DNA of 64,000 nt from Cognatundibacterium squillarum (GTDB taxonomy: Bacteria > Pseudomonadota > Gammaproteobacteria > Burkholderiales > Burkholderiaceae_D). This document shows positions 1 through 64,000 of the stretch, piece after piece (within the stretch, counting starts at the first letter, position 1; every line of letters starts with the position of its first letter). The DNA lies in the NCBI RefSeq assembly GCF_014652435.1, contig NZ_BMYU01000002.1:372001-436000 (forward strand), written 5' to 3'. The notes under the pieces were generated by a model, which worked only from the letters and a program-made list of their open reading frames with translations, did no database searches and was not told where the DNA came from. A program made the translations under genes and the position numbers.

Positions 1-1
1 A

Positions 2-388
2 CAGCGTTTGAAACGCACAGCGCAAGCACTGAATGCGATGTCGCTGGGCGCACAAACGGCGGCGCATAGTGGTGTGAATATCGCTGCACTGCGCTGGCGT
101 GTGATTCTGACAGTCGCAATTCTGACCGGCGTGGTGATGGCCTGGTGCGGTGCAATTGGTTTTATCGGCCTGATCGCGGCCCATCTGGTTCGTATGCAAT
201 ACGGAGCAGATCAGCGCATCGTTTTACCGGGTGCAATGCTTTCCGGTGCGCTGGTCTTGCTGCTGGCAGATACGCTGGCGCGTACTCTGGCACTGCCTGC
301 CGAAATTCCGGTCGGCATTCTGACCGCTTTATGCGGCAGCCCGGTGTTATTAATGCTCTTATACCAAAGCCGTCACCGGCTTTACTGA
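2..388 (+). CDS. FecCD-family ABC transporter permease, C-terminal part
   Basis: The window opens inside this gene: the frame is open to the left edge, so only about the last 128 residues are seen. They carry the conserved ARxLNAxSLG-like stretch of BtuC/FecD/HmuU permeases (here QALNAMSLGA), then hydrophobic helices and the family-typical GAIGFIGLIAAHLVR and LPGAMLSGALVLLLAD segments. The closing PAEIPVGILTAL(C)G motif is also characteristic. These proteins form the membrane channel of importers for haem, ferric siderophores or cobalamin. The ATPase gene starts 5 bp downstream and a ChaN-like lipoprotein follows, which points to haem or iron. The substrate is inferred from neighbours only. 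Confidence 0.88.
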   Translation, partial: QRLKRTAQALNAMSLGAQTAAHSGVNIAALRWRVILTVAILTGVVMAWCGAIGFIGLIAAHLVRMQYGADQRIVLPGAMLSGALVLLLADTLARTLALPAEIPVGILTALCGSPVLLMLLYQSRHRLY

Positions 389-393
389 CAACG

Positions 394-1260
394 ATGCAGA
401 CTATGCAAACGATTCCGAATCAGCAAGCAGCCAGTGCAAGGCTGATGATACGCTGCGGCAGCTGGCAACAAGGACAAAGCGCCATCGGACCCTTTGTATT
501 ACAGGTACGCGGCGCAGAACGCATTGCGATTCTCGGGCCTTCCGGTGCCGGCAAAAGCAGTTTGCTGAAAGCCCTGTCCGGTGATTTACCCGCCCTGCAC
601 ACATCGGTATTTGTTAACGGAAAAACTTTAGATCAGTTTTCCCCGCAGATGCTGGCAACCCAACGCGCTGTGCTGATGCAAAGCCATCAGATGGCGTTTT
701 CATTACCGGTGGAACTGGTGATTGGCTTGGGCCGCATCGCGCGGGATGCCGATTCGCAGCAACAGGAATTTGTTCATCAGGCTGCCCATCTCGCGGAAGC
801 CGGTCATTTAATGCAGCGCCAGTACAACAGCCTTTCCGGTGGTGAACAGGCGCGGGTGCAACTGGCGCGGGTGTTTGCTCAGTTGTGGGATACACAGGGT
901 GGTGTGATTCTGGTTGATGAACCGGTCAGCGCACTCGACCCCGGCCTGCAACCGGAATTACTGCACCGGCTGCGGCAATTCGCGGCGGAGCGTCACCATG
1001 CCGTGATTGCGGTCTTGCATGATGTGAATCAGGCGCTACAGTATTTTGAGCGCCTGTGGCTGATCCGTGATGGTCAGTTACTGGCCGATTGTGCCGCCAG
1101 CCTGCAAGCTATCCCGCATTTAGAAAATCTGTATCAGACCGGCTGGCAGGTATTGCGCAGTGATGATGGCGAACCGGTTTTACATTGCCTGCCACGCCAC
1201 CGGCAACGCAAACCAGCCGCCGATGTGATTCCCTTACACCAGCATACTCAACATGCCTGA
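394..1260 (+). CDS. hmuV: Haem/iron ABC transporter ATP-binding protein, HmuV-like
   Basis: This 288-residue ATPase would power the permease encoded just upstream. It shows Walker A (GPSGAGKSS), the ABC signature (LSGGEQAR), Walker B (VILVDEP), the D-loop (SALDP) and the switch histidine (VLHDVN) in the right order. The LARVFAQLW stretch before Walker B resembles HmuV haem-import ATPases rather than generic FecE. The open frame extends further upstream into the permease gene. The start at 394, 5 bp after the permease stop, fits family length; an ATG at 403 is the alternative. The last 8 bases overlap the next gene, which supports an operon. Haem specificity is inferred from family resemblance and the ChaN neighbour. 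Confidence 0.85.
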   Translation: MQTMQTIPNQQAASARLMIRCGSWQQGQSAIGPFVLQVRGAERIAILGPSGAGKSSLLKALSGDLPALHTSVFVNGKTLDQFSPQMLATQRAVLMQSHQMAFSLPVELVIGLGRIARDADSQQQEFVHQAAHLAEAGHLMQRQYNSLSGGEQARVQLARVFAQLWDTQGGVILVDEPVSALDPGLQPELLHRLRQFAAERHHAVIAVLHDVNQALQYFERLWLIRDGQLLADCAASLQAIPHLENLYQTGWQVLRSDDGEPVLHCLPRHRQRKPAADVIPLHQHTQHA

Positions 1261-2152
1261 ACAAATGAACACCACGAAAAAGCTGAATCAATTTCTGTGC
1301 CGCACCGCGCTGCTAACGCTGACGCTGATTACGCTCAGCGCTTGTCAAAGTACAGCACCCGCCACCAGCAGCGCGACAGCACAATATCTGCTGCTGGGCG
1401 AAGTCCACGACAACAGCGCCGGACATCAGGCCAGACTGGAAGCCATCAGGCAAACACTGCAGCAAGACAAGTCCATGACAATGGTACTGGAACAATTCGA
1501 TACCGATCAGCAAACAGCGCTGGATGAAGCACAGCGCGTATGCAGCACAGCGGACTGCCTGCTGCAAAAGCTCAGAAAGCCCGGTGCTCAATGGCAATGG
1601 CCGCTGTATCAGCCACTGATACAACTGGCGCTGGACCAGAAAATTCCCATGATTGCCGGAAATTTGTCACGCGAACAGGCGCGCAGGGTGATGAAGGAAG
1701 GCTACGGCGCAGTGTTTGATGCAGCAACACTACAGCGCTGGCAATTACGTGATAACGGTACAAACAACAGCCCGACGGATCAGCAGCCACACCAGACCGT
1801 ACTGCAAATGCAGCAGCAGGAAGTGATACAGGCGCACTGCGGTCAGTTACCACTGAGCATGGCAGAGGGCATGGCAAAAGCGCAGATGGCGCGCGATATT
1901 GTGATGGCGGACAAGTTATTACAACAACCCAGCCGCAGCATCCTGATCGCCGGTAACGGCCATGTGCGTAAAGATATCGGTGTGGCCTACTGGCTGCGTT
2001 TTGCCGGTGCAAAACCAGCATACAGCCATGTGTATGCAGAATCAGCCATCAATGCCGCTGCAGCAGATGCACAAACACAGATCAGCAAACAGGCACGTCC
2101 CGATCCCTGCGCGGGCCTGATCATCAACAGCAAACCTAAGGAGACGCCATGA
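1253..2152 (+). CDS. ChaN-family haem-binding lipoprotein
   Basis: The protein has an N-terminal hydrophobic segment ending in a lipobox (LITLSAC), so it should be lipidated and anchored in the envelope. The mature part opens with YLLLGEVHDN, the signature of the ChaN/DUF399 family, and contains the later GNGHVRKDIGVAYWL motif of that family. ChaN from Campylobacter binds haem at a dimer interface, and relatives often sit with haem importers. The start at 1253 overlaps hmuV by 8 bp; an in-frame ATG at 1265 would also leave a good signal peptide. The stop overlaps the next start (ATGA), so the genes are probably translationally coupled. A haem-handling role is inferred from family and context. 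Confidence 0.85.
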   Translation: MPEQMNTTKKLNQFLCRTALLTLTLITLSACQSTAPATSSATAQYLLLGEVHDNSAGHQARLEAIRQTLQQDKSMTMVLEQFDTDQQTALDEAQRVCSTADCLLQKLRKPGAQWQWPLYQPLIQLALDQKIPMIAGNLSREQARRVMKEGYGAVFDAATLQRWQLRDNGTNNSPTDQQPHQTVLQMQQQEVIQAHCGQLPLSMAEGMAKAQMARDIVMADKLLQQPSRSILIAGNGHVRKDIGVAYWLRFAGAKPAYSHVYAESAINAAAADAQTQISKQARPDPCAGLIINSKPKETP

Positions 2153-2406
2153 CCCAGCAAAACAATCCCTGCCAGCATATGCAACTGGCGACCAGCCCGA
2201 TTGGTGATGTCAAATACTGCGCTGATTGCGGTATCGTGCATCTGGCCGTACAAAACCTTTCGTTGCGTCTGGAGACAGAAAGCTTTCGCGCGCTGACCTA
2301 TATGCTTGCACAGGCACAGCTAAACATGGAAGATCATGAACACTACAGCCGTCATCAGTATCAGGCGGTGAAAAACGTAAAACCATTCATTAAGAAAACC
2401 CATTAA
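2149..2406 (+). CDS. Small conserved cysteine-containing protein
   Basis: An 85-residue protein whose start overlaps the ChaN-like gene by an ATGA junction. It has no signal peptide. The N-terminal third holds a CxH pair (NPCQHMQL), a CADCG motif and a nearby HL, which together could bind a metal ion or haem. The rest is polar and probably helical, with several histidines (EDHEHYSRHQYQ). I do not recognise a named family with certainty. The tight coupling to the haem operon suggests a helper role in haem or iron handling, but that is context only. It is very unlikely to be spurious because of the overlap and the conserved-looking cysteine pattern. Confidence 0.7.
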   Translation: MTQQNNPCQHMQLATSPIGDVKYCADCGIVHLAVQNLSLRLETESFRALTYMLAQAQLNMEDHEHYSRHQYQAVKNVKPFIKKTH

Positions 2407-2418
2407 GGCGAATAAATC

Positions 2419-2883
2419 ATGCAACAACTGCGCTTTCAGACCGACGTCAGCACCGATCCCGACCTGTTCTGGAAGCGCCAGTCAATTGCAACGATTAATC
2501 AGGAAATGGCACCGTTACTGCGGATGACAGCACCAGCACAATACCGCCAGCTGCAACTGAAAGACTGGAAAGGTGAAACACCGCTGTTCGCCAGCTGGGT
2601 TTTACTGTTCGGTCTGATTCCGCTTGACCGGCATTGCTTTGAAAAACTGGATTTTCCGGCTGAACATGAATTCATCGAAACATCCACGTCATGGAATAAC
2701 AAAACCTGGCAGCACAGACGTTTCGTGACTGCCACTGCCACAGGCTGCACCGTCACCGATGAATTGCAGTTCACACCACGCATGGCATGGATGACGCCGG
2801 TTGTCACGTGGATTGTGAAAATGGCGTTTCAGAATCGCCATCGCTATCTTGCCTGCCTGATGCATAACCGTTCAGCAAAATAA
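2419..2883 (+). CDS. SRPBCC-like cytosolic protein of unknown function
   Basis: A 154-residue protein with no signal peptide, starting 12 bp after the previous stop with an AGGCGAATAA leader. The alternating pattern, with W-rich strands, a central hydrophobic stretch (FASWVLLFGLIPLD), the WQHRRFV and CTVTDELQFTPR strands and a long C-terminal helix, resembles START/SRPBCC ligand-binding proteins often annotated as hypothetical in proteobacteria. These fold around a hydrophobic cavity, so a lipid or tetrapyrrole ligand is conceivable. No catalytic motif is visible. It is the last gene of the haem/iron operon and is followed at once by a hairpin that serves the convergent mscS gene and perhaps both directions. 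Confidence 0.65.
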   Translation: MQQLRFQTDVSTDPDLFWKRQSIATINQEMAPLLRMTAPAQYRQLQLKDWKGETPLFASWVLLFGLIPLDRHCFEKLDFPAEHEFIETSTSWNNKTWQHRRFVTATATGCTVTDELQFTPRMAWMTPVVTWIVKMAFQNRHRYLACLMHNRSAK

Positions 2884-2907
2884 AAAAGCCCGGCGTTCAC
2901 CGGGCTT
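2881..2907 (-). terminator. Intrinsic terminator for mscS, possibly bidirectional
   Basis: An 8-bp perfect stem (AAGCCCGG / CCGGGCTT) with a six-base loop lies between convergent genes. Read on the minus strand it is followed by a run of T residues (TTTTTTATTTT), the classic form, so it terminates mscS. In the plus direction the T tract is missing. Confidence 0.8.
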
Positions 2908-2941
2908 AGGACTTCTGTGCTGTTACTGTTGCAAAAAAACA

Positions 2942-3769
2942 TTAATTCAATTGCTGCAGCAGCACTTGCTGCGCAGGCATAGGCGCAGGGAAACCGGCTT
3001 CTGCAAGGCAAGTTGCCAGCATCCGGTTTGCGTCGAAATACACTTGCCAGTAATGATCGGTGTGACAGAAAGGACGCACCGCCAGCACAGGCCCCACCAG
3101 ATTGAATTCCAGAATTTCGACTTCCACCGATGGACTGGCAACCACGTTCGGAATCGTTTGCAGTTTTTCACGCAGCAATAACATGGCCGCTGTGCTGTCT
3201 GCTTTACCGGATAACTGACATTTCAGTTCCACACGACGATACGGATTGCTGGAGTAATTGTGAATCGTGTCACCGAACACTTTGTTATTACCAACCACTA
3301 CCAGCACATTGTCCGGCGCATCAATGGATGTCGTGAACAGACCGATTTCCTTGATCGTACCTGTCACACCTGCCACCGTCACAAAGTCACCGACTTTATA
3401 CGGACGCAGCACGATGATGAACGCACCGGCTGCAAAGTTCGCCAGTAAGCCGGACCACGCCATACCAATCGCCACACCGGCAGCTGCCATCAGCGCGGCA
3501 AACGTCGTGGTCTGAATGCCGAAGTAACCAAGAATACCAATTACCAGCAACACATTCAGCGTGACCGTGACTACCGATCCCAGATAACGCATCACGGTCG
3601 CATCGACTTTCTGCTTCTGCGCCGAGCTTTGTACCGCCGCCACCACTTTTGCAATCAGCCAGCGGCCTATCACCCAGAACGCAATCGCCGCGAGAATTTT
3701 GACACCAAATTCCGTAGCGATATTCATTGCCGTTTCCTGCAGTTTGTTCAGTTGTACCCCATCCATCAT
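2942..3769 (-). CDS. mscS: Small-conductance mechanosensitive channel MscS
   Basis: A 275-residue inner-membrane protein that should open under membrane tension and release osmolytes on hypo-osmotic shock. Three hydrophobic segments lie in the first 110 residues. The third, pore-lining one is the Gly/Ala-rich stretch ending in GVAIGMAWSGLLANFAAGAFII, split by the usual glycines. The beta domain follows with LRPYKVGDFV and GTIKEIGLFTT, then the conserved VVVGNNKVFGDTIHNYSSNPYRRVE region and an alpha/beta C-terminus. Length matches E. coli MscS (286). It is monocistronic: a terminator lies downstream and a long AT-rich leader upstream. I see no sign of damage. Confidence 0.93.
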   Translation of the reverse strand: MMDGVQLNKLQETAMNIATEFGVKILAAIAFWVIGRWLIAKVVAAVQSSAQKQKVDATVMRYLGSVVTVTLNVLLVIGILGYFGIQTTTFAALMAAAGVAIGMAWSGLLANFAAGAFIIVLRPYKVGDFVTVAGVTGTIKEIGLFTTSIDAPDNVLVVVGNNKVFGDTIHNYSSNPYRRVELKCQLSGKADSTAAMLLLREKLQTIPNVVASPSVEVEILEFNLVGPVLAVRPFCHTDHYWQVYFDANRMLATCLAEAGFPAPMPAQQVLLQQLN

Positions 3770-4011
3770 TGCACCTGTTTTCCTCTGTGTGATTATTCAA
3801 GTGATGCAAAGCACCACCGCGTTACCCGCCGTTTGCAAAGCGGGGCTGATCGTTTTCATCAGTACAGAAGTTATATAGTGTGAACAAACAGGAAACAATG
3901 TAAAAACAATATTTGTTTGCAATGTTTACAAAGTTTATAAGGCGCAAACAATTGCAAATCCTGCCGCAGCATTACAGCACGACACGCGACGGGCAATGAT
4001 ATTTCCGGAAG
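3770..4011. other. AT-rich intergenic region upstream of mscS
   Basis: About 240 bp between mscS and the terminator of the yiaA-like gene. It is clearly richer in A and T than the genes on either side, especially from 3870 to 3950. It probably holds the mscS promoter, but no confident -35/-10 pair stands out. A 60-codon open frame crosses it on the minus strand, without a ribosome site or recognisable product, and is not called. Confidence 0.5.
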
Positions 4012-4050
4012 CCAATAAAAAAGAGGGACTTCCGACAGGAAATCCCTCTT
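4012..4050 (-). terminator. Intrinsic terminator of the yiaA-like gene
   Basis: An inverted repeat, AAGAGGGACTTCC against GGAAATCCCTCTT (4021-4050) with a four-base loop and one mismatch, is followed on the minus strand by a T run (TTTTTTATTGG). It lies 29 bp beyond the stop of the gene at 4079-4519. Confidence 0.85.
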
Positions 4051-4078
4051 CATGTTTTTCGGTGCTGAACAGGCTTAA

Positions 4079-4519
4079 TCAGCTCTGGCTGTCATCACCG
4101 TAGCCTGCCTGTGGATGCATTTTGTCAAACAGTGCAGCGTCTCGGATATTTTTCTGGACGGCGACGGCGCCGAAGAGGCTGAGTAAGAATGACATTGCGT
4201 AAAAGCCTTTTTCTGTCATTGCCATGGTCGCGTTCCATAAGCCGACCGTCATCAGCAGAATGGCGATGACCAGTGATGTCCAGCACAGGCCGTAGTAAAT
4301 GCCGGTAACGGGAATACCTTCGGAGCGGTCACGGACGGATTTTTGCAGGGATACTGCTGAGAACAGGCCGTACATCAGAATGGTGAAGTAATAGCCCTGC
4401 TCATTCAGTTGCATGGTGGAATTCCACAAGCCTGCAAGGTAGGCGATTGCGCCGACGGCCATTGAGCACCATGCGGCACCGATAAAGGCACCGGTAGGAC
4501 GTTGAAACTGTACTTGCAT
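4079..4519 (-). CDS. YiaA/YiaB-family inner-membrane protein
   Basis: A 146-residue protein with four predicted membrane helices arranged as a tandem duplication. Each half has a helix pair with the motif GLWN(S/A)TM followed by a second helix and VQKNIRD or LQKSVRDR. This duplicated two-helix unit is the yiaA/yiaB domain. The function is unknown in E. coli as well. The start at 4519 is chosen because ACTCCT on the plus strand (AGGAGT in sense) lies 5-10 bases upstream; the open frame runs 24 codons further, but that part is unlike the family. It is transcribed alone, with its own terminator. Confidence 0.85.
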
Positions 4520-4748
4520 ACTAGACTCCTTTGTTCTGTTCTGGAATTTGCCTTGTGGCTGACCGGTCTGTTCTGAACAATCCGGCAACATTCTGGCATC
4601 GTAATGCGGTCAGTGGATCAAATCAACTGGCGGACATGTCCATGGTTTTACGTTAATTTTTTGCTAAATACCAGAAAAAACAGATAAAGCGCTGTGCAGC
4701 GTATTCAAAGGCACCATGGCAGGCTGCCGCATGCGCGGCCAACCTCGC

Positions 4749-5270
4749 TCAGAAACGCCATTGCAGAATCAGGTTGGCGTGCTGTTGTTCGCCCAGCTGA
4801 AAGAAGGTGTCGCCGATATGGTTGAAGCCGCAATGCTGATAAAAACCAATCGCAGCATGATTGCCGGCATACACGGTCAGCCACAGCGCATGGTGTCCGC
4901 GTGATTGCAGTACATCACGTGCTTCGCTGAGTAAGGCACGACCAACGCCTTTGCCGGCAAACTGCGGTATCACATATAAACGCGCGATTTCTGCGTTGCA
5001 ATTGACATCGGCTTCGCAAACTGCATTCAGTTGCAGCAACAGATAACCGATCAGCTTTCCGTCTGATTCTGCCAGCAGATAGCGCTGGTTTTCATCCTCA
5101 AAACGCTGGCGGGTATTGGCTGTCGTAAATTCCTGCAAAACATAATCTGCAACGTCCGCGTTGATGCCTTCCGGTGCGTAGGTATGCAGCCATACCAGCT
5201 GGCTGAGAGCGGCGATTGCAGAAAGGTCTGCGCTGGTTGCCGCACGAAATTGCAAAGCAGATTGCATCAT
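4749..5270 (-). CDS. GNAT-family N-acetyltransferase
   Basis: A 173-residue GCN5-related acetyltransferase. The acetyl-CoA binding motif A is clear (ARLYVIPQFAGKGVGRALLSEA, with the Q-x-x-G-x-G core), followed by motif B (GFYQHCGFNHIGDTFFQLG). The N-terminus starts with the usual FRAATSADLSAIAAL strand-helix. The acceptor substrate cannot be told from sequence. The C-terminal EQQHANLILQWRF resembles small-molecule acetyltransferases of the PaiA/RimI-like group. It lies 36 bp after a second, clearly different GNAT gene on the same strand, so the two may be co-transcribed. Two methionine codons open the frame; either could be the start. Confidence 0.88.
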   Translation of the reverse strand: MMQSALQFRAATSADLSAIAALSQLVWLHTYAPEGINADVADYVLQEFTTANTRQRFEDENQRYLLAESDGKLIGYLLLQLNAVCEADVNCNAEIARLYVIPQFAGKGVGRALLSEARDVLQSRGHHALWLTVYAGNHAAIGFYQHCGFNHIGDTFFQLGEQQHANLILQWRF

Positions 5271-5306
5271 GTATTAACTATTTTCTTCATATGTGTATGG
5301 AAGAAA

Positions 5307-5765
5307 TCATTGCTGCGCAAAGAAATATTCCAGTTCTTCGTCACCCAGCCTGTCGGTTTTACCACTGGGTTTCCAGCCCAGGCGGCGATAAAAGCCATGA
5401 GAACGTACAGCAGGATCAGAGCTGCAGCCTAAAAACAGGCGCTGATGTCCCGCGTGCCGGAGTTGGAGCATCACTGCATGCATTAACTGGCGGCCGACGC
5501 CCTGCCCTTCATACGCAGGCAACAGCGCCAGCACAACAATTTCGCCGCTGTGCAGATCGCCAAAACAATAGCCTGCCATTTGCCCCTTATCCTCGCAGAG
5601 GATGCCGGTCAGTTCCTGATTGCGCACCTGCGCTGACCACGATTCCACCGTGACGCCAAGTTCCGCCAACCGCTCAGCGCTGGCAGGGTTTTCGCGTGTT
5701 AAGCCCCGCAGGGTAATACAGGCCGGAATGTCTTCCGGTGTTGCTGCTCTGAATTGGTAGTTCAT
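5307..5765 (-). CDS. GNAT-family N-acetyltransferase
   Basis: A 152-residue acetyltransferase. Motif A reads VVLALLPAYEGQGVGRQLM, with the Q-G-x-G-x-G pyrophosphate loop, and motif B ends with the family-typical HGFYRRLGWKPSG. Sequence identity with the neighbouring GNAT gene is low, so this is not a recent duplication. The start at 5765 (MNYQFRAATPED) puts the first beta strand at the usual place; the frame is open 7 codons further upstream. No acceptor substrate can be inferred. The gene is followed by the other acetyltransferase after 36 bp. Confidence 0.88.
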   Translation of the reverse strand: MNYQFRAATPEDIPACITLRGLTRENPASAERLAELGVTVESWSAQVRNQELTGILCEDKGQMAGYCFGDLHSGEIVVLALLPAYEGQGVGRQLMHAVMLQLRHAGHQRLFLGCSSDPAVRSHGFYRRLGWKPSGKTDRLGDEELEYFFAQQ

Positions 5766-5850
5766 GTTTAAATTTGTTTGCGCCACTGCCGGACGGTCAT
5801 CGCTGCCAGATAGTACGGCGGCTTGGGACAGTGGTTGATAAAAAAAGGGA

Positions 5851-6096
5851 TTATTCGCTGCTCAGCTGCAGCACTTCGTTGTAGCGCGGCGTGGCATCTT
5901 CATGGAACACATCCGCCAGATATTCCTGTAGTTCGTGTTGCTGCAAATCCGGCGGGATGCAAAGGTCAGCAGGACGCCGCTTGCCTTCATTGCCGGTCAG
6001 CCACGCCTGCCAGTTGCCCGGCTGGCCGGTAACAGTGATCAGATGAACAAAAACGCGGAAGCGCAGTTCCACGGTATGAGTCGCCGCTGCATTCAT
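5851..6096 (-). CDS. Short hypothetical protein
   Basis: An 81-residue cytosolic protein starting MNAAATHTVELRFRVFVHLI; an upstream in-frame start at 6171 would run into the 83-bp repeat and is unlikely. No signal peptide, membrane segment or metal motif is visible. The middle has several charged residues (GNEGKRRPADLCIP) and the end is acidic. Codon use matches the neighbours, which supports it as real. I do not recognise the family. It lies downstream of a repeat copy and is separated from the mutarotase gene by 244 bp. Confidence 0.5.
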   Translation of the reverse strand: MNAAATHTVELRFRVFVHLITVTGQPGNWQAWLTGNEGKRRPADLCIPPDLQQHELQEYLADVFHEDATPRYNEVLQLSSE

Positions 6097-6165
6097 GGTG
6101 ATATCCGGAATGAAAGGGCTGCTCACATTAGCGTAATGACAAACACGCGTCAATATATCGCGATT

Positions 6166-6248
6166 GTGCAAGTATCGTCATCTGTGATTTCCGGAGAGCC
6201 GGACTTTCTGCCGACGACCGCCAGATTGGTATGCAGGAATCCGCAAAA
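6166..6248 (-). repeat. 83-bp intergenic repeat, copy A (inverted)
   Basis: Read on the minus strand this 83-bp block aligns without gaps to copies at 32968, 48652, 57094 and 62482. The shared core is GGTCGTCGGCAGAAAGTCCG. It is closest to copy B, matching it through the distal end (ATGACGATA.(C/T)TGCAC). It lies 92 bp beyond the stop codon of the mutarotase gene and is the only copy in this orientation. Confidence 0.85.
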
Positions 6249-6340
6249 TGGCATAAAAATGGCCTTTGGAAGCCTTACCAGCGGCTTCCGGCGCGTTTGC
6301 GCTCCGGCAATGCGAAATGGCAACGGCGATGATGGCGACG

Positions 6341-7249
6341 TTATGACTGCGTGCAGTTGTCCGGCTCAGGCTCCTGTACAGGTTTAGTCTCAGATTCTGG
6401 TGCCGCCTCTGCCACTAAGCATAATCGTCCCTGCCACTGGCTGCCGGGTGCGAGTTCCTGCGCCTGATAGATGGCAGCGGGTTCTATGCAAATGAACTGA
6501 TCCCCTTCATCGTCGGCCAGATCGGGAATCGCGGCTGCGCCTTCACGCCACGGCGTCCAGATCACGGTTTCGGGAAAACCGCCGGACTGCAGCGTCACTC
6601 GGCCAGCTCCGGTCTGACATTGCAAGCGGGTTGCGGGCGACTGGTGTATCTGGTCGGTGGCTGCATTGATATGCAGAGGTGCAGACATCGCGGGTTCACA
6701 CCACGTCTGCAACTGTTTATCAAAATAGTTTGCAGGAATGCAGCCGTGAATATCTACCGGTGTACCGCCGGGCAGTCTGAGGTAAGTGTGCATTGCAGAC
6801 TGGAATGCAAAAGTCCGCGTACCGGTGTTCTGAATGCTGAATTGCAGAAACACGGCATGATCCTGCAGCTCAACCACCAGTCTGGCGCGAAACGGGTGAG
6901 GCCAGCCGGGTAAAGCGTAGGCGCGGAATTCTGTTTGCAGTGTTGCAGTTGCGCAGTCAGGCTGGCTGCTGATCGCGATCAGGTCCCAGATCACGTTGCG
7001 CAAAATGCCGTGCTTTGGCAACGGACCCATTTCGGCAAATTGCGGGAATACCAGAGGAATGCCGCCGCGCACCGGCAGACCGGCTACCGTACCGGAACAG
7101 CGGCTGATAAACAATTGCTCTTCACCATTCGCCGGTATCCACGACACCAGATTCGCACCTTCCCGCAGTATCGTGCACTGCGCACCGCCTGCGGTATATA
7201 ACAAGACCGGACCCATAAAATTATTCTGCAAACCGCCTATTTTAATCAT
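6341..7249 (-). CDS. D-hexose-6-phosphate mutarotase-like (YeaD family, aldose 1-epimerase fold)
   Basis: A 302-residue galactose-mutarotase-fold protein of the YeaD group. It has the early GGIPLVFPQF motif and PKHGILRNV, which supplies one active-site His. A second His is in FAFQSAMHTYLRLP, and the likely catalytic Glu in QFICIEPAAIY near the end. Members interconvert sugar anomers, usually glucose 6-phosphate. An operator shared with the divergent GntR gene overlaps its start region, so here it is probably part of the uronate regulon and may act on uronic acids or sugars released from pectin. That substrate is inference. An alternative start at 7216 would leave the operator wholly upstream of the coding region. 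Neither start has a good ribosome site. Confidence 0.8.
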   Translation of the reverse strand: MIKIGGLQNNFMGPVLLYTAGGAQCTILREGANLVSWIPANGEEQLFISRCSGTVAGLPVRGGIPLVFPQFAEMGPLPKHGILRNVIWDLIAISSQPDCATATLQTEFRAYALPGWPHPFRARLVVELQDHAVFLQFSIQNTGTRTFAFQSAMHTYLRLPGGTPVDIHGCIPANYFDKQLQTWCEPAMSAPLHINAATDQIHQSPATRLQCQTGAGRVTLQSGGFPETVIWTPWREGAAAIPDLADDEGDQFICIEPAAIYQAQELAPGSQWQGRLCLVAEAAPESETKPVQEPEPDNCTQS

Positions 7250-7263
7250 ACGACATCATACAA
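7245..7263 (-). promoter_or_regulatory. GntR-type operator between the mutarotase and gntR genes
   Basis: On the minus strand this reads TTGTATGATGTCGTATGAT, a 19-bp imperfect palindrome of the same form as the sites at 8130 and 13435. It overlaps the annotated mutarotase start codon (7247-7249) and lies 63 bp before the divergent regulator gene. The regulator encoded next to it is the natural candidate to bind. Confidence 0.65.
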
Positions 7264-7325
7264 CATATAAGCAGGCTTTTCCGCTACAATCATTTGACTA
7301 ACCCCTCCCTTACGAAGATCCGTGC

Positions 7326-8087
7326 ATGGAAAAGCCAGCTTTAATTACAAATAATACAAAACGCCGCCATAAAAGCCTGTCACAGAGTCTTGCAGAGAGC
7401 ATTACGAATAATATCCGCAGCGGGATACTCAAGCCGGGCGAAAAACTCCCGACCGAATCGGCAATTATGGAATTATATGAAGTCAGCCGCACTGTGGTGC
7501 GCGAAGCGATTTCGCACCTGCAGGCAGCCGGACTGGTACACACGCGCCACGGTGTCGGCACCTTTATTCAGGAACCGCCGCTATCCAATCCGCTGAGTCT
7601 GCAAAAAGACACCATCGTCACCGTGCGTGATGTCCTGGATATTCTGGAGCTGCGTATCAGTCTGGAGACAGAGGCAGCATGGCTGGCAGCTTCACGCCGC
7701 ACGGAAGAACAAATGGCAGCGATCACAGCGGCATTTGACGATATCCAGCGTCATGTTCCGCGCGATACTGCATCGGTGAATGCTGATATGCGCTTCCACC
7801 AGCTGATCGCAAAAGCGACCGGCAACCGGTATTTTGTCGACATTTTGTCAGATCTTGGCAACACACTGATTCCGCGTGCACGACTGGATTCTGCCGCGAT
7901 CAGTCAGGAGGCGAGTAATTCCTATCTGGAGCGGGTCAACCGCGAACATGAAGATATTCATAACGCCATTTTGCGCAAAGATCCCGAAGGCGCACGTGCC
8001 GCCATGCGTACGCATCTGAGTAACAGTCGCGAACGTTTACGTCTGGCACAGCAAAAATTCGAAGAATCTCAGAAAAATTCCGGCTGA
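7326..8087 (+). CDS. GntR/FadR-family regulator of the uronate genes
   Basis: A 253-residue repressor-type regulator. The N-terminus is a GntR winged helix (LAESITNNIRSGILKPGEKLPTESAIMELYEVSRTVVREAISHL.. in form, residues about 20-75), ending in the wing GLVHTRHGVGTFIQEP. The C-terminal FCD domain has the LRISLETEAAWLAA helix and the metal/ligand histidine pattern (DMRFHQLIAKATGN, later REHEDIHNAI). FadR-subfamily proteins release DNA when a small organic acid binds. Palindromes of one family occur before this gene, before kdgD and twice before the porin gene, so the ligand is probably an intermediate of galacturonate breakdown. The regulon assignment is inference from these sites. Confidence 0.88.
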   Translation: MEKPALITNNTKRRHKSLSQSLAESITNNIRSGILKPGEKLPTESAIMELYEVSRTVVREAISHLQAAGLVHTRHGVGTFIQEPPLSNPLSLQKDTIVTVRDVLDILELRISLETEAAWLAASRRTEEQMAAITAAFDDIQRHVPRDTASVNADMRFHQLIAKATGNRYFVDILSDLGNTLIPRARLDSAAISQEASNSYLERVNREHEDIHNAILRKDPEGARAAMRTHLSNSRERLRLAQQKFEESQKNSG

Positions 8088-8099
8088 CCGGAATTTTTC
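8072..8099 (+). terminator. Intrinsic terminator with the gntR stop codon in its loop
   Basis: A perfect 12-bp stem (GAAAAATTCCGG / CCGGAATTTTTC) encloses the loop CTGA, and the TGA of that loop is the stop codon of the regulator gene. The descending arm supplies the T run. The A-rich ascending arm makes it work in both directions in principle. Confidence 0.85.
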
Positions 8100-8109
8100 G
8101 GGCAAGTGA

Positions 8110-8148
8110 TTGCATGATTCAAAAATCAGTTGTACGATGTCGTACGAA
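8110..8148 (+). promoter_or_regulatory. kdgD promoter with overlapping GntR-type operator
   Basis: A sigma-70-like promoter is visible: TTGCAT at 8110-8115, a 17-bp spacer, and TACGAT at 8133-8138. The -10 element lies inside the best palindrome of the window, TTGTACGATGTCGTACGAA (8130-8148), whose half-sites GTACGA/TCGTAC match perfectly. This is the expected layout for direct repression by the adjacent GntR protein. Confidence 0.7.
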
Positions 8149-8226
8149 TGAACGCTAAAACTGATCACACACGGCACCCCGTTCATCCAAGACATCACAC
8201 CACTGCCCTTAACCTTTGGAGACATC

Positions 8227-9144
8227 ATGCATCCGCAAGAACTGAAAAAAATCCTGTCCTCTGGCTTATTGTCATTTCCACTGACTGACTTTGATCAGCA
8301 AGGTAACTTCAACGCGAAAACCTATGCTGAACGTCTGGAATGGCTCGCCCCTTACGGTGCCAGCGCCTTGTTCGCCGCAGGCGGCACAGGTGAATTTTTC
8401 TCTCTGAACGGTAATGAATACGGTGACGTGATCCGCGTTGCAGTGGATTCCTGTCGTGGCAAAGTCCCGCTGCTGGCCGGTGCCGGAGGTTCTACCCGTT
8501 ATGCGATTGCCTGCGCGCAGGAAGCAGAACGTCTGGGTGCAGACGGTATTCTGCTGCTGCCGCACTATCTGACCGAAGCCAGTCAGGATGGTTTGATCGC
8601 GCATATCGAACAGGTATGTAACTCTGTCAGCTTCGGCGTGGTTGTCTACAACCGCGGCATCTGCCGCCTGACTGCTGATTCGCTGGAAGTGCTGGCTGCA
8701 CGCTGCCCTAACCTGATCGGCTTTAAAGACGGTATCGGCGATATCGAGCTGATGGTATCGATCTGGCGTCGTCTGGGCGACCGCCTGACGTATCTCGGCG
8801 GTCTGCCAACTGCTGAAGTGTATGCCGCAGCCTACAAAGCACTGGGCGTGCCGGTGTATTCTTCCGCCGTCTTCAACTTTGTGCCAAAACTGGCGATGGA
8901 TTTCTACCACGCGATCGCAAAAGATGATCAAGCCACAACCAATCGTCTGATTGATGAATTCTTCCTGCCGTATCTGGCAATCCGGAACCGTAAGTCCGGT
9001 TATGCGGTCAGTATCGTCAAAGCCGGTGCCCGTCTGGTCGGACACAGTGCTGGTCCGGTACGCGCACCGCTGACAGATCTGACAGCGGAAGAAGATGACA
9101 TGCTGCGCCAGCTGATCCTGAAACAAGGTTCGCAAGCAGTCTGA
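8227..9144 (+). CDS. kdgD: 5-dehydro-4-deoxyglucarate dehydratase
   Basis: A 305-residue aldolase of the dihydrodipicolinate synthase superfamily. It converts 5-dehydro-4-deoxy-D-glucarate to 2,5-dioxovalerate with loss of water and CO2. The family features are visible: GGTGEFFSL (substrate carboxylate loop), the Tyr in VVYNRG and the Schiff-base Lys in IGFKDGIGD. The KdgD-type start ([13 protein letters not shown]) separates it from DapA. It is followed after 51 bp by the aldehyde dehydrogenase that oxidises its product, so the two steps to 2-oxoglutarate are adjacent. AACCTTTGGAGACATC upstream gives a good ribosome site. It is controlled by the promoter/operator at 8110-8148. Confidence 0.95.
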
Positions 9145-9195
9145 TACACCACAATTTTTCCCGGCACCTGCCGGTCCCTTATCGGAGAATGAAGT

Positions 9196-10770
9196 ATGGA
9201 ATTGCAAGGACAAATGCTGATCGGTCACCAGCAGGTCATGGGAAAATCCGGCGGCACGCACGCGATCAATCCGGCTACCGGTGAAAAAATGGCGCCGTTC
9301 TACGGCTTCGCCACACCGGATGAAACGGATCGTGCCTGCGTGCTCGCTTATCAGGCATTTGATACTTACCGTCAGACCTCACTGACTGAACGCGCAGCAT
9401 TTCTGGAAGCGATTGCGGATCAGATCATGGCAATCGGCCCTGCGCTGATCGCCCGCGCACATCTGGAAACCGGTTTGCCGGTTGCGCGTCTTGAAGGTGA
9501 GCGTGGCCGTACCGTGAATCAGTTGCGCTTATTCGCGCAGGTCGTACGTGATGGCCACTGGTTAAACGCGACACTGGATTCCGCGCTGCCGGAACGCACG
9601 CCGCCACGTCCGGATCTGCGTATGCAGAAAATTCCGCTGGGCCCGGTTGCGGTATTCGGCGCCAGCAATTTCCCGCTCGCGTTCTCGGTTGCCGGTGGCG
9701 ATACCGCATCGGCGCTGGCTGCCGGATGTCCTGTGGTCGTAAAAGCCCACAATGCGCATCTGGGTACATCTGAACTGGTTGGACGTGCGATTCAGAAAGC
9801 GGTCATCGCCTGCAATATGCCGGAAGGCACATTCTCTATGGTCATTGGTGCGGGTGCGGAAGTCGGCCAGCAGCTGGTGGCGCATCCTGTTATTCAGGCA
9901 GTTGGCTTTACCGGTTCGCGTAATGGCGGTCTGGCACTGGTGAACACTGCTAATGCACGTAAAGTACCGATTCCGGTCTATGCCGAGATGAGTGCAATCA
10001 ATCCTGTGTATCTGCTGAAAAACAGTCTTTCACAGCAGGCAGTGCAACTGGCACAGCAATTTATTGATTCGCTGACGCTGGGCGCAGGTCAGTTCTGTAC
10101 CAATCCGGGTCTGGTATTACTGGAAAAAGGCGAAGCGGCTGATCAGTTTATCGAAGCAGCTAAAACAGCAGTTGCAGCCAAAGCTGCCGCAACCATGCTG
10201 ACACCGGGTATTTACAGTGCTTACGCATCCGGCTGCGACAAACTGCAGCAACAACCGCAGGTCAGCGTACTGAGTAAAGGTCAGACCGGAACAACACCGA
10301 ACACTGCCTACGCCATGATTTCATCCTGCGATGCGGATACTTTTATCAGTAACCATGCTTTGCAGGATGAAGTGTTCGGCCCGTCATCACTGATCATTCT
10401 GTGCGACGACATGGCGCAAATGCTGGAAGTCACCGCCCATCTGGAAGGTCAGCTGACCGCCACCATTCACGCGCTGCCGGCAGATTATGAAGAAGCACGT
10501 GTGTTGCTGCACAAACTGGAAACCAAAGCCGGACGGGTTCTGTTTAACGGCTTTCCGACGGGTGTCGAAGTGTGTCACGCCATGGTGCATGGCGGCCCGT
10601 TCCCGTCGACATCTGACAGCCGCAGTACTTCGGTCGGCGCAACCGCTATCGACCGTTTCCTGCGTCCGGTGTGTTATCAGGCTGTTCCTGCGGAGCTGTT
10701 ACCGGAAGGCCTGCAGGATCACAACCCGTGGCAGCTGGCACGCACAATCGATGGAAAACTGAAGCTGTAA
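9196..10770 (+). CDS. 2,5-dioxovalerate (2-oxoglutarate semialdehyde) dehydrogenase
   Basis: A 524-residue NAD(P)-dependent aldehyde dehydrogenase that would oxidise the KdgD product to 2-oxoglutarate and so feed the TCA cycle. The catalytic region shows the GPVAVFGASNFPLAFSVAGGDT segment with the conserved Asn, the VGFTGSRNGG nucleotide loop, the catalytic Cys in GAGQFCTNPGL, and the general base Glu in VPIPVYAEMSAINP. These variants (GQFCTNPG, YAEMSAINP) are those of the oxoglutarate-semialdehyde group rather than betaine or succinate-semialdehyde enzymes. CGGAGAATGAAGT before the ATG is a ribosome site. A terminator-like hairpin directly follows, so later genes may be expressed at a lower level. 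Confidence 0.9.
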   Translation: MELQGQMLIGHQQVMGKSGGTHAINPATGEKMAPFYGFATPDETDRACVLAYQAFDTYRQTSLTERAAFLEAIADQIMAIGPALIARAHLETGLPVARLEGERGRTVNQLRLFAQVVRDGHWLNATLDSALPERTPPRPDLRMQKIPLGPVAVFGASNFPLAFSVAGGDTASALAAGCPVVVKAHNAHLGTSELVGRAIQKAVIACNMPEGTFSMVIGAGAEVGQQLVAHPVIQAVGFTGSRNGGLALVNTANARKVPIPVYAEMSAINPVYLLKNSLSQQAVQLAQQFIDSLTLGAGQFCTNPGLVLLEKGEAADQFIEAAKTAVAAKAAATMLTPGIYSAYASGCDKLQQQPQVSVLSKGQTGTTPNTAYAMISSCDADTFISNHALQDEVFGPSSLIILCDDMAQMLEVTAHLEGQLTATIHALPADYEEARVLLHKLETKAGRVLFNGFPTGVEVCHAMVHGGPFPSTSDSRSTSVGATAIDRFLRPVCYQAVPAELLPEGLQDHNPWQLARTIDGKLKL

Positions 10771-10774
10771 ACGT

Positions 10775-10810
10775 AATCAGCAGACGGCACAACGCTGTCT
10801 GCTGATTTTT
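10775..10810 (+). terminator. Intrinsic terminator between the dehydrogenase and transporter genes
   Basis: An 11-bp perfect stem (AATCAGCAGAC / GTCTGCTGATT) is followed by TTTTG. It starts 5 bp after the dehydrogenase stop. The transporter and lactonase genes downstream lie on the same strand, so it may set a step-down in expression or mark a separate transcript. Confidence 0.8.
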
Positions 10811-10897
10811 GCCAGCCGTACCCTGCCCGGGCTTCCGGCTGGTCACTAAAAGCACACACTACAGATGTGCAAGTATCGGTTACATGGAGACATCTTG

Positions 10898-12259
10898 ATG
10901 AGTTCGACTTCTATCGGCAAATACCGCTGGACTATCTGCGCCCTTTTGTTTTTTGCCACTACCGTCAATTATCTTGACCGGCAGGTACTGAGCCTGCTGG
11001 CACCGGATCTGAGTAAAGAATTTGGCTGGTCAAATACTGATTACGCCAATATCACCGCAGTTTTTCAGTTTGTGTATGCGATTGCGATGCTGTTCGCGGG
11101 GCGCCTGATCGATAAAATCGGCACCAAAGCAGCGTACACGCTGGCGATTGTCATCTGGTCACTGGGCGCAGTCATGCATGCCTTCGCCATTCCTGCCGGT
11201 GAGGCAACTGTCAATGTACTGAGTGCACTTGGTCTGGCGGTGGTACCGGTTTCCGTTGCTGGCTTTATGTTATCCCGCGCAGTTCTGGCGCTGGGTGAAG
11301 CAGGCAATTTTCCGGCGGCGATCAAAGCGACCGCAGAGTATTTTCCGAAGCACGAACGTTCTTTTGCCACCGGCATTTTCAATTCCGGTGCGAATATCGG
11401 CGCGATTCTGGCACCGCTGACAGTGCCGTGGATTGCAGCCAAGTGGGGCTGGCAGACAGCATTCATTGCAATCGGCGCGGTAGGCTTTGTCTGGATGCTG
11501 TTCTGGGAAATGCTGTATGCCAAACCGGAACATCAGCGCCGCATGAGTAAAGAAGAACTGGCTTACATTCAGCAACACGACACGCCTGCAGAGCCTGGCG
11601 CTATCACCAGTGAAAAAACTTCCTGGCTGAAATTGCTGACTTACCGTCAGACCTGGGCGTTTGTGTTCGGTAAATTTATGACCGATGGTGTCTGGTGGTT
11701 CTTTCTGTTCTGGCTGCCGAAATATCTGGAAGTGCAGTACAAAATGCAGAAAACCGATATCGTGCTGCCGCTGACCGTGCTGTACAGCATGACCATGGTA
11801 GGCAGTATCGGCGGCGGTTATCTGCCAGCGTATTTCATGAAACAAGGCATGGCACCGTACACAGGCCGTATGCGCGCTATGTTACTGATCGCTTTATTCC
11901 CGCTGGTGGTGCTGCTGGCACAACCATTTGGTTACATCAGCGCATGGGTTCCTGTATTGCTGATCGGTATCGGCGCTTCTGCACATCAGGCATGGTCTGC
12001 CAATATCTTTACCACCGTATCGGATATGTTCCCGAAAAAAGCAGTCGCTTCGGTGGTAGGCATCGGCGGTATGGCTGGTGGTCTGGGTGGCGTGCTGGTG
12101 TCGAAAACAGGCGGCTGGCTGTTTGATTACTACAAAGCTGCAGGCAGCATTCAGACGGGTTACGCCATCATGTTTTCTTTCTGTGCCGTTGCTTATCTGC
12201 TGGCATGGACCGTGATGAAACTGCTGGTTCCTGCGCATAAAGATATTACTGATCTCTGA
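10898..12259 (+). CDS. exuT: MFS hexuronate transporter, ExuT-like
   Basis: A 453-residue major facilitator of the anion:cation symporter branch, with about 12 hydrophobic segments. It starts with the YRWTICALLFFATTVNYLDRQVLSLL segment typical of ExuT/GudP, has the loop-2 motif AGRLIDKIGTKAAY, and the central ALGEAGNFPAAIKATAEYFPKHERSFATGIFNSG signature, broken here only for description. It should import galacturonate or glucuronate by proton symport at the inner membrane. The start at 10898 is preceded by TGGAGACATCTTG; an earlier in-frame ATG at 10865 has no such site. It lies between the KdgD/dehydrogenase pair and the lactonase gene. GudP-like glucarate or galactarate import is the alternative. 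Confidence 0.85.
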   Translation: MSSTSIGKYRWTICALLFFATTVNYLDRQVLSLLAPDLSKEFGWSNTDYANITAVFQFVYAIAMLFAGRLIDKIGTKAAYTLAIVIWSLGAVMHAFAIPAGEATVNVLSALGLAVVPVSVAGFMLSRAVLALGEAGNFPAAIKATAEYFPKHERSFATGIFNSGANIGAILAPLTVPWIAAKWGWQTAFIAIGAVGFVWMLFWEMLYAKPEHQRRMSKEELAYIQQHDTPAEPGAITSEKTSWLKLLTYRQTWAFVFGKFMTDGVWWFFLFWLPKYLEVQYKMQKTDIVLPLTVLYSMTMVGSIGGGYLPAYFMKQGMAPYTGRMRAMLLIALFPLVVLLAQPFGYISAWVPVLLIGIGASAHQAWSANIFTTVSDMFPKKAVASVVGIGGMAGGLGGVLVSKTGGWLFDYYKAAGSIQTGYAIMFSFCAVAYLLAWTVMKLLVPAHKDITDL

Positions 12260-12299
12260 TCGCAGCTTCGCCTTACCGTCATAACTATTCTGATACGAC

Positions 12300-13196
12300 A
12301 TGAACCCGAACAATTTTGAGCTCGTCAGTACACAAGCCTGCATCGTGGGCGAAAGCCCTCTGTGGAGCGTGCTTCAGCAACGCTGGTACTGGGTGGATAT
12401 TCCGCGCAAAACAATCTGGTCTTACGATCCAGCGACGCAATCGACCCATTCATGGCTGTGCAGTGAGATGGTCGCCAATATTGCGCTGACAACCGCAGGA
12501 ACCCTGATCGCTGCAATGGAATCCGGCATTTTCCATATCACGCTCCAGGATGGTCCGGCTGTCAATGCCAGCTTGCTGGCGGCGCTGCCGGAAGCGGGGC
12601 CTGGCATACGCTTTAATGATGGTCGCTGCGACCGTCAAGGGCGTTACTGGAGCGGCACCATGTTCATGGATATGGCTGCAGCGCGGGATATCGGCAATCT
12701 GTACCGCTACACCACCGATGACGGATTATCTGTGCCGGTGGTCAGTCAGTTATTAACCCAGAACGGTCTGGCATGGTCACCGGATGGCAAGACTATGTAT
12801 CTGTCCGACTCGCACCCGCAGCGCCAGCTGATCTGGGCTTTTGATTACGATACAGACAGTGGCACACCGCATGGTCAGCGTGTTTTCGCTGATATGACCA
12901 ATATGGCAGGTCGTCCGGACGGCGCTGCCGTAGATACCGATGGTTGCTACTGGATTTGCGCGAACGACGGCGCTGCTGTGGTTCGTTTTACGCCGGAAGG
13001 TAAAGTCGACCGGACCATCAGCCTGCCGATGAAAAAGCCCGCAATGTGCAGTTTCGGTGGCAGTAATCTGGATGAGCTGATGATTACCTCGATAAATCCC
13101 GATCCGCAAACGCCTGATGCCTGGGCCGGACAAACTCTGATCATTCGTCCGGGCGCGCAAGGCATTGCAGAAACACTGTTTCCTCTGGACATCTGA
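12300..13196 (+). CDS. uxuL: SMP-30/gluconolactonase-family sugar lactonase
   Basis: A 298-residue six-bladed beta-propeller lactonase. Metal ligands of the family are visible: the Glu in IVGESPLW, the Asn in IRFNDGRCD, the second Asn in LTQNGLAWSPDGKTMYLSDS, and the Asp in AGRPDGAAVD. In this setting it most likely opens galactaro- or glucaro-lactone made by uronate dehydrogenase (Udh, 32009) to galactarate or glucarate, the UxuL role described for proteobacterial hexuronate pathways. A different sugar lactone cannot be ruled out from sequence. It is the last gene of the kdgD-side cluster and is followed by a strong terminator. The ATG at 12300 lies 41 bp after the transporter stop. Confidence 0.85.
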   Translation: MNPNNFELVSTQACIVGESPLWSVLQQRWYWVDIPRKTIWSYDPATQSTHSWLCSEMVANIALTTAGTLIAAMESGIFHITLQDGPAVNASLLAALPEAGPGIRFNDGRCDRQGRYWSGTMFMDMAAARDIGNLYRYTTDDGLSVPVVSQLLTQNGLAWSPDGKTMYLSDSHPQRQLIWAFDYDTDSGTPHGQRVFADMTNMAGRPDGAAVDTDGCYWICANDGAAVVRFTPEGKVDRTISLPMKKPAMCSFGGSNLDELMITSINPDPQTPDAWAGQTLIIRPGAQGIAETLFPLDI

Positions 13197-13207
13197 AGAC
13201 TGGTTTT

Positions 13208-13268
13208 GTTTTGACGGCGGGCATTCCCCTTGCGTGTGCATACCACCTGACCGCCGTCAAAACCTTTT
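13208..13268 (+). terminator. Strong terminator of the kdgD cluster
   Basis: A perfect 13-bp stem (GTTTTGACGGCGG / CCGCCGTCAAAAC) encloses a 30-base loop and is followed by CTTTTT. It begins 12 bp after the lactonase stop. The loop is unusually long. Confidence 0.85.
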
Positions 13269-13293
13269 TACTCGGATATTTCCAAAAGCCAAG

Positions 13294-13312
13294 TTATACG
13301 ATAACATACCAC
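13294..13312 (+). promoter_or_regulatory. Weaker GntR-type operator
   Basis: TTATACGATAACATACCAC matches about 13 of 19 positions of the palindrome at 8130. It lies 341 bp before the porin start and 141 bp before the better site at 13435. The pair could be bridged by looping; that is inference. Confidence 0.4.
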
Positions 13313-13429
13313 TTAAAATAAAAAGAACAGGATTTCCACGCAAGCAATCATCGCAACTGCGCTGGAAAAAGTCCGAAAACAGGAGATAACTCGTCGCTGC
13401 CAGCTGCTCTGTTCAGGTTTAATCGCTTT

Positions 13430-13458
13430 TTAAGTTGTACGATGTCGTAATTTAGAAT
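13430..13458 (+). promoter_or_regulatory. Probable porin promoter with GntR-type operator in the spacer
   Basis: TTAAGT at 13430-13435 and TAGAAT at 13453-13458 are 17 bp apart. Between them lies TTGTACGATGTCGTAATTT (13435-13453), which keeps one half-site of the uronate palindrome exactly. The rest of the 456-bp gap between 13197 and 13652 holds the terminator, the weaker operator and a leader of about 190 bases without other clear signals. Confidence 0.55.
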
Positions 13459-13652
13459 TGGTAGATATTCTCGCTGTTCGTCTTATCTTCACCTGCATGG
13501 TGATGTCCGGCAAGTCAGAAGTCTGTTTCATATTCCATCCGCGCAATCGTTCCGCACCAGTCACCCCACCGGTATGACTGCGTCAGCCTGCCCATAGCCG
13601 CTCCGGCGCTTGCATTTCACCGTCTTTCATTCTCTTTAAACAGGAGCGCATC

Positions 13653-14912
13653 ATGCAGAAAAATGGTTTCACCCGAAAAATATTGCAGTCAGCCATAGCA
13701 CTGGTCTGCGCAAGCGCCGGCGGCACCAGTATGGCCGCTGAACTGAATCAGTACGTCAGCGTATATGGTTTTATCAACGGACAAATTGAGTCAGTAGAAG
13801 CAAAAGGCGGCGCAACGCCGTATGAACGTCGCGGACGTATTTCTGACGGTAATTCGCGTATTGGCTTTACCGGCAAAGTGGCAGTCAATGACGACATCAA
13901 AGGAATCTGGCAAATCGAAGGCGGCCTGAACAATTTTGAGCAAGGCGGCACCAGCGATAACGGCCAGACGGCGACACTGGAATCGCGCAATACCTTTGTT
14001 GGTATGGAAAGTGCGCGGTTTGGTCGTCTGATCATTGGTAACAGTGATTCTGTCTACCGCAGTCTGGTCGGCTCGGGCAGCGCACTGGGCGGCAATCTGG
14101 GCATGACCGTACACGGCATCGACGGATTCAATAACAGCTCGGCGCAATTATCCGGCAATCAGGACAGCATTTTCAGCCGCGGTGAATCGCGTATGAAAAA
14201 CTCCGTGCATTATCTGTCGCCGGAGTTGTACGGCTTTCAGGCAGGTGCCTCATATGGTTTCGATGAAGCCCGTGTCAGCCGCAGTGACCGCAGCCGCTTT
14301 TCGCTGGCTGCCCGCTACAAGTGGGAGGCACTGAGTGTTGGCATAGGCTATGACCGCCAGAGCAATACCGGTATCGATACAACCCAGCTGCAGCGCGGTT
14401 TCGGTGTGATACTGAATGCGCAGGATGGTAATGCAACCACCTACACCAAACTGGTTGCCAGTTACGCCTTGCCTACCGGCACCACGCTGGGCGCCGGTTA
14501 CGAGACTGCACGCTTTGGTATCTCTCAGTTTAATAATCCGACTGCCTCCAGCATTTACACCGGCAACTCCGACAATACGCTGAAACAGAGCGCTTTTGTT
14601 CTGACCGTAGCGCAGGATTTCGGACAAACCAGTGTTCTGGCTGGCTACGGCAAACTCAGCGGCCTGAAGGGCGTACGTGGCTTTGCAGAAAGCGACTTTG
14701 AAGCAAAACAAGTCTCGCTGATGCTGCGTTACAAACTGAACGACATGCTGACGCCGTATGTGTATTTCACAAAAATCACAAACAACACACAAGCCAGCAT
14801 CAATCTCGGACAGTCCCCGCTGAAGAGCAACAATCTGGGTACATCGTCCGCATTCCTCGCACCGGGTGACAGCCCGCGCGCCATCGGCGTCGGCATGCTG
14901 GCCCGCTTCTGA
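13653..14912 (+). CDS. Outer-membrane porin, Burkholderia/Neisseria type
   Basis: A 419-residue Gram-negative porin. A signal peptide (about 28 residues, cut after GTSMAAE) precedes the first strand (LNQYVSVYGFINGQIE). The family motifs SRIGFTGKVAVNDDIKGIWQIEGG, shown here in part, and SRNTFVGMESARFGRLIIGN follow, and the chain ends in the terminal Phe (GVGMLARF) required for outer-membrane insertion. It should let small anionic sugars such as galacturonate oligomers diffuse into the periplasm. ACAGGAGCGCATC is a good ribosome site. The gene shares its promoter region with uronate-type operators, and the polygalacturonase lipoprotein follows after 24 bp, so the two probably form one transcript. 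Confidence 0.93.
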   Translation: MQKNGFTRKILQSAIALVCASAGGTSMAAELNQYVSVYGFINGQIESVEAKGGATPYERRGRISDGNSRIGFTGKVAVNDDIKGIWQIEGGLNNFEQGGTSDNGQTATLESRNTFVGMESARFGRLIIGNSDSVYRSLVGSGSALGGNLGMTVHGIDGFNNSSAQLSGNQDSIFSRGESRMKNSVHYLSPELYGFQAGASYGFDEARVSRSDRSRFSLAARYKWEALSVGIGYDRQSNTGIDTTQLQRGFGVILNAQDGNATTYTKLVASYALPTGTTLGAGYETARFGISQFNNPTASSIYTGNSDNTLKQSAFVLTVAQDFGQTSVLAGYGKLSGLKGVRGFAESDFEAKQVSLMLRYKLNDMLTPYVYFTKITNNTQASINLGQSPLKSNNLGTSSAFLAPGDSPRAIGVGMLARF

Positions 14913-14936
14913 TACTGAATGCCGGAGACAAACATC

Positions 14937-17066
14937 ATGATTAAAAAATACGGTTACACATCTTCTGTTGCAACGCTGAGCACACTGGCGGCTGCACTGG
15001 TTCTGGCCGCCTGCGGTGGCGGTGGCGGCGGAGGCAGCGACAGTACTGCCGTCAGCTATTCACCGGGTGAAGTATTTAAAGTCGGCACAACCACCTACGA
15101 TCCAGCCCTGCCGCCTGAACCGACGTTACCAACCGATGCGCAAGTCTGCGCAACACTGGAAGCCAGTACGAATCTGGTACGCCGTCCCGATGGCTCTCTG
15201 CCGCCGGAAGCCGATCCGTCAAAACCGGGGGTTGGTGTTGCAGCTGATCCGGCTGTCGTCAATCCGGATCAGGCACGTATTCAGGCCGCACTGGATGCCT
15301 GTGGTGCAGCAGTTGACAAGGAAGTTGGCCCTGCGATTGCAGCAGCCGATGCCGCTGCCGTTGCCCAGCAACAGGCCGCCGCTGTTCCGAATAAAAACAT
15401 TGCCGGTGTTTCCGGTGAAGAACTCGCCAAACCACAATACCGAGGCAGCAAATTTGCCGTGCGCCTGGTTGTCAACAGTAAAGGCGTCGGTGACAGCTTC
15501 ATCACCGGTCCGCTGACCCTGCCTTCCGGTGTGACATTGTGGATCGACAAAGGTGTGACGATGTACGCGACACGTGACGTGAAAGCGTATTCGCCGAATA
15601 TTGCAGGGCCTTACTGCGCGAATACCGCCGTCAGCTCCAGCAAAGCCGGTAGTTCCGGCAACTGCCTTGCGCTGATCAACGGCAATAATCTGATTAACTC
15701 TGCGGTTGTCGGTGACGGTGCGATTGATAGTCGCGGATATTCAGAAATCGTCACAACCGATAAGCTGTATCCGCTGATGAAAGTCGACCTGACCTGCTCC
15801 AACACCTATGTGGCATATGCAAAAGGTCAACAGGCAGCCGATGGTACCGCTTGCGACAACGGCGGCACACTGGTGAACTCCAAAACCACTGCCCGTAATA
15901 TGACCTGGTGGGATCTGGCTTACCTCGGCAATATGGTACAGAACGGCTCTACCGGTTCCGGCTCGCAATCGAACTTCCGCATGATGGTGTTCAATTATGC
16001 GAAAAATCTGACGCTGTATCGTGTAACGCTGAACAACAGTGCCAATTTCCACGTCGTACCAAGTGGTGTTGATGGCCTGACGGTTTGGTGTGTAAAGGTT
16101 CAGACGCCATCGCTGGCTGCATTTGCGAATCCTGCCGGTAACGGTAATCCGCTGTACACAGGTGACACCTACACCAAAGACAATGTGAAAAACACGGATG
16201 CATTTGATCCGGGTGCTGCATCCAGTCCGACCATCGTTGCACTGACGACCGGTAAGTCCACTACCTCGTCAGCAAAAATCGCATTTGACGGCTATCTGAA
16301 AAACTTCGTCTTCGCCTACAACTATGTCAGTACCGGTGATGATGATGTGGCGATGAAGGGTTCCAATAATCCGAGTCCGGCAGGCAGTAATCTGCCAGCG
16401 ATTGACGGAAACCGTGATGTCCGCAGCGACCGCAAATACGGTATGGTGATTGCACATAATCATATTTACTGGGGCCACGGCATTTCTATCGGTAGTGAAA
16501 CCAATGCCGGCGTAACCAATATGGAAGTCTACGACAACTCCTTCATGCACTCTGAAGAAGGCTTGCGTATCAAATCCGATTACGCGCGCGGTGGCGAAGT
16601 CAGCAATATCAATTACAAAAATATTTGTATTCGTGATGCAGACAACGCCTTGCTGTTCACCACTTACTACAGCACACGTCCATTACCGGCTACCGGCCCG
16701 CGTGTTCCGAATTTCCATGATATCCGTCTGGAAAACGTTCGCATCTTCGGCGATACCGCAGTCAAGCTGCAAGGCTTTCAGGCGAACACCGGTGGTCTGA
16801 ATCTGCCCGCGTATCCGCTGATTATGACGATGACCAATGTTGTTACCGATAACCCGTCGAATGTACGCATTACAGCATCTGATGCACAACTAACGATTAA
16901 AGGTGTGAACCTGCCTGTGCTGGCATCGGCGGAAAACCGCGTCACGGTGAACGGCGTTGCAACCTGGGCGGTTGACGGTGACAAAGTGCTGGATTGCAGT
17001 AAGGCGTTCGTCGATTTTCCTGCTATCGGCCAGTCGAATATTTTCGGCTCAGGATGGGACAAATAA
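14937..17066 (+). CDS. GH28-family polygalacturonase lipoprotein
   Basis: A 709-residue lipoprotein. The signal peptide ends in the lipobox VLAAC followed by a run of glycines, a flexible tether often seen on surface lipoproteins. The catalytic half is a right-handed beta-helix of family GH28. The four family motifs appear in order: NTDAFDPG near residue 419 (A replaces the usual G), GDDDVAMKG near 467, WGHGISIGSE near 513, and RIKSD near 544. It should hydrolyse polygalacturonate, with exo- or endo-action not decidable. The start at 14937 is chosen because it gives a normal signal peptide; an earlier in-frame ATG at 14919 adds six residues. A strong terminator follows. Confidence 0.9.
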   Translation: MIKKYGYTSSVATLSTLAAALVLAACGGGGGGGSDSTAVSYSPGEVFKVGTTTYDPALPPEPTLPTDAQVCATLEASTNLVRRPDGSLPPEADPSKPGVGVAADPAVVNPDQARIQAALDACGAAVDKEVGPAIAAADAAAVAQQQAAAVPNKNIAGVSGEELAKPQYRGSKFAVRLVVNSKGVGDSFITGPLTLPSGVTLWIDKGVTMYATRDVKAYSPNIAGPYCANTAVSSSKAGSSGNCLALINGNNLINSAVVGDGAIDSRGYSEIVTTDKLYPLMKVDLTCSNTYVAYAKGQQAADGTACDNGGTLVNSKTTARNMTWWDLAYLGNMVQNGSTGSGSQSNFRMMVFNYAKNLTLYRVTLNNSANFHVVPSGVDGLTVWCVKVQTPSLAAFANPAGNGNPLYTGDTYTKDNVKNTDAFDPGAASSPTIVALTTGKSTTSSAKIAFDGYLKNFVFAYNYVSTGDDDVAMKGSNNPSPAGSNLPAIDGNRDVRSDRKYGMVIAHNHIYWGHGISIGSETNAGVTNMEVYDNSFMHSEEGLRIKSDYARGGEVSNINYKNICIRDADNALLFTTYYSTRPLPATGPRVPNFHDIRLENVRIFGDTAVKLQGFQANTGGLNLPAYPLIMTMTNVVTDNPSNVRITASDAQLTIKGVNLPVLASAENRVTVNGVATWAVDGDKVLDCSKAFVDFPAIGQSNIFGSGWDK

Positions 17067-17121
17067 GCCTTTTTAACCGGAAGACAGATCGGCTTCTTTC
17101 ATAAGACTGATCTGATACTGC

Positions 17122-17161
17122 GGGAGTGCGCGGAGTTCTACCTCCGCGCACTCCCTGTTTT
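17122..17161 (+). terminator. Terminator of the porin-polygalacturonase unit
   Basis: A perfect 14-bp GC-rich stem (GGGAGTGCGCGGAG / CTCCGCGCACTCCC) with a six-base loop is followed by TGTTTTC. It starts 55 bp after the polygalacturonase stop. Confidence 0.88.
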
Positions 17162-17207
17162 CACAATTGCGTAGCCGTCTTCCGGCAACCCTTACTTCCT
17201 GATCAAC

Positions 17208-18842
17208 ATGAATATTTTCAGAAAATTATTGCTGTTAGTCGGAGCCGCTGCGCTGGCGATTGCCACCGTTGGTGGTGTTGGCCTTTCATCTTTGTACAAC
17301 GTCTTACTGAAAGACCGTCAGTACCAGATCGAAACCATGCTGTATATGGGTGAAAATCTGGTCAAACATTATTACGGGCTGGAACAAAAAGGCGTATTCA
17401 GCCGTGAAGAAGCACAAAAGCAGGCAAAAGCAGCTTTGTCTCAGCTCAGGCACGGAGTCAGCTATTACTGGGTTCGTTTGCCGGACGGCTTGAATCTGGT
17501 ACATCCCGACGCAAAAAAAATCGGCACGATCGCACAGGGTCAGACCATGGATGGCAAACCGGATGCGCAAGCCTATCGCGAAGCATTGCGCGACGCACAT
17601 ATTGCGCTGGTGACGATGCAATCGCGCCGCCCCGACGGATCACTTGCCCCCAAACTGAACGGGCTTGTCGAGTTCACGCCGTGGAACTGGTGGATAGGCA
17701 CCGGTTTCTTCAGCGATGACATTCAGGAAACCTACTGGAATGCTGCGGGAATTCTGCTGGCGATCTTTGTCATCGGACTGGGGATATTGATCACTGCGGG
17801 CTGGAGCATCATCCGCTCTATTCTTGCCACACTCGGTGGTGAACCCGCTTACGCGACCGAAATCACACAACGAATTGCAGGCAGTGATTTATCGGTAGCG
17901 ATTGATGTTAACCCTAAATACAAAAACAGCCTGCTGCGCTACATGCAAGTCATGCAAGGTCATCTGGCAGACACTGTACACCGGATACGCAGCAGCTCCG
18001 ATCAGATTGCAACTGCATCCACCCAGATCGCTGCCGGCAATCTGGATTTATCTTCACGTACGGAGGAACAGGCCAGCGCACTTGAAGAAACATCGGCGAC
18101 GCTGCACGAGCTGGAGCAAACCGTACGCCTGAATATGGAACATGCCCGCCATGCAAACAACCTGACGCGTGAAGCGACAATGCTGGCCAGCCAGGGCGGT
18201 GAAGTGATGGGCAATATGCTGAACACCATGGAAACCATCACACAGTCTGCGCGGGCTGTGGTGGATATCGTCAGCATGATTGACGGCATTGCATTCCAGA
18301 CCAATATTCTGGCGCTGAATGCCGCTGTGGAAGCAGCGCGCGCCGGTGAACAGGGACGCGGATTTGCAGTCGTTGCGTCCGAAGTGCGCAGCCTTGCACA
18401 GCGCTGCGCCTCAGCTGCCAAAGAAATCAAAGTACTGATTGATGCATCACAACAGCAAGTTGATGCAGGCAACCAGCTTGCGCAGGAAGCCGGAACATCC
18501 ATCCATCGCATTGTGGACGGGTTCGGGAAGGTGGCTGCCATCATGCAGGAAATTACTGCCGCCAGCGAAGAACAACATACCGGCATTACGCAGATTGGTG
18601 AAGCGATACGTCAGATGGACAGTGTGACGCAGCAGAATGCGGCACTGGTGGAAGAAGCCGCTGCAGCTGCCGACAGCCTGCAGCTGCAAGCCGCGGGACT
18701 CGCTACGCTGGTGCGTGAATTTACCTTACCGGATGAACCTGCCAAAGAAACGCAGGCTGCAGCTGCAACTTCTGTTGGCCGCATTTATCCGGCCAGAACT
18801 GTAAGCCGTACACCTGCCATTCGCTGGTCCGACAAAGCATAA
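17208..18842 (+). CDS. Methyl-accepting chemotaxis protein with a single Cache sensor
   Basis: A 544-residue chemoreceptor. A first membrane helix (residues about 5-28) is followed by a periplasmic single Cache (sCache_2-type) domain with YYWVRLPDGLNLVHP and the later WNWWIGTGFFSDDI, then a second helix (about 180-205), a linker/HAMP-like part and the signalling domain. The hairpin tip is the invariant [20 protein letters not shown]. sCache receptors usually bind small carboxylates. Its place between two pectinase transcription units suggests sensing of uronates or related acids, which is inference. It has its own terminator and no obvious link to other chemotaxis genes. The C-terminus lacks a clear CheR-binding pentapeptide. 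Confidence 0.92.
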   Translation: MNIFRKLLLLVGAAALAIATVGGVGLSSLYNVLLKDRQYQIETMLYMGENLVKHYYGLEQKGVFSREEAQKQAKAALSQLRHGVSYYWVRLPDGLNLVHPDAKKIGTIAQGQTMDGKPDAQAYREALRDAHIALVTMQSRRPDGSLAPKLNGLVEFTPWNWWIGTGFFSDDIQETYWNAAGILLAIFVIGLGILITAGWSIIRSILATLGGEPAYATEITQRIAGSDLSVAIDVNPKYKNSLLRYMQVMQGHLADTVHRIRSSSDQIATASTQIAAGNLDLSSRTEEQASALEETSATLHELEQTVRLNMEHARHANNLTREATMLASQGGEVMGNMLNTMETITQSARAVVDIVSMIDGIAFQTNILALNAAVEAARAGEQGRGFAVVASEVRSLAQRCASAAKEIKVLIDASQQQVDAGNQLAQEAGTSIHRIVDGFGKVAAIMQEITAASEEQHTGITQIGEAIRQMDSVTQQNAALVEEAAAAADSLQLQAAGLATLVREFTLPDEPAKETQAAAATSVGRIYPARTVSRTPAIRWSDKA

Positions 18843-18881
18843 GCTCTGGGCGGCCATTTCCTCATACAGAAATGGCTGTTG

Positions 18882-18918
18882 AGCCGGTACCTTCAAAAAA
18901 GGTACCGGCTTTTTTTTA
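18882..18918 (+). terminator. Terminator of the chemoreceptor gene
   Basis: A 10-bp stem (AGCCGGTACC / GGTACCGGCT) with an A-rich nine-base loop is followed by seven T residues. The T tract contains the stop codon (18916-18918) of the convergent GH28 gene, so the two units abut without spare sequence. Confidence 0.92.
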
Positions 18919-20811
18919 GCCCGAAAAACGCCCGTTGAATGCTTTTCCGCCTATCGTTACACCCTTTAGTTGTAAGTCTTTGACGTTATAAAGATACAGC
19001 GGGCTGGCAGTTGCTACCGGCGAACCGAAGTCGCAGTCCTGTATCGTGACACCTTGTACCGCAGGGACCGGTGGCACCGGAGCCGGTCCATTGTAATCAG
19101 ACGCGACCGGACCAAGAATCACAATCGCCTGATAGCAGGAGTAACTGCCTTTTCCGGTATCAACATTCCCGACCCGGATACCGGAGATATGAATATCCTC
19201 CACTACCGGTGGACGAATCCGGACATTATCGCTGACCGGCGTGTAATCACAGTCAAACGTCACCACCGCACCCGCAGCCGTTGCCACCGTTTTTGACTGT
19301 ATCGGTGAGCCCGGTAAAGATGTGTAGAACGACGGACTGGTTTGCACACCATTCGGAATACGCACATCTTTGACGTAGAAGTGACGCAGATAACCGCCAC
19401 GGTTCAGATTCGTTTTCAGGCGAATTGCTGTGTTCAGCGGATTTGTTTTCCAGTGCATGTTTTCAAACAGCAGATGGCGTGCATACACATGCTGAATACC
19501 GCCAGCCATTTCACTCCCCAGCGTGACAGCACCGTGTCCGCTCTGCATGGTGCAATGCTGAATCACGATATTCTGTGACGGGCCATACTGAGTATCGCGA
19601 TTTTTACCGGCTTTGATCGCAATGCAATCGTCACCGGAATCAAAGGTGCAATCCTCCACCAGCACATAATTACAGGCTTCCGGATCGAAACCATCGCTGT
19701 TCGGACCATGACTTTTCGCGTGGACTTTTCTGATCACAATATCCGTACAGGCAACCGGATGATGTTGCCAGAATGGCGTGTCTCTGACCTCATAACCCTC
19801 GAGTAAAACTTTGCGGCAGCCTATCAGCTGTATCATCGGCGGACGTAAGAAATGCCCCTTACCAAAAATCCGCTTTTCCAGCGGTACGCCAGCTTCGGAA
19901 AGTGCTGGCAGATAATTTGCGTCGGCGCGCCATTTATCACCTTGTCCCTGAATCAGCATCTGCATTTCTTCGCCCAGAGCAGGCGCAATCTGGCGTAAGG
20001 ATTCAGCATTTAAAGGATTCACAGCATTTTCCGATGGCTTGCCGGCCTTGTAATTCGGTACTGAACTTTGCCCGACAGCGTTGATCGTTTTGAGCTTGCC
20101 TTTCCAGGTCCACCAGCAATCTCCGGCTTCGTTGAAAGCGACACCACCCTGGCCATGCAAGACTGCTGTCCAGTCTTCGCCGGTCAGCGCAATATTCTCC
20201 TGATTGCGTGCATAAATCATTGGCGAATAATTAAGACAATCATTGCTTTGCCAGCGCGAAACCGTCAGTTTACCGTTGCCACCGCAATCCACCTCACCAT
20301 GCCGCGCATAGTCCTCAGGCTGATGGCTGAAATACAGATGCGCACCCGCCTGTAAATGCAGATGCACATTTGACAGTAAAACCACAGGCCCGGCGCAAAA
20401 CCAGTTCCCAGCGGGAATCAGTACCCGTCCGCCACCTTCACGATGGCAGGTTTCGATCGCCTGACGAATCGCAGCGTAACAGTCTGCAGCATCATCAACA
20501 GGTGTTTCTGTCAGTGCCTGTTCCTCAAACGAAATCCAGGCAGTAATTTTCTTTAACTGACACGGGCGTGCACCGTATGCTGTGATCAGATAATCTGCAC
20601 GGCGAAACTGCAATGGCTGACGCAGCCGGCGAACAATCGCATCAGCCTGTTGCCACGGATCTGTCTGTGCCGTCTGTGCCGCCTGCACCGGCTGCAACAG
20701 TGAACCTCCCAGCCCGGTACTGAGCCCTGCTGCCGACAAGCCCTGAAGGAGACGGCGGCGTGTCAAATTTGGTGGAAATTGCGAAAGTGCGGAATCAGAT
20801 TCATGCTTCAT
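18916..20811 (-). CDS. Tat-exported GH28-family pectinase
   Basis: A 631-residue protein with a twin-arginine signal (TRRRLLQGLSAAGLS then a hydrophobic stretch, cut near VQAAQT), so it is exported folded to the periplasm or beyond. The GH28 motifs are present: NSDGFDPE, SGDDCIAIKAG, SGHGAVTLGSE and AIRLKTN. Long insertions before the catalytic core contain conserved Trp and Cys residues (DCWWTWKGK). The protein is a close paralogue of the gene at 24444, with the same length and motif spacing. Its start overlaps the fused pectinase gene by 4 bp. Oligogalacturonate or rhamnogalacturonan hydrolysis is likely; the exact bond is unknown. Stop lies in the T tract of the convergent terminator. Confidence 0.9.
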   Translation of the reverse strand: MKHESDSALSQFPPNLTRRRLLQGLSAAGLSTGLGGSLLQPVQAAQTAQTDPWQQADAIVRRLRQPLQFRRADYLITAYGARPCQLKKITAWISFEEQALTETPVDDAADCYAAIRQAIETCHREGGGRVLIPAGNWFCAGPVVLLSNVHLHLQAGAHLYFSHQPEDYARHGEVDCGGNGKLTVSRWQSNDCLNYSPMIYARNQENIALTGEDWTAVLHGQGGVAFNEAGDCWWTWKGKLKTINAVGQSSVPNYKAGKPSENAVNPLNAESLRQIAPALGEEMQMLIQGQGDKWRADANYLPALSEAGVPLEKRIFGKGHFLRPPMIQLIGCRKVLLEGYEVRDTPFWQHHPVACTDIVIRKVHAKSHGPNSDGFDPEACNYVLVEDCTFDSGDDCIAIKAGKNRDTQYGPSQNIVIQHCTMQSGHGAVTLGSEMAGGIQHVYARHLLFENMHWKTNPLNTAIRLKTNLNRGGYLRHFYVKDVRIPNGVQTSPSFYTSLPGSPIQSKTVATAAGAVVTFDCDYTPVSDNVRIRPPVVEDIHISGIRVGNVDTGKGSYSCYQAIVILGPVASDYNGPAPVPPVPAVQGVTIQDCDFGSPVATASPLYLYNVKDLQLKGVTIGGKAFNGRFSG

Positions 20812-23564
20812 GGCTTTTCCTTATTCTCTGTTGCTGACCTTGCTTGCAAATCGCCAGCGGTATTCTGAAACTCACCGAGTATCACGCCTTCCGGCAATGG
20901 CTCCCGATAACCTAGATCGCGTACCGGATCTATGCCCGCTGCACGCAGATTACTGAAATATCCGGCGATGCTGGTTTGCGCAGGACGATATGGCAGAGTC
21001 CCGCGTTTATTCCAGTCTGACCACGGCGTTAACGGATGGATATGTGGCCCGATTTCGGAATTCATCACGACCATTTTTCCGACTGTTTCCAGAGTTGCAC
21101 GGGTAATGCTGCCTTCCGGATTGTTAAACTGATTCACGCTACCGATGACACAGCGATATCCGGCAATCGGAACACGGTCATATGGCGTACAACGCTGGTT
21201 ATGAAACCACTGGCGCGCCAGATGAAAGCGCCCCGCTCTCGCATTTAAGCTGTGATCACTGGTGAACCTGCTGCGGTTGAAGACGAAACCATACGCACTC
21301 ATCAGATTGGTACTCGGTGCCACCGCATAGGATCCTGTGCGGGTGCCGACTGAACGGATTTCACTTTCGAGAAAATAGGCTGTCGCATCTCCAAAGATGA
21401 AATCGACATCTCCCTCAATCAGGCTGCGGTAAAAGAAGTGACGTGCAGTTTTCCCATCCGGACCGGCACGCATATACAGCGTGTCCTGCAAACCCAGCAA
21501 ATGCACCTGTTCAAACTGCGCCTTGTCAGTGCCATCCATCATCAGCGCCAGTGCCTGGTGATGCACCATATTCATTTTGGCGTAAATACCATCGCCTTCG
21601 CAGCCAGCACCTTTACAGCCGGGCTGATAGGCCGCCCCGTCACGGTTATAGCTGTTTTCCACCGTGATATCGCGCATTTGAAAGCCATGACTTTTCACCC
21701 AGAGTACCGGTGTGCCAAAGGTGCCGATAACGGGTCTGCGTCTGATACTGTCATACATCGCCATGACAGCTGCGGGCGCATTCTGAAAAGTACTATCGTA
21801 CAAGGCTGCAAACTGTTCGCCGGTCATGGCTGCTTCGGGTGCTGAACGCAGACGGGTTGTATCGATGCCACTGCCAGTCACCGTTACCGGCACTGCCGTT
21901 TCCGGCAGATAAGCCAGGCCTTCGTATACGCCCGGTTCTATACGGATATACATGCGCTGTCTCGCCTGCGGAATCTGTTGCGTGTCTGCAATTACGCGGT
22001 TAAATGCATCCTGCAAACGGCTGAAGACGCGTACGCCGTCTGCCTTACGGCTCTGACTGACCACATAATCGGCATTAACTTTATCTGCTGCCGGCACCGG
22101 CGTCGCGAGCGGATTCCACGGGTCAGAGGCTTCTTTTCCGGGCAATCCGGCATAACCCAGCACCTTCTCCATCGCATAGTGCTCAGCCTGCACCGCTGTC
22201 AGTTGCGGCCGTCGTTTGATGGCATCCCGATCCGGATATGCGGCAAATGCGTCTGTACAGGCGTCAGTACTGATTGTTTCACTGGCAGGCTGTAATGTGA
22301 CCTTTGGACTCAGATCACTGTCATCCGCATCCAGAATGGCAAACTGCGAAGTAACTGTGCTACCGCTGTGCAGGCGCAAGGTTTTTGCTTTCAGTTGCAT
22401 CGCATGCGCAGCATCGAAGCCACGGAAAATCAGCTTGCCCGGTGTCAGCACAAAAACTTTATCAAGAGAAATATTCTGATATTGCGGAATGGAGCTTCCC
22501 TGTGCACGCTTCCCGTAAAAGCTGTCAAAGTCCAGCGGTGCTTTACTGTTACGAATACAAATCTGTTCGTAGCGCACCTGATCGACCAGTCCGCCACGCG
22601 ACACATCACTCTTAATACGCAAGCCGGAAGTCGCACCATCAATCGACAAATTTCTGACCAGAATATTGCGTACACCACCATTGGTTTCGCTGCCAATGGA
22701 CATACCGTGACCGCTGTAAAAGTGATTATCGGTAATACTGATGTTTTCCGTCAGTCCCTGATTACCCGCTTTGATCGCAACATTGTCATCACCGGTACGG
22801 ATATAGCTCCGGGTCAGCGTGATATTGCGTGACGATACCGGATCAAACCCGTCCGTATTGCGTGCATCCGCTGGTGTATCGATGTGAATTCCCCAGGCTG
22901 TTAAACCATCCGTGCGGGTCATCGTCACATGAAAATTCGCTGAATTCTTCAGCCAGATGCGATGCAGTGCAATGTCTTCCGACTGCTGAATTTCAATCAT
23001 GCGCGGAACGTTCTGATGTTTATCCTCGCGTTGTGCACGGCGTGCCAGCTCCCACCAAGATTCCGATGCACCGAGCATCTTCTGTCCGCCCTGTCCGTCA
23101 ATCACGCCGTCGCCATAGATGCCTGCATGCGCTGACTTTTCCATCAGTATCAATGGAAAACAACCCCGGCCTTTTTCATCATTACTGCCGCAACTGCCTG
23201 CCCCGCGGTCAAAATCTGCCGGCAGCCGGGAACCGTATAAAGTGACACCGCCATCAATCAGCAATGAAACCCCGGGCTTCAAGCGCAGTGCACCGGACAG
23301 AAACGCTGTATTTTTTGCTGACGCGACCAGCCGGACAGCCTGTCCGCTGGCACATTTGTCGATGGCGGCCTGCAAACGACCGGTATCCGGTGCGGCAGCC
23401 TGTTGCAGGCTGATCTGTGCATCGTTTAACTCAGCTGCCACCAGCGTACATATCGGCGGTGCAACCGGTTCTTTAATCTGGCGACTGTCCTGTGCGCTGG
23501 CAGGCAGCGTACACACACCAAGAGCCGTGGCAACCAGCAGGCTGCCGCATAAACTTCCGTTCAT
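20808..23564 (-). CDS. Bifunctional polygalacturonase (GH28) - pectin methylesterase (CE8) fusion
   Basis: A 918-residue exported protein with a Sec signal (cut near LPASAQ). Residues about 40-450 form a GH28 beta-helix with NTDGFDPV near 236, TGDDNVAIKAG near 257, SGHGMSIGSE near 285 and LRIKSD near 319. Residues about 495-900 form a pectin methylesterase: GLQDTLYM near 692 and GDVDFIFGDATAYFLES near 717 carry the two catalytic Asp residues, and ARQW near the end supplies the Arg. It could remove methyl groups and cut the exposed chain in one molecule. There is no frameshift between the halves. Both junctions to neighbouring genes are 4-bp overlaps, so it is the middle of an operon. Confidence 0.93.
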   Translation of the reverse strand: MNGSLCGSLLVATALGVCTLPASAQDSRQIKEPVAPPICTLVAAELNDAQISLQQAAAPDTGRLQAAIDKCASGQAVRLVASAKNTAFLSGALRLKPGVSLLIDGGVTLYGSRLPADFDRGAGSCGSNDEKGRGCFPLILMEKSAHAGIYGDGVIDGQGGQKMLGASESWWELARRAQREDKHQNVPRMIEIQQSEDIALHRIWLKNSANFHVTMTRTDGLTAWGIHIDTPADARNTDGFDPVSSRNITLTRSYIRTGDDNVAIKAGNQGLTENISITDNHFYSGHGMSIGSETNGGVRNILVRNLSIDGATSGLRIKSDVSRGGLVDQVRYEQICIRNSKAPLDFDSFYGKRAQGSSIPQYQNISLDKVFVLTPGKLIFRGFDAAHAMQLKAKTLRLHSGSTVTSQFAILDADDSDLSPKVTLQPASETISTDACTDAFAAYPDRDAIKRRPQLTAVQAEHYAMEKVLGYAGLPGKEASDPWNPLATPVPAADKVNADYVVSQSRKADGVRVFSRLQDAFNRVIADTQQIPQARQRMYIRIEPGVYEGLAYLPETAVPVTVTGSGIDTTRLRSAPEAAMTGEQFAALYDSTFQNAPAAVMAMYDSIRRRPVIGTFGTPVLWVKSHGFQMRDITVENSYNRDGAAYQPGCKGAGCEGDGIYAKMNMVHHQALALMMDGTDKAQFEQVHLLGLQDTLYMRAGPDGKTARHFFYRSLIEGDVDFIFGDATAYFLESEIRSVGTRTGSYAVAPSTNLMSAYGFVFNRSRFTSDHSLNARAGRFHLARQWFHNQRCTPYDRVPIAGYRCVIGSVNQFNNPEGSITRATLETVGKMVVMNSEIGPHIHPLTPWSDWNKRGTLPYRPAQTSIAGYFSNLRAAGIDPVRDLGYREPLPEGVILGEFQNTAGDLQARSATENKEKP

Positions 23565-24385
23565 GGATTTCCTCCCTGACGTAATGTGCTGATGACTGAC
23601 GGCTGTATGGCGGTTAAATCGCGAATCACCATTTCAGAAAACAGCAAAGCACCTTTTTGTCCGAGGTGAGTCCGGTCAAAAGCACTCTTTGCCGCACCCT
23701 GCGGTTCCGTTGCGGCTAAGCCGCTTTGTGCCGGTGCTGCAGTCTGAGCTGGTCTGGGTACCATTGCCAGCGTGTCTGCCTCATCCTGCCCCATACGACT
23801 CAGAACGGTGTGACTTTGTAAGTTCAGATCAATCAGAGCGACTTTTTCCTGCGCAGCGACAGATATCATGGACAATGCCCAGGGTCGCAGATCATTTGGC
23901 AGCACGTCTTCTTTGAAGGTGCGGCGGGCCAGTGGTGTAATCAGGACGATATCTGCCCCGGCTGCCCTGACATCACGAATATAGCCTTGCAGATTGACAG
24001 GATATTCTGTCTTCAGATCGGTGGAGCGCCCCGGTTTTCCCGGCTGATCATTGTGACCAAACTGCATCAGCACCAGACCGCGTTCACCGGCAGGTAAGGC
24101 ACGCAGTACCTTCATCACCTGTTCCCACGAGCCCTCAGCCCGGTAACTGCCTGAACTGCGCCCTCCTTTTGCCATATTCAGACAGGAGACCGGCGCCTGA
24201 AAGCGGGCGCAAAAGGCATTGCCGTAACCACTGTTAGGGGCCATGGTGGAATCGCCGACCAGAATGATCGTTTGTGCACTGGAAGACGGCGTCATCACTG
24301 CAACGTTCTGACATGCGCCCAGCGCCAGCAGCACCGGTACTAGCTTGCACCAGCGCGAAAAAAGGCTGAAAAAACTGATTTGCAT
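23561..24385 (-). CDS. Rhamnogalacturonan-acetylesterase-like SGNH hydrolase (CE12 type)
   Basis: A 274-residue exported esterase. The N-terminal hydrophobic segment ends in LLALGACQN, a plausible lipobox. The SGNH blocks are clear: ILVGDSTMAPNSGYG (nucleophile Ser), NMAKGGRSSGSYRAEGSW (oxyanion Gly), MQFGHNDQPG (Asn) and the C-terminal FDRTHLGQKGA (Asp and His). This GDSTM / GHNDQ pattern is that of rhamnogalacturonan acetylesterases, which strip acetyl groups from pectin side regions so that hydrolases can act. The stop overlaps the fused pectinase start by 4 bp. A terminator stands between it and the upstream GH28 gene, so read-through or a short promoter must feed it. Confidence 0.9.
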   Translation of the reverse strand: MQISFFSLFSRWCKLVPVLLALGACQNVAVMTPSSSAQTIILVGDSTMAPNSGYGNAFCARFQAPVSCLNMAKGGRSSGSYRAEGSWEQVMKVLRALPAGERGLVLMQFGHNDQPGKPGRSTDLKTEYPVNLQGYIRDVRAAGADIVLITPLARRTFKEDVLPNDLRPWALSMISVAAQEKVALIDLNLQSHTVLSRMGQDEADTLAMVPRPAQTAAPAQSGLAATEPQGAAKSAFDRTHLGQKGALLFSEMVIRDLTAIQPSVISTLRQGGNP

Positions 24386-24396
24386 ATGGTGTATCC

Positions 24397-24423
24397 GAAA
24401 AAAGAGCCTCGCGAAGGAGGCTC
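24397..24423 (-). terminator. Terminator after the distal GH28 gene
   Basis: GAGCCTC and GAGGCTC flank a six-base loop, and the minus strand continues with a T run (TTTTTTC). It sits inside a same-strand gene cluster, between the GH28 gene at 24444 and the esterase gene, and would lower expression of the three downstream genes unless read through. Confidence 0.8.
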
Positions 24424-24443
24424 GAACTCACCGTGAGAAAAAC

Positions 24444-26315
24444 TCAGGCCGAAAGGGTTTTGTTATGTACTGTACCGCCGATACGGACATTTTTCAGTGT
24501 CAGATCGCGTACGTTATACAAATACAATGGCTGCTCAGCATTGACCGGATTGCCGAGGTTGCAATCCGAAATGGTGATATTGCGTACCGGAACAATATTC
24601 GGCGGCGGATTTGCCGGACCGTTGTAATCACTGGCAACCGGGCCGAGAATCACAATGGCCTGATAGCAGGAGAATTGTCCTTTTCCGGTATCGACATTTC
24701 CGACCTGCACATTCGAAATATGCACGTCCTGAACAACCGGCGGCCTTGTTCTGACATTGTCATTCACCGGATCGTAGCCGCAATCAATCGTAATAATGCC
24801 ACCGGCTGAAGTTGCCACAGATTTGTTCGGAATCAGCGATCCGGGCAGCGTCGAATAAAATGCCGGTGTGGTGCGGATACCGTTCGGAATCTGAATATTC
24901 CGGATATGCAGATTCTTCAGATACCCGCCACGGCTCATATTCGATTTCAGACGAATCGCAATATTCAGCGGATCGGTACGCCAGTGGCTGTTTTCAAAAA
25001 CCAGATTCTGTGCGAACACATTTTCGATACCGCCGGACATAATGCTGCCGAAGGTCATTGCACCGTGACCGCTGTGCATCTTGCAGTTCTGCACCACAAT
25101 ATTTTTTGAAGGCCCGTACTGAACATCCGGTCCTTTTCCGGAATCCACCGCAATACAGTCGTCGCCGGTGTCAAAGGTCGAATCTTCGATCAGCACGTAT
25201 TCGCAGGATTCAGGATCAAAACCATCGCTGTTCGGACCAATACTGTTCGCGTAAATACCTTTCACATGCACATTCCGGCATCCCACCGGATTGTGTTGCC
25301 AGAACGGGGAATTGGTCAGCTGATAGCCCTGAAACAGAACATTAGTGCAGTTGATTACTTGCACCATATGCGGCCGCAGGAAATGCCCGATTCCGAATAC
25401 CCGTTTATTTGCAGGAACACCGGCTTCTGCCAGCGCACGCAGATAATTCGAGTCGCGCCGCCATTTATCGCCCTCCCCCTGAATAAACCGGATTTTTTCT
25501 TCACTCAGATGCGGCGCAACCTCAGCAAGCGACGCAGGATTCAGCGGATTCAGCGAAACTTCTGTTTCACCTTTTTTATGCTTAACCCAGTTCCCGCTGC
25601 CTGGTGCGATATCACCGGCAGAACTTGGTTTTTCCCGCCCCTTCCATGACCACCAGCAATATTCACTGTCCGGAAAATTCACGCCAGCCTGTCCATCCAG
25701 AACGGCAGTCCAGTCATCCGCCGTCAGCGCAATATTGCGCTGACCAAATGCATAAATCATTGATGAGTAATTCAGGCAATCATTGCCTTCCCAGCGCGTC
25801 ATCGAGAGCTTACCGCGCGGCCCGCAGTCAAATTCGCCGTATTTCGCATAATCTTCAGGCCGGTTGCTGAAGTAAATATGCGCTCCTGCCTGCAAATGCA
25901 CATTTACATTTGACAACAACACAATCGGACCGGCACAAAACCAGTTACCGGCAGGAATCAGCACTCTGCCGCCACCTGCTTTATGACAGGCTTCAATTGC
26001 AGCACGGATTGCCGGATAACAATCATGCGCACCTTCCACCGGTGTACTCAGGGTTTTACGGTCAACAAAAGAAACCCATGCTTCAACCGGTTTTACGTCG
26101 CAGGATTTTGCGCCGTAATTTGTGACCGGGAAGTCTTCCTTGCGAAAACGGATTGGACGCGCAAAGCGGTCAATAATTGCCTGCGCCTGTTTCCAGGGAT
26201 CAGCTTTTGCAGTCACTGCAGCACTTGCCGCCTGCATGCCTGTTCCCATCCATAAACCGGCAGCAGATGCGGCCTGAATCAGGGTGCGACGTTTCGGATT
26301 CATCAGTTCATTCAT
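24444..26315 (-). CDS. Tat-exported GH28-family pectinase, paralogue
   Basis: A 623-residue protein with a twin-arginine signal (PKRRTLIQAASAAG) and GH28 motifs NSDGFDPES, TGDDCIAVDSG, SGHGAMTFGS and AIRLKSN. It differs from the paralogue at 18916 mainly in having VDSG where the latter has IKAG, and FGSIMSG for LGSEMAG near the catalytic His, so substrate preference may have changed. The same insertion with a Trp-rich DSEYCWWSWKG segment is present. It is expected in the periplasm or cell surface, exported folded. The start at 26315 is preceded by AGGAATGATGAT. It follows the TonB receptor after a GC-rich hairpin. Confidence 0.9.
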   Translation of the reverse strand: MNELMNPKRRTLIQAASAAGLWMGTGMQAASAAVTAKADPWKQAQAIIDRFARPIRFRKEDFPVTNYGAKSCDVKPVEAWVSFVDRKTLSTPVEGAHDCYPAIRAAIEACHKAGGGRVLIPAGNWFCAGPIVLLSNVNVHLQAGAHIYFSNRPEDYAKYGEFDCGPRGKLSMTRWEGNDCLNYSSMIYAFGQRNIALTADDWTAVLDGQAGVNFPDSEYCWWSWKGREKPSSAGDIAPGSGNWVKHKKGETEVSLNPLNPASLAEVAPHLSEEKIRFIQGEGDKWRRDSNYLRALAEAGVPANKRVFGIGHFLRPHMVQVINCTNVLFQGYQLTNSPFWQHNPVGCRNVHVKGIYANSIGPNSDGFDPESCEYVLIEDSTFDTGDDCIAVDSGKGPDVQYGPSKNIVVQNCKMHSGHGAMTFGSIMSGGIENVFAQNLVFENSHWRTDPLNIAIRLKSNMSRGGYLKNLHIRNIQIPNGIRTTPAFYSTLPGSLIPNKSVATSAGGIITIDCGYDPVNDNVRTRPPVVQDVHISNVQVGNVDTGKGQFSCYQAIVILGPVASDYNGPANPPPNIVPVRNITISDCNLGNPVNAEQPLYLYNVRDLTLKNVRIGGTVHNKTLSA

Positions 26316-26332
26316 ATCATCATTCCTGTGAC

Positions 26333-26357
26333 GCCCTCCGGACGCTTGCCGGAGGGC
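26333..26357 (-). other. Intra-operon stem-loop without T tract
   Basis: A perfect 9-bp stem, GCCCTCCGG / CCGGAGGGC, with a seven-base loop lies between the TonB receptor stop and the GH28 start on the same strand. No T run follows on the minus strand. Such hairpins usually protect the upstream message from 3' exonucleases, giving more receptor than enzyme. That role is inference. Confidence 0.55.
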
Positions 26358-26364
26358 TGGCCGG

Positions 26365-29055
26365 TCAGAAGTTGTAAGTCAGACGTGCATTAAATGCACG
26401 TCCAATCGGGCTTGCAGCACTGCTCAGATAACCAAAGGTATAAGCGTTGTGGTTGGTGACCGGTGGTTTTGCATCGAGCAAATTGGTGATACCGGCAGAG
26501 ATCGTGGTGTTTTTAAATCCGCGATAGCTGACGGTCCAGTTCCATACTGCATAGGATTCGATGTCACGGAAATACTGTGCAGCCACCAGATTCTGATCGT
26601 GATAACCGGTATTAAAGTTCTGTGTGAGTTGCGAAGCCCAGTCACCGCGATTCCATGACAGCGTCAGCGTATGTTTCCAGCGGAAAGTAATGATAGGCAT
26701 GCTGGAAGTTGTGCCATTGCTGGCAGCACCAAACCGTCCGACGTTAGGAATGTAAGGGCCATCCGCTTCGAGCTGATTATCAAACTGGGTCAGATAGGTG
26801 CCGTCCAGTTGCGCCTTAAAATTACCCAGTGCAGTTTTCGGGAAGGCATACGACAGCGAAACGTCGATACCGCTGGCTTTTTGTCCGCCCAGATTCATGG
26901 TGACATTTTTCAGATATGCGAGTGATCCGTCCGCATTACGCACAAAGTAGCTTGCGTATTTTTCCGGATTCAGGAAGTACACCTGCTCCGGCAAATTGGC
27001 CAGCATATCTTTCATTTCGATATGCCAGTAATCCGCCGACATCATCAGATCTTTGACTGGCTCTACCACCAGACCGAGTGTGTAACCTTTGGATTTTTCC
27101 GGCTGCAGATCCGGATTACTGCCGGTTTGCTTTGGCAAAGTCGTGTTACATACGGCTGATGCAACCAGTCCCGGTAGTGCTTTACCGGTCCCCGCCACAC
27201 CCGGCGTACCACCCGGACACTGCACAGGGTCATCCCATTTTGCGGAAGTGGTGGTCGTTGCCCCCGGTAAGCGATATCCGTAGCGGTCAAACAAAGTCGG
27301 TGCACGGAAGCCGGTATTCGCCGAGCCGCGGAACATTACTGCTTTCGTTGGCTGGTAGCGGAAACTGAATTTCGGATTAATCGTGTTTCCGAAATCACTG
27401 AAATGGTCATCACGCACTGCCACATTCAGATTCAGGGTTTTCGTGACCGGCAATTCCAGCTCTGCGTACGCTGCCATCACATTACGTGATGACTTTGCGT
27501 AAGACGGCGATGCATTCGCGTAAGTAACGATGGAAGTGATGTCTGTCTTCTGATCTTCTGTTGTATCACGGTGCAAATCTGCGCCCACAGCCAGCATTGC
27601 CGGGCCACCAGACAAACTCATCAGTTCACGTGAACCGGTCAGATCCAGACCAGTGAAAGTACTGACGGAATGGCGGTTCATTGCACCATCGACGGAAATA
27701 CTCGCCAGATATTCTTTTCCGGCAGCATCCTGCAAACCAAACGGATTCAGTTTGCCGTTCGCCAGCCCCGCCAGCAAGCCGGGACCGCTGACATAACCGG
27801 ATTCGTAATAATTTTCACGCAGGCTGTGGCCATACACAAAACCCAGCTTGTAATCCCAGCCACCGATCCGGCCTTCATCATTCACCGCGATGCGTTGATT
27901 GACTTGTTTGTCTTTGGTTGTTGCTTCGCCGAGATCTGCGACACTCCAGGTCACCGTCAGCGGTTCGCCTTTCAAACCGGCAACCGCAGGCACGCCGCCA
28001 CTGCCGCCCGGATACCATTTACTGGTTGACGGTAATTGCGCTGTCACGCCGTTTGCGGCCAGACTGGTACTCGGATTTTTTGTGCCGAGTATATGTTCCT
28101 GACCACGCATGTAATCCACAGTCAGTGTGTGATCTTCGCTGAAGCGCTTGGTAAAGCGCGTATAGAACGTCAGCTGCTCATTCGCGTACAAAGCCGTGCC
28201 GTAGTAATTGGCATTCAGAATACAGGTATTTTTTGCACCCTGAATTGAGTACGGCGCAGCACAGCCTTGCGAATAATAAGGGTTTTGTGCGGTTTTATTG
28301 GTTGCCGTGGTGAAGTTAGCCGGCATCGCATAACCACCGCTGCCCAGTGTCGGCGCGCGGCCGATACTGGTCAGCAATTCCGGTGTGCTCAGTTCAGCGC
28401 GATCAGATGCCAGCAAGCGACTGCGGCGGTGTCCGTCAACTGTCGCGTACCAGTTCCATCCATCATTTTCCAGATTACCGAAACCGATGGTAGAACTGAT
28501 GCGCTGCTCATCCGCACCACCGTTTTTCTGCGGCTGTACCATTTGCGCAGAAATGGTTTTGCCTTCAAAGGAGCGCTTGGTGATGAAATTCACCACGCCG
28601 CCAATCGCATCCGATCCGTAAATCGACGATGCACCGTCACGCAAAATTTCAACGCGGGCAATCGCGCTCATCGGAATGACATCCAGATTCGCGTAACCAT
28701 CGGCAATCGCTTCATTCGCCAGACGACGACCATTCAGCAATACCAGCGTACGGTTAACACCCAGACCACGCAGATTGATATTCGTACCGGAACCGGCATT
28801 CGATGGGGCCAGCGATGCTGATTCCGGCAATGCCATCATCAGATCGGCCAGCGTGGTCATGCCACGTTTTTCTAACTCCTCACCAGTAACCATGGTTACC
28901 GGTAAAGATGCTTCTGCAGCGACACGGCGGATCGACGAACCTGTCACTTCAACGCGCTGTGCTTCTTGTGCATAGACCTCTGCTGCCAGTGTTAAAACAG
29001 CGAGGCTGATACTGGTCAACACAAACCGTTGACGGCTTGTTGCTTTGCTTTTCAT
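26365..29055 (-). CDS. TonB-dependent receptor, probably for pectin oligomers
   Basis: An 896-residue outer-membrane receptor with a signal peptide (cut after AEVYAQE). The plug domain starts with VEVTGSSIRRVAAEASLPVTMVTG in the style of Xanthomonas/Caulobacter carbohydrate receptors, has NLRGLGVNRTLVLLNGRR and GASSIYGSDAIGGVVNFITK segments (shown in part), and the barrel ends with a terminal Phe (RAFNARLTYNF). There is no SusD-like partner, as expected outside Bacteroidetes. It heads the cluster with the GH28 and esterase genes and should import galacturonate oligomers across the outer membrane using TonB energy. The ligand is inferred from this context. Confidence 0.92.
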   Translation of the reverse strand: MKSKATSRQRFVLTSISLAVLTLAAEVYAQEAQRVEVTGSSIRRVAAEASLPVTMVTGEELEKRGMTTLADLMMALPESASLAPSNAGSGTNINLRGLGVNRTLVLLNGRRLANEAIADGYANLDVIPMSAIARVEILRDGASSIYGSDAIGGVVNFITKRSFEGKTISAQMVQPQKNGGADEQRISSTIGFGNLENDGWNWYATVDGHRRSRLLASDRAELSTPELLTSIGRAPTLGSGGYAMPANFTTATNKTAQNPYYSQGCAAPYSIQGAKNTCILNANYYGTALYANEQLTFYTRFTKRFSEDHTLTVDYMRGQEHILGTKNPSTSLAANGVTAQLPSTSKWYPGGSGGVPAVAGLKGEPLTVTWSVADLGEATTKDKQVNQRIAVNDEGRIGGWDYKLGFVYGHSLRENYYESGYVSGPGLLAGLANGKLNPFGLQDAAGKEYLASISVDGAMNRHSVSTFTGLDLTGSRELMSLSGGPAMLAVGADLHRDTTEDQKTDITSIVTYANASPSYAKSSRNVMAAYAELELPVTKTLNLNVAVRDDHFSDFGNTINPKFSFRYQPTKAVMFRGSANTGFRAPTLFDRYGYRLPGATTTTSAKWDDPVQCPGGTPGVAGTGKALPGLVASAVCNTTLPKQTGSNPDLQPEKSKGYTLGLVVEPVKDLMMSADYWHIEMKDMLANLPEQVYFLNPEKYASYFVRNADGSLAYLKNVTMNLGGQKASGIDVSLSYAFPKTALGNFKAQLDGTYLTQFDNQLEADGPYIPNVGRFGAASNGTTSSMPIITFRWKHTLTLSWNRGDWASQLTQNFNTGYHDQNLVAAQYFRDIESYAVWNWTVSYRGFKNTTISAGITNLLDAKPPVTNHNAYTFGYLSSAASPIGRAFNARLTYNF

Positions 29056-29286
29056 TGCGATGTCTCCTCAAACTCCTGTTTTCATCAACGACGTTACCGT
29101 GCCTTTGGCATCTAATAACGAATCTGGAGCACCTCGCGTACTCCTTGCCACTGCGACGAAGATGGGCGCACGAAGCCCCACCGGGGTCTCAGCCGGTCGA
29201 AAAAAGGTCTGATTCTTTGGTATTACGCTGGCAAATGTGTCTTTGCCTTGTTGATTTGTCTCTGCGCGGTGATTTCTGACGAACCG
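29056..29286. other. Region between the TonB receptor and the second gntR gene
   Basis: About 230 bp containing the receptor leader (GAGGAGACATCGC before its ATG). A single half-site like that of the 30033-30292 operators occurs in minus-strand sense (ATCAGACC near 29205), but no full palindrome. The receptor promoter must be here; no convincing -35/-10 pair is seen. No gene. Confidence 0.4.
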
Positions 29287-30009
29287 TTATCCGCGTGAGA
29301 AAGTTCTGGTTACCCGTTCCAGATGTGCGCGCATGGCCTTGCGTGCAGCAGCCGGATCATGGGATGCAATAGCTTCCAGAATATTTCTGTGATCTGTCAG
29401 TGTCTGCTGACGTAATTCTTCTGTCTGAAAATGCTCCTTTAACTTATGCCACAAGCGGCCGCGCTGATCCCACAGATATTCAATCACACCGACATACGCA
29501 CTGTTACCAGTGGCTTTGGCGATGGATAAATGAAAATTCCGGTCCGCGCTTTCATTGCTGGCGTAATTTGCGTGATGCTTTTCCATCTCAAGTACTGCCT
29601 TCAGAATTTCATCGATCGCTGAGTCAGTTGCAACGCGGGCAGCAATCGCTGCAATTTCCGCTTCAATTAACCGGCGTGCCGATAACACTTCGAAAGGTCC
29701 CGGGCCGGATTCCGGCAATGCCGCATCCGGCTCGGGTTGCTGACTGACATACACCCCCGAACCGCCCCGCACTTCAACCACACCGCCAAGTTCAAGAGCA
29801 ATCAGGGCTTCCCGTAAGGAAGCACGCGACACATTCAGTTTGGTTGCAAGATCGCGCTCGGAAGGAAGTCTCTCCCCCGGTTGAATCGCTTCCGACGCAA
29901 TCAGCGCCTGAATTTTGTCTGCAACAACTCTGTAAAGACGCGGCTCATGAATAGCTGCGTCAGTTTGTCCCACCTGATTTTTCTTATGCATGTTGACGAT
30001 CCTGTTCAA
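29287..30009 (-). CDS. GntR/FadR-family regulator of garD-udh
   Basis: A 240-residue FadR-subfamily regulator. The winged helix (residues about 25-85) has PGERLPSERDLATKLNVSRASLREALIAL and the wing GGVVEVRGGSGVYVSQ, shown in part. The FCD effector domain carries the RRLIEAEIAAIAA helix and the metal-ligand pattern (DRNFHLSIAKATGN, and DHRNILEAIASHD). It is divergent from garD. Two operator pairs of the form TGGTCWGWCCA lie in the 352-bp gap, one pair before each gene, so it probably represses itself and garD-udh and responds to galactarate or a related acid. It is not closely similar to the regulator at 7326. The alternative start within the frame is 29991. Confidence 0.88.
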   Translation of the reverse strand: MNRIVNMHKKNQVGQTDAAIHEPRLYRVVADKIQALIASEAIQPGERLPSERDLATKLNVSRASLREALIALELGGVVEVRGGSGVYVSQQPEPDAALPESGPGPFEVLSARRLIEAEIAAIAARVATDSAIDEILKAVLEMEKHHANYASNESADRNFHLSIAKATGNSAYVGVIEYLWDQRGRLWHKLKEHFQTEELRQQTLTDHRNILEAIASHDPAAARKAMRAHLERVTRTFSRG

Positions 30010-30032
30010 ACGAAAGGCCAGTCATTTTTATT

Positions 30033-30062
30033 CGGTCAGGCCATTCTAAAGTGGTCTGACCA
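30033..30062 (-). promoter_or_regulatory. Operator pair and promoter of the second gntR gene
   Basis: Two 11-bp palindromes, CGGTCAGGCCA (30033-30043) and TGGTCTGACCA (30052-30062), are 19 bp apart start to start. Between them on the minus strand is TAGAAT, a good -10 element. Binding at both would block transcription of the regulator, so this is probably its autoregulatory site. Confidence 0.6.
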
Positions 30063-30261
30063 AAACATCAATCTGGACTAGCCAAAATTTTTTCAAAGTG
30101 GCATACTCGCCACACAGTCTGTAATTTCTGATTATACCCAGACACGGCAAGCCGACCTAGATTTTGTTGGTAAATCATTGAATTTTAAGCGTTAATTTCA
30201 ATGCCACGTAACATTCAGGGTGAAATTTTATGCTTACTTCATACTCTCTTTTATGATTTAC

Positions 30262-30292
30262 TGGTCAGTCCAATTTATAAGCGGACAGACCA
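30262..30292 (+). promoter_or_regulatory. Operator pair upstream of garD
   Basis: TGGTCAGTCCA (30262-30272) and CGGACAGACCA (30282-30292) are 20 bp apart, about two helical turns, with TTATAA between them as a possible -10. They mirror the pair at 30033. The stretch between the two pairs (30063-30261) is AT-rich and holds no gene or other clear element. Confidence 0.58.
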
Positions 30293-30361
30293 AAACTCTG
30301 CGACTTCTGTTGTAATCCGGCGAAATCAGTTCAGCCAGCGTCAATTCAGAGAGGATTTTTC

Positions 30362-31915
30362 ATGTCACAGGCACAAGAGCAAGCGCCCCTGTATATCAAA
30401 ATGCACGATAGCGACAATGTCGCCATTGTTGCCAACGATGGCGGACTACCCGCCGGAACGGCATTTCCCTGCGGGCTGACGCTGACAGGCCAGGTACCAC
30501 AGGGACATAAAATTGCACTGACTGATATGCAGGCAGGCGATGCGATACGCCGCTACAACGTGGTGATTGGCTATGCCATCGAAAACGTGCAACGCGGTCA
30601 GTGGCTGCATGAAGGTCTGATCCGGATGCCGGATGCCCGCACCCTGAGTGATTTACCCAAAGCCAGCCGTCCACCTGCCAGCCTGCCGCCGCTGGACGGC
30701 TATACATTTATGGGTTTCCGTAATCCGGACGGATCCGTCGGCACCCGCAATATTCTGGCAATCACCACGACGGTACAGTGCGTTTCCGGCGTGGTGGAGT
30801 TTGCGGTGCAACGCATTAAGACGGAATTATTGCCTGCCTATCCGAATGTGGATGATGTGATAGGACTTGAACACACTTACGGCTGCGGCGTGGCAATTGA
30901 TGCCCCCGGAGCCGAGATTCCTATCCGCACTATCCGCAATCTGGCCAAAAACCCGAATTTCGGCGGTGAAGTGATGGTGGTCAGCCTCGGTTGCGAAAAG
31001 CTGCAACCAGCCAAACTGTTCCCTGCCGGCAGCATTCCGCTGCGCGCGCAAGAAGAAGTGCCGGTCGTGTGCCTGCAGGATGCTGCGCATACCGGCTTTG
31101 ATTCCATGATTCATTCCATCATGACGCAGGCCAAAGCCCATCTGGAGCGCCTGAACAGTCGCCAGCGCGAAGTATGCCCTGCCTCCGAACTGATCGTCGG
31201 TGTGCAATGTGGCGGCAGCGATGCGTTTTCGGGTGTCACCGCCAATCCGGCAGTCGGTTTTGCCACCGATTTGTTAGTGCGCGCCGGTGCCAGCGTGATG
31301 TTTTCTGAAGTTACGGAAGTCCGCGACGGCATTGACCAGTTGACTTCGCGTGCAGTAACGCCGGAAGTGGCGGATGCCATGATCCGCGAAATGCAATGGT
31401 ATGACGATTATCTGAAACGCGGCGGCGCTGACCGCAGTGCAAACACCACACCCGGCAACAAAAAAGGCGGCTTATCGAATATCGTAGAAAAAGCCATGGG
31501 TTCGATAGTGAAATCCGGCTCCTCGCCGATTTCCGGCGTGCTTTCTCCCGGTGAAAAACTGCAGCAGCGCGGCCTGATTTACGCCGCCACACCTGCCAGC
31601 GATTTTATCTGCGGCACCCTGCAACTGGCGGCCGGTATGAACCTGCATATTTTCACCACCGGACGCGGCACCCCTTACGGTCTGGCTCCGGTTCCGGTGA
31701 TTAAGGTCGCCACCCGCGAAGATCTGGCGCGCCGCTGGCATGATCTGATGGATGTGAATGCGGGCAAAATCGCGACTGGCAAAGCCACCATTGAGGAACT
31801 GGGCTGGGAATTATTCCATCTGATGCTGGAAGTCGCGAGTGGCAAGAAAACCTGGGCAGAACACTGGAAATTGCAGAATGCGCTGGTGTTATTTAATCCG
31901 GCACCGATTACCTGA
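30362..31915 (+). CDS. garD: Galactarate dehydratase
   Basis: A 517-residue dehydratase that converts galactarate to 5-dehydro-4-deoxyglucarate, the substrate of KdgD. The N-terminal SAF-like domain (residues about 10-95, [18 protein letters not shown]) and the large UxaA/GarD domain are both present, with [34 protein letters not shown] and [17 protein letters not shown]. Length and motifs follow E. coli GarD closely (523 residues) and fit it much better than altronate dehydratase UxaA. GAGAGGATTTTTC precedes the ATG. udh follows after 93 bp on the same strand. Expression is probably controlled by the operator pair at 30262-30292. Confidence 0.95.
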
Positions 31916-32008
31916 AACGGCTTGCACACCCTGCTGTGCAAACGCCACAACATCTGCATCAACCGCAACGGAATAACACGAAATAACGATTGAGAGACAA
32001 GGAATAAC

Positions 32009-32833
32009 ATGACTACACAAACAGCAGCCAAACCATTTCGCCGCATTTTGCTGACCGGTGCCGCCGGTGGCCTCGGTAAAATCCTGCGTGAGCGCCTGAA
32101 AGCCTGGACTGACACACTGGTGGTCAGCGATCTGTCTGAGCTCGGCCCCGCACAAGCCGGTGAAGAAGTCGTGCAATGCGATCTGGCCGACAAAGCGGCC
32201 GTGCTGGCGATGGTGAAAGATGTGGAGCTGATTCTGCATTTCGGCGGCATTTCGGTCGAAGCCAGCTTTGAAGACATCATGCGTGCCAATATTCAGGGCA
32301 CTTACAATATTTACGAAGCGGCGCATAAACACGGCGTCAAGCGCGTGATTTTTGCCAGCTCCAACCACACCATCGGCTTTTACAAAACCACCGATCAGCT
32401 GACCGCCAGCATGCCGCCGCGTCCGGATGGTATGTACGGCGTGAGTAAGTGTTTTGGCGAAAGTCTGTCGCGCTACTACTACGACCGTACCGGTCTCGAA
32501 ACCGTCTGTGTTCGTATTGGTTCTGCCTTCCCTGCACCGGCAAACCGCCGCATGCTGACGACTTATCTGAGTTACGACGATTTATTCGAACTGCTGCGCT
32601 GCGCTGCGATGACACCGCGTGTTGGCCACACCATCGTTTTCGGCGCTTCCAACAACCGCGAGCAATGGTGGGATAACCGTGAAGCCGCGCATCTGGGTTT
32701 CCGCCCGAAAGACAGTTCAGATCCTTTCGTGCATTTATTCCCGGACAGCGGCCATTATCCGGCAGCAGATGATGTCACCACGACGTATCAGGGCGGCGGC
32801 TTCATTCTGACCGGACCGCAGTACAAAGACTAA
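32009..32833 (+). CDS. udh: Uronate dehydrogenase
   Basis: A 274-residue NAD-dependent short-chain dehydrogenase. It oxidises D-galacturonate (and glucuronate) to the aldarolactone, the first step of the oxidative route. The nucleotide loop is TGAAGGLGK, the second strand ends in SDLSE (Asp selects NAD over NADP), and the catalytic set is SSNHTIGFY followed by YGVSKCFGE (Tyr and Lys). Udh-specific features such as SSNHT and the RIGSAFPAPANRRMLTTYLS region are present. It is co-directional with garD and ends the cluster. The lactonase needed for the next step is encoded 19 kb away at 12300, under the other regulator's apparent control. Confidence 0.93.
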   Translation: MTTQTAAKPFRRILLTGAAGGLGKILRERLKAWTDTLVVSDLSELGPAQAGEEVVQCDLADKAAVLAMVKDVELILHFGGISVEASFEDIMRANIQGTYNIYEAAHKHGVKRVIFASSNHTIGFYKTTDQLTASMPPRPDGMYGVSKCFGESLSRYYYDRTGLETVCVRIGSAFPAPANRRMLTTYLSYDDLFELLRCAAMTPRVGHTIVFGASNNREQWWDNREAAHLGFRPKDSSDPFVHLFPDSGHYPAADDVTTTYQGGGFILTGPQYKD

Positions 32834-32872
32834 GCCCGAACGCCGTTCAGAAAATCCCCTTATCAGAAGCAG

Positions 32873-32905
32873 CACGGAACCGCGGGCGCCACCGCTGGTT
32901 CCGTG
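32873..32905 (+). other. Stem-loop after udh
   Basis: CACGGAACC and GGTTCCGTG form a perfect 9-bp stem with a 15-base GC-rich loop, 40 bp after the udh stop. There is no T tract, so it may be a weak or Rho-assisted terminator or a message-stabilising hairpin. Confidence 0.45.
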
Positions 32906-32967
32906 GTACGGCTGGCGAGGGTCAGCGTCAGCCTCCCGCAGGCACTGAAAAGCATCAAAAACACCCC

Positions 32968-33050
32968 AAATGCGGATTTCTGCATGGCGATCCGGCGGTC
33001 GTCGGCAGAAAGTCCGGGCCTCCGCAAATCACAAATGACGATAACTGCAC
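32968..33050 (+). repeat. 83-bp intergenic repeat, copy B
   Basis: This copy aligns without gaps to the others. It contains GGCGGTCGTCGGCAGAAAGT in the middle. The left arm (GCGGATTTCTGC) can pair with the centre (GCAGAAAGTCCG) with one bulged G. It lies between convergent genes, 134 bp after the udh stop and directly abutting the stop of the YoaK-like gene. Confidence 0.88.
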
Positions 33051-33051
33051 A

Positions 33052-33732
33052 TCAGGCAGGATTGTCCGGTGACTGTTTGACTCTGTGTACCAGCAGCCAG
33101 TAGGCTACACCAATCGATGAAGTAATCCAGACCGGCAGCAGCATCGCATCAAAGCGAAACGCCATAAAGCCGCGCGCACCGGCAATACCCCCCACAATAA
33201 AGCCGCTGATCAGGGTGATGTACAGAATCACTTTACGACGATCCGGCACCTGACCGCGCAACCATAAACCCAGCGAAACGCCGAGGTCGGTAAAAATGCC
33301 GGAAACATGCGTGGTACGCACGACTGCACCGCTGTAAGTACTGGTCATCGCGTTCTGCAAGCCGCAGGCAGCGGAAGCAAAATAATGACCATAAGGGGAA
33401 TTGTGATTCAGAAAATACCAGGCGGCGAGCAGCATCAGCACGCAAAACAGCAATGCAACGCTGTAATTGCGCCCGAGCTGTAATGCGGTATTGCCTATCA
33501 TGACGCCGCTGAGCGCCGCACCTGCCACAAAACTCAGCATCACAAAACTCAGATGCAAAGCGTCATTCCATTGCAGATTAGCCAGTTCCAGCGACAGGAA
33601 GGTGGACGTACCGGTCAGGTGCGATACCGCCTGATGCTTAAAGCCCAGCAAAGCAATCGCATTAATCACACCGGCATTCAGCGCCAGAAAAAAACCACCG
33701 ATCTCCACCCATTTCGGCAAACGATTAATCAC
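33052..33732 (-). CDS. YoaK-family (DUF1275) membrane protein
   Basis: A 226-residue integral membrane protein with six to seven hydrophobic segments. The family signature is clear in the N-terminal GFFLALNAGVINAIALLGF, HLTGTSTFLSLELA and the later GLQNAMTSTYSGAVVRTTHVSG, FTDLGVSLG (shown in part). Function is unknown; the family is widespread and often simply named YoaK. The gene is monocistronic. Its stop abuts repeat copy B, leaving no separate terminator, so the repeat may serve as its 3' end. The GTGATT start region reads MINRLPKWVEIG from 33732. Confidence 0.88.
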   Translation of the reverse strand: MINRLPKWVEIGGFFLALNAGVINAIALLGFKHQAVSHLTGTSTFLSLELANLQWNDALHLSFVMLSFVAGAALSGVMIGNTALQLGRNYSVALLFCVLMLLAAWYFLNHNSPYGHYFASAACGLQNAMTSTYSGAVVRTTHVSGIFTDLGVSLGLWLRGQVPDRRKVILYITLISGFIVGGIAGARGFMAFRFDAMLLPVWITSSIGVAYWLLVHRVKQSPDNPA

Positions 33733-33824
33733 GCCTGTTCTCCTGCTTACTCAAACAGCTTTTGATTGTAAGCCCTGCAGTGGTCGCAATGCCATCGCTG
33801 CAGTAAGCGCAACGCCGTTTTTTT

Positions 33825-34451
33825 TCAGCTCAAGGGCAACCAGTCGGCTGATTGCGGCAATACTGCGGCATCCGGCAGATTTGCCAGCACCGCATCATAA
33901 GTCGCGTGGGTACGCAATGCATCGCAAATCACCGCAACCGGTTTGGCGTACACACCGGGAAAATCCCGTTCCTGTGGCGGGCGAATCGCAAACGCCAGTT
34001 GCTCCTGCGGCGGACAAAACTGCGCATTCACGCCGGGCTTGTTGCCCCGCGCATCCACACGGTACCAGCCATACTCCGGCAAATACAAAGCATTCAGGCC
34101 ATGCAGGCAATACGGTTCACCGTCGTCCCCCACCGTCAGTCGCTGAAAGCACATACCGGCAGGAATGCCGTTGGCGCGCAGCAAAGCCGCCAGCAAATGA
34201 CTTTTGGCATAACAGTAACCGGTGCCATGCGCCAGTACATCCGATGCACGCAGCGTCACCGGATTCCGTTTGAAATCCGAACTGTGCTGTATCTGGTCAC
34301 GTACAAATTCAAAGCAGCGCTGCGCAATCTCGGCCGTACCATTTGCACCCAGCGCCAGCTGCTGTGCTTGCGCCAGCACAGCAGGATGATCAGCATCGAT
34401 GATGTCGCAGGCTTGTAAAAAAGCGTCAGGAACCGGAACATTTTGCATCAT
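33825..34451 (-). CDS. Transglutaminase-like cysteine protease-fold protein
   Basis: A 208-residue protein of the transglutaminase-like superfamily. The catalytic Cys is in AHGTGYCYAKSHLLAALLRANGIPAG, shown here as a landmark split at GTGYCYAKS; the His is in YCLHGLNALYLP and the Asp in WYRVDARGNKPG, giving the Cys-His-Asp triad in the right order. No signal peptide is seen. Such proteins act as proteases, peptide N-glycanases or amidases; the substrate is unknown. The start at 34451 gives an ATGA overlap with the stop of the upstream DUF4349 gene; the open frame extends 29 codons further into that gene but without family similarity. Confidence 0.85.
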   Translation of the reverse strand: MMQNVPVPDAFLQACDIIDADHPAVLAQAQQLALGANGTAEIAQRCFEFVRDQIQHSSDFKRNPVTLRASDVLAHGTGYCYAKSHLLAALLRANGIPAGMCFQRLTVGDDGEPYCLHGLNALYLPEYGWYRVDARGNKPGVNAQFCPPQEQLAFAIRPPQERDFPGVYAKPVAVICDALRTHATYDAVLANLPDAAVLPQSADWLPLS

Positions 34452-35299
34452 GATTTTTGATCTTTGCTTTGCAGACGTTTTCTGCGCAGACGCCATTGAC
34501 TGATAATCACCCATACAACAACCAGTAATCCGGCCCACGGCAGCATATACGCAATCGCGGTAATCGCGGCAGCCAGCGCACTGGAAAAGTTCGCACCGAA
34601 CGCAGCTAAGGCGTGCTTTACCTCAGAGCGCTGATGACCAGCGCCCTCCACAGACATTGAGATGGTCAGCAGCTCTGTTTGCACACGCTGCACCATACCC
34701 GCCTGCTTGCCTTCCAGTGCTTCGATGTTACTCTGTACTTCCGCCAGTTCTTTACTGACTTTCATCAGCGTCTCAACGTCTTTTCCGGTTTGTTTACGCA
34801 GCTCTTCTAATTGCGTCCGGTAATCGCGCAGCATCTGAATCTTTTTGGCGTTGTCTGCCAGAGAATGCGATAAATCCTCGGCATGGCTGTTCTGAGAAAC
34901 AATGCGCCCCTGCTGCGACAAGCCTTTTACGATCTTTTGCACACTTTCAGGCTTCGCTCTCAGTTTGATACTGGCAGAAGGATAATCACCGGTGCGTATG
35001 CTGGAACCCAGTTCCGTACAGCCTTGATCAGGTTCGGCCAGACAAGCGGCTTTCACACCGTTAAAGACTTTTGGTAACGCCTCTTCACTGACGTTCAGGT
35101 TCAGCTCGTGCTCATAGGCCAGCGTTTTATTTGCAGTAGCTGGCTTGCTGGGTGCAGATTCAGTAGCCGTGGCCGTTGCTGCATTTATGTCTGCGGCCTC
35201 TTCCTTTTTGCCACAGGCACTCAGCAGTACTGTCGCGATTAACAGCGCCGATGCTGTTTTTCGGAATGTCATCATCTTCATTTTCGTCATTTTTATCAT
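34448..35299 (-). CDS. DUF4349-type lipoprotein
   Basis: A 283-residue lipoprotein: the signal ends in LLSACGKK. The mature part has a beta-rich domain (residues about 60-130, with two Cys at CLAEPDQGC), a long coiled coil (about 130-210, KKIQMLRDYRTQLEELRKQ and following) and a C-terminal membrane helix (LPWAGLLVVVWVIIS) with a positive tail. This layout is that of DUF4349 proteins, whose function is unknown. Being tethered by lipid at one end and a helix at the other is unusual and would place it at the inner membrane, or bridging both. Several ATG codons open the frame; the start could be up to nine codons later. Confidence 0.82.
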   Translation of the reverse strand: MIKMTKMKMMTFRKTASALLIATVLLSACGKKEEAADINAATATATESAPSKPATANKTLAYEHELNLNVSEEALPKVFNGVKAACLAEPDQGCTELGSSIRTGDYPSASIKLRAKPESVQKIVKGLSQQGRIVSQNSHAEDLSHSLADNAKKIQMLRDYRTQLEELRKQTGKDVETLMKVSKELAEVQSNIEALEGKQAGMVQRVQTELLTISMSVEGAGHQRSEVKHALAAFGANFSSALAAAITAIAYMLPWAGLLVVVWVIISQWRLRRKRLQSKDQKS

Positions 35300-35307
35300 T
35301 TGCGTAT

Positions 35308-35643
35308 TCAGTTGGAAGGCAAAAACGGAGTGACTTTCTTTTGCAGCAATGCCACCAGCTCAGGCTGCATATAGTTGTAGTCGTCCGGGATGCCGAGACA
35401 AATCACACGTTTGCCGTGCAGATGGCGCTGAAACTTTTGCGACAGTTTGCGCTTATGGACATTCTCCATCACAAAGATCACCGTAGCCCACGCAATCTGC
35501 TCCGGCGCCAGCGGTACTTCGGCATCCGCACCGATACCGGCAGAATCGGTTTCCACACCGGGCCAGCTGGCGAACACCTGCTCTGCCGTCGGGCTGCGAA
35601 GTTTATTATGGGTACAGATAAACAGTGCGCGCATTATTTTCAT
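35308..35643 (-). CDS. Low-molecular-weight protein tyrosine phosphatase-like protein
   Basis: A 111-residue compact phosphatase-like protein. The P-loop CTHNKLRS fits C-x5-R-S near the N-terminus, and the early SPTAEQVFA helix is typical of the small group sometimes called predicted phosphotyrosine phosphatases, shorter than classical Wzb (about 145). The usual C-terminal DP acid motif is replaced by IPDDYNYM, which can supply the general acid. Substrate unknown. It is 8 bp upstream of the DUF4349 gene on the same strand, so the three genes down to 33825 form an operon. The region to 35847 is divergent from nasT and must hold both promoters. Confidence 0.82.
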   Translation of the reverse strand: MKIMRALFICTHNKLRSPTAEQVFASWPGVETDSAGIGADAEVPLAPEQIAWATVIFVMENVHKRKLSQKFQRHLHGKRVICLGIPDDYNYMQPELVALLQKKVTPFLPSN

Positions 35644-35847
35644 CGTCAGTCTGACCTTGCATTACAGACATGCAAATTTCATCATAAAGACAAGACTGTA
35701 GCAGTCTGCGTGCGCAGTTTGCAATTTCGTTACAGAAATTTTCATGACGGATAAACCGGTATTTCCAAATGACGCCTCGCTGACGCTGTACCCGACTGGT
35801 CTGTTTCTTGCATCCTCAGACTACATCTCGTTTACTCTGGGTGAAAA

Positions 35848-36495
35848 ATGGCGAAGTCCGGGACGGCCAATGCCGAAGCATTGCGTATTGTGGTGGTGAA
35901 TGCTGCCGGTACGCTGTCATCGGAAGATACTGAAGCGGACGCAGCACAAAAGCGGCGTTCCGCCACTTTGCGTATCGGCTTGCTGCAAGCCGGTTACGAC
36001 ATCATTGCCTCTCTGCCCGGCGATATGTTTCTGATCGACCGTATCCGCCAGCTGGAGCCGGATATGATAATTATTGATGCCGAATCTGATGCACGCGACG
36101 TACTGGAGCATCTGGTGATCATGTCGCAGCAGGCACCGCGTCCTATCGTTTTATTCACCGATGATGAAGACCCCGGCCATATGCGCAGTGCGCTGGAGGC
36201 GGGTGTTTCGGCGTATGTGGTCGCCGGTCTGCAGAGTGAACGCATCAAACCGGTGCTGGAAGTAGCGATGGCGCGCTTTCAGGTTGATCAGCAGGTCAGA
36301 AACGAGCTGGCAGAAACCCGCACCCGCCTTGCAGAGCGCAAATACATAGAAAAGGCCAAGGGTTTTTTAATGCAGCGCTTTTCTTTCTCGGAAGAAGAGG
36401 CGTATCAGCGCCTGCGCAAACAAGCAATGGAAAAAAACCTGCGTATCGGTGATCTGGCAAAACGCATTCTTGATGCCGCCGACCTGATAGGCTGA
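35848..36495 (+). CDS. nasT: Nitrate-responsive ANTAR antiterminator NasT
   Basis: A 215-residue regulator. The N-terminal half is a receiver-like domain (RIVVVNAAGTL, then PDMIIIDAESD with the position of the phospho-acceptor Asp kept, and FTDDEDPG). A coiled coil (about 145-160) leads to the C-terminal ANTAR domain, IEKAKGFLMQRFSFSEEEAYQRLRK, whose A-K-G-x-L-M and A-Y-x-x-L-R residues bind RNA. NasT-type proteins bind paired hexanucleotide-loop hairpins in leaders and prevent termination. Precisely such a leader lies 120 bp downstream, before the nitrate transporter operon. The usual partner sensor NasS is not encoded next to it. Start at 35848 follows GGGTGAAAA, a modest ribosome site. Confidence 0.92.
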   Translation: MAKSGTANAEALRIVVVNAAGTLSSEDTEADAAQKRRSATLRIGLLQAGYDIIASLPGDMFLIDRIRQLEPDMIIIDAESDARDVLEHLVIMSQQAPRPIVLFTDDEDPGHMRSALEAGVSAYVVAGLQSERIKPVLEVAMARFQVDQQVRNELAETRTRLAERKYIEKAKGFLMQRFSFSEEEAYQRLRKQAMEKNLRIGDLAKRILDAADLIG

Positions 36496-36499
36496 TCTT

Positions 36500-36540
36500 T
36501 TTTGGTGCGGCGCACCAAAATATTGCTCATTTTTTGAGCA
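36500..36540 (+). terminator. Two tandem hairpins after nasT
   Basis: TTTTGGTGC and GCACCAAAA form a 9-bp stem with a three-base loop (36500-36520), and TGCTCA/TGAGCA with a T-rich loop follows (36524-36540). They begin 5 bp after the nasT stop and probably terminate it, though no long T tract follows either hairpin. GCACCAAAATATTGC within it is also a weak NtrC-like element. Confidence 0.5.
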
Positions 36541-36589
36541 GAACAGAAAACCAGTCGGGATTTTTGGTCAAAAAACAGGTGATTCCGGC

Positions 36590-36605
36590 TGGCACACTGT
36601 TTGCA
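36590..36605 (+). promoter_or_regulatory. Sigma-54 promoter of the nitrate assimilation operon
   Basis: TGGCAC-ACTGT-TTGCA matches the -24/-12 consensus (TGGCAC-N5-TTGCA) at every position. The start of transcription would be about 12 bases after the GC, near 36616, directly at the first hairpin of the ANTAR leader. Sigma-54 implies an NtrC-type activator, hence control by general nitrogen status. Confidence 0.8.
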
Positions 36606-36616
36606 TAACAGTGTTT

Positions 36617-36665
36617 GCACCAAAGAAGGTGCGCCCTGTGAACCGGCTAACGGCGGCTGTTCACA
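36617..36665 (+). promoter_or_regulatory. ANTAR-target two-hairpin leader (NasT-binding RNA)
   Basis: Hairpin 1: GCACC and GGTGC enclose the hexaloop AAAGAA (36622-36627). Hairpin 2: TGTGAA, a bulged C, then CGGCT pair with GGCTG and TTCACA using two G-U pairs, enclosing the hexaloop AACGGC (36649-36654). Both loops have A at position 1 and G at position 4, the features defined for ANTAR-bound leaders. A terminator follows 7 bases later, as antitermination requires. Confidence 0.8.
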
Positions 36666-36671
36666 TCAGAC

Positions 36672-36724
36672 AAAGGTGTCTCTTCATTCTGCATTGCGGA
36701 ATGAACAGACGCCTTTTTGCTTTT
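36672..36724 (+). terminator. Leader terminator (attenuator) before the nitrate transporter operon
   Basis: AAAGGTGTCT pairs with AGACGCCTTT (one G-T pair) and an inner TTCATTC/GAATGAA stem stacks on it, then TTTTTGCTTTT follows. It would stop transcription 28 bp before the nasF start unless NasT stabilises the preceding hairpins. Confidence 0.85.
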
Positions 36725-36751
36725 CTGAATCTTAATCACGAAGGAGCTGCG

Positions 36752-38032
36752 ATGAGTGAAGTCAATCTGAAGTCCGCGTCTGAAACCGACACACTGTCAC
36801 AGACCTGCGATCTGCCACGCCGGAAATGGATACAAGGAGCGAGTGCAATGCTGGGAGCAGGATTACTGGGGCAAACCCCGCAGGTCTGGGCGGCGGGCAG
36901 CGATAAGCCGGAAAAAGAAGAAGTCCGGGTTGGCTTTATTCCGCTGACCGATTGCGCATCGGTTGTCATGGCATCCGTGCTTGGGTTTGACAAAAAATAC
37001 GGCATCAAAATTATCCCGACCAAGGAATCGTCCTGGGCCAGCGTGCGCGACAAACTCGTCAATGGCGAACTGGATGCAGCCCATGTTTTGTATGGTTTGA
37101 TTTACGGTGTACAGCAAGGCATAGGCGGCCAGAAAAAGGATATGAATGTCCTCATGACACTGAACCATAACGGTCAGGCCATTACTTTGTCGAAAGCACT
37201 GGCGGATAAGGGTGCAGTGAATGGTGCGGGACTGGCAAAACTGATGCAGACCGAAAAGCGCGAATACACCTTTGCCCAGACTTTTCCTACCGGCACCCAT
37301 GCGATGTGGCTGTATTTCTGGCTTGCGCAACATGGCATTCATCCGCTGAAAGACGCCAAAGTCATTACCGTGCCGCCGCCGCAAATGGTAGCCAATATGC
37401 GGGTTGGCAATATGGATGGTTTCTGCGTGGGTGAACCGTGGAATCATCGTGCAATTGTGGACCGCATCGGCATTACTGCTGCCACCACTCAGGAAATCTG
37501 GAAAGACCATCCGGAAAAAGTGCTGGGCACCACAGCCGAATTCAGTAATAAGTATCCGAACACCGCGCGTGCGCTGATCGCAGCTGTGCTGGAAGCGAGC
37601 CGCTGGATTGACGCTTCGCTGTCGAATAAAAACAAAATGGCGGAAGTCATCGCCGATAAAGCCTACGTCAATACCTCGGTTGATGTAATTAACCAGCGCA
37701 TTCTGGGCCGTTACCAGAACGGTTTAGGAAAAACCTGGGACGATCCTGATCACATGAAATTCTTCAATGACGGCGCGGTGAACTTCCCTTATCTGTCGGA
37801 CGGCATGTGGTTTATGACCCAGCACAAACGCTGGGGCTTGCTGAAAGCTGATCCGGATTATCTGGCGGTAGCGAAAGCCGTTAACCGGATCGACCTGTAC
37901 AAAGACGGCGCTGCAAAAGCCGGTGTCAGTGTGCCGAAAGAGTTAATGCGCAGCAGCAAGCTGGCGGATGGTACGGTCTGGGATGGCAAAAATCCGGCGG
38001 CCTATGCAGCTGGTTTCAAGATCAAGGCCTGA
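36752..38032 (+). CDS. nasF: ABC nitrate transporter substrate-binding protein (NrtA/CmpA family)
   Basis: A 426-residue exported binding protein with a twin-arginine signal (LPRRKWIQGASAMLGAG, cut near QVWAAGS). The mature part starts with VRVGFIPLTDCASVVMA, then FDKKYGIKI and the CmpA/NrtA segments GTHAMWLYFWLAQHGIHP and VGEPWNHRAI typical of nitrate or nitrite binders. It would capture nitrate in the periplasm for the permease and ATPase genes that follow. The start at 36752 has AAGGAG 6 bases upstream; the frame is open further back into the leader terminator, which cannot be coding. Expression depends on sigma-54 and probably NasT antitermination. Confidence 0.92.
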   Translation: MSEVNLKSASETDTLSQTCDLPRRKWIQGASAMLGAGLLGQTPQVWAAGSDKPEKEEVRVGFIPLTDCASVVMASVLGFDKKYGIKIIPTKESSWASVRDKLVNGELDAAHVLYGLIYGVQQGIGGQKKDMNVLMTLNHNGQAITLSKALADKGAVNGAGLAKLMQTEKREYTFAQTFPTGTHAMWLYFWLAQHGIHPLKDAKVITVPPPQMVANMRVGNMDGFCVGEPWNHRAIVDRIGITAATTQEIWKDHPEKVLGTTAEFSNKYPNTARALIAAVLEASRWIDASLSNKNKMAEVIADKAYVNTSVDVINQRILGRYQNGLGKTWDDPDHMKFFNDGAVNFPYLSDGMWFMTQHKRWGLLKADPDYLAVAKAVNRIDLYKDGAAKAGVSVPKELMRSSKLADGTVWDGKNPAAYAAGFKIKA

Positions 38033-38042
38033 GGACATCATC

Positions 38043-38930
38043 ATGAATAAATCCTTACCCGCCAGTATCAGCGATAAACCCGCTGCCTTGCCGCGCTCGC
38101 CACAGTCTTCAAGCGTGCAGCGTTTTTTTCAGCAATGGTGGCAGGCATTTTCTGTGCGCCGCTTACTGTTACAACTGATACCGGCCATGGCTGGCCTTGC
38201 TCTGCTGGTTTTAATCTGGCAAATCATTTCGTTTAAAAACAGCAGCATTCCGAGCCCGGAGCAAACCTGGACAGAAGCACGCATTGTATTCAGCGATCCG
38301 TTTTATCAGCATGGCCCGAATGATCAGGGCATAGGCTGGAATATTCTGGCATCGCTGAAACGGGTTGCGCTGGGCTTTGGCTTAGCGGCGCTGGTCGGCA
38401 TTCCGCTCGGCTTTCTCAGCGGTCGTTCTGCCTTCGCTCACCGCATGCTGCAACCGCTGATCAGTCTGCTGAAACCGGTATCGCCGCTGGCCTGGCTGCC
38501 GATTGGTTTACTGATTTTCAAATCTGCCAATCCGGCCGCGATCTGGTCCATTTTTATCTGTTCTATCTGGCCGCTGATTATTAATACCGCCACCGGTGTT
38601 CAGCGGGTACCGCAGGATTATCTGAATGTGGCACGGGTACTGAATCTGAGCGAGTGGAAAATTCTGACCAAAATTCTGATTCCCGCAGTATTACCGCATC
38701 TGCTGACCGGCGTGCGGCTGGCAATCGGTACAGCATGGCTGGTGATTGTGGCAGCTGAAATGCTGACCGGCGGTGTCGGTATCGGTTTCTGGGTCTGGGA
38801 TGAATGGAACAATCTGAACGTGCCCCATATCCTGATTGCGATTTTTGTGATTGGTATCGTGGGATTGATGCTGGAGCAGGCACTGGTTGCACTGGCGAAA
38901 ATGGTGACTTACGAGGATACAGGAGCCTGA
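38043..38930 (+). CDS. nasE: ABC nitrate transporter permease (NrtB family)
   Basis: A 295-residue inner-membrane permease. After a polar N-terminus of about 45 residues come six hydrophobic segments. The binding-protein-dependent transport signature is in the loop EWKILTKILIPAVLPHLLTGVRLAIGTAWLVIVAAEM, referenced here by its EAA-like core (positions about 205-240). The conserved LKPVSPLAWLPIGLL and the final WDEWNNLNVPHI are those of nitrate/taurine-type permeases, closest to NrtB. It starts 10 bp after the binding-protein gene and ends 1 bp before the ATPase gene. The frame is open 25 codons upstream, but an ATG at 38043 with GAGGACATC fits the family length. Confidence 0.9.
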   Translation: MNKSLPASISDKPAALPRSPQSSSVQRFFQQWWQAFSVRRLLLQLIPAMAGLALLVLIWQIISFKNSSIPSPEQTWTEARIVFSDPFYQHGPNDQGIGWNILASLKRVALGFGLAALVGIPLGFLSGRSAFAHRMLQPLISLLKPVSPLAWLPIGLLIFKSANPAAIWSIFICSIWPLIINTATGVQRVPQDYLNVARVLNLSEWKILTKILIPAVLPHLLTGVRLAIGTAWLVIVAAEMLTGGVGIGFWVWDEWNNLNVPHILIAIFVIGIVGLMLEQALVALAKMVTYEDTGA

Positions 38931-38931
38931 C

Positions 38932-39759
38932 ATGTCTGAACTGAACCTTACGGCGCACGATAAAAAGTATATTGAGATTCAGCAAGTGAACATGGTGTTT
39001 CACAGTAAGGGCAAAGCCTTTCATGCGCTGAAAGACATCAATCTGCAAATCCGTCGCGGTGAATTTATTTCGCTGATCGGCCACTCCGGTTGCGGCAAAT
39101 CCACCTTACTGAACCTGATCGCCGGTCTGACGACACCAAGCGAAGGTAATGTGCTGTGTGCGCAGCGCGAAGTGCGCGGGCCAGGCCCGGAACGTGCTGT
39201 CGTGTTTCAGAATCATTCCCTGTTACCGTGGCTGACCTGCTTTGAAAATGTGTATCTCGGCGTGGAGCGCGTATTTTCGCGTAAAGAGTCTGCCCACAAA
39301 CTGCGCGACCGCACTGAAGCCGCTCTGGCACTGGTGGGCTTATCACATGCAGCGAAAAAACGTCCGAATGAAATTTCCGGTGGTATGAAACAAAGGGTAG
39401 GAATTGCCCGTGCGCTGGCTATGCAGCCTCAGGTTTTACTGATGGATGAACCTTTCGGTGCACTGGATGCGCTGACCCGTGCGCATTTGCAGGATGAATT
39501 ACTGAAAATCGTGGCACAAACACAGTCCACCGTAGTGATGGTGACCCACGATGTGGATGAAGCGGTATTGCTGTCTGACCGTATCGTTATGCTGACCAAC
39601 GGCCCTGCCGCCACCATTGGTGAAGTGCTGGAAGTACCGCTCGCCCATCCGCGCGACCGGGTTGCACTGGCGCAGGACAGTGAATATCAGCGCTACCGCA
39701 GTGCCGTGCTGGAGTTTCTGTATCACCGTCAGCAGCATCCTTCCGAACACGCCGCCTGA
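38932..39759 (+). CDS. nasD: ABC nitrate transporter ATP-binding protein (NrtD family)
   Basis: A 275-residue ATPase for nitrate import. It has Walker A (GHSGCGKST), the Q-loop (VVFQNHSLLPWLTC), the signature ISGGMKQRVGIARAL, Walker B (VLLMDEPFGALDALTR) and the switch His (VMVTHDVDEA). NHSLLPWLT after the Q-loop is typical of the nitrate/sulfonate group. Its start lies 1 bp after the permease stop; nirB begins 16 bp after its end. There is no C-terminal binding domain such as NrtC carries, so it belongs to the NrtD type. Naming of nasF/E/D varies between species; the role does not. Confidence 0.92.
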   Translation: MSELNLTAHDKKYIEIQQVNMVFHSKGKAFHALKDINLQIRRGEFISLIGHSGCGKSTLLNLIAGLTTPSEGNVLCAQREVRGPGPERAVVFQNHSLLPWLTCFENVYLGVERVFSRKESAHKLRDRTEAALALVGLSHAAKKRPNEISGGMKQRVGIARALAMQPQVLLMDEPFGALDALTRAHLQDELLKIVAQTQSTVVMVTHDVDEAVLLSDRIVMLTNGPAATIGEVLEVPLAHPRDRVALAQDSEYQRYRSAVLEFLYHRQQHPSEHAA

Positions 39760-39775
39760 ACACAGGAGAATTGCG

Positions 39776-42218
39776 ATGAAAAAATTACGTCTGGTACTGG
39801 TCGGCAATGGCATGGCCGGTGTGCGTACCATCGAAGAAGTGCTGAAGCTTGCTCCGGATTTATACGAAATCACGGTATTCGGCAGCGAGCCCTGGCCGAA
39901 CTACAACCGCATTCTGCTATCTCCGGTACTGGCGGGTGAACAAACCCTGCAGGATATCGTGCTGAATGACTGGGACTGGTACAAAAGTAATGGCATTACC
40001 CTGCGTACCGGCACCACCATCACAAAAATCGATCGCCACCGGCGCGAAGTAATTGCTGATGATGGCAGCGTCACACCGTATGACAGGCTGATTCTGGCGA
40101 CTGATTCTGGCGACTGGTTCTACGCCATTTATGCTGCCGGTGCCGGGTCGCGAATTACAAGGCGTGATCGCTTACCGCGATATTGCGGATACTGAGGCGA
40201 TGATACAGGCGGCGCAGCAATACAAACATGCGGTAGTGATCGGTGGCGGTTTGCTTGGACTGGAAGCAGCGAATGGCCTGCGCCAGCGCGGTATGGAAGT
40301 CAGCGTGGTGCATTTGCCGGGCTGGCTGATGGAAAGACAGCTGGACCCGGTTGCTGCCGGTTTACTGCAGCAGTCACTGGAGCAAAAAGGCTTACAGTTT
40401 TTACTCGGCAAAAACACTGCTGCGCTGCTCGGCAACACTGAAGGTCGCGTGCGTGCAGTGCGTTTCAGTGACGATACCGAAGTCGCCGCTGATCTGGTTG
40501 TGATGGCGGTTGGCATACGTCCGAATACTGCTCTGGCGGAATCGGCCGGCCTGCATTGCCAGCGCGGCATCGTGGTGAATGACACCATGCAAACCTATGA
40601 TCCGCGTATTTACGCCGTCGGCGAATGCGTTAATCACCGTGGCACCGCCTATGGTCTGGTTGCGCCACTGTTCGATATGGCGAAAGTCTGTGCCAATCAT
40701 CTGGCGGAATTCGGTATCGGCCGTTACCAGGGTTCGGTGACCTCAACCAAACTGAAAGTCACCGGCATTGATCTGTTTTCTGCCGGCGATTTCATGGGTG
40801 GAGAAGGCAAGGAAGAAATTGTCCTGTCCGATCCTAACGGCGGTATTTACAAAAAACTGGTACTTCAGGATAACAAACTGATCGGCGCCTGCCTGTACGG
40901 TGATACAGCAGACGGTGCATGGTATTTCCGACTGTTACGCGAAGCAAAAGATATCAGCAGCATCCGTGATCAGCTGATGTTCGGCGAAAGCAGTATCGGC
41001 GACACCGGGCACGAGGGACATTCGCTGGCCGCAGCCATGCCGGATACAGCGGAAGTCTGCGGCTGTAACGGGGTTTGCAAAGGCACTATCGTCAAAGCGA
41101 TACGGGAAAAGGGTTTGTTCACGATTGAGGATGTGCGCAAACATACCAAAGCATCGGCTTCCTGCGGTTCCTGTACCGGACTGGTGGAACAAATTATTGT
41201 CAGTACTGCCGGTGGCGATTATTCGGCCAGTCCGCGTAAAAAAGCCATGTGCGGCTGTACCGACCTGACGCATGCCCAAGTCAGAACTGCGATCCGCGAC
41301 CTGCATTTACTGACGATTCCGGCGGTACAAAAACAATTGCAATGGCGCAGCGCAGACGGTTGCACAAGTTGCCGTCCGGCACTGAATTACTATCTGATAT
41401 CCACCTGGCCGCAGGAAGCGAAAGATGATCCGCAATCGCGCATGATCAATGAGCGTTCGCATGCCAATATCCAGAAAGACGGCACTTACTCGGTGATTCC
41501 GCGTATGTGGGGTGGCGAAACCAGTGCGGCAGACTTACGCCGCATCGCCGATGTGGTCGAAAAATATCAGATTCCTACCGTCAAAGTAACAGGCGGTCAG
41601 CGTATTGATTTACTCGGTGTGAAAAAAGCCGATTTGCCGGCGGTTTGGGCCGATCTGGGCATGCCTTCCGGCCTGGCCTACGCCAAGGGGCTGCGTACCG
41701 TCAAAACCTGCGTAGGCAGCGAATGGTGCCGTTTCGGCACGCAGGACTCGACGTCGATGGGTAAGCAGCTGGAACGCGCACTGGCGCGCATGTATGCACC
41801 CCATAAGGTCAAACTGGCGGTATCCGGTTGCCCGCGCAATTGTGCCGAAGCCGGCATCAAAGATGTGGGCGTCATCGGCGTGGATTCCGGCTGGGAAATT
41901 TATGTCGCGGGCAATGGCGGTATCAAAACCGAAGTCGCGCAATTTCTGGTGAAGGTAAAAACCGCTGAAGAAGTAATGGAATACACCGGCGCTTTCCTGC
42001 AGTTATACCGGCTGGAAGGCTGGTATCTGGAGCGCACTGTGCATTATGTCAGCCGGGTCGGGCTGGACTATGTGAAATCCGTCATTCTGCAGGATGCGGA
42101 AAAACGCCGCGCACTGTATGAAGAATTACTGTTTGCACTGAGTGGTGAAGCTGATCCGTGGCATCAGCCACAGGCCGCGCAAGTCGATACCCGTCAGTTC
42201 GCAACGCTGAGCGTTTGA
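39776..42218 (+). pseudogene. nirB: Nitrite reductase large subunit NirB, frameshifted
   Basis: The two parts of one NADH-dependent siroheme nitrite reductase lie in different frames. Part 1 (39776 to about 40100) has the FAD start RLVLVGNGMAGVRTIEE and reaches YDRLILAT. Part 2 (frame of 40131-42218) has the NAD loop VVIGGGLLGLEAANGL, two BFD-type [2Fe-2S] segments (CGCNGVCKGTIV, SCGSCTGLVE), and the 4Fe-4S/siroheme cysteines (TCVGSEWCRFG, SGCPRNCAEAG). A 13-bp tandem duplication at 40088-40113 shifts the frame. Removing one unit gives YDRLILATGSTPFMLPVPGRELQ, a perfect NirB sequence of 809 residues in total. AGGAGAATTGCG before 39776 is the ribosome site. The part-2 frame alone would lack its FAD domain. 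Confidence 0.88.
40088..40113 (+). repeat. 13-bp tandem duplication disrupting nirB
   Basis: CTGATTCTGGCGA occurs twice in direct contact (40088-40100 and 40101-40113). Thirteen is not a multiple of three, so the frame shifts. Exact deletion of one unit restores a conserved NirB segment. Replication slippage is the likely cause and could reverse. Confidence 0.92.
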
Positions 42219-42234
42219 AAGAAAGGAAAATCAC

Positions 42235-42573
42235 ATGTCTGCATGGAAACCTGTTTGTCTGGTCAGCGATATTCCGCGTCAGGGCGCACGCATACTGCAA
42301 CGTCAGGGCTTGCCGGATGTCGCTATTTTCCGTACCGGCGAGAATCAGATTTTTGCACTGGTTGATCGTTGCCCGCATAAAGGCGGTCCCTTGTCGCAGG
42401 GCATGCTGATCGGTGACAAAGTGGCCTGCCCTTTGCATAACTGGCATATCGATCTGGCTACCGGTGAAGCCGTAGCGCCGGATCAGGGTTGCGCCGCCCG
42501 CTTTCAGATCCGGCTGGAACATGAGCAAGTGTTGCTGGATGAAACGGAATTGCAGTGTCTCGGAAAAATCTGA
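42235..42573 (+). CDS. nirD: Nitrite reductase small subunit NirD, Rieske type
   Basis: A 112-residue partner of NirB. The Rieske ligands are intact: CPHKGGPL and CPLHNWH supply the Cys-x-His and Cys-x2-His pairs, so it should hold a [2Fe-2S] cluster, unlike E. coli NirD, which has lost them. This form is common in assimilatory enzymes. It begins 16 bp after the nirB stop with AAGGAAAATCAC as ribosome site and is followed 24 bp later by nasA. The reading frame is undamaged, so the lesion in nirB has either arisen recently or does not abolish selection on the rest of the operon. Confidence 0.92.
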   Translation: MSAWKPVCLVSDIPRQGARILQRQGLPDVAIFRTGENQIFALVDRCPHKGGPLSQGMLIGDKVACPLHNWHIDLATGEAVAPDQGCAARFQIRLEHEQVLLDETELQCLGKI

Positions 42574-42597
42574 TCTGAACACACGGAGACCTGCACA

Positions 42598-45384
42598 ATG
42601 TCAGCCAGCACAGAAACGAAGAGTACCTGCTGTTATTGCGGCGTAGGTTGTGGTGTCATTATCACGGCGGAACAGGGTCAGATTACCGGCGTGCGCGGTG
42701 ATCCGGATCATCCCGCTAATTTCGGTCGTTTGTGCAGCAAGGGCAGTCAGTTGCACATGACCAGTACGCCGCTGATACAAGCACAACGCCGCCTGCACCA
42801 GCCCATGCTGCGTCAGCGGCGCGATCAGGCGCTGACCATCAGCGACTGGGATTCCAGTATCGCTTATGTGGCAGAACGTATCAGCAACACGGTGGCTGAG
42901 CACGGGCCGGACAGCATTGGTTTTTATGTTTCCGGCCAGTTACTGACCGAAGACTACTATCTGTTCAATAAACTGGCACGCGGTCTGATCGGCACTAATC
43001 AGATCGACAGTAATTCACGGCTGTGTATGTCCAGCGCGGTTGCCGGCTATAAACAATCTCTGGGGAGCGATGCCCCACCCTGCAGCTATGAAGATCTGGA
43101 TCATGCGGATCTGGTGCTGATCATCGGGGCAAATCCTGCCTATGCCCATCCTGTGCTGTACCGCAGACTGGAAGCAGCACGCGCCAGAAAACCGGAAATG
43201 AAGCTGGTGGTGGTCGATCCGCGCCGTACCGATAGCGCTCAGGATGCCGACTTACATCTGGCGATTAAACCGGGCAGCGATGTGGCCTTACTGAACGGGC
43301 TGCTGCATATCTGTCTGTGGGAAGGCTGGACACAAGCCGCATGGTTAGACGCACATACCAGCGGACTGGAAGCATTGCGTGACAGTGTGCGCGACTGCAC
43401 ACCGGAACAAACTGCAACGCTGTGCGGCGTTTCTGCTGATGACATATATTTGCTGGCACGCTGGTTTGCGCAATCTGCAGCCAGCTTATCACTGTATTGT
43501 CAGGGCCTGAATCAGTCCAGTGCCGGTACAGCTAAAAACAGCGCTTTAATCAATCTGCACCTGATGACAGCGCAGATAGGCCGTCCCGGCGCAGGTCCCT
43601 TTTCACTGACCGGTCAACCGAATGCGATGGGCGGACGGGAAACCGGCAGTATGGCGAATTTGCTGTGTGCGCATCGTGATCTGAGCAATGCAGATGACCG
43701 TGCAGAAGTGGCGAATTTCTGGGGAATTCCCGAAATTCCGGCGCAAGCGGGCAGTACCGCAGTCGATATGTTTGAAGCCACACGTAAGAGCAAGATCCGC
43801 ATTTTGTGGATAGTCTGCACGAATCCGGCGCATTCCTTACCGGCGCAGGCGCAAGTCAGAGCTGCGCTGGAAACGGCCGAACTGGTAATCGTGCAGGAAG
43901 CCTTCCGCGATACCGCCACCGCGGCCTATGCCGATGTGTTGCTGCCGGCTGCCAGCTGGGGGGAAAAAGAGGGAACAGTCACGAATTCTGAGCGCCGCAT
44001 CTCGCGGGTACGCGCTGCCATCGCACCACCCGGCAATGCCAGAGCCGACTGGTGGATTGCCAGTCAGATCGGATTAGCGATACAAACCCGCTTCCCGCAG
44101 CATTTTCCGCACAAACAGACACTGCGTTTAGCTTATGACAACACCGAACAAATCTGGAATGAACACCGCGAACTGACACGCGGACGCGATCTGGATATCA
44201 CCGGACTCAGTTACCGCTTGCTGGAGCAGTCACCGCAACAATGGCCTTGCCCAGAAGGACAGCATACAGGTCAGGCACGCCTGTACACCGATTTTCGCTT
44301 TGCACATGCGGACGGCAAGGCGCGTCTGATCTGTACGCCTTACCAGCCTGCACAGGATAAAGTGAATGCCAGAACGCCATTTGTCCTGAGCACTGGCCGC
44401 CTGCGCGATCACTGGCATGGCATGAGCCGTACCGGCGTCACACCGGCGGCATTTGCGCACCAGCCGGAACCCATGCTGGAAATGCATCCGCAGGATATGG
44501 AAGCGCGTTTTCTGAAACATGGCGATACTGTTTGTATTCGCAATACACGCGGCCAGCAAATCTGGCGTATCCGCGCAAATCCAGCCTTACGCAGCGGTAT
44601 GCTGTGGCTGCCTATGCACTGGGGAGAGGAATTTGTCTGGGGTAATGCAAACGGTTATACCGGACTGGGCGTTAACAATCTGGTCAGTCCGGCGCTGGAT
44701 CCGAAGTCCTTTCAGCCTGAACTGAAATTCAGCACGGTCAGCCTGCAAAAACAGTCATTCCCATACAGCCTGCAATTGATCTGCAGAGCGGACCCGCATC
44801 AGATTCCGGCAATGCAGCGCGCCTGTCGCCAGCTCCTGCGCGATCAGCCTTATGTGGAATGTATTCCTTTCGGCGGCACAGCTTCCGGCATTGCCTTGTA
44901 TGCCTGTCTGCAACAAGCGGAACCCGTTTTATTTGCAGCCTTGACCGAAGTTGCCGGATTGCAGCAGCATGCCCATTTGCGGTATCAGGACGCACAGCGC
45001 AGTACGCGCCTGATCCGTCTGGAAAACCGGCAATTGCATACGGTGATGCAAACTGGCAGTCAAACACTGCCTGACTGGTTAGTGCAATGGCTGAAGGAAG
45101 CGAAAGAAATCACTGTGCCTGTTTCTTTGCTGTTACAGGACAAAGCGCCGGCCGGAATCGCCGTGCAACGCAGCGTGCAGGTTTGTCAGTGTCTCGGCGT
45201 CAGTGCAGCGCAGATTACGCAATATCTGGAACAACAGGAAACACCCGCGACACCAGAAGCTGAACAGGCTGTACTGCTGGGACTGCAGCAACATCTGCAA
45301 TGCGGCACACGTTGCGGTTCCTGTGTGCCGGAGCTGAAACAAAGCATACGGGCATTGCGTCAGAAAGTACTGCATGTTGCCTGA
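42598..45384 (+). CDS. nasA: Assimilatory nitrate reductase catalytic subunit
   Basis: A 928-residue molybdopterin enzyme that reduces nitrate to nitrite in the cytoplasm. The N-terminal 4Fe-4S site is CCYCGVGCGV plus the Cys of GRLCSKG. The molybdenum pocket includes SNSRLCMSSAVAGYK with the Cys that can bind Mo, and later QPNAMGGRETG. The C-terminal 70 residues are a BFD-like [2Fe-2S] domain (VQVCQCLGVSAAQIT and CGTRCGSCVPELKQ), which in NasA proteins links the enzyme to its electron donor. No Tat signal is present, which separates it from periplasmic NapA. GGAGACCTGCACA before the ATG is the ribosome site. It is the last gene of the operon. Confidence 0.95.
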   Translation: MSASTETKSTCCYCGVGCGVIITAEQGQITGVRGDPDHPANFGRLCSKGSQLHMTSTPLIQAQRRLHQPMLRQRRDQALTISDWDSSIAYVAERISNTVAEHGPDSIGFYVSGQLLTEDYYLFNKLARGLIGTNQIDSNSRLCMSSAVAGYKQSLGSDAPPCSYEDLDHADLVLIIGANPAYAHPVLYRRLEAARARKPEMKLVVVDPRRTDSAQDADLHLAIKPGSDVALLNGLLHICLWEGWTQAAWLDAHTSGLEALRDSVRDCTPEQTATLCGVSADDIYLLARWFAQSAASLSLYCQGLNQSSAGTAKNSALINLHLMTAQIGRPGAGPFSLTGQPNAMGGRETGSMANLLCAHRDLSNADDRAEVANFWGIPEIPAQAGSTAVDMFEATRKSKIRILWIVCTNPAHSLPAQAQVRAALETAELVIVQEAFRDTATAAYADVLLPAASWGEKEGTVTNSERRISRVRAAIAPPGNARADWWIASQIGLAIQTRFPQHFPHKQTLRLAYDNTEQIWNEHRELTRGRDLDITGLSYRLLEQSPQQWPCPEGQHTGQARLYTDFRFAHADGKARLICTPYQPAQDKVNARTPFVLSTGRLRDHWHGMSRTGVTPAAFAHQPEPMLEMHPQDMEARFLKHGDTVCIRNTRGQQIWRIRANPALRSGMLWLPMHWGEEFVWGNANGYTGLGVNNLVSPALDPKSFQPELKFSTVSLQKQSFPYSLQLICRADPHQIPAMQRACRQLLRDQPYVECIPFGGTASGIALYACLQQAEPVLFAALTEVAGLQQHAHLRYQDAQRSTRLIRLENRQLHTVMQTGSQTLPDWLVQWLKEAKEITVPVSLLLQDKAPAGIAVQRSVQVCQCLGVSAAQITQYLEQQETPATPEAEQAVLLGLQQHLQCGTRCGSCVPELKQSIRALRQKVLHVA

Positions 45385-45483
45385 ACTGTTGGCCTATAGC
45401 GAAACTAAGCACCAGAGAGTGCAACTGAACGGCAATCTTTGAAACCAGTGATATGCGACTCAATATCTGCTTTCAACACAATC

Positions 45484-45515
45484 CCGGATATCGCTGCAAC
45501 TGTCACGATATCCGG
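45484..45515. other. Inverted repeat after nasA
   Basis: CCGGATATCG and CGATATCCGG form a perfect 10-bp stem with a 12-base loop, 100 bp after the nasA stop and 58 bp from the convergent MORN gene stop. A short T-containing tail (ATTTGTTGC) follows on the plus strand, so it may be the nas operon terminator, shared between the two convergent units. The rest of 45385-45572 shows nothing clear. Confidence 0.55.
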
Positions 45516-45572
45516 ATTTGTTGCAATCTGGGTTGAGCAATCAATATGCGCGTCAGATTTGCCAGTCTGTGC

Positions 45573-48530
45573 TCAGGGCTCCGTCCGTTTGCGGGCAACG
45601 GCGGCGCGACAGAACGTATAACGGCGTGACCCCGGTGCCAGAAAATTTCCGGATGCATCACTGCTTCCGCTATCACCGGAGCACTGACAAACCGCGCCGA
45701 CAAACGAAAAATCTCTGAGTGTTTTATTGGCGATCTGCATTTTTGATGCTGTCGTCGCTTCACTGATTGCCTGTGATTTCGCGATTTCACATAGCCGGTT
45801 CTGTGAAGCAGCACTGACATCATCACTCTTTTCACCCCACGGTCCCAGCGGACAATCATAGGTAATGTTTTTTGCTGCACTCGCTTGCAACGGCCGCAGC
45901 AATTCAGCGCAAGCGCTATGCGGGTGATCCGGTGCAATGCTGGCAAATTTGATATACGGTATGCCGGTGGATGAGCTGGCCGGTTTTACTGGCGTTACCG
46001 TACTGGTTTCCGGTATTGCTACGCGCACCGTATTTGCCGCAACATAATTGTTATTTGCCGGTTGCGGACTAGGTATCACTGGCCGTGGCCGAGCCTGCTG
46101 TGCCATCGCAATTCCGCGCTGCTGTGCCGCAACAATATCCGGTAAACTGGCTTTCTGACGCATTTGTGCAAGCGCCGTTGCTGCGGCAGCCAGAATCGAC
46201 GAATTATTTCCCTGACTCTGAGCCGGTGTCACAACCTGTTCACTGATCCGGTCGCCTTCAGCGTTATAAATTTCCAGCACTTCCAGGCCGTCTATTCGCT
46301 GATGCCAGACTGATCTGCCACTGGGTTGCCCGTAATTCCAATCGCCTTCACGCCATTCCACGTTGCCATTGGGGCCGTAAGTTGCGCGCCCTTTGCCGTG
46401 ATACTGACCGTTTTTCCATTCTCCCACATAGACAGGAATACCATTGGCGCGGATTAACTCACCGTAACCATTGAACTGATCATTCCGCCACTCACCTTCA
46501 TAACGCCGCCCGTCACTGAAAGCCATAACGCCGTAGCCCTGACGAACCCCGTTCACCAGCGCACCTTCATAAACACCCTGCTGCGCTTTGCCGACTTCGT
46601 CACCGAAGACTTTCGTTCCGTTTATTTCTGTTTGCGCTACGGGTTTCGGTGCAGGTGCAGTAACCGGCTGTACAACCGCTGCGTTCGCTGCTACGCCCTG
46701 CACAGGCGCAGGGACAGTATTCGGTGTGGCAACGATAACGGGGGTAACAGCTTGGAATACAGGAACCGGCGGTATCGCAGGATTAACCGATTGCGCGATT
46801 GCCTGTGCGTTATTGGCTTGCTCAGTTGCACGATTGCTTGCCGTCAAAGCGGCCTGCACCGCTTTCTCAACCTGCTCGCTCAAGGCCTGCACCGGTTTAG
46901 CAGGTAACGCGCCGGGCTGACGCCGTACTTCACTGCGGATAAAGCCTGCACGCAATACCTGATCATCAATTGCGCCATTTGGCCAGACAAACACAGCGAC
47001 ACCGTCAGGTGCATCTTTTGTCCACTTCGCATCAGTCCGGCTGCCGTCAGGCTGCACCGCGCGTCCCCAGCCCTCCAGCTTATCTTTCCGAAATTCTCCG
47101 GTGTAAGTTTTACCACTGGCCAGCGTAATTCGCCCGTAACCGTGTTTTTCGCCGTTCAGCCACTCACCTTCATAGCGCGTTCCGTCTTTGAAAACCGCCA
47201 AACCCAGGCCGCTGAACTGATTTTTCTGCCACTGACCCAGCAGGAAACTGCCATCGGCAAATCCATAGCGCCCGACGCCCTGTTTCTGATCATGCTGAAA
47301 TTCTCCGCTGTAGCTGTCGCCATCCCGCCAAAGCATGATGCCGCTGCCGTGACGCTTACCATTCAGCAAGCCACCGGTATAACTGCTTCCGTCGGGATAG
47401 CGCAGTGGCTTTCCGGGACTGGTTGCCGTTGCGTTTGGGATTGTATTCACCGTTACCGGCTTACCCGGACTCGCATCAAACGGCGTACTCGCTACAGTTG
47501 AGGTTATCACCGCCGTCAGGGTATCAGCCTGATTTGCGGCCGGAGATGCTGACGATCCGGTGGCCCCCGGATTGCTGATGCTTCCCTCACTGCCCTGACT
47601 AGCGGTACGAGATTCCGGCGGATTCGTTTGCGGAGTCTGTGCCGTCGCGGTGTATGCCAGTCTTGGATTTACCGGAACCGGAGGTACCAGCGTCGCCTGC
47701 ATATTGCTGCCGTTACCTGCAGGCTGCATTTGCTGAAGAATACTTTGCACCTTTGCGACTTGTTCTGTCGCACGTCGCTGCGCATCCTGCGCAGCCTGCC
47801 GGGCTTTTGCGACATTGGTAGTCAGTTCAGTTGGCTCGGTGCTGTCACCACTCAGTTTCAGTGTTCCGTTTTCGAGACGCTGTGTCTGTTGTCGTTTGCC
47901 ATTTTTCTGTACAAACCAGCCCGCCCCGAAGAACAGACCGTTGCGGTACTCACTGGTGTAGGTATCCCCGACGTCCAGCGAAATGCGCTCGTAGGCCCCG
48001 GTAGGAACACCGAATAAAACCTTTGCGATGTCGAGCGTAATGGCATTGTCGGCATTCACTTCTGTCCAGCCAAAACCATTCTCTTTACCGTTCGCCATTG
48101 CGCCTTCGTAACGAAGCCCCCTGATATTGCGAATCACCCCAAAACCATGCGGTGCACCATTGCGAAATTCACCTTCGTATGTTGATCCGGTCGCCCATAC
48201 ATACCGGCCAACGCCGTCCTTAAGATCATTGCGGTACTCTCCGGTATAGGATTCACCTTTGTTACTCGACTTACCGTGCCCGTGCCGCTTATCGTCCTGC
48301 CATTCGCCTTCATAGCGCAGTCCGTCCGGCCAGACAGCAACGCCTTTACCGTGGCGCTTTCCGTTTTGCAGTTCACCGGTATATTCGGAACCATCCGGGA
48401 AATTCTTTTTGCCTGTTACTGTCGCAGAGACGATAGCGGGAGCCGTGGTTCCCTGCATTTCCTGAGCAAGCACTGCACGGCCGGATACCAGCACCGGAAT
48501 TGATACCAGACTCATCAGCAAATATTTCAT
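45573..48530 (-). CDS. Large exported MORN-repeat protein
   Basis: A 985-residue protein with a Sec signal (cut after AVLAQE). About 14 MORN repeats (G-x-x-Y-x-G-E-x-x-x-G-x-x-x-G-x-G) occur in three blocks: residues about 45-200, 375-500 and 655-760. The blocks are joined by Ala/Gln-rich segments predicted to be coiled (KARQAAQDAQRRATEQVAKVQ and the similar EKAVQAALTASNRATEQANNAQ, given here in part) and by Pro-rich disordered linkers. The last 100 residues contain six Cys (CAELLRPL, YDCPLGPWG, CQCSGDSG), perhaps disulphide-bonded. MORN repeats can bind lipids or peptides. Function is unknown and I know of no close named relative. It is monocistronic and convergent with nasA. Confidence 0.85.
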   Translation of the reverse strand: MKYLLMSLVSIPVLVSGRAVLAQEMQGTTAPAIVSATVTGKKNFPDGSEYTGELQNGKRHGKGVAVWPDGLRYEGEWQDDKRHGHGKSSNKGESYTGEYRNDLKDGVGRYVWATGSTYEGEFRNGAPHGFGVIRNIRGLRYEGAMANGKENGFGWTEVNADNAITLDIAKVLFGVPTGAYERISLDVGDTYTSEYRNGLFFGAGWFVQKNGKRQQTQRLENGTLKLSGDSTEPTELTTNVAKARQAAQDAQRRATEQVAKVQSILQQMQPAGNGSNMQATLVPPVPVNPRLAYTATAQTPQTNPPESRTASQGSEGSISNPGATGSSASPAANQADTLTAVITSTVASTPFDASPGKPVTVNTIPNATATSPGKPLRYPDGSSYTGGLLNGKRHGSGIMLWRDGDSYSGEFQHDQKQGVGRYGFADGSFLLGQWQKNQFSGLGLAVFKDGTRYEGEWLNGEKHGYGRITLASGKTYTGEFRKDKLEGWGRAVQPDGSRTDAKWTKDAPDGVAVFVWPNGAIDDQVLRAGFIRSEVRRQPGALPAKPVQALSEQVEKAVQAALTASNRATEQANNAQAIAQSVNPAIPPVPVFQAVTPVIVATPNTVPAPVQGVAANAAVVQPVTAPAPKPVAQTEINGTKVFGDEVGKAQQGVYEGALVNGVRQGYGVMAFSDGRRYEGEWRNDQFNGYGELIRANGIPVYVGEWKNGQYHGKGRATYGPNGNVEWREGDWNYGQPSGRSVWHQRIDGLEVLEIYNAEGDRISEQVVTPAQSQGNNSSILAAAATALAQMRQKASLPDIVAAQQRGIAMAQQARPRPVIPSPQPANNNYVAANTVRVAIPETSTVTPVKPASSSTGIPYIKFASIAPDHPHSACAELLRPLQASAAKNITYDCPLGPWGEKSDDVSAASQNRLCEIAKSQAISEATTASKMQIANKTLRDFSFVGAVCQCSGDSGSSDASGNFLAPGSRRYTFCRAAVARKRTEP

Positions 48531-48651
48531 CGTCTACCGCTCCCGTCGCAAATTCAGCGGATAAGCCCGCACTACGGCAAGTCTAAGGCAGTGCATCCGA
48601 AATACAAAATCAGGGGAGATCCGGAGGGGTGAAAAGCGGCAAAAATAGCTC

Positions 48652-48734
48652 AAATGCTGATTTCAGCACAGCGAAATCGCGCTCGTCGGCAGAAAGTCCG
48701 GCTCTCCGAAAACTATAAATGCGGCTTTCTGCAC
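48652..48734 (+). repeat. 83-bp intergenic repeat, copy C
   Basis: Gapless match to the other copies, with the core CTCGTCGGCAGAAAGTCCGG. Here the right arm is the better partner: GCAGAAAG pairs perfectly over 8 bp with CTTTCTGC at the distal end. The preceding bases (GAAAAGCGGCAAAAATAG) resemble those before copy E, so the element may extend about 25 bp upstream. It lies 61 bp past the stop of the gene at 48796. Confidence 0.88.
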
Positions 48735-48795
48735 AACAACGGAGTCCGTATACCACATCAACGCGAGAGGGACCTGCGCAACATAAGCAAGGTAC

Positions 48796-49257
48796 TTACG
48801 GGCACTTACCCGGAACAGAAGGCGGTTTCAGATGATCCGGTTCACCGGGTTTGCGATGGCGAACGCAGTAAGTACCGTAAGGGGTTTTGACCTGCGATAC
48901 CGGACGGCCATCGGTTTCGTAAATGCGCTGTTCTTCGATACCGCCCTCGGTACGGTTTGACCGCCCTTTTTCCAGCCGCTGACGGAAGGCTTCGCGGGTT
49001 GCGTCATGCCGGTTTTGATCAGTCTGTTTTTCTGATGCTGAAGAAGCCGCTGAAGCGGATGCTGGTACATTGTCGGGTTCCGGTACCGGAAGGCGACGTT
49101 GTGGTGGTTGAGAATACACCGGCAAAGGCGGCACTGTATCAGTCAGCGTCTGCGTTTTTTTCACCGGTTCACCAGTGTCTGCTCCTGTAGTTGCGGAGAA
49201 TAAAAGCAAACACACTGAAATTACGGTTGCCACGGGCGGCATGAAACGCTGCATCAT
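48796..49257 (-). CDS. Small exported hypothetical protein
   Basis: A 153-residue protein with a Sec signal (VATVISVCLLLFSATTGADT). The mature part has a Pro-rich linker (PPLPVYSQPPQRRLPVPEPD), a Ser/Ala run, a charged helix rich in Arg and Glu (REAFRQRLEKGRSNR) and a short C-terminal domain with two Cys (YGTYCVRHRKPGE...GKCP) that could form a disulphide. The start at 49257 is supported by AAAGGTGAAG just upstream; the frame runs 22 codons further without merit. No family is recognised. The C-terminal motif GRPVSQVKTPYGTYCVR resembles small uncharacterised proteobacterial periplasmic proteins. It is separated from nnrS by 141 bp. Confidence 0.65.
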   Translation of the reverse strand: MMQRFMPPVATVISVCLLLFSATTGADTGEPVKKTQTLTDTVPPLPVYSQPPQRRLPVPEPDNVPASASAASSASEKQTDQNRHDATREAFRQRLEKGRSNRTEGGIEEQRIYETDGRPVSQVKTPYGTYCVRHRKPGEPDHLKPPSVPGKCP

Positions 49258-49398
49258 CTTCACCTTTCCATAAGATGCAGAACGATACCATGCAGGCACC
49301 ATGTATCCAAATCGTATATACAAGAAAACAAATCAGCGCAATGACACGACCGGCATCGGTGTATTTAACGATCTGTTCAGCTTTCTGCGACCAGATCG

Positions 49399-50544
49399 TC
49401 AGCCGGCTTTTCCATCCGCTCTCGGTTGCAGATATACAGGTAACAATTTCGCTCCCCAAACCAGTAAGGCGATAATCCAGATGGTCAGCGATACCTGCAT
49501 CAGCACAGCCTGATGCAGTAACGATGCCAGTACGCGCAATGCTGCTGCGAAGTGTGCTGCCCAGTAAACCAGCCATAACCAGTCTGGTGCCTGCAAAGGG
49601 CGTCCGCTGTGTCCGAAAGAAACACGGCTGACGAAACCAATCAGCATCGTTCCCATCAGCCCGAGTGCAAATCCGTGCACTGCAGCGCTACCGGTATGCA
49701 GACCTGATGCCTGCGCCAGCAACAATGCCGCTGATACAGGTAACCATACAAACGCGTAATGCAGCATCGCTAGCAAGCGGTTATTCAGGCAGCGATAACT
49801 TTGCCAGCGATACAGTGCAGTCATGCTGCTCAGACATAAGCCCGCCGCGCCTATGGCTGTCATGACAGGTAATGCAAATCCCTGACCAATGACAATCAGC
49901 TCACAGCAAACCACCCATGTTGCGAGTAGCCAGTAGGGCTTCCACATCTGATAAGGCTGCACCACATTCTGACTGAAGAATGGCAGCATACGGTGACAGA
50001 CATTTAGAAACACTGGCAATAAGAAACCGAACACTGCCAGTGCCGTTGTCGGTACTGCGTATTGCGACAGCCCTGCCCGAACCAGCATCAGAGTGAACAT
50101 TGCAACGGCGCCATGCATCATGCCAAATAATAATACCCAGCCATGCCAGCGGTCTTTGACCGCACTGCTGCCACAGATTCCCGCCCAGCGTAATGTCACA
50201 CCCAGCCAGGCCAGTAGCATCAGTACGCTGCCAGCCAGCCCTGTCCAGGACAACCCGCTGATATCTGAAAAAATCTGCGCGGCCACACCGGTCAGATAGC
50301 TGGCACCTGCCAGCACAAAGCCTCGTTTTTCATCCGGCATCGCCAGCCACTTCGGCCCTGCGGTAAAGGTAAATCCAAGAATAAATAAGGGAAAGAAACC
50401 CAGCGGCATCAGCATCGCGTGCGTTTGCAATCCACCTGCAGACAAAGCTGGTAAACGGTACCCCCACCAGCCAAACATGACGAGAATCGCCAGCATGCCG
50501 CTGAAAAAATACAATCGGTGCGGGGCAATACGAAGTAATTGCAT
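49399..50544 (-). CDS. nnrS: NnrS-family haem/copper membrane protein
   Basis: A 381-residue integral membrane protein with about twelve hydrophobic segments and many His and Met residues. Family hallmarks include the N-terminal HRLYFFSGMLAILVMFGWWG, LQTHAMLMPLGFFPLFILGFTFTAGPKWL (landmark HAML near residue 42) and the later GFVSRVSFGHSGRPL. NnrS proteins contain haem and copper and protect against nitrosative stress from nitric oxide. It lies 11 bp after a Crp/Fnr-type regulator gene on the same strand, so the two form an operon. No nitric oxide reductase is in the window. A neighbouring role in NO tolerance during nitrate use is therefore likely. Confidence 0.9.
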   Translation of the reverse strand: MQLLRIAPHRLYFFSGMLAILVMFGWWGYRLPALSAGGLQTHAMLMPLGFFPLFILGFTFTAGPKWLAMPDEKRGFVLAGASYLTGVAAQIFSDISGLSWTGLAGSVLMLLAWLGVTLRWAGICGSSAVKDRWHGWVLLFGMMHGAVAMFTLMLVRAGLSQYAVPTTALAVFGFLLPVFLNVCHRMLPFFSQNVVQPYQMWKPYWLLATWVVCCELIVIGQGFALPVMTAIGAAGLCLSSMTALYRWQSYRCLNNRLLAMLHYAFVWLPVSAALLLAQASGLHTGSAAVHGFALGLMGTMLIGFVSRVSFGHSGRPLQAPDWLWLVYWAAHFAAALRVLASLLHQAVLMQVSLTIWIIALLVWGAKLLPVYLQPRADGKAG

Positions 50545-50555
50545 AGTGTTCCGTT

Positions 50556-51260
50556 TCAGGCGCGCATGGTGTTTTGCATGGGTGCAGGTTGCAGCAGGCG
50601 TGCCAGGCCTTCCTTGCTGAGAATCGCAATTTCTGAACCATTGACCTGTATCATGCGGTCACGCATCAGATGGTGAAAAACCCGCGATAGTGTCTCTGCG
50701 GAAATATCCAGAAACGACGCTGTTAAGTGTTTTTTTAATTCCAGACGGAAGCGGTCTGATCCCTGCATTTCAGCGGACTGCAGCAAATAGTCGGCCACGC
50801 GCTGGGTCGCATTTTGCATGCTCAGACGTTCTATATTGTGCATCAGACCCGCCATCCGGTCGGCCAGACCTTCCGCCAGATTGCGGTTAAACGTCAGTGA
50901 AGTACGCATCAGCCAGCTGACGGTACTTGCCGGTAAGCGATAAATCAGCGTAGGTTCAGCGGCGACAGCGCAAAACGGCAGAGGCTTGCTGCGCATCCAC
51001 ATGACTTCGCCCAGACTTTGCCCGGGTCGTATCAGTTCCATAATCCGGTGTGCGCCCTGATCAGAGGGTAAAACCAGCTGTATCAGTCCGAACACCACCA
51101 GATCAATCGCGTCGTTCAGTTCATACGTTTTGCGTAAATGCTCGCCACGCCGGAGTTCTGTCCGTATCAGTTCCGGCGCAATACAACGCAGCTCACTGGT
51201 ACTGACATCTTTAAACAGGCGCTGATTCTGCAGTACGCCGGTAACGGTATCAAAGTCCAT
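50556..51260 (-). CDS. Crp/Fnr-family transcriptional regulator
   Basis: A 234-residue regulator with an N-terminal cyclic-nucleotide-like sensor barrel (residues about 15-120), a dimer helix (about 125-150) and a C-terminal winged helix (KKHLTASFLDISAETLSRVFHHLM, recognition helix with the E-x-x-S-R signature of Fnr-type DNA contacts). The four Fnr iron-sulphur cysteines are absent, so it is more like the NO-sensing Dnr/NnrR group. Co-transcription with nnrS supports that assignment. The likely target motif TTGAT-N4-ATCAA is not seen upstream in full; TGACTATACGTCA at 51306 is only similar. The AT-rich gap up to the pilin gene carries its promoter. Confidence 0.88.
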   Translation of the reverse strand: MDFDTVTGVLQNQRLFKDVSTSELRCIAPELIRTELRRGEHLRKTYELNDAIDLVVFGLIQLVLPSDQGAHRIMELIRPGQSLGEVMWMRSKPLPFCAVAAEPTLIYRLPASTVSWLMRTSLTFNRNLAEGLADRMAGLMHNIERLSMQNATQRVADYLLQSAEMQGSDRFRLELKKHLTASFLDISAETLSRVFHHLMRDRMIQVNGSEIAILSKEGLARLLQPAPMQNTMRA

Positions 51261-51537
51261 GTGCTCCCTCCTGTCTGCACACAGTCTAAGTAAACAGCGC
51301 CGGACTGACTATACGTCAAGAGAACTAATTAACATAGTTAAAAATTTGTTATTTTTACAAAAGAAAGTCATCTTCAAGGAGAATTAAGCAAACTAAATTT
51401 CCTCCCCAAAACTTGATTTACATGTAAATTTAAAAAACACCATGTTTACCAAAAAACAAACTTATATTATTGAATGCTGCACAACAATGTGTCAGAATGT
51501 AACTTTTGTTTAATTAATTAACTAAGGAAATCGTAAA
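51261..51537. other. AT-rich region upstream of the pilin gene, with a palindrome
   Basis: This 277-bp stretch is far more AT-rich than its surroundings from about 51320 on. At 51416-51429 lies the perfect 14-bp palindrome ATTTACATGTAAAT, a candidate operator. TTTACC at 51445 and TATTAT or TATATT near 51465 are possible promoter parts, but spacing is poor. No sigma-54 element, which often precedes pilA, is found. Confidence 0.5.
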
Positions 51538-51990
51538 ATGTTAAAAGTAAATTCGATTCAGCGTGGCTTTACATTAATTGAACTGATGATTGTTGTGGCG
51601 ATTATTGGAATTTTGGCGGCTGTAGCTTTACCTGCATATAACGACTACACAACCCGTGCGCAAGTTTCTGAAGCAGTTGAATTAATGGGCGGTCTCAAAG
51701 GACCACTTTCTGAATACGGATATCAGAAAAATGCGTGGCCTTCAAAGTTAGTTCCTTCTACAGGCACACCGGCTGCGGATGAATTAACAGCGACTCTGGT
51801 GGGAAAGTACGCGACAATAAGTGATACTTTGACTGGTAACTTCCCAAGCGGCACATTAACAGCGACAATGACATCTGGGCAAGCAAATGCTAGCACTGTC
51901 GAAATGTCAACAGCTGATGGCGGTAACACGTGGAGTTGCTCTGGTGGTAGCGTTCCCGGAAAATATCGGCCGGTAGCATGCAAAGAATAA
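51538..51990 (+). CDS. pilA: Type IV pilin
   Basis: A 150-residue type IVa major-type pilin. The short leader [10 protein letters not shown] is cut by prepilin peptidase before Phe, giving the N-terminus [27 protein letters not shown] with Glu5; the helix is described here by its first motif [12 protein letters not shown]. The globular part ends with a pair of Cys (WSCSGG and VACKE) that bounds the D-region. It is placed away from other pilus genes. Codon use and AT content differ from neighbours (many TTA, ACA, GCA codons), which suggests transfer or fast evolution, as is usual for pilins. TAAGGAAATCGTAAA is the ribosome site. A rho-independent terminator follows. Confidence 0.92.
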
Positions 51991-52024
51991 TGTGAAAAAG
52001 TAAAATCTGGATTTTTTCAATACA

Positions 52025-52051
52025 AAAAGCCGGAAGAACAATCCGGCTTTT
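52025..52051 (+). terminator. Terminator after pilA
   Basis: AAAAGCCGGA and TCCGGCTTTT form a 10-bp stem with a seven-base loop, 34 bp after the pilin stop. The A-rich and T-rich ends make it usable from both sides, so it could also serve the convergent narL gene. Confidence 0.85.
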
Positions 52052-52086
52052 CCAAAAAAACTTAAATATTTAAATCTTGTCTTTTA

Positions 52087-52734
52087 TCAGGATCTATCCA
52101 GCCCGTTCTCCACCGCATACACTGCGATCTGGACACGGCTGGACAAATTGAGTTTCTTCAGAATATTCTGAACATGAATTTTGACGGTGCTCTCGGCCAC
52201 ATCCAGCTGGCGCGCAATTTCTTTATTGCTCAGTCCCTGCGCCAGACAAGCCACCGTTTCACGTTCACGCGGGGTCAGTTTCTCTTTTTCTGACGCTGCC
52301 GGACTATTGTGCTGATGCTGTAACTGCATTACCAGTTTAGCCGTCATGCTTTCAGAAACCACCGGCTCACCGGCAGCGGCACGTCGCACAGCATTCACCA
52401 GATAATCAGCTTCAATATTTTTGATCAGATAACCTTTAGCACCGGTACGTAAAGCCTCACCCAGATGCTCTGCTTCTTCGGATACAGTCAGCATCAGCAC
52501 CGCCGTCGATGGCATATCGGCGACAATCAGGCGCATGGCTTCCAAGCCAGACAAACCGGGCATGTTCAGATCCATCAGCACCACATCCGGTTGCAACTGA
52601 CGCGCACGTTTGACGCCCTCTGCACCATCCGACGCTTCACCAACGATTTCAAAATCCGTTTGTCGCTGCAATAGTAAGCGGATGCCGGTGCGAAACAGCG
52701 TATGGTCATCCACCAGTAAAATCTTGATCGTCAT
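52087..52734 (-). CDS. narL: Nitrate/nitrite response regulator, NarL family
   Basis: A 215-residue response regulator. The receiver has the acidic pair in ILLVDDHTLFRTG, the phospho-acceptor Asp in VVLMDLNMPGLSG, and the Thr/Ser and Lys of MLTVSE and GYLIKN. The output is a LuxR/NarL helix-turn-helix (LTPRERETVACLAQGLSNKEI, landmark SNKEIARQL). It pairs with the kinase gene just upstream. The start at 52734 is preferred because GAAGGA lies six bases before it; the ATG at 52740 touches that site directly. It would regulate nitrate respiration or assimilation genes, most of which are not in the window. Confidence 0.92.
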   Translation of the reverse strand: MTIKILLVDDHTLFRTGIRLLLQRQTDFEIVGEASDGAEGVKRARQLQPDVVLMDLNMPGLSGLEAMRLIVADMPSTAVLMLTVSEEAEHLGEALRTGAKGYLIKNIEADYLVNAVRRAAAGEPVVSESMTAKLVMQLQHQHNSPAASEKEKLTPRERETVACLAQGLSNKEIARQLDVAESTVKIHVQNILKKLNLSSRVQIAVYAVENGLDRS

Positions 52735-52771
52735 CGTCATTCCTTCTTTTGCCTGAGTTTCTGTCTGAATA

Positions 52772-54694
52772 TCAGGCGACACGCCGTTCGTGGCGCGTCA
52801 GATTCAGTATCACGCGTGTGCCTTCACCACTGGCGCTCTGAATATCCAGAGTCGCCGACATCTGCGCGGCGCGTTCCTGCATAATGCGTAATCCCACATG
52901 GGAATCGCCTTTTTCGGCGAGTTCCGCTGCACTGAAGCCGCGTCCGTTATCTTCCACCCGCAGGCTGAAATCACGCTCGTTCAGAATGCTGACCACTACC
53001 TGATCTGCCTGCGCATGCTTGCGGATATTCGACAGCGCTTCCTGCAAAATAAATAAAACCTGCAATTGCTGTTCCGGCCCCAGCGGTGCGCCTTGCCCAC
53101 TCACATCCAGACTGGCATGCACACCAGTCTGACGTTCAAAGCGTTTCAGCACATTCTGCACCTCTGCTTCAAAATCCGATTCCTGCAAGCGGGTACGGAA
53201 ATTCAGCAGCAATTCGCGCACATCTTCGTAACTCTCCTGCACACCGGCGCGCAACAGCGGAATGATATCTTCGACTTCCGTGAATTGTCCGCGCTTTTGC
53301 GAATCTTCCAGCATTTGTACCTGCAGATTCAGGAAGTTCAACCCCTGCGCAATACTGTCGTGCAAACCCTGCGCCATCAGATTGCGTTCCTGCGATACCG
53401 CGTATTCAAGCTCTTTCGCAATCAGGCGCTGATTCTCAATGGCCGTGCCAAGATTGCGGCCCAGCGTTTCCAGCAAACGGCGCTCTTCCGCTGTCAGCAA
53501 ACGCGTATCACGAAAATGCAGAGAAAAACTGCCGATCACTTTATCCATCGCGGTGATCTGGAATACCGCCAGACCGTGAAAGCCTTCTTCTTTACACAAA
53601 TAGGTTTTCGGCGTGCTCAGCGCCTGCAAATCCTGAATCACAATCACGCCTTTGCGGGTAGCCTCACCACAAAAACAGGAATGCACTTTCATGCAGTGCT
53701 CTTTATCTGTAATGTCTTCTGAAATACCTTCATGCACAGTCAGATGCAGATTGTCGCTGTCGCCATCCAGTATTCTTACTGTACCGCCGTCTGCACCGGT
53801 GCGCTGCATGATACGTGCCAGAAATCCCCTGCTCAGTTCTTCAATGGTGTGAGGGCCCGCCAGAAATCCGCCGATTTCATACAGGGTAGACATTTCATGA
53901 TTCTGCGAACGCAATTTCGCCGTTTTTTCAGCTACCTTGTCTTCCAGTGTGCGCTGAGCCGTCTGAATTTTATCGGCCATCTGATTAAAGGCCTTTGCCA
54001 GCTCACCGAATTCATCTTCGCTGTCCACTTCCACTCTGGCATCCAGATGATTCTGTGTCATCAGCGCAATACCCTGCTGCAAGCGGTTGACCGGCGAAAT
54101 GATCCAGAGGAACAGCAAATACAGCACTGCCACACTGGCCGCCAGCGACATAAAAATCAGCGCGGTCTGACACAGGCGCAGCCAGGTCGTTTTCTCAGCC
54201 AGTTCAGTTTCGACCGCAGATACCAGCTGATTGATATTCCCGACAAACAAGGGAATGTGATCCCGCAATACGGATAAAGCCGCCTGACGCTGCGGCATAT
54301 CCTGCGCGTTCAGTACAGCTTCGGTGTAACGCTGAATTTCCTGCTGCCAGCGTTTTTCCACATCATTTAACTGTTGTTGAATTGCAGGAGAGGCCGGTAA
54401 AAACAGCGGGCGCTGCGGATCACCTTTGTGCAGCAGCATGAAGGTCTGGCGGAATTCATTCAGTTCATCCTGCAGCGCTTGGGGCGCTGCATTCAGGCTG
54501 ATTTGCGATAGCAGTTTGTACGAGCGCATACGCATCGTACCGGCCTCATTAATAGCTGCTGCGCCGCCTTCCAGCTGCCATGACAGCAGCAAGGTATAGC
54601 CAACCGCCGACAGTGTCAGCATCAGGCCAATCAGCGTGGATGCGAGAATCCGGAAGGTCAGGCGCTGGCGTAAAGGGAGCAGCAGATTTTCCAT
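52772..54694 (-). CDS. narX: Nitrate/nitrite sensor histidine kinase, NarX family
   Basis: A 640-residue membrane kinase. Two membrane helices (about 15-37 and 172-196) enclose a periplasmic four-helix sensor with the P-box INEAGTMRMRSYKL just after the first helix, whose conserved Arg binds nitrate. A HAMP segment (about 197-250), a Cys-rich GAF-like central module (HCMKVHSCFCGEA, YLCKEEGFHGLAV) and the HisKA_3 core follow. The phospho-His is in GLHDSIAQGLNFL near residue 445; the ATPase motifs are NIRKHAQA and DNGRGF. It is in one operon with narL and, 29 bp upstream, moaA. The Cys in the central module may sense redox state, as suggested for NarX relatives. Confidence 0.93.
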   Translation of the reverse strand: MENLLLPLRQRLTFRILASTLIGLMLTLSAVGYTLLLSWQLEGGAAAINEAGTMRMRSYKLLSQISLNAAPQALQDELNEFRQTFMLLHKGDPQRPLFLPASPAIQQQLNDVEKRWQQEIQRYTEAVLNAQDMPQRQAALSVLRDHIPLFVGNINQLVSAVETELAEKTTWLRLCQTALIFMSLAASVAVLYLLFLWIISPVNRLQQGIALMTQNHLDARVEVDSEDEFGELAKAFNQMADKIQTAQRTLEDKVAEKTAKLRSQNHEMSTLYEIGGFLAGPHTIEELSRGFLARIMQRTGADGGTVRILDGDSDNLHLTVHEGISEDITDKEHCMKVHSCFCGEATRKGVIVIQDLQALSTPKTYLCKEEGFHGLAVFQITAMDKVIGSFSLHFRDTRLLTAEERRLLETLGRNLGTAIENQRLIAKELEYAVSQERNLMAQGLHDSIAQGLNFLNLQVQMLEDSQKRGQFTEVEDIIPLLRAGVQESYEDVRELLLNFRTRLQESDFEAEVQNVLKRFERQTGVHASLDVSGQGAPLGPEQQLQVLFILQEALSNIRKHAQADQVVVSILNERDFSLRVEDNGRGFSAAELAEKGDSHVGLRIMQERAAQMSATLDIQSASGEGTRVILNLTRHERRVA

Positions 54695-54723
54695 AAATGG
54701 CGGAATGTTCAGTGTCAGAATGA

Positions 54724-55752
54724 TCAGCCGCCAGTATGCGACATAAAACGGATAATCTGCTGTGGTTGCTCACGAAATTCGTGTTTTTCCGGTTTCAGCT
54801 CTATCGCCTGACGGATAATCGCAGTCAGCTCCGCATCGCTGCAGCCATCGCGCAGCGGCGCACGCAGATCAACGCTGTGCTCTTGCCCCAGACACAGATA
54901 CAGACGGCCATCGGAAGCAAGACGCACGCGGTTGCAACTGGCGCAGAAATGCTGACTCATCGGAGTGATAAAGCCCAGTGAATTGTGGCCATCCGGCGTT
55001 TCCCAGTAACGCGCCGGGCCACCGCCCAGCTCTCTGGTGACAGGAATCAGGCCGAATTCGCTGACCAGTTGCTGTCGTATCGTTTCCAGCGTAGCCATCC
55101 CGCGTACGCTGCCGGTTTGCCCCATCGGCATTTCTTCGATCAGCCGCAAAATATAGCCATGCTCAAAGCAATAGCGCACGACGGCCGGAATTTCATGCTC
55201 ATTCACGCCCTTCAGCAGCACCATATTGACCTTTACCGGCCCCAGCCCTGCAGCACGCGCTGCTTCCAGCCCTGCCAGCACATGTGGCAGCTTGTCCGCA
55301 CCGGTAATACCGGCCCAGCAGGCACGGTCTAAGCTATCCAGACTGACGTTTAAGCGATTCAGTCCGGCTGCCTGCAATTCGGCGGCCACCGGTGCCAGCA
55401 GCGTACCGTTGGTGGACAGAGAAATATCTTCCACTCTCTCGATCGCACGGATACCGGCGATCAGTTGCGGTAAGCCTTTGCGGGTCAGCGGTTCGCCGCC
55501 GGTAATGCGCACGCGACGCGTACCCAGTGCGGCAAAAATGCGGGTCAGCCGCAGAATTTCCGGATACGTCAGCCATGCCGCCGGCTCAGTAAAGTCCCGG
55601 AAACCTTTAGGCATGCAGTAATTGCAGCGCAGATCACATTTATCCGTGACCGAGATACGCAGATAGCGGATATCGCGCCCGAAGCGGTCCCGCAGCACGG
55701 GGCTTTGTTCTTGACGCTCAGCAATGGAAGGAATAGCAGGCATAATGTCCAT
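54724..55752 (-). CDS. moaA: GTP 3',8-cyclase MoaA
   Basis: A 342-residue radical SAM enzyme that starts molybdenum cofactor synthesis. The SAM cluster is DKCDLRCNYCMPKG (Cys-x3-Cys-x2-Cys), followed by GGEPLTRKGLPQLI. The second, C-terminal cluster that binds GTP is in MSQHFCASCNRVRLASDGRLYLCLG (Cys-x2-Cys-x13-Cys). The chain ends with SHTGG, the conserved GG tail needed for activity. Nitrate reductases need this cofactor, so its linkage to narXL is functional. The start may be 55752 or the ATG at 55743; the frame is open to 55779. The family length (about 330-340) favours either. Confidence 0.93.
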   Translation of the reverse strand: MDIMPAIPSIAERQEQSPVLRDRFGRDIRYLRISVTDKCDLRCNYCMPKGFRDFTEPAAWLTYPEILRLTRIFAALGTRRVRITGGEPLTRKGLPQLIAGIRAIERVEDISLSTNGTLLAPVAAELQAAGLNRLNVSLDSLDRACWAGITGADKLPHVLAGLEAARAAGLGPVKVNMVLLKGVNEHEIPAVVRYCFEHGYILRLIEEMPMGQTGSVRGMATLETIRQQLVSEFGLIPVTRELGGGPARYWETPDGHNSLGFITPMSQHFCASCNRVRLASDGRLYLCLGQEHSVDLRAPLRDGCSDAELTAIIRQAIELKPEKHEFREQPQQIIRFMSHTGG

Positions 55753-55801
55753 TCTCTGCCAGCGGCAGACAACGCACAATTGCTCTGGCTGGCTAGACCA
55801 T

Positions 55802-55819
55802 ATAGTTCTTTCGAACTAT
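55802..55819. promoter_or_regulatory. Palindrome upstream of moaA
   Basis: ATAGTTC and GAACTAT form a perfect 7-bp inverted repeat with a TTTC centre, 50 bp before the moaA start. On the plus strand TTTTTC follows, so it also looks like a small terminator, but no gene ends there on that strand. An operator or moaA leader element is more likely. Confidence 0.4.
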
Positions 55820-55929
55820 TTTTCTGACATGAAGCGTCAGTTTTTTCCCCGAAACCGTAACCGGATACAGACTGACATCTGCATACCGCAGCTAGCCTCT
55901 ATAATTTCGCGCTTCACGAGGGAAACAAT

Positions 55930-56280
55930 ATGAGCTGGTTAATCACAAAATATCTGGTAACCGCAGGCCTGGTGGTAGCGATTTCAGAACTTGCCAAACG
56001 CAGCGATAAACTGGGCGGCCTGATCGCGGCGCTGCCTTTCGTCACCCTCCTGACGCTGATCTGGCTGCATATCGAGCAACAGCCACAGGAAAAAATCGCT
56101 TCGCATGCGTGGTACACCTTCTGGTACGTGCTGCCGACGCTGCCAATGTTTCTGGTGTTCCCGGCCCTGCTCTCACGACTTGGTTTCTGGCCTGCGCTGA
56201 TTTTATCGGCCTTGCTGACGATTGCCCTGTTTGCCGGGTTTGCACTGATCATGCGGCGTTTCGGGGTGCATTTGCTGTAA
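55930..56280 (+). CDS. DUF3147-family membrane protein
   Basis: A 116-residue inner-membrane protein with four hydrophobic segments. The start SWLITKYLVTAGLVVAISELAKRSDKLGGL and the next helix AALPFVTLLTLIWL are typical of DUF3147, in which a Ser/Lys-Arg pair sits between helices 1 and 2. Function is unknown. ACGAGGGAAACAAT before the ATG is a ribosome site. It is transcribed away from moaA; 117 bp separate it from the paiB-like gene, and the sequence between has no terminator, so they may be linked. Confidence 0.82.
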   Translation: MSWLITKYLVTAGLVVAISELAKRSDKLGGLIAALPFVTLLTLIWLHIEQQPQEKIASHAWYTFWYVLPTLPMFLVFPALLSRLGFWPALILSALLTIALFAGFALIMRRFGVHLL

Positions 56281-56397
56281 AGCGGCGCGGTTTTCCGATA
56301 CAGATATCGCAAGTTTGCCTGACCGATTGTCATGCATCGTTTGCTGAAAATTCCTGCACTATCAGCGTTTTAACCCTGAACTGATAACAACCCGCCC

Positions 56398-57045
56398 ATG
56401 TACAACCCGACCCGTTTTCAGGAAAACCGCCCCGAAGTTCTGGCTGCGTTAATGCAGCAATTTCCGCTGGCCACCATCGTTACCAGTCAGGATGGCGAAC
56501 CTTGCGCCGATCACATACCGTTGCAATACATCGCCACAGAAAACGGCAATGGCAGGCTGATCGGCCACGTGGCGCGTGCGAATCCGCTCTGGAAACATGC
56601 AGACGGGCAAAAGGTACTGGTGATTTTTCAGGGGCCGCAAGCCTATATCACGCCAAACTGGTACGCCAGCAAAGCCGAAGACCCGCGCGTAGTGCCGACC
56701 TGGAATTATGCGGTGGTTCATGCACGCTGCACGCTGCGCACTGTGAGCGAACCGACGGCCCTGCTGGCTATTCTGCGGCAGCTCACTGATCAGCATGAAA
56801 GCAGCCAGTTCCACCCGTGGAGCGTCGATGATGCGCCAGCGGACTATCTCGATAAACTTTGCGCCGCGATTGTCGGTATCGAACTCGATGTCCACACGCT
56901 GGATGGCAAATGGAAAGTCAGTCAGGATAAGACACGCCAGAATCATGACTCGCTGGTGCAAGGTCTGCGTCAGGCCGGATCAGAGGATCAGCAGGCACTG
57001 GCGGACATGCTGCACGGCTACGGACCGGTGGAGAACAGGGACTGA
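56398..57045 (+). CDS. PaiB-family FMN-binding protein
   Basis: A 215-residue protein of the PaiB family (split-barrel flavin fold). It starts with the family signature MYNPTRFQENRPEVLAALM and contains ADHIPL, LIGHVARANPLWK, AYITPNWYASK and VPTWNYAVVHARC. In Bacillus, PaiB is a negative regulator of sporulation and protease genes, but in Gram-negative bacteria its role is unclear; an FMN-dependent reaction is as likely. There is no PaiA acetyltransferase beside it. Length is normal and no damage is visible. Its 3' flank holds repeat copy D. Confidence 0.88.
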   Translation: MYNPTRFQENRPEVLAALMQQFPLATIVTSQDGEPCADHIPLQYIATENGNGRLIGHVARANPLWKHADGQKVLVIFQGPQAYITPNWYASKAEDPRVVPTWNYAVVHARCTLRTVSEPTALLAILRQLTDQHESSQFHPWSVDDAPADYLDKLCAAIVGIELDVHTLDGKWKVSQDKTRQNHDSLVQGLRQAGSEDQQALADMLHGYGPVENRD

Positions 57046-57093
57046 AGCGGCCGGACTGCGGCAATACCGCCTGAAATTACCTGAAATTGCCCG

Positions 57094-57176
57094 AAATGCG
57101 GGGTTCAGCACAGCGATTCCCCGCTTGTCGGCAGAAAGTCCGGGTCTCCAGAATCATCAAATGCAGATTTCTGCAC
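57094..57176 (+). repeat. 83-bp intergenic repeat, copy D
   Basis: Gapless match, with the core CTTGTCGGCAGAAAGTCCGG. The centre (GCAGAAA) pairs perfectly over 7 bp with the distal TTTCTGC. It lies between convergent genes, 48 bp after the paiB-like stop and 43 bp before the TetR stop. Confidence 0.88.
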
Positions 57177-57219
57177 AATCAGAGTGAACATTCTGACCGG
57201 CAGCGGCGCGTTCGCCGCC

Positions 57220-57894
57220 TCAGGCCAGCGCACCGCGCCAGTACTCGTCCAGCGCCTGTTGCAGTTCGGTACGGAAATCCGGCCGGATCGCGGCAAATTC
57301 CGGCGCTTCCAGCAATTTGCGCAAATGCTCCGGATAATCCAGCGATTGCCACAAACCCCGGATCAGCGCATGGCTGCGCAACAGCAAACTGGTGCCACGC
57401 CCGGCCGGTAACTGCAGCGCTTTATCCAGTGCACTTCCGGTGTTGTTCAGCGCAAGGGTTAAGCCGATTTTGAAATCACGCAGGAATGCTTCACTGAGAT
57501 TTTGTTCCAGCACGCTGTAGGTCATCGCGTCCAGCCGCAGAAACGCCGGATGCGCATCCAGATACGCCAGAATACCGGCAATCAGCTGCCCCGCCAGCGT
57601 AGTTCGCTGATCTGCAGACATATCGCCGTCCGCCATACCATCTGCCACCACCCCAAGCTGCTCCCGCAACGTTTGCAGCAAGCCGTGAAATTCCTGTTCC
57701 AGCAGCGACAGAAAAATTTCTTCCTTGGTCTGAAAATACAGATACACCGTCCCCTTTGCCAACCCCGCCTGCTGCGCAATGCTGATCACAGACGGCAATT
57801 GCCGGTCGTTCAGCAAAAATAAGGCACGGGCCGCATCCAGTATCAGGCTGCGTTTGGCTTGTTTATCGTGATGACTGAGGGCACGGGTTTTCAT
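57220..57894 (-). CDS. TetR-family transcriptional regulator
   Basis: A 224-residue repressor. The N-terminal helix-turn-helix reads RSLILDAARALFLLND then VISIAQQAGLAKGTVYLYFQTKEE, with the hallmark GLAKGTVYLYF. The C-terminal ligand domain is about 170 residues, all helical, resembling the TetR_C group of fatty-acid or envelope stress regulators. The start at 57894 (MKTRALSHHD) is a choice between two close methionines. A perfect 18-bp palindrome 36 bp upstream is almost certainly its own operator. No target gene apart from itself is adjacent on the divergent side, since an AT-rich insert lies there. The target may have been displaced. Confidence 0.88.
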   Translation of the reverse strand: MKTRALSHHDKQAKRSLILDAARALFLLNDRQLPSVISIAQQAGLAKGTVYLYFQTKEEIFLSLLEQEFHGLLQTLREQLGVVADGMADGDMSADQRTTLAGQLIAGILAYLDAHPAFLRLDAMTYSVLEQNLSEAFLRDFKIGLTLALNNTGSALDKALQLPAGRGTSLLLRSHALIRGLWQSLDYPEHLRKLLEAPEFAAIRPDFRTELQQALDEYWRGALA

Positions 57895-57929
57895 AACAGG
57901 ATTCAAAACACAAGACGGCTATTGTAGCC

Positions 57930-57947
57930 TTACCTGTGCACAGGTAA
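57930..57947. promoter_or_regulatory. TetR operator
   Basis: TTACCTGTGCACAGGTAA is a perfect 18-bp palindrome, 36 bp before the tetR start. The half-site TTACCTGTG is typical in length and style for TetR-family autoregulation. Confidence 0.72.
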
Positions 57948-58079
57948 GAAACTGAACTGATAAAAATCATGTTCCGTGGGTATCGTCATTTCTGCGCGTT
58001 TTTTTCTTCGGCGTCGAGAGATATGGTGGATCTGACGTTCAGTTTCACGGCGGGCTAAAAGTATAAGTACATCCGAACG

Positions 58080-58190
58080 AACCAACTTGTGGACAGTTTT
58101 TATCCGCGGACTCTAAATTAGTTGCGTACAAATTTGGGGAGCTGGTCACAGCGGCGTAAAGCGACAAGGTACTGCAATGCCTTGTTAAGC
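58080..58190 (-). other. Possible attC-like site downstream of the orphan gene
   Basis: On the minus strand, GCTTAAC (58184-58190) lies 3 bp after the stop of the gene at 58194 and fits the integron core RYYYAAC. About 100 bp on, GTTGGTT (58080-58086) is one mismatch from GTTRRRY. Inside them, GCAGT and ACTG elements occur at similar distances (GCATTGCAGT versus ACTGTCC). The arrangement is that of a gene cassette recombination site. One core is degenerate, and no integrase or second attC is present, so this is tentative. Confidence 0.3.
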
Positions 58191-58193
58191 GAT

Positions 58194-58667
58194 TTAAACC
58201 CACTCGTTTTCAGTCAATCGTTTTAACTCTGAACATGCTGATATAAATTCAGATTTATCAAACTCTGCTTTTTGCTCATTCTTACTCCACTGAACTGAGG
58301 TAACTATTCCATTGATGACTTCCACAGCAAACCCAAAACGAGCCCAAATAACTTTGTCTTTTTCAACTACTTGCTCAACCACGATAACCGTACAAGCCAA
58401 ATCTACATCATCGGGACAAATTAGAAGCGGTACGAATGTTGAAGAGTTTTCTTTATGCGGAATCAACAGTTTCCAAGCTGAATTTAGCTCATTTTCATCC
58501 AATAACCAGCCTTGAGCGGGAACTAATCCAAATGTATCGTCTTCGCATGAGGCATTTTCAGCTATACATTTTATCCAAAGTTCAATCGGTGTTCCATCAA
58601 TTGCTAAAACTGGATGAGGCGATGTCGCATAAGCCGACTTATGCATTTCAGCAGATATCAAATTCAT
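58194..58667 (-). CDS. AT-rich orphan gene, unknown function
   Basis: A 157-residue soluble acidic protein with no signal peptide. Base composition and codon use are clearly more AT-rich than on either side, suggesting transfer. Residues about 15-35 (SPHPVLAIDGTPIELWI) and the C-terminal half (VIWARFGFAVEVINGIVTSVQW) look like a beta-rich fold. The size and style resemble toxin-immunity or cassette-encoded proteins, but I do not recognise a family. The start at 58667 follows a 75-bp very AT-rich leader. The flank after its stop may be an attC-like site. It interrupts a cluster of same-strand genes between tetR and a dehydrogenase-like gene. Confidence 0.65.
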   Translation of the reverse strand: MNLISAEMHKSAYATSPHPVLAIDGTPIELWIKCIAENASCEDDTFGLVPAQGWLLDENELNSAWKLLIPHKENSSTFVPLLICPDDVDLACTVIVVEQVVEKDKVIWARFGFAVEVINGIVTSVQWSKNEQKAEFDKSEFISACSELKRLTENEWV

Positions 58668-58742
58668 ATGTCAAATCCTAATTTCTCACAATCGTCGAAA
58701 TCAAATTGTTAAATAACTATTTATAACATATATGTCATAAAA

Positions 58743-59399
58743 TTAATACTCCAAGACCGCGTCTGCGAGAATGGCTGCAGATTCCAGAATGTGAACACCA
58801 GCGCCGGATTCCACTGCCATGCGGTGCATGCACTGCGCAACGCGGCTGGCGGGTACGATGCGGTATTTGCGCGGAATCAGCGGTGCCAGCCAGCTGAATA
58901 CCCGCAATGCGATTGCTTCGCCGGGGCGGTGCTCAGTGCGCTGTCCGCCCAGCAATGAAGGGCGCACAATGTTCAGCGATGCAAATCCGAGTGCCTGCAA
59001 TGCTGCTTCGGTCTGACCTTTGGAGCGCAGATAAAACGAAGCAGCATTAGGGTTTGCGCCGAGTGAGGAGTTATACACCATGCACTGGCAACCGGCTTTC
59101 AGCGCCAGCTGCGCGGCTTGAATCACATAATCATGGTCGATGCGAGTGAAGTCTGCCTGACTACCGGCCTGCCGGATTGTGGTACCGAAAGCGCACAACA
59201 CAGCATCGGCTTTCCACCAGTCCGCATGTTCCGGCAGTGCCGCAAAATCCACGATTGGATTGTCGAGCTTAGGATGCGGTGGCAGCGGTTTGCGGGTAGG
59301 TGCCGTGACGCGGCTGACTGACGTATCCTGCAAGGCTTGCTGCAATAATTGCTGCCCGACCAGTCCGGTAGCGCCGAGAATTAAAAGATGTTTATTCAT
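58743..59399 (-). CDS. NAD(P)-binding Rossmann protein of the atypical SDR type
   Basis: A 218-residue protein starting with the nucleotide loop LLILGATGLVGQQLL. It contains AVLCAFGTTIRQAGS, a VYNSSLGANPNA segment where the usual Ser of the active site sits, and FYLRSKGQTEAAL, in which Tyr and Lys have the SDR spacing. This resembles YbjT/oxidoreductase HTATIP2-like proteins. The substrate is unknown. The start at 59399 is preceded by AAGGATTCTGCTT; the frame extends 18 codons further. It lies 60 bp after the SDR gene at 59460 on the same strand, so they are probably co-transcribed under the TetR-like sites at 60259. Confidence 0.83.
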   Translation of the reverse strand: MNKHLLILGATGLVGQQLLQQALQDTSVSRVTAPTRKPLPPHPKLDNPIVDFAALPEHADWWKADAVLCAFGTTIRQAGSQADFTRIDHDYVIQAAQLALKAGCQCMVYNSSLGANPNAASFYLRSKGQTEAALQALGFASLNIVRPSLLGGQRTEHRPGEAIALRVFSWLAPLIPRKYRIVPASRVAQCMHRMAVESGAGVHILESAAILADAVLEY

Positions 59400-59459
59400 A
59401 AGCAGAATCCTTACAGAAAACCGGTTCAGGTTTAACGAAAAACTGACACGCACCAGAAG

Positions 59460-60245
59460 TCAGTTTTTCATCAGCGACGCAGCAATTTTCGCCTGTAACC
59501 AGCGCGGTGCAAAACGATTCGAAAAAATCGTCAGCTTGTTCATGATGCCGGGAATCACGCTTGGCTTACCGGCAAACATTGCGCGCAGGCCAATCTCCGC
59601 TACCGGACGCGATTGCATCATCATTAAACGCTGGTACAGTGTGGCTTTCTGACCAGACACATCCAGAAAACCGGTTGCCGTAATGCCCGGTGATAACACG
59701 CTGACCTTCACGCCGTATTTTGCCATTTCCACGTTCAGCGCTTCACCCAGCAACAGCACATAGGCTTTGGATGCGGCGTACGCTGCGTAAAACGGCGTTG
59801 CCTGATACCCGCCGATACTGGCCACCAGCAGTATCTGCCCTTCGCCGCGTTGCTGCATCTGGCGTGCAAAACCATAAGTCAGGCGGGTCAGCGACATCAT
59901 ATTCAGTTGCAGCATTTCTTCGGTTTTTTCGTATGGCTGTTCAGTAAATTCGCCGAACACACCAAAACCGGCGTTATTGATCAGCGTATGAATCTGAATA
60001 TTCTGTGCTGCCAGCGTTGCAATCAGTGCATCAGCACCTGCGGCACTCGCCAGATCCTGTGCGATGACGCTGACCTGCACACGGTGCTGGCTGCGCAATT
60101 CCGTTGCCAGTACTTCCATCGGCGCTGCCCGACGTGCCACCAGCACCAGATCATATCCGCGCTCTGCCAGCAAACTGGCGAAATCCTGTCCGAAACCGCT
60201 GGAGGCACCGGTTACCAGCGCCCATTTTCCGCTTACTTTTTCCAT
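59460..60245 (-). CDS. Short-chain dehydrogenase/reductase
   Basis: A 261-residue classical SDR. It has the cofactor motif TGASSGFGQDFA, NNAGFGVFGEF, and the catalytic set with Ser in LLVASIGGY and Tyr-x3-Lys in YAASKAYVL, followed by LSPGITATGF. The basic VARR at the end of strand 2 points to NADP. It belongs to the group of YqjQ/DltE-like dehydrogenases acting on lipids or ketones; the substrate is unknown. The start at 60245 has AAAGGAATTTC upstream. The two TetR-like palindromes just upstream suggest inducible expression together with the following Rossmann-protein gene. Confidence 0.88.
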   Translation of the reverse strand: MEKVSGKWALVTGASSGFGQDFASLLAERGYDLVLVARRAAPMEVLATELRSQHRVQVSVIAQDLASAAGADALIATLAAQNIQIHTLINNAGFGVFGEFTEQPYEKTEEMLQLNMMSLTRLTYGFARQMQQRGEGQILLVASIGGYQATPFYAAYAASKAYVLLLGEALNVEMAKYGVKVSVLSPGITATGFLDVSGQKATLYQRLMMMQSRPVAEIGLRAMFAGKPSVIPGIMNKLTIFSNRFAPRWLQAKIAASLMKN

Positions 60246-60258
60246 GAAATTCCTTTAA

Positions 60259-60305
60259 ATGACCATTGGTCAGTTACCGATCAAAAATAAATGACCGTCG
60301 GTCAT
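60259..60305 (-). promoter_or_regulatory. Two TetR-type operators upstream of the SDR gene
   Basis: ATGACCATTGGTCAG (60259-60273) and ATGACCGTCGGTCAT (60291-60305) are near-identical palindromes with half-sites ATGACC/GGTCAT, 32 bp apart centre to centre. They differ from the TetR site at 57930, and no other tetR gene is in the window, so the regulator is probably elsewhere. Alternatively it has been lost. Confidence 0.65.
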
Positions 60306-60432
60306 TTTTGGAATATCCTAAAAATTCCGGCGCTGTTCGTCAAGCAGAATTTTGTTGCAATGCGCTGTTATCTTTGCCGTCACACATTATCCGGCACAGC
60401 AGATCAGGCAAGATTTTGTATCTGAAAATGGC

Positions 60433-61341
60433 TTATTGGCGCGTAAATCCCGGCAATTCCGGCAAACGCTCCACCAGCAAATCAATGAAGCAGCGTAGGC
60501 GCGGCGACATCTGGCGGCGGCTGGTGTACACCGCAAACAGCGTAACAGGACGAATCTGCCAGTCGGGCAGTACACGTTGCAGGCGGCCGTCTTCCAGCTC
60601 TTCCGCCACCATGGACAAGGGCAGAAAAGCGGTTCCCGCATCCGCCATTGCGCACCATTTCGCCATTGCTGCACTGTCGGTCAGCAAACCGGCGCTGACA
60701 TGCAAAGGCCGCTGCTGACCATCTTTATGCATCAGCCACATCGATGACAAATCGACTTCTGCGGGCGCAACTGCCGGTGCCTGCAACAAATCTTCCGGCG
60801 TGTTGACGGGATGCATCGCCAGACTTTTCGGTGAAGCAACTGCGGCAAAATGCACGGTGCACAAAGGACGTGCCACCAGTTGCGGCGCGGGTTGCTGGGT
60901 AGCACGCAGTGCAATATCAAAACCTTCTGCGACCAGATCGACCAGTTTTTCATCCAGCCGTAAATCCAGCGTCACATCCGGACACTGCTGACGGTATGCT
61001 GCCACCAGTCCGCCAAAACCCGGATGTATCAGCCATGTCGGGGCGCTGACTTTCAGTTTGCCGCGCGGCAGCTCTGTGCTTTCAATCAGATCCGCTTCCG
61101 CCTGATCAATCAGCCCCAGCGCCTGTTTGCATTGCAGATAGTAGTTTTCACCGGAAGGCGTAAGCCGCCGCTGGCGACTGGTGCGCTGAATCAGGCGCGT
61201 TCCCAGCCGGGTTTCCAGCGCGTTCAGATACTTGGTCGCCATCGGCGTGGACATCTCCAGCACTTCCGCAGCGGCGGCCAGACTGCCCTTTTCCACCACT
61301 GCACAAAACAGGCGCATACTTTTGAGCTGATCCATCATCAT
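60433..61341 (-). CDS. LysR-family transcriptional regulator
   Basis: A 302-residue LysR protein. The N-terminal helix-turn-helix is MRLFCAVVEKGSLAAAAEVLEMSTPMATKYLNALE in form (landmark SLAAAAEVLEMS), followed by the linker helix and the RLTPSGENYY turn. The effector domain starts near residue 90 (GKLKVSAPTWLIHP). It is of the subgroup that has Met-Ala-Thr-Lys in place of the usual S-x-x-S in the recognition helix. It lies divergent from the quinone-reductase-like gene at 61443 with a 101-bp gap, the usual layout for a LysR and its target. Effector unknown. Two or three ATG codons open the frame. Confidence 0.9.
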   Translation of the reverse strand: MMMDQLKSMRLFCAVVEKGSLAAAAEVLEMSTPMATKYLNALETRLGTRLIQRTSRQRRLTPSGENYYLQCKQALGLIDQAEADLIESTELPRGKLKVSAPTWLIHPGFGGLVAAYRQQCPDVTLDLRLDEKLVDLVAEGFDIALRATQQPAPQLVARPLCTVHFAAVASPKSLAMHPVNTPEDLLQAPAVAPAEVDLSSMWLMHKDGQQRPLHVSAGLLTDSAAMAKWCAMADAGTAFLPLSMVAEELEDGRLQRVLPDWQIRPVTLFAVYTSRRQMSPRLRCFIDLLVERLPELPGFTRQ

Positions 61342-61442
61342 TTCCTTTTAAGAAATTCACCCTTGCCTGTCGCTGGCTGGCTGAACATCAGGAACGGTAG
61401 CAGAATCTGCCTGTCTTCACCAGTTTCGTTAAAGGAAAAAAC

Positions 61443-62309
61443 ATGTTTGCAATTACCGGTGCTTCCGGCCAGCTCGGCCGTCTCGTGATAGCTCAGTTAC
61501 TCAAAACCGTTCCGGCATCGCAGTTAATCGCGATTGTCCGTAAGCCGTCCAGTGTTGCGGATCTGGCAGTACAAGGCGTGCAGGTACGTCAGGCTGACTA
61601 CAATGACAGCGCCGCCATGCAGGCAGCCTTGCAAGGCGTGCAGCGCTTGCTGTTAATTTCTTCCAGTGAAATCGGCCAGCGCGAAGCGCAACACCGCAAT
61701 GTGATTCAGGCTGCCAAAGCAGCAGGTGTGCAACTGATCGCTTACACCAGTCTGCTGCATGCCGACCGTTCACCACTGGCACTGGCGCAGGAACATGTCG
61801 CTACTGAGCAAATCCTGCGCGACAGCGGCATTGCGCACGCCATTCTGCGCAATGGCTGGTACACCGAAAACTATCTGGGCAGCCTGCCGGTGGTCTTGCA
61901 GTACGGCGCTGTACTCGGCGCGTCCGGCGAAGGCCGCATCAGTTCTGCCAGCCGAGCGGATTATGCAGCAGCGGCGGCAGCAGTTTTACAGGATGCAAAC
62001 GCTGGCGGGAAAGTGCTGGAACTGGCTGGCGACACCAGCTACAGCCTCAGTGAACTGGCTGCCGAAATCGCAGCGCAATCCGGCAAACCTGTGCAATTTC
62101 AGAATATGCCGACGGCTGCATATCAGGCTGCACTGGAATCCTTCGGCCTCCCAGCCGGTTTCGCCGCATTGCTGGCAGATTCTGACGAAGGTGCGTCCAA
62201 AGGCGGTTTATTCGATGACAGCCATACACTGAGCCAGCTGATCGGCCGCAGCACCACAACCATGGCTGCCAGCGTGACAGAAGCACTGGCTGCATTGCCT
62301 GCCGCCTGA
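61443..62309 (+). CDS. NmrA-like NAD(P)H:quinone oxidoreductase, YtfG/QorB family
   Basis: A 288-residue atypical SDR. It starts with MFAITGASGQLGRLVI, then QADYNDSAAM, LLLISSSEIGQREAQH and the active-site region YTSLLHAD, followed by ILRNGWYTENYL, all typical of QorB (YtfG) of E. coli. This enzyme reduces quinones with NADPH. Target of the divergent LysR gene is likely. AAAGGAAAAAAC precedes the ATG. There is no defect. A bulged hairpin follows and then repeat copy E. Confidence 0.88.
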   Translation: MFAITGASGQLGRLVIAQLLKTVPASQLIAIVRKPSSVADLAVQGVQVRQADYNDSAAMQAALQGVQRLLLISSSEIGQREAQHRNVIQAAKAAGVQLIAYTSLLHADRSPLALAQEHVATEQILRDSGIAHAILRNGWYTENYLGSLPVVLQYGAVLGASGEGRISSASRADYAAAAAAVLQDANAGGKVLELAGDTSYSLSELAAEIAAQSGKPVQFQNMPTAAYQAALESFGLPAGFAALLADSDEGASKGGLFDDSHTLSQLIGRSTTTMAASVTEALAALPAA

Positions 62310-62332
62310 TCACCCTCTTTGCCCTGACTTAC

Positions 62333-62375
62333 TTCCTTTCGTTCCGGCCGGTACCAGCGTGGCCGGACGAAGGAA
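62333..62375 (+). other. Stem-loop after the quinone oxidoreductase gene
   Basis: TTCCTTTCGTTCCGGCC pairs with GGCCGGACGAAGGAA, allowing two bulged T residues, with an 11-base loop. It lies 24 bp after the stop. There is no T tract, so it is a weak or Rho-assisted terminator candidate. Confidence 0.45.
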
Positions 62376-62481
62376 ATGCTGGCTGACGGATTGGTGCGGA
62401 CCAAAACACGCAAGGCGCAGACTCATCAGAATCTGCCCAGAGTCAGCCCGGGGTGAGCCGGAAAACCGCCAAAAATGCCCG

Positions 62482-62564
62482 AAATGCGGAGTTCAGCACA
62501 GCACCCCGGCGGTCGTCGGCAGAAAGTCTGGGGGACGGGAAATTGCACATGCGGATATCTGCAT
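62482..62564 (+). repeat. 83-bp intergenic repeat, copy E
   Basis: Gapless match, with the core GGTCGTCGGCAGAAAGTCTG. The region after the core (GGGGACGGGAAATTGCACA) is the most diverged among the five. It is located between convergent genes, 47 bp from the chemoreceptor stop. The preceding bases (GAAAACCGCCAAAAATGCCC) resemble those before copy C. Confidence 0.85.
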
Positions 62565-62611
62565 CATAGTTACAGCAACTTCGCGAATTAGCGACCTCAC
62601 CATTCCGCCAT

Positions 62612-64000
62612 TCACGCAGTAAGGCGGGACTCAGTAACAGCTGCGCTATCCCTGGTTGTTCCGGCAGATCCCAGCATCAGTGCGGCAGAGCGCCGGACTT
62701 GTTCGCGCAAACGGAACTGGCTGACCAGCAAATTCAGTGCATCTGCCTGCCCCTGCAACTGGCAGGTCACGGCATTCACTTGCTCGACCAGCGCCGCATT
62801 CTGCTGGGTTGACTGTTCCATTTGCCCGACTGTCTGGCTAATCAGAACGATGCCTTCGCTTTGTTCAAGGCTGGCAGTAGAAATTTCTCTGAGCAACGTG
62901 GAAACGCTTTGCACCGTAGCACGTATGTTTTGCATCACCTCACCGGCATCACGCGCACACTGATCACCGGTACGGACTTGCGCAACCGACGATTCAATCA
63001 GCCTGCGTATATCCAGCGCAGCACTGGCACAACGCTGCGCCAGACTGCGCACTTCCGATGCCACCACCGCAAACCCGCGCCCCTGTTCACCGGCACGCGC
63101 CGCTTCCACTGCTGCATTCAGCGCAAGAATATTGGTCTGAAACGCGATACTGTTAATCACATTAATAATCTCTGCCATTTGCTCAGATCCGCGCTTAATG
63201 CCGGACATGGTGGTAGCCAGACGTGCAATCACTTGTTCGCCGTGACCGGCATCCGTGCAGGCAGCCTGAGCCTGCCTGTCTGCCTCCTGGGTATGCGCTG
63301 CATTATTCGTGACGGCGGCTGTCAGTTGCTCGATTGCCGAGGCCGTTTCTTCTAAACCCGCCGCCTGTATCTCCGTGCGGCGTGCCAGATCTTCGTGTCC
63401 GCTGACCAGTTCATTGCTGGCGCGTGCAATATGTGCAGCACCATCGCGCACCTGCCAGACCAGATCACCCAGCCCGCAATTCATCTGATCCAGCGACGTC
63501 AGCAATTGTCCGGTTTCATTCCTCGCGTGCACACCGGCCGGATGTGTCAGATCGCCACGTGCGACTTGCTGCGCAACACTGACAGCATGCTGCAGCGCCT
63601 GCACCACGGTTTTGTTCAGCCAGCGCAAAGCAACTACGCAAATCAGGAATGCGAACAGAACACCGGCAATCATCAGTATCTTTTGCCGTGCCACGGCTTT
63701 CTGCGCCAGCAGATATTCCTGCTGCGCCACATCCTGCTGCAGCTGAATCAGCTTATCCAGCTGCAGCCGCATCGTTTCAAACTGACGGATGGCTGATACC
63801 AGCCACGCCGCGCGCTCGCTGTCGCCTCGCTGCGGCTGTAACAGCGGACTTACCGCGCTCTGCTGATATTGCTGACGTAACCGCGCAAACTCCCGCGCCA
63901 GTTTTTGTTCATCCTCAGTCAGATATGTCGCCATGTAGTCCTGCCAGTAGCGGTCTGCGTGTTGCTGCAACTGTCCGATTGCCACAATCTCACTGGCTGA
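62612..64000 (-). CDS. Methyl-accepting chemotaxis protein, N-terminus beyond the window
   Basis: At least 462 residues are visible and the frame stays open to the right edge, so the gene begins outside. The seen part starts within a periplasmic four-helix-type sensor (many Gln/Leu helices such as [19 protein letters not shown]), then a membrane helix ([19 protein letters not shown]), a HAMP segment ([15 protein letters not shown]) and the signalling domain. The tip is the invariant [20 protein letters not shown]. It shares that tip with the receptor at 17208, but the sensors are unrelated. The GTG at 63985 could start translation but would omit the first membrane helix, so it is rejected as the true start. 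Confidence 0.9.

Follow-up and report, generated by a model that had tools for sequence, protein, structure and literature searches.

The window, by which we mean the whole 64 kb stretch of DNA analysed, carries nasF-ntrB-ntrC-nirB-nirD-nasA, the gene order of a nitrate-assimilation operon, in an Undibacterium-like bacterium. The nirD product matched TIGR02378 above cut-off, the NasA-type reductase is called from sub-cut-off matches and gene context, and a twin-arginine motif (RRKWIQG) was read by eye in the N-terminus of NasF. The features of the region, in window coordinates, are as follows.

35848 to 36495, plus strand: nasT, ANTAR protein with a receiver-like N-terminal domain (PF03861, 69.6 bits)
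36493 to 36509, no strand assigned: NtrC-like site 1, centred near -115, matching the NtrC consensus in 8 of 12 letters
36511 to 36527, no strand assigned: NtrC-like site 2, centred near -97, matching the NtrC consensus in 8 of 12 letters
36590 to 36605, plus strand: putative sigma-54 promoter TGGCAC-ACTGT-TTGCA (-24/-12), exact match to TGGCAC-N5-TTGCW
about 36616, plus strand: predicted transcription start, from the -12 convention, one base 5' of the first stem
36617 to 36632, plus strand: hairpin P0, GCACC[AAAGAA]GGTGC, 5'-terminal AnnG hexaloop (hairpin 1 of the first-pass annotation)
36637 to 36665, plus strand: hairpin P1, AnnG hexaloop AACGGC at 36649-36654 (hairpin 2 of the first-pass annotation)
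36668 to 36681, plus strand: hairpin P2, AGAC[AAAGGT]GTCT, AnnG hexaloop overlapping the terminator 5' arm
36672 to 36718, plus strand: intrinsic terminator, 5' arm 36672-36681, 3' arm 36707-36716, T run
36741 to 36746, plus strand: ribosome-binding site AAGGAG, read directly, with the nasF ATG at 36752
36752 to 38032, plus strand: nasF, nitrate-binding protein of NrtA type (PF13379, 341 bits)
38046 to 39759, plus strand: nitrate ABC permease (TIGR01183) and ATPase (TIGR01184), each over cut-off
39770 to 42218, plus strand: nirB, broken by a frame shift near 40090-40115
42235 to 45384, plus strand: nirD and NasA-type assimilatory nitrate reductase

The exact promoter pattern occurs once in the 64 kb, and with one mismatch allowed there are 5 matches against 2.95 expected, so that the motif by itself proves little. 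Its position relative to nasT is more telling. Among 74 loci with nasT and a PF13379 neighbour, TGGCA[CT]-N5-[TC]TGC lies 78-306 bp past the nasT stop in 60, a count that includes L046, whose contig is cut. In the remaining 14 the PF13379 gene is immediately 3' of nasT, and all 14 have a model-positive leader further downstream. Four loci were left out, L043 and L085 without the pair and L088 and L089 without a nasT match, and at L076 the leader found by the model is at another place and has no adjoining promoter box. It is this conservation among nasT loci, unlike the motif alone, that supports a predicted sigma-54 promoter. The transcription start was placed by taking the C of TTGC as -12.

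RpoN is encoded in the genome, as is NtrC (631.7 bits, or 684.3 including the neighbouring stretch, with a cut-off of 558.6). Tandem NtrC-like sites 18 bp apart, each with at least 7 of 12 letters, were found in 46 of 59 loci against a shuffle mean of 2.3; a spacing of 13 was likewise raised (28 vs 11.2). The inverted repeat TGCTCATTTTTTGAGCA (36524-36540) was considered as a nasT terminator and rejected, the scan listing it on the minus strand only. It was also rejected as an NtrC site, for it has 8 of 12 letters but the conserved pair is the 18-bp tandem. A search for sigma-70-type promoters between nasT and nasF gave 0 in 35650-36800 (shuffles 0.9). A strict sigma-54 box 5' of nasT was found in 1 of 75 loci; the window lacks it and has no more than a loose TGG-N9-TGC at 35797.

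RNAfold reproduced the listed hairpins in 36616-36751, with z = -4.84 and none of 200 shuffles equally stable; P0 and P1 alone gave z = -2.13 (6 of 200 shuffles). P2 and the terminator have 36672-36681 in common, and because P2 uses the terminator 5' arm the two are mutually exclusive. In folds of the growing transcript P2 is present at 65-90 nt and is displaced by the terminator at 95-105 nt, and the leader energy is -39.5 kcal/mol with P2 forced vs -50.7 free. P2 is thus the predicted antiterminator hairpin. The simple terminator scan did not list 36672-36718, because the stem is interrupted; the terminator is backed by folding and by pair counts in relatives. In a scan of the genome itself, the leader model found one leader at 75 bits, the next best of 150 scored candidates reaching 17.6. 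Three further observations concern pairing: RNAfold adds an A-U pair inside the free P2 of the window, leaving a four-base loop; CTGTTCA/TGAACAG, noticed by eye, could pair the P1 3' arm with the terminator 3' arm; and the P1 closing pair in the window is U-G, a C-G closing pair being described as favoured in NasR SELEX (PMC7496416).

The leader alignment comprised 43 of 59 leaders, without L014, L015, L016, L053, L071, L073-L076 and L086 and without the near-identical L023, L035, L044, L049, L057 and L079; in it P0 of L034 is misaligned, and L039 and L041 end before the terminator. Since many loci are closely related, locus counts are not independent. All four P2 pairs are formed in 43 of 43 aligned leaders, and the outer pair is changed on both sides seven times. 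The P2 covariation lies in that one outer pair, in Herminiimonas and Oxalicibacterium relatives. Paired cells make up 93.8% in P1, 96.5% in the terminator and 77.9% in P0, where both-side changes occur at 4 of 6 pairs. A1 and G4 of the P1 and P2 loops are invariant (43/43). When strict criteria were applied, 29 of the 59 leaders had all three hexaloops, and so did 24 of a separate set of 25 that precede other nitrate operons. In this first count windows had been preset (P0 loop starts at 29-36, or 29-39 in the second set; P1 17-32 before P2), so the spacing count was repeated without them: the distance from P2 to the closest AnnG hairpin is then 22-27 for 50 of 55 leaders and 58 or 60 for five. 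The P0-P1 distance varies from 25 to 83. A search for plasmid records resembling the leader gave no match.

Much of the first-pass annotation was borne out by these results: a consensus sigma-54 promoter feeding an ANTAR leader with almost no spacer (letters read directly, box kept in 60 of the 74 loci), nasT directly upstream at 35848-36495 (PF03861, 69.6 bits), loops AAAGAA and AACGGC each with A1 and G4 (hairpins 36617-36632 and 36637-36665, read and folded), a strong terminator, and AAGGAG followed by ATG. It went astray in describing a two-hairpin leader with AAAGAA and AACGGC as the ANTAR pair, overlooking the third hexaloop at 36668-36681. ANTAR leaders are described as carrying their second hairpin at the foot of the terminator, on its 5' side (PMC3369931, PMC3369936), and therefore the pair in the window is AACGGC plus AAAGGT, the latter being the loop of P2. 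P1 is the canonical first ANTAR hairpin and P0 an additional third hexaloop. On sequence grounds we give a probability of roughly 0.85 that the region is the control unit of the nitrate-assimilation operon, comprising a sigma-54 promoter and an ANTAR leader with P1 and P2 as the working pair.

The NasT protein is the only ANTAR match in a 98.66%-complete genome, a search for a second ANTAR protein there finding none, and its Response_reg match (21.2 bits) is under the cut-off of 30.2. The RNA-contact positions of EutV align with the kept NasT residues R164, K165, K169, K171, E182 and Y186, an alignment that assumes a 2-residue numbering offset. The nitrate-sensing NIT domain of the NasR type is absent from NasT of the window, which has just ANTAR and the weak receiver match.

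The combination of Ntr control and nitrate antitermination is already known from Klebsiella oxytoca nas (PMC5424462). As described in the same source, its nasF resembles the window in NtrA/B/C control, ANTAR antitermination and a nasF-first operon, and it also has AnnG loops in P1 and P2, with P2 over the terminator (PMC3369936, PMC3369931). The Klebsiella regulator is a NIT-ANTAR protein, NasR, whereas that of the window is NasT (receiver-like plus ANTAR), and P1 and P2 are what its published descriptions, our only source for it, report, against three hexaloops here. The NasS-NasT systems described for Paracoccus, Azotobacter, Pseudomonas and Bradyrhizobium share with the window a NasT-type ANTAR protein and a leader of hairpin and terminator with nas genes downstream (PMC3795266, PMC5424462, PMC6759348); unlike them, the window has no NasS that was found, and nasT is followed by the leader and then by exported NasF. 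Bradyrhizobium narK is reported to have a predicted NasT hairpin, yet narK rises in the nasT deletion (PMC6759348), so that activation does not follow from the prediction of a NasT hairpin. The eut leaders of Enterococcus EutV likewise have a dual hexaloop with the second overlapping the terminator, and a hand-off from a recruitment to an antitermination hairpin has been proposed for them (PMC8934654); EutV has a phosphorylated receiver and two hairpins, as opposed to three in the window.

P0 varies more among the leaders. In 34 of 59 there is an AnnG hexaloop whose loop lies 32-36 bases from where the box begins (letter-shuffle fraction 0.25%), and when no window was preset 34 of 55 P2-bearing leaders had their first AnnG hairpin at 32-36. 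The P0 criteria are failed by 25 of the 59: L021, L024, L034 and L035 keep the stem with a five-base loop, seven Herbaspirillum-type leaders keep it with the C-G closing pair lost, ten carry just P1 and P2, and L014, L015, L053 and L076 have no clear pair there. P0 is therefore not essential everywhere. A third, start-locked hexaloop looks new, and P0 is probably, on this model, a recruitment site for NasT.

Two other roles for P0 have to be weighed. P0 (AAAGAA) and P1 (AACGGC) might themselves form the ANTAR pair; there would then be no third hairpin, and bound NasT would block a terminator separate from the pair. The two loops do carry A1 and G4, and the hairpins fold stably, but neither overlaps the terminator, and NasT binding there would therefore not exclude it. 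The AGAC..GTCT linker is paired in all 43 aligned leaders; the P0-P1 spacing ranges over 25-83 vs 22-27 for the AnnG hairpin nearest P2 (50/55); P1 and P2 occur without a canonical P0 in 21 of 59 leaders, the P0 stem remaining in 11; and the EutV, NasR and AmiR leaders are described as placing the second hairpin at the terminator base. This arrangement is very improbable. The P0 stem could instead serve RNA stability, as a mere 5'-end stabiliser of the sigma-54 transcript that NasT ignores, an account that competes with the role of P0 only. Consistent with it, P0 is 5'-terminal wherever present, the stem is kept in 11 leaders with a non-canonical loop or closing pair, and leaders elsewhere in the class likewise begin with a hairpin near the promoter, 9 of 15 distinct boxed sites having their first AnnG loop at 35-41. 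A stabiliser would not need A1 and G4, yet 34 of the 36 six-base-loop hairpins at the P0 place are AnnG, and every one of the 25 leaders in the second set, from other nitrate operons, has an AnnG P0, though the search there asked for AnnG only. We regard the stabiliser as rather unlikely, and recruitment remains the preferred role of P0.

Nitrate control through NasT presupposes a sensor, of which NasS is the known one, and a search for PF13379 found no soluble NasS in the genome. The two matches were NasF, with its RR motif, and an 84.5-bit protein adjoining another ABC permease, which NasF does not match. Among the matches listed, a signal-less strong PF13379 protein (>270 bits) was found in 0 of 17 layout-A genomes, a search covering genomes other than that of L034; G010 and G011 have PF13379 proteins that score about 150 bits, and these bear RR motifs. 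NasT without detectable NasS in the source family looks new. Tat substrates fold in the cytoplasm before export, and since NasF has a twin-arginine motif such cytoplasmic folding is expected of it. Exported, nitrate-binding NasF may double as the sensor. Possible, though less likely than not, is a NasS-less switch in which a P0-P1-P2 relay of NasT is joined to NasF as nitrate sensor; unexported, nitrate-free NasF would hold NasT back, giving a self-limiting loop. Two Undibacterium species have a NasF-like gene beside nasT but no nitrate permease above cut-off, with RR of the NasF-like protein changed to HH in one, and their NasF-like proteins have lost 0 of 170 positions shared by NasF and NasS vs 14 of 111 NasF-only positions.

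Other comparisons count against NasF as sensor. At the 170 shared positions, linked NasF and unlinked NrtA clades are alike, with 3 lost in each, in a tree that excludes 12 rows that are short or without a start motif. Of nine nasT genomes from outside the family, four have a single strong PF13379 gene and five have two. Among the five second genes, those of G154 and G269 are signal-less and NasS-like, those of G183 and G276 are fused behind an ATPase and that of G180 was assigned to neither group; in two of the nine, then, exported NasF coexists with a separate signal-less NasS-like gene. A gene named nasS is also reported in Acidovorax citrulli (PMC10052978). An internal NasF start at ATG 36848 behind AAGGAG, giving a cytosolic form, was rejected, that Shine-Dalgarno sequence being common to L013 only; weaker GGAG or AGGAG precede other in-frame starts in some loci and none in many, and a general cytosolic start was rejected. 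NasT might alternatively be constitutively active because NasS is missing, leaving only nitrogen control through NtrC, an account that concerns the sensing step alone. The absence of signal-less PF13379 proteins above 270 bits from all 17 layout-A genomes, among the matches listed, speaks for it, as does the report that a Paracoccus nasS mutant makes nas products without nitrate (PMC5424462). The kept strong terminator, P2 and NasT RNA contacts would be pointless if NasT were permanently active, and Undibacterium griseum and U. oligocarboniphilum keep a NasF-like protein beside nasT with no nitrate permease above cut-off. Constitutive activity is possible, though doubtful.

An Rfam search at gathering score returned nothing for the window; only searches below that threshold showed matches, to RF03032 (narK RNA, 17.5 bits against a gathering score of 43.2) and RF00625 (Pseudomonas sRNA P11, 18.5 bits against 70). 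Twelve relatives gave no Rfam match at gathering score. The RF03032 consensus contains GGCaC-agcuc-UUGCU, a sigma-54 box, and hairpins GGcagCC[AACGGC]GGcugCC and CGAC[AAAGAC]GUCG, two ANTAR hairpins; its model is without P0, unlike the window. The RF00625 consensus contains UUGGCACAagcaCUGCA, a C[AACGau]G hairpin, GGAC[AAAGGC]GUCC and the terminator half GGACGCC. In one genome P11 lies 5' of an apparent nirB start, clustered with nasS-nasT and narK RNA; it is curated as an sRNA, unlike the leader of the window. Both families can be read, from their consensus letters, as putative sigma-54 promoters plus ANTAR leaders of the kind found here.

Given these features, the following sequence of events could be proposed. 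Under nitrogen limitation, NtrC-P at the tandem sites near -115 and -97 would open the sigma-54 promoter at 36590, as the sites suggest. The RNA would begin at about 36616, and the three AnnG hexaloop hairpins would form in the order P0, P1, P2. Unaided, the far stabler terminator would win and a leader of about 100 nt would be released, while active NasT, by analogy with the ANTAR mechanism, would bind the hexaloops and hold P2 so that polymerase passes. P1 and P2 would be the standard NasT pair and P0 an added recruitment hairpin, first out of polymerase, from which NasT would be handed on to P1 and P2.

Published ANTAR models differ, one having a dimer on both hairpins (PMC3369931, PMC3369936) and another a hand-off (PMC8934654). 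The hand-off model can be tested directly on a natural leader such as this, whose third hexaloop keeps a fixed place after the start in two kinds of operon. It predicts that P0 raises read-through chiefly at low NasT or with fast polymerase. Reading narK RNA and P11 as we do would put two RNA families into a known regulon and would show that promoter letters have been modelled as RNA. If it is true that NasF replaces NasS, a transport protein caught before its export would serve the cell as a cytoplasmic sensor.

The sigma-54 promoter that the first-pass annotation had proposed ahead of nasF, a PF13379 nitrate-binding protein gene, could be read in the window as TGGCAC-ACTGT-TTGCA, and so could two stable hairpins with the loops AAAGAA and AACGGC (both recovered by RNAfold), a strong terminator, AAGGAG and ATG. 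The gene upstream, nasT, encodes an ANTAR protein as proposed, and the downstream genes encode the nitrate-binding protein, ABC permease and ATPase, NirB, NirD and a NasA-type reductase. The linker beyond the second hairpin, overlooked at first, holds a third one, AGAC[AAAGGT]GTCT, with A at loop position 1 and G at position 4 (an AnnG hexaloop).

Features of the nasT-nasF region (window coordinates)
35848-36495, nasT
36493-36509, NtrC-like site 1, 8/12 letters of the NtrC consensus
36511-36527, NtrC-like site 2, 8/12 letters of the NtrC consensus
36590-36605, sigma-54 promoter motif (box)
36617-36632, hairpin P0, loop AAAGAA
36637-36665, hairpin P1, loop AACGGC
36668-36681, hairpin P2, loop AAAGGT
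36752, nasF ATG

Allowing one mismatch, the promoter motif matched the window five times versus 2.95 expected by chance, so the motif taken alone is weak evidence. A NasT search gave 77 relatives, the closest from Undibacterium rugosum (75% identity), and 73 of these plus the window made 74 loci with nasT followed by a PF13379 gene. The box lay 78-306 bp past the nasT stop in 60 of the 74 (59 in the filtered list); in the remaining 14 the PF13379 gene immediately followed nasT, and the covariance model located the leader farther downstream in all 14. Upstream of the box, NtrC-like pairs (at least 7/12 letters of the NtrC consensus per site) stood exactly 18 bp apart in 46/59 loci versus a shuffle mean of 2.3; spacing 13 occurred in 28 loci versus 11.2 in shuffles, and other spacings of 14-45 bp in 1-13 loci each. 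The genome encodes both RpoN and NtrC. In nirB, a perfect 13-bp tandem duplication at 40090-40115 (GATTCTGGCGACT twice) shifts the frame, yielding ORFs 39770-40195 and 40131-42218, and may be a recent mutation, a slippage variant or an assembly error; nirB of locus L013 is a single open frame as far as that locus extends. An in-frame ATG after AAGGAG also occurs at 36848 within the Tat signal of nasF, a form common to the window and L013 only.

Published ANTAR leaders have their second hairpin at the terminator's 5′ base (PMC3369931, PMC3369936), the position that P2 occupies. Its four pairs formed in 43/43 aligned leaders, with the outer pair altered on both sides in seven, and the competing terminator was also conserved (96.5% of cells paired). 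Folds of the growing RNA contained P2 at 65-90 nt, with an additional A-U pair within the loop, until the terminator 3′ arm, once out, displaced it. Position, conservation and folding together identify P1 and P2 as the canonical ANTAR pair, so that the earlier two-hairpin reading holds for the AACGGC hairpin as a pair member and fails for the AAAGAA hairpin as its partner; the latter, P0, is an extra hairpin. Outside the alignment, P2 reads GAAC[AAAGGC]GTTC in two Comamonadaceae loci. Three Rhizobacter loci (L073, L074, L086) carry GGAC[GATGGC]GTCC, a natural exception to the A1 rule with G at loop position 1.

Under strict criteria, P0 was an AnnG hexaloop with its loop 32-36 bases past the box start in 34/59 leaders, and 29/59 contained all three hexaloops; letter shuffles gave P0-like hairpins in 0.25%. 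Nearly all six-base-loop hairpins at this place (34/36) were AnnG, and both-side changes occurred at four P0 pairs. When no window was preset, 34 of the 55 leaders with P2 had their first AnnG hairpin at 32-36 and the other 21 at 38-62. In 50 of the 55, the AnnG hairpin closest to P2 was 22-27 away, while the P0-P1 distance ranged from 25 to 83. P0 is not universal, being absent by these criteria in 25/59 leaders, 11 of which retain the stem with a changed loop or closing pair. No ANTAR leader with three hairpins or a third hexaloop was found among the openly licensed papers listed, as judged from titles and abstract openings.

The EutV dimer has been proposed to bind hexaloops singly, starting with a recruitment hairpin and moving on to the antitermination hairpin once this emerges (PMC8934654). 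Under that model, P0 at the RNA 5′ end could serve as an earlier recruitment hexaloop for NasT. The EutV RNA-contact residues named in that paper align, assuming a two-residue numbering offset, with NasT R164, K165, K169, K171, E182 and Y186, all invariant in 17 aligned NasT proteins except K169, which is K or R. The main rival, that P0 merely stabilises the RNA, leaves A1 and G4 unexplained.

P0 was also present in a second leader set, drawn from the 14 loci with PF13379 directly behind nasT, seven other loci with a second leader, two Undibacterium species, one Herbaspirillum and Glaciimonas: P0 in 25/25, all three hexaloops in 24/25 and a sigma-54 box in each. A nirB relative lay downstream in 22/25; behind the L138 leader, the first gene looks by eye like MFS narK. 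For Herbaspirillum seropedicae, two regions, nasFED and narK-nirBD-nasA, are described in the genome paper (PMC3093359). Five genomes from three other families of the class also have three hexaloops per leader (L143/L192, L145/L195, L200, L165, L202), and since these leaders lack a box fitting the sigma-54 pattern used, the third hexaloop may not be tied to sigma-54.

The printed consensus of the Rfam family RF03032 (narK RNA) comprises a sigma-54 box, one AnnG hairpin and, as a second hairpin, CGAC[AAAGAC]GUCG; that of RF00625 (P11) reads similarly, plus a terminator. One contig of genome G191 carries, in order, a signal-less NasS-like gene, nasT, narK RNA (55.1 bits) and a transporter resembling MFS narK by eye, with P11 (126.2 bits) 3.6 kb farther on, ahead of an apparent nirB start. 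Both models match one common site, below gathering scores, in six genomes (G055, G156, G201, G252, G298, G366); above gathering score, narK RNA occurs in 2/369 and P11 in 1/369 genomes of the class sample. Given these consensuses, gene order and shared sites, the most plausible reading of both families is a sigma-54 promoter followed by a NasT leader, P11 probably being the terminated leader after release. The two models, describing ANTAR leaders, treat -24/-12 promoter letters as RNA.

The unit with its proposed combination of nitrogen and nitrate control is conserved and of a known kind: Ntr control with ANTAR antitermination is reported for K. oxytoca (PMC5424462), and a large computational survey records sigma-54 promoters for ANTAR and nitrate ABC genes (PMC12316311). 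The variant seen here has a third, promoter-locked hexaloop and no detectable NasS.

NasS, a cytoplasmic NrtA relative, restrains NasT when nitrate is absent (PMC3795266). A PF13379 search detected no NasS in the window's genome, where the sole strong match was NasF, carrying a twin-arginine (RR) motif. Among 17 genomes searched with nasT, leader, exported NasF and ABC genes in this order, NasF alone exceeded 270 bits in 11, and the other six had a second PF13379 protein above this score, likewise with RR motif and its own ABC genes. In 11 other genomes searched, with a layout in which a NasS-like protein adjoins nasT, that protein scored 289-324 bits; eight of these genomes had a second strong PF13379 gene with RR motif elsewhere and three none. 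The 18 NasS rows formed one side of a branch in the tree (support 100/99); U. griseum and U. oligocarboniphilum had their NasF-like rows within Undibacterium NasF, grouped with U. aquatile and U. rivi (97/94). AWVAGSD[KR]PE, the signal-ending stretch of NasF, is retained in some signal-less proteins.

In these two species, the NasF-like genes lie beside nasT (L014 5947-7245, L015 5861-7246; RR is HH in the U. griseum copy), the local leader is degraded (29.5 and 23.5 bits), no nitrate ABC permease scored above cut-off, and a three-hairpin leader precedes a different nitrate operon. Their NasF-like protein lost 0/170 NasF-NasS shared positions versus 14/111 NasF-only ones (controls, 3/170 and 5/111, and 3/170 and 3/111), shared positions being generally more constrained. 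This pattern suggests that NasF can act as a NasT partner, though not necessarily in the window's own species, and a transporter-to-sensor conversion inside Undibacterium is possible. Counting against NasF as the sensor, 2 of the 9 genomes examined outside the window's family (G154, G269; loci L206, L207) have nasT followed by exported NasF and also, within a few kb of nasT, a NasS-like gene that lacks a signal, so the two proteins can coexist there. At eight loci (L060, L064, L066, L070, L077, L079, L080 and L053, the last with imperfect P2), a signal-less NasS-like gene downstream of nasT is preceded by a sigma-54 box and a leader with P1 and P2; in such an arrangement, NasT would govern the supply of its own antagonist.
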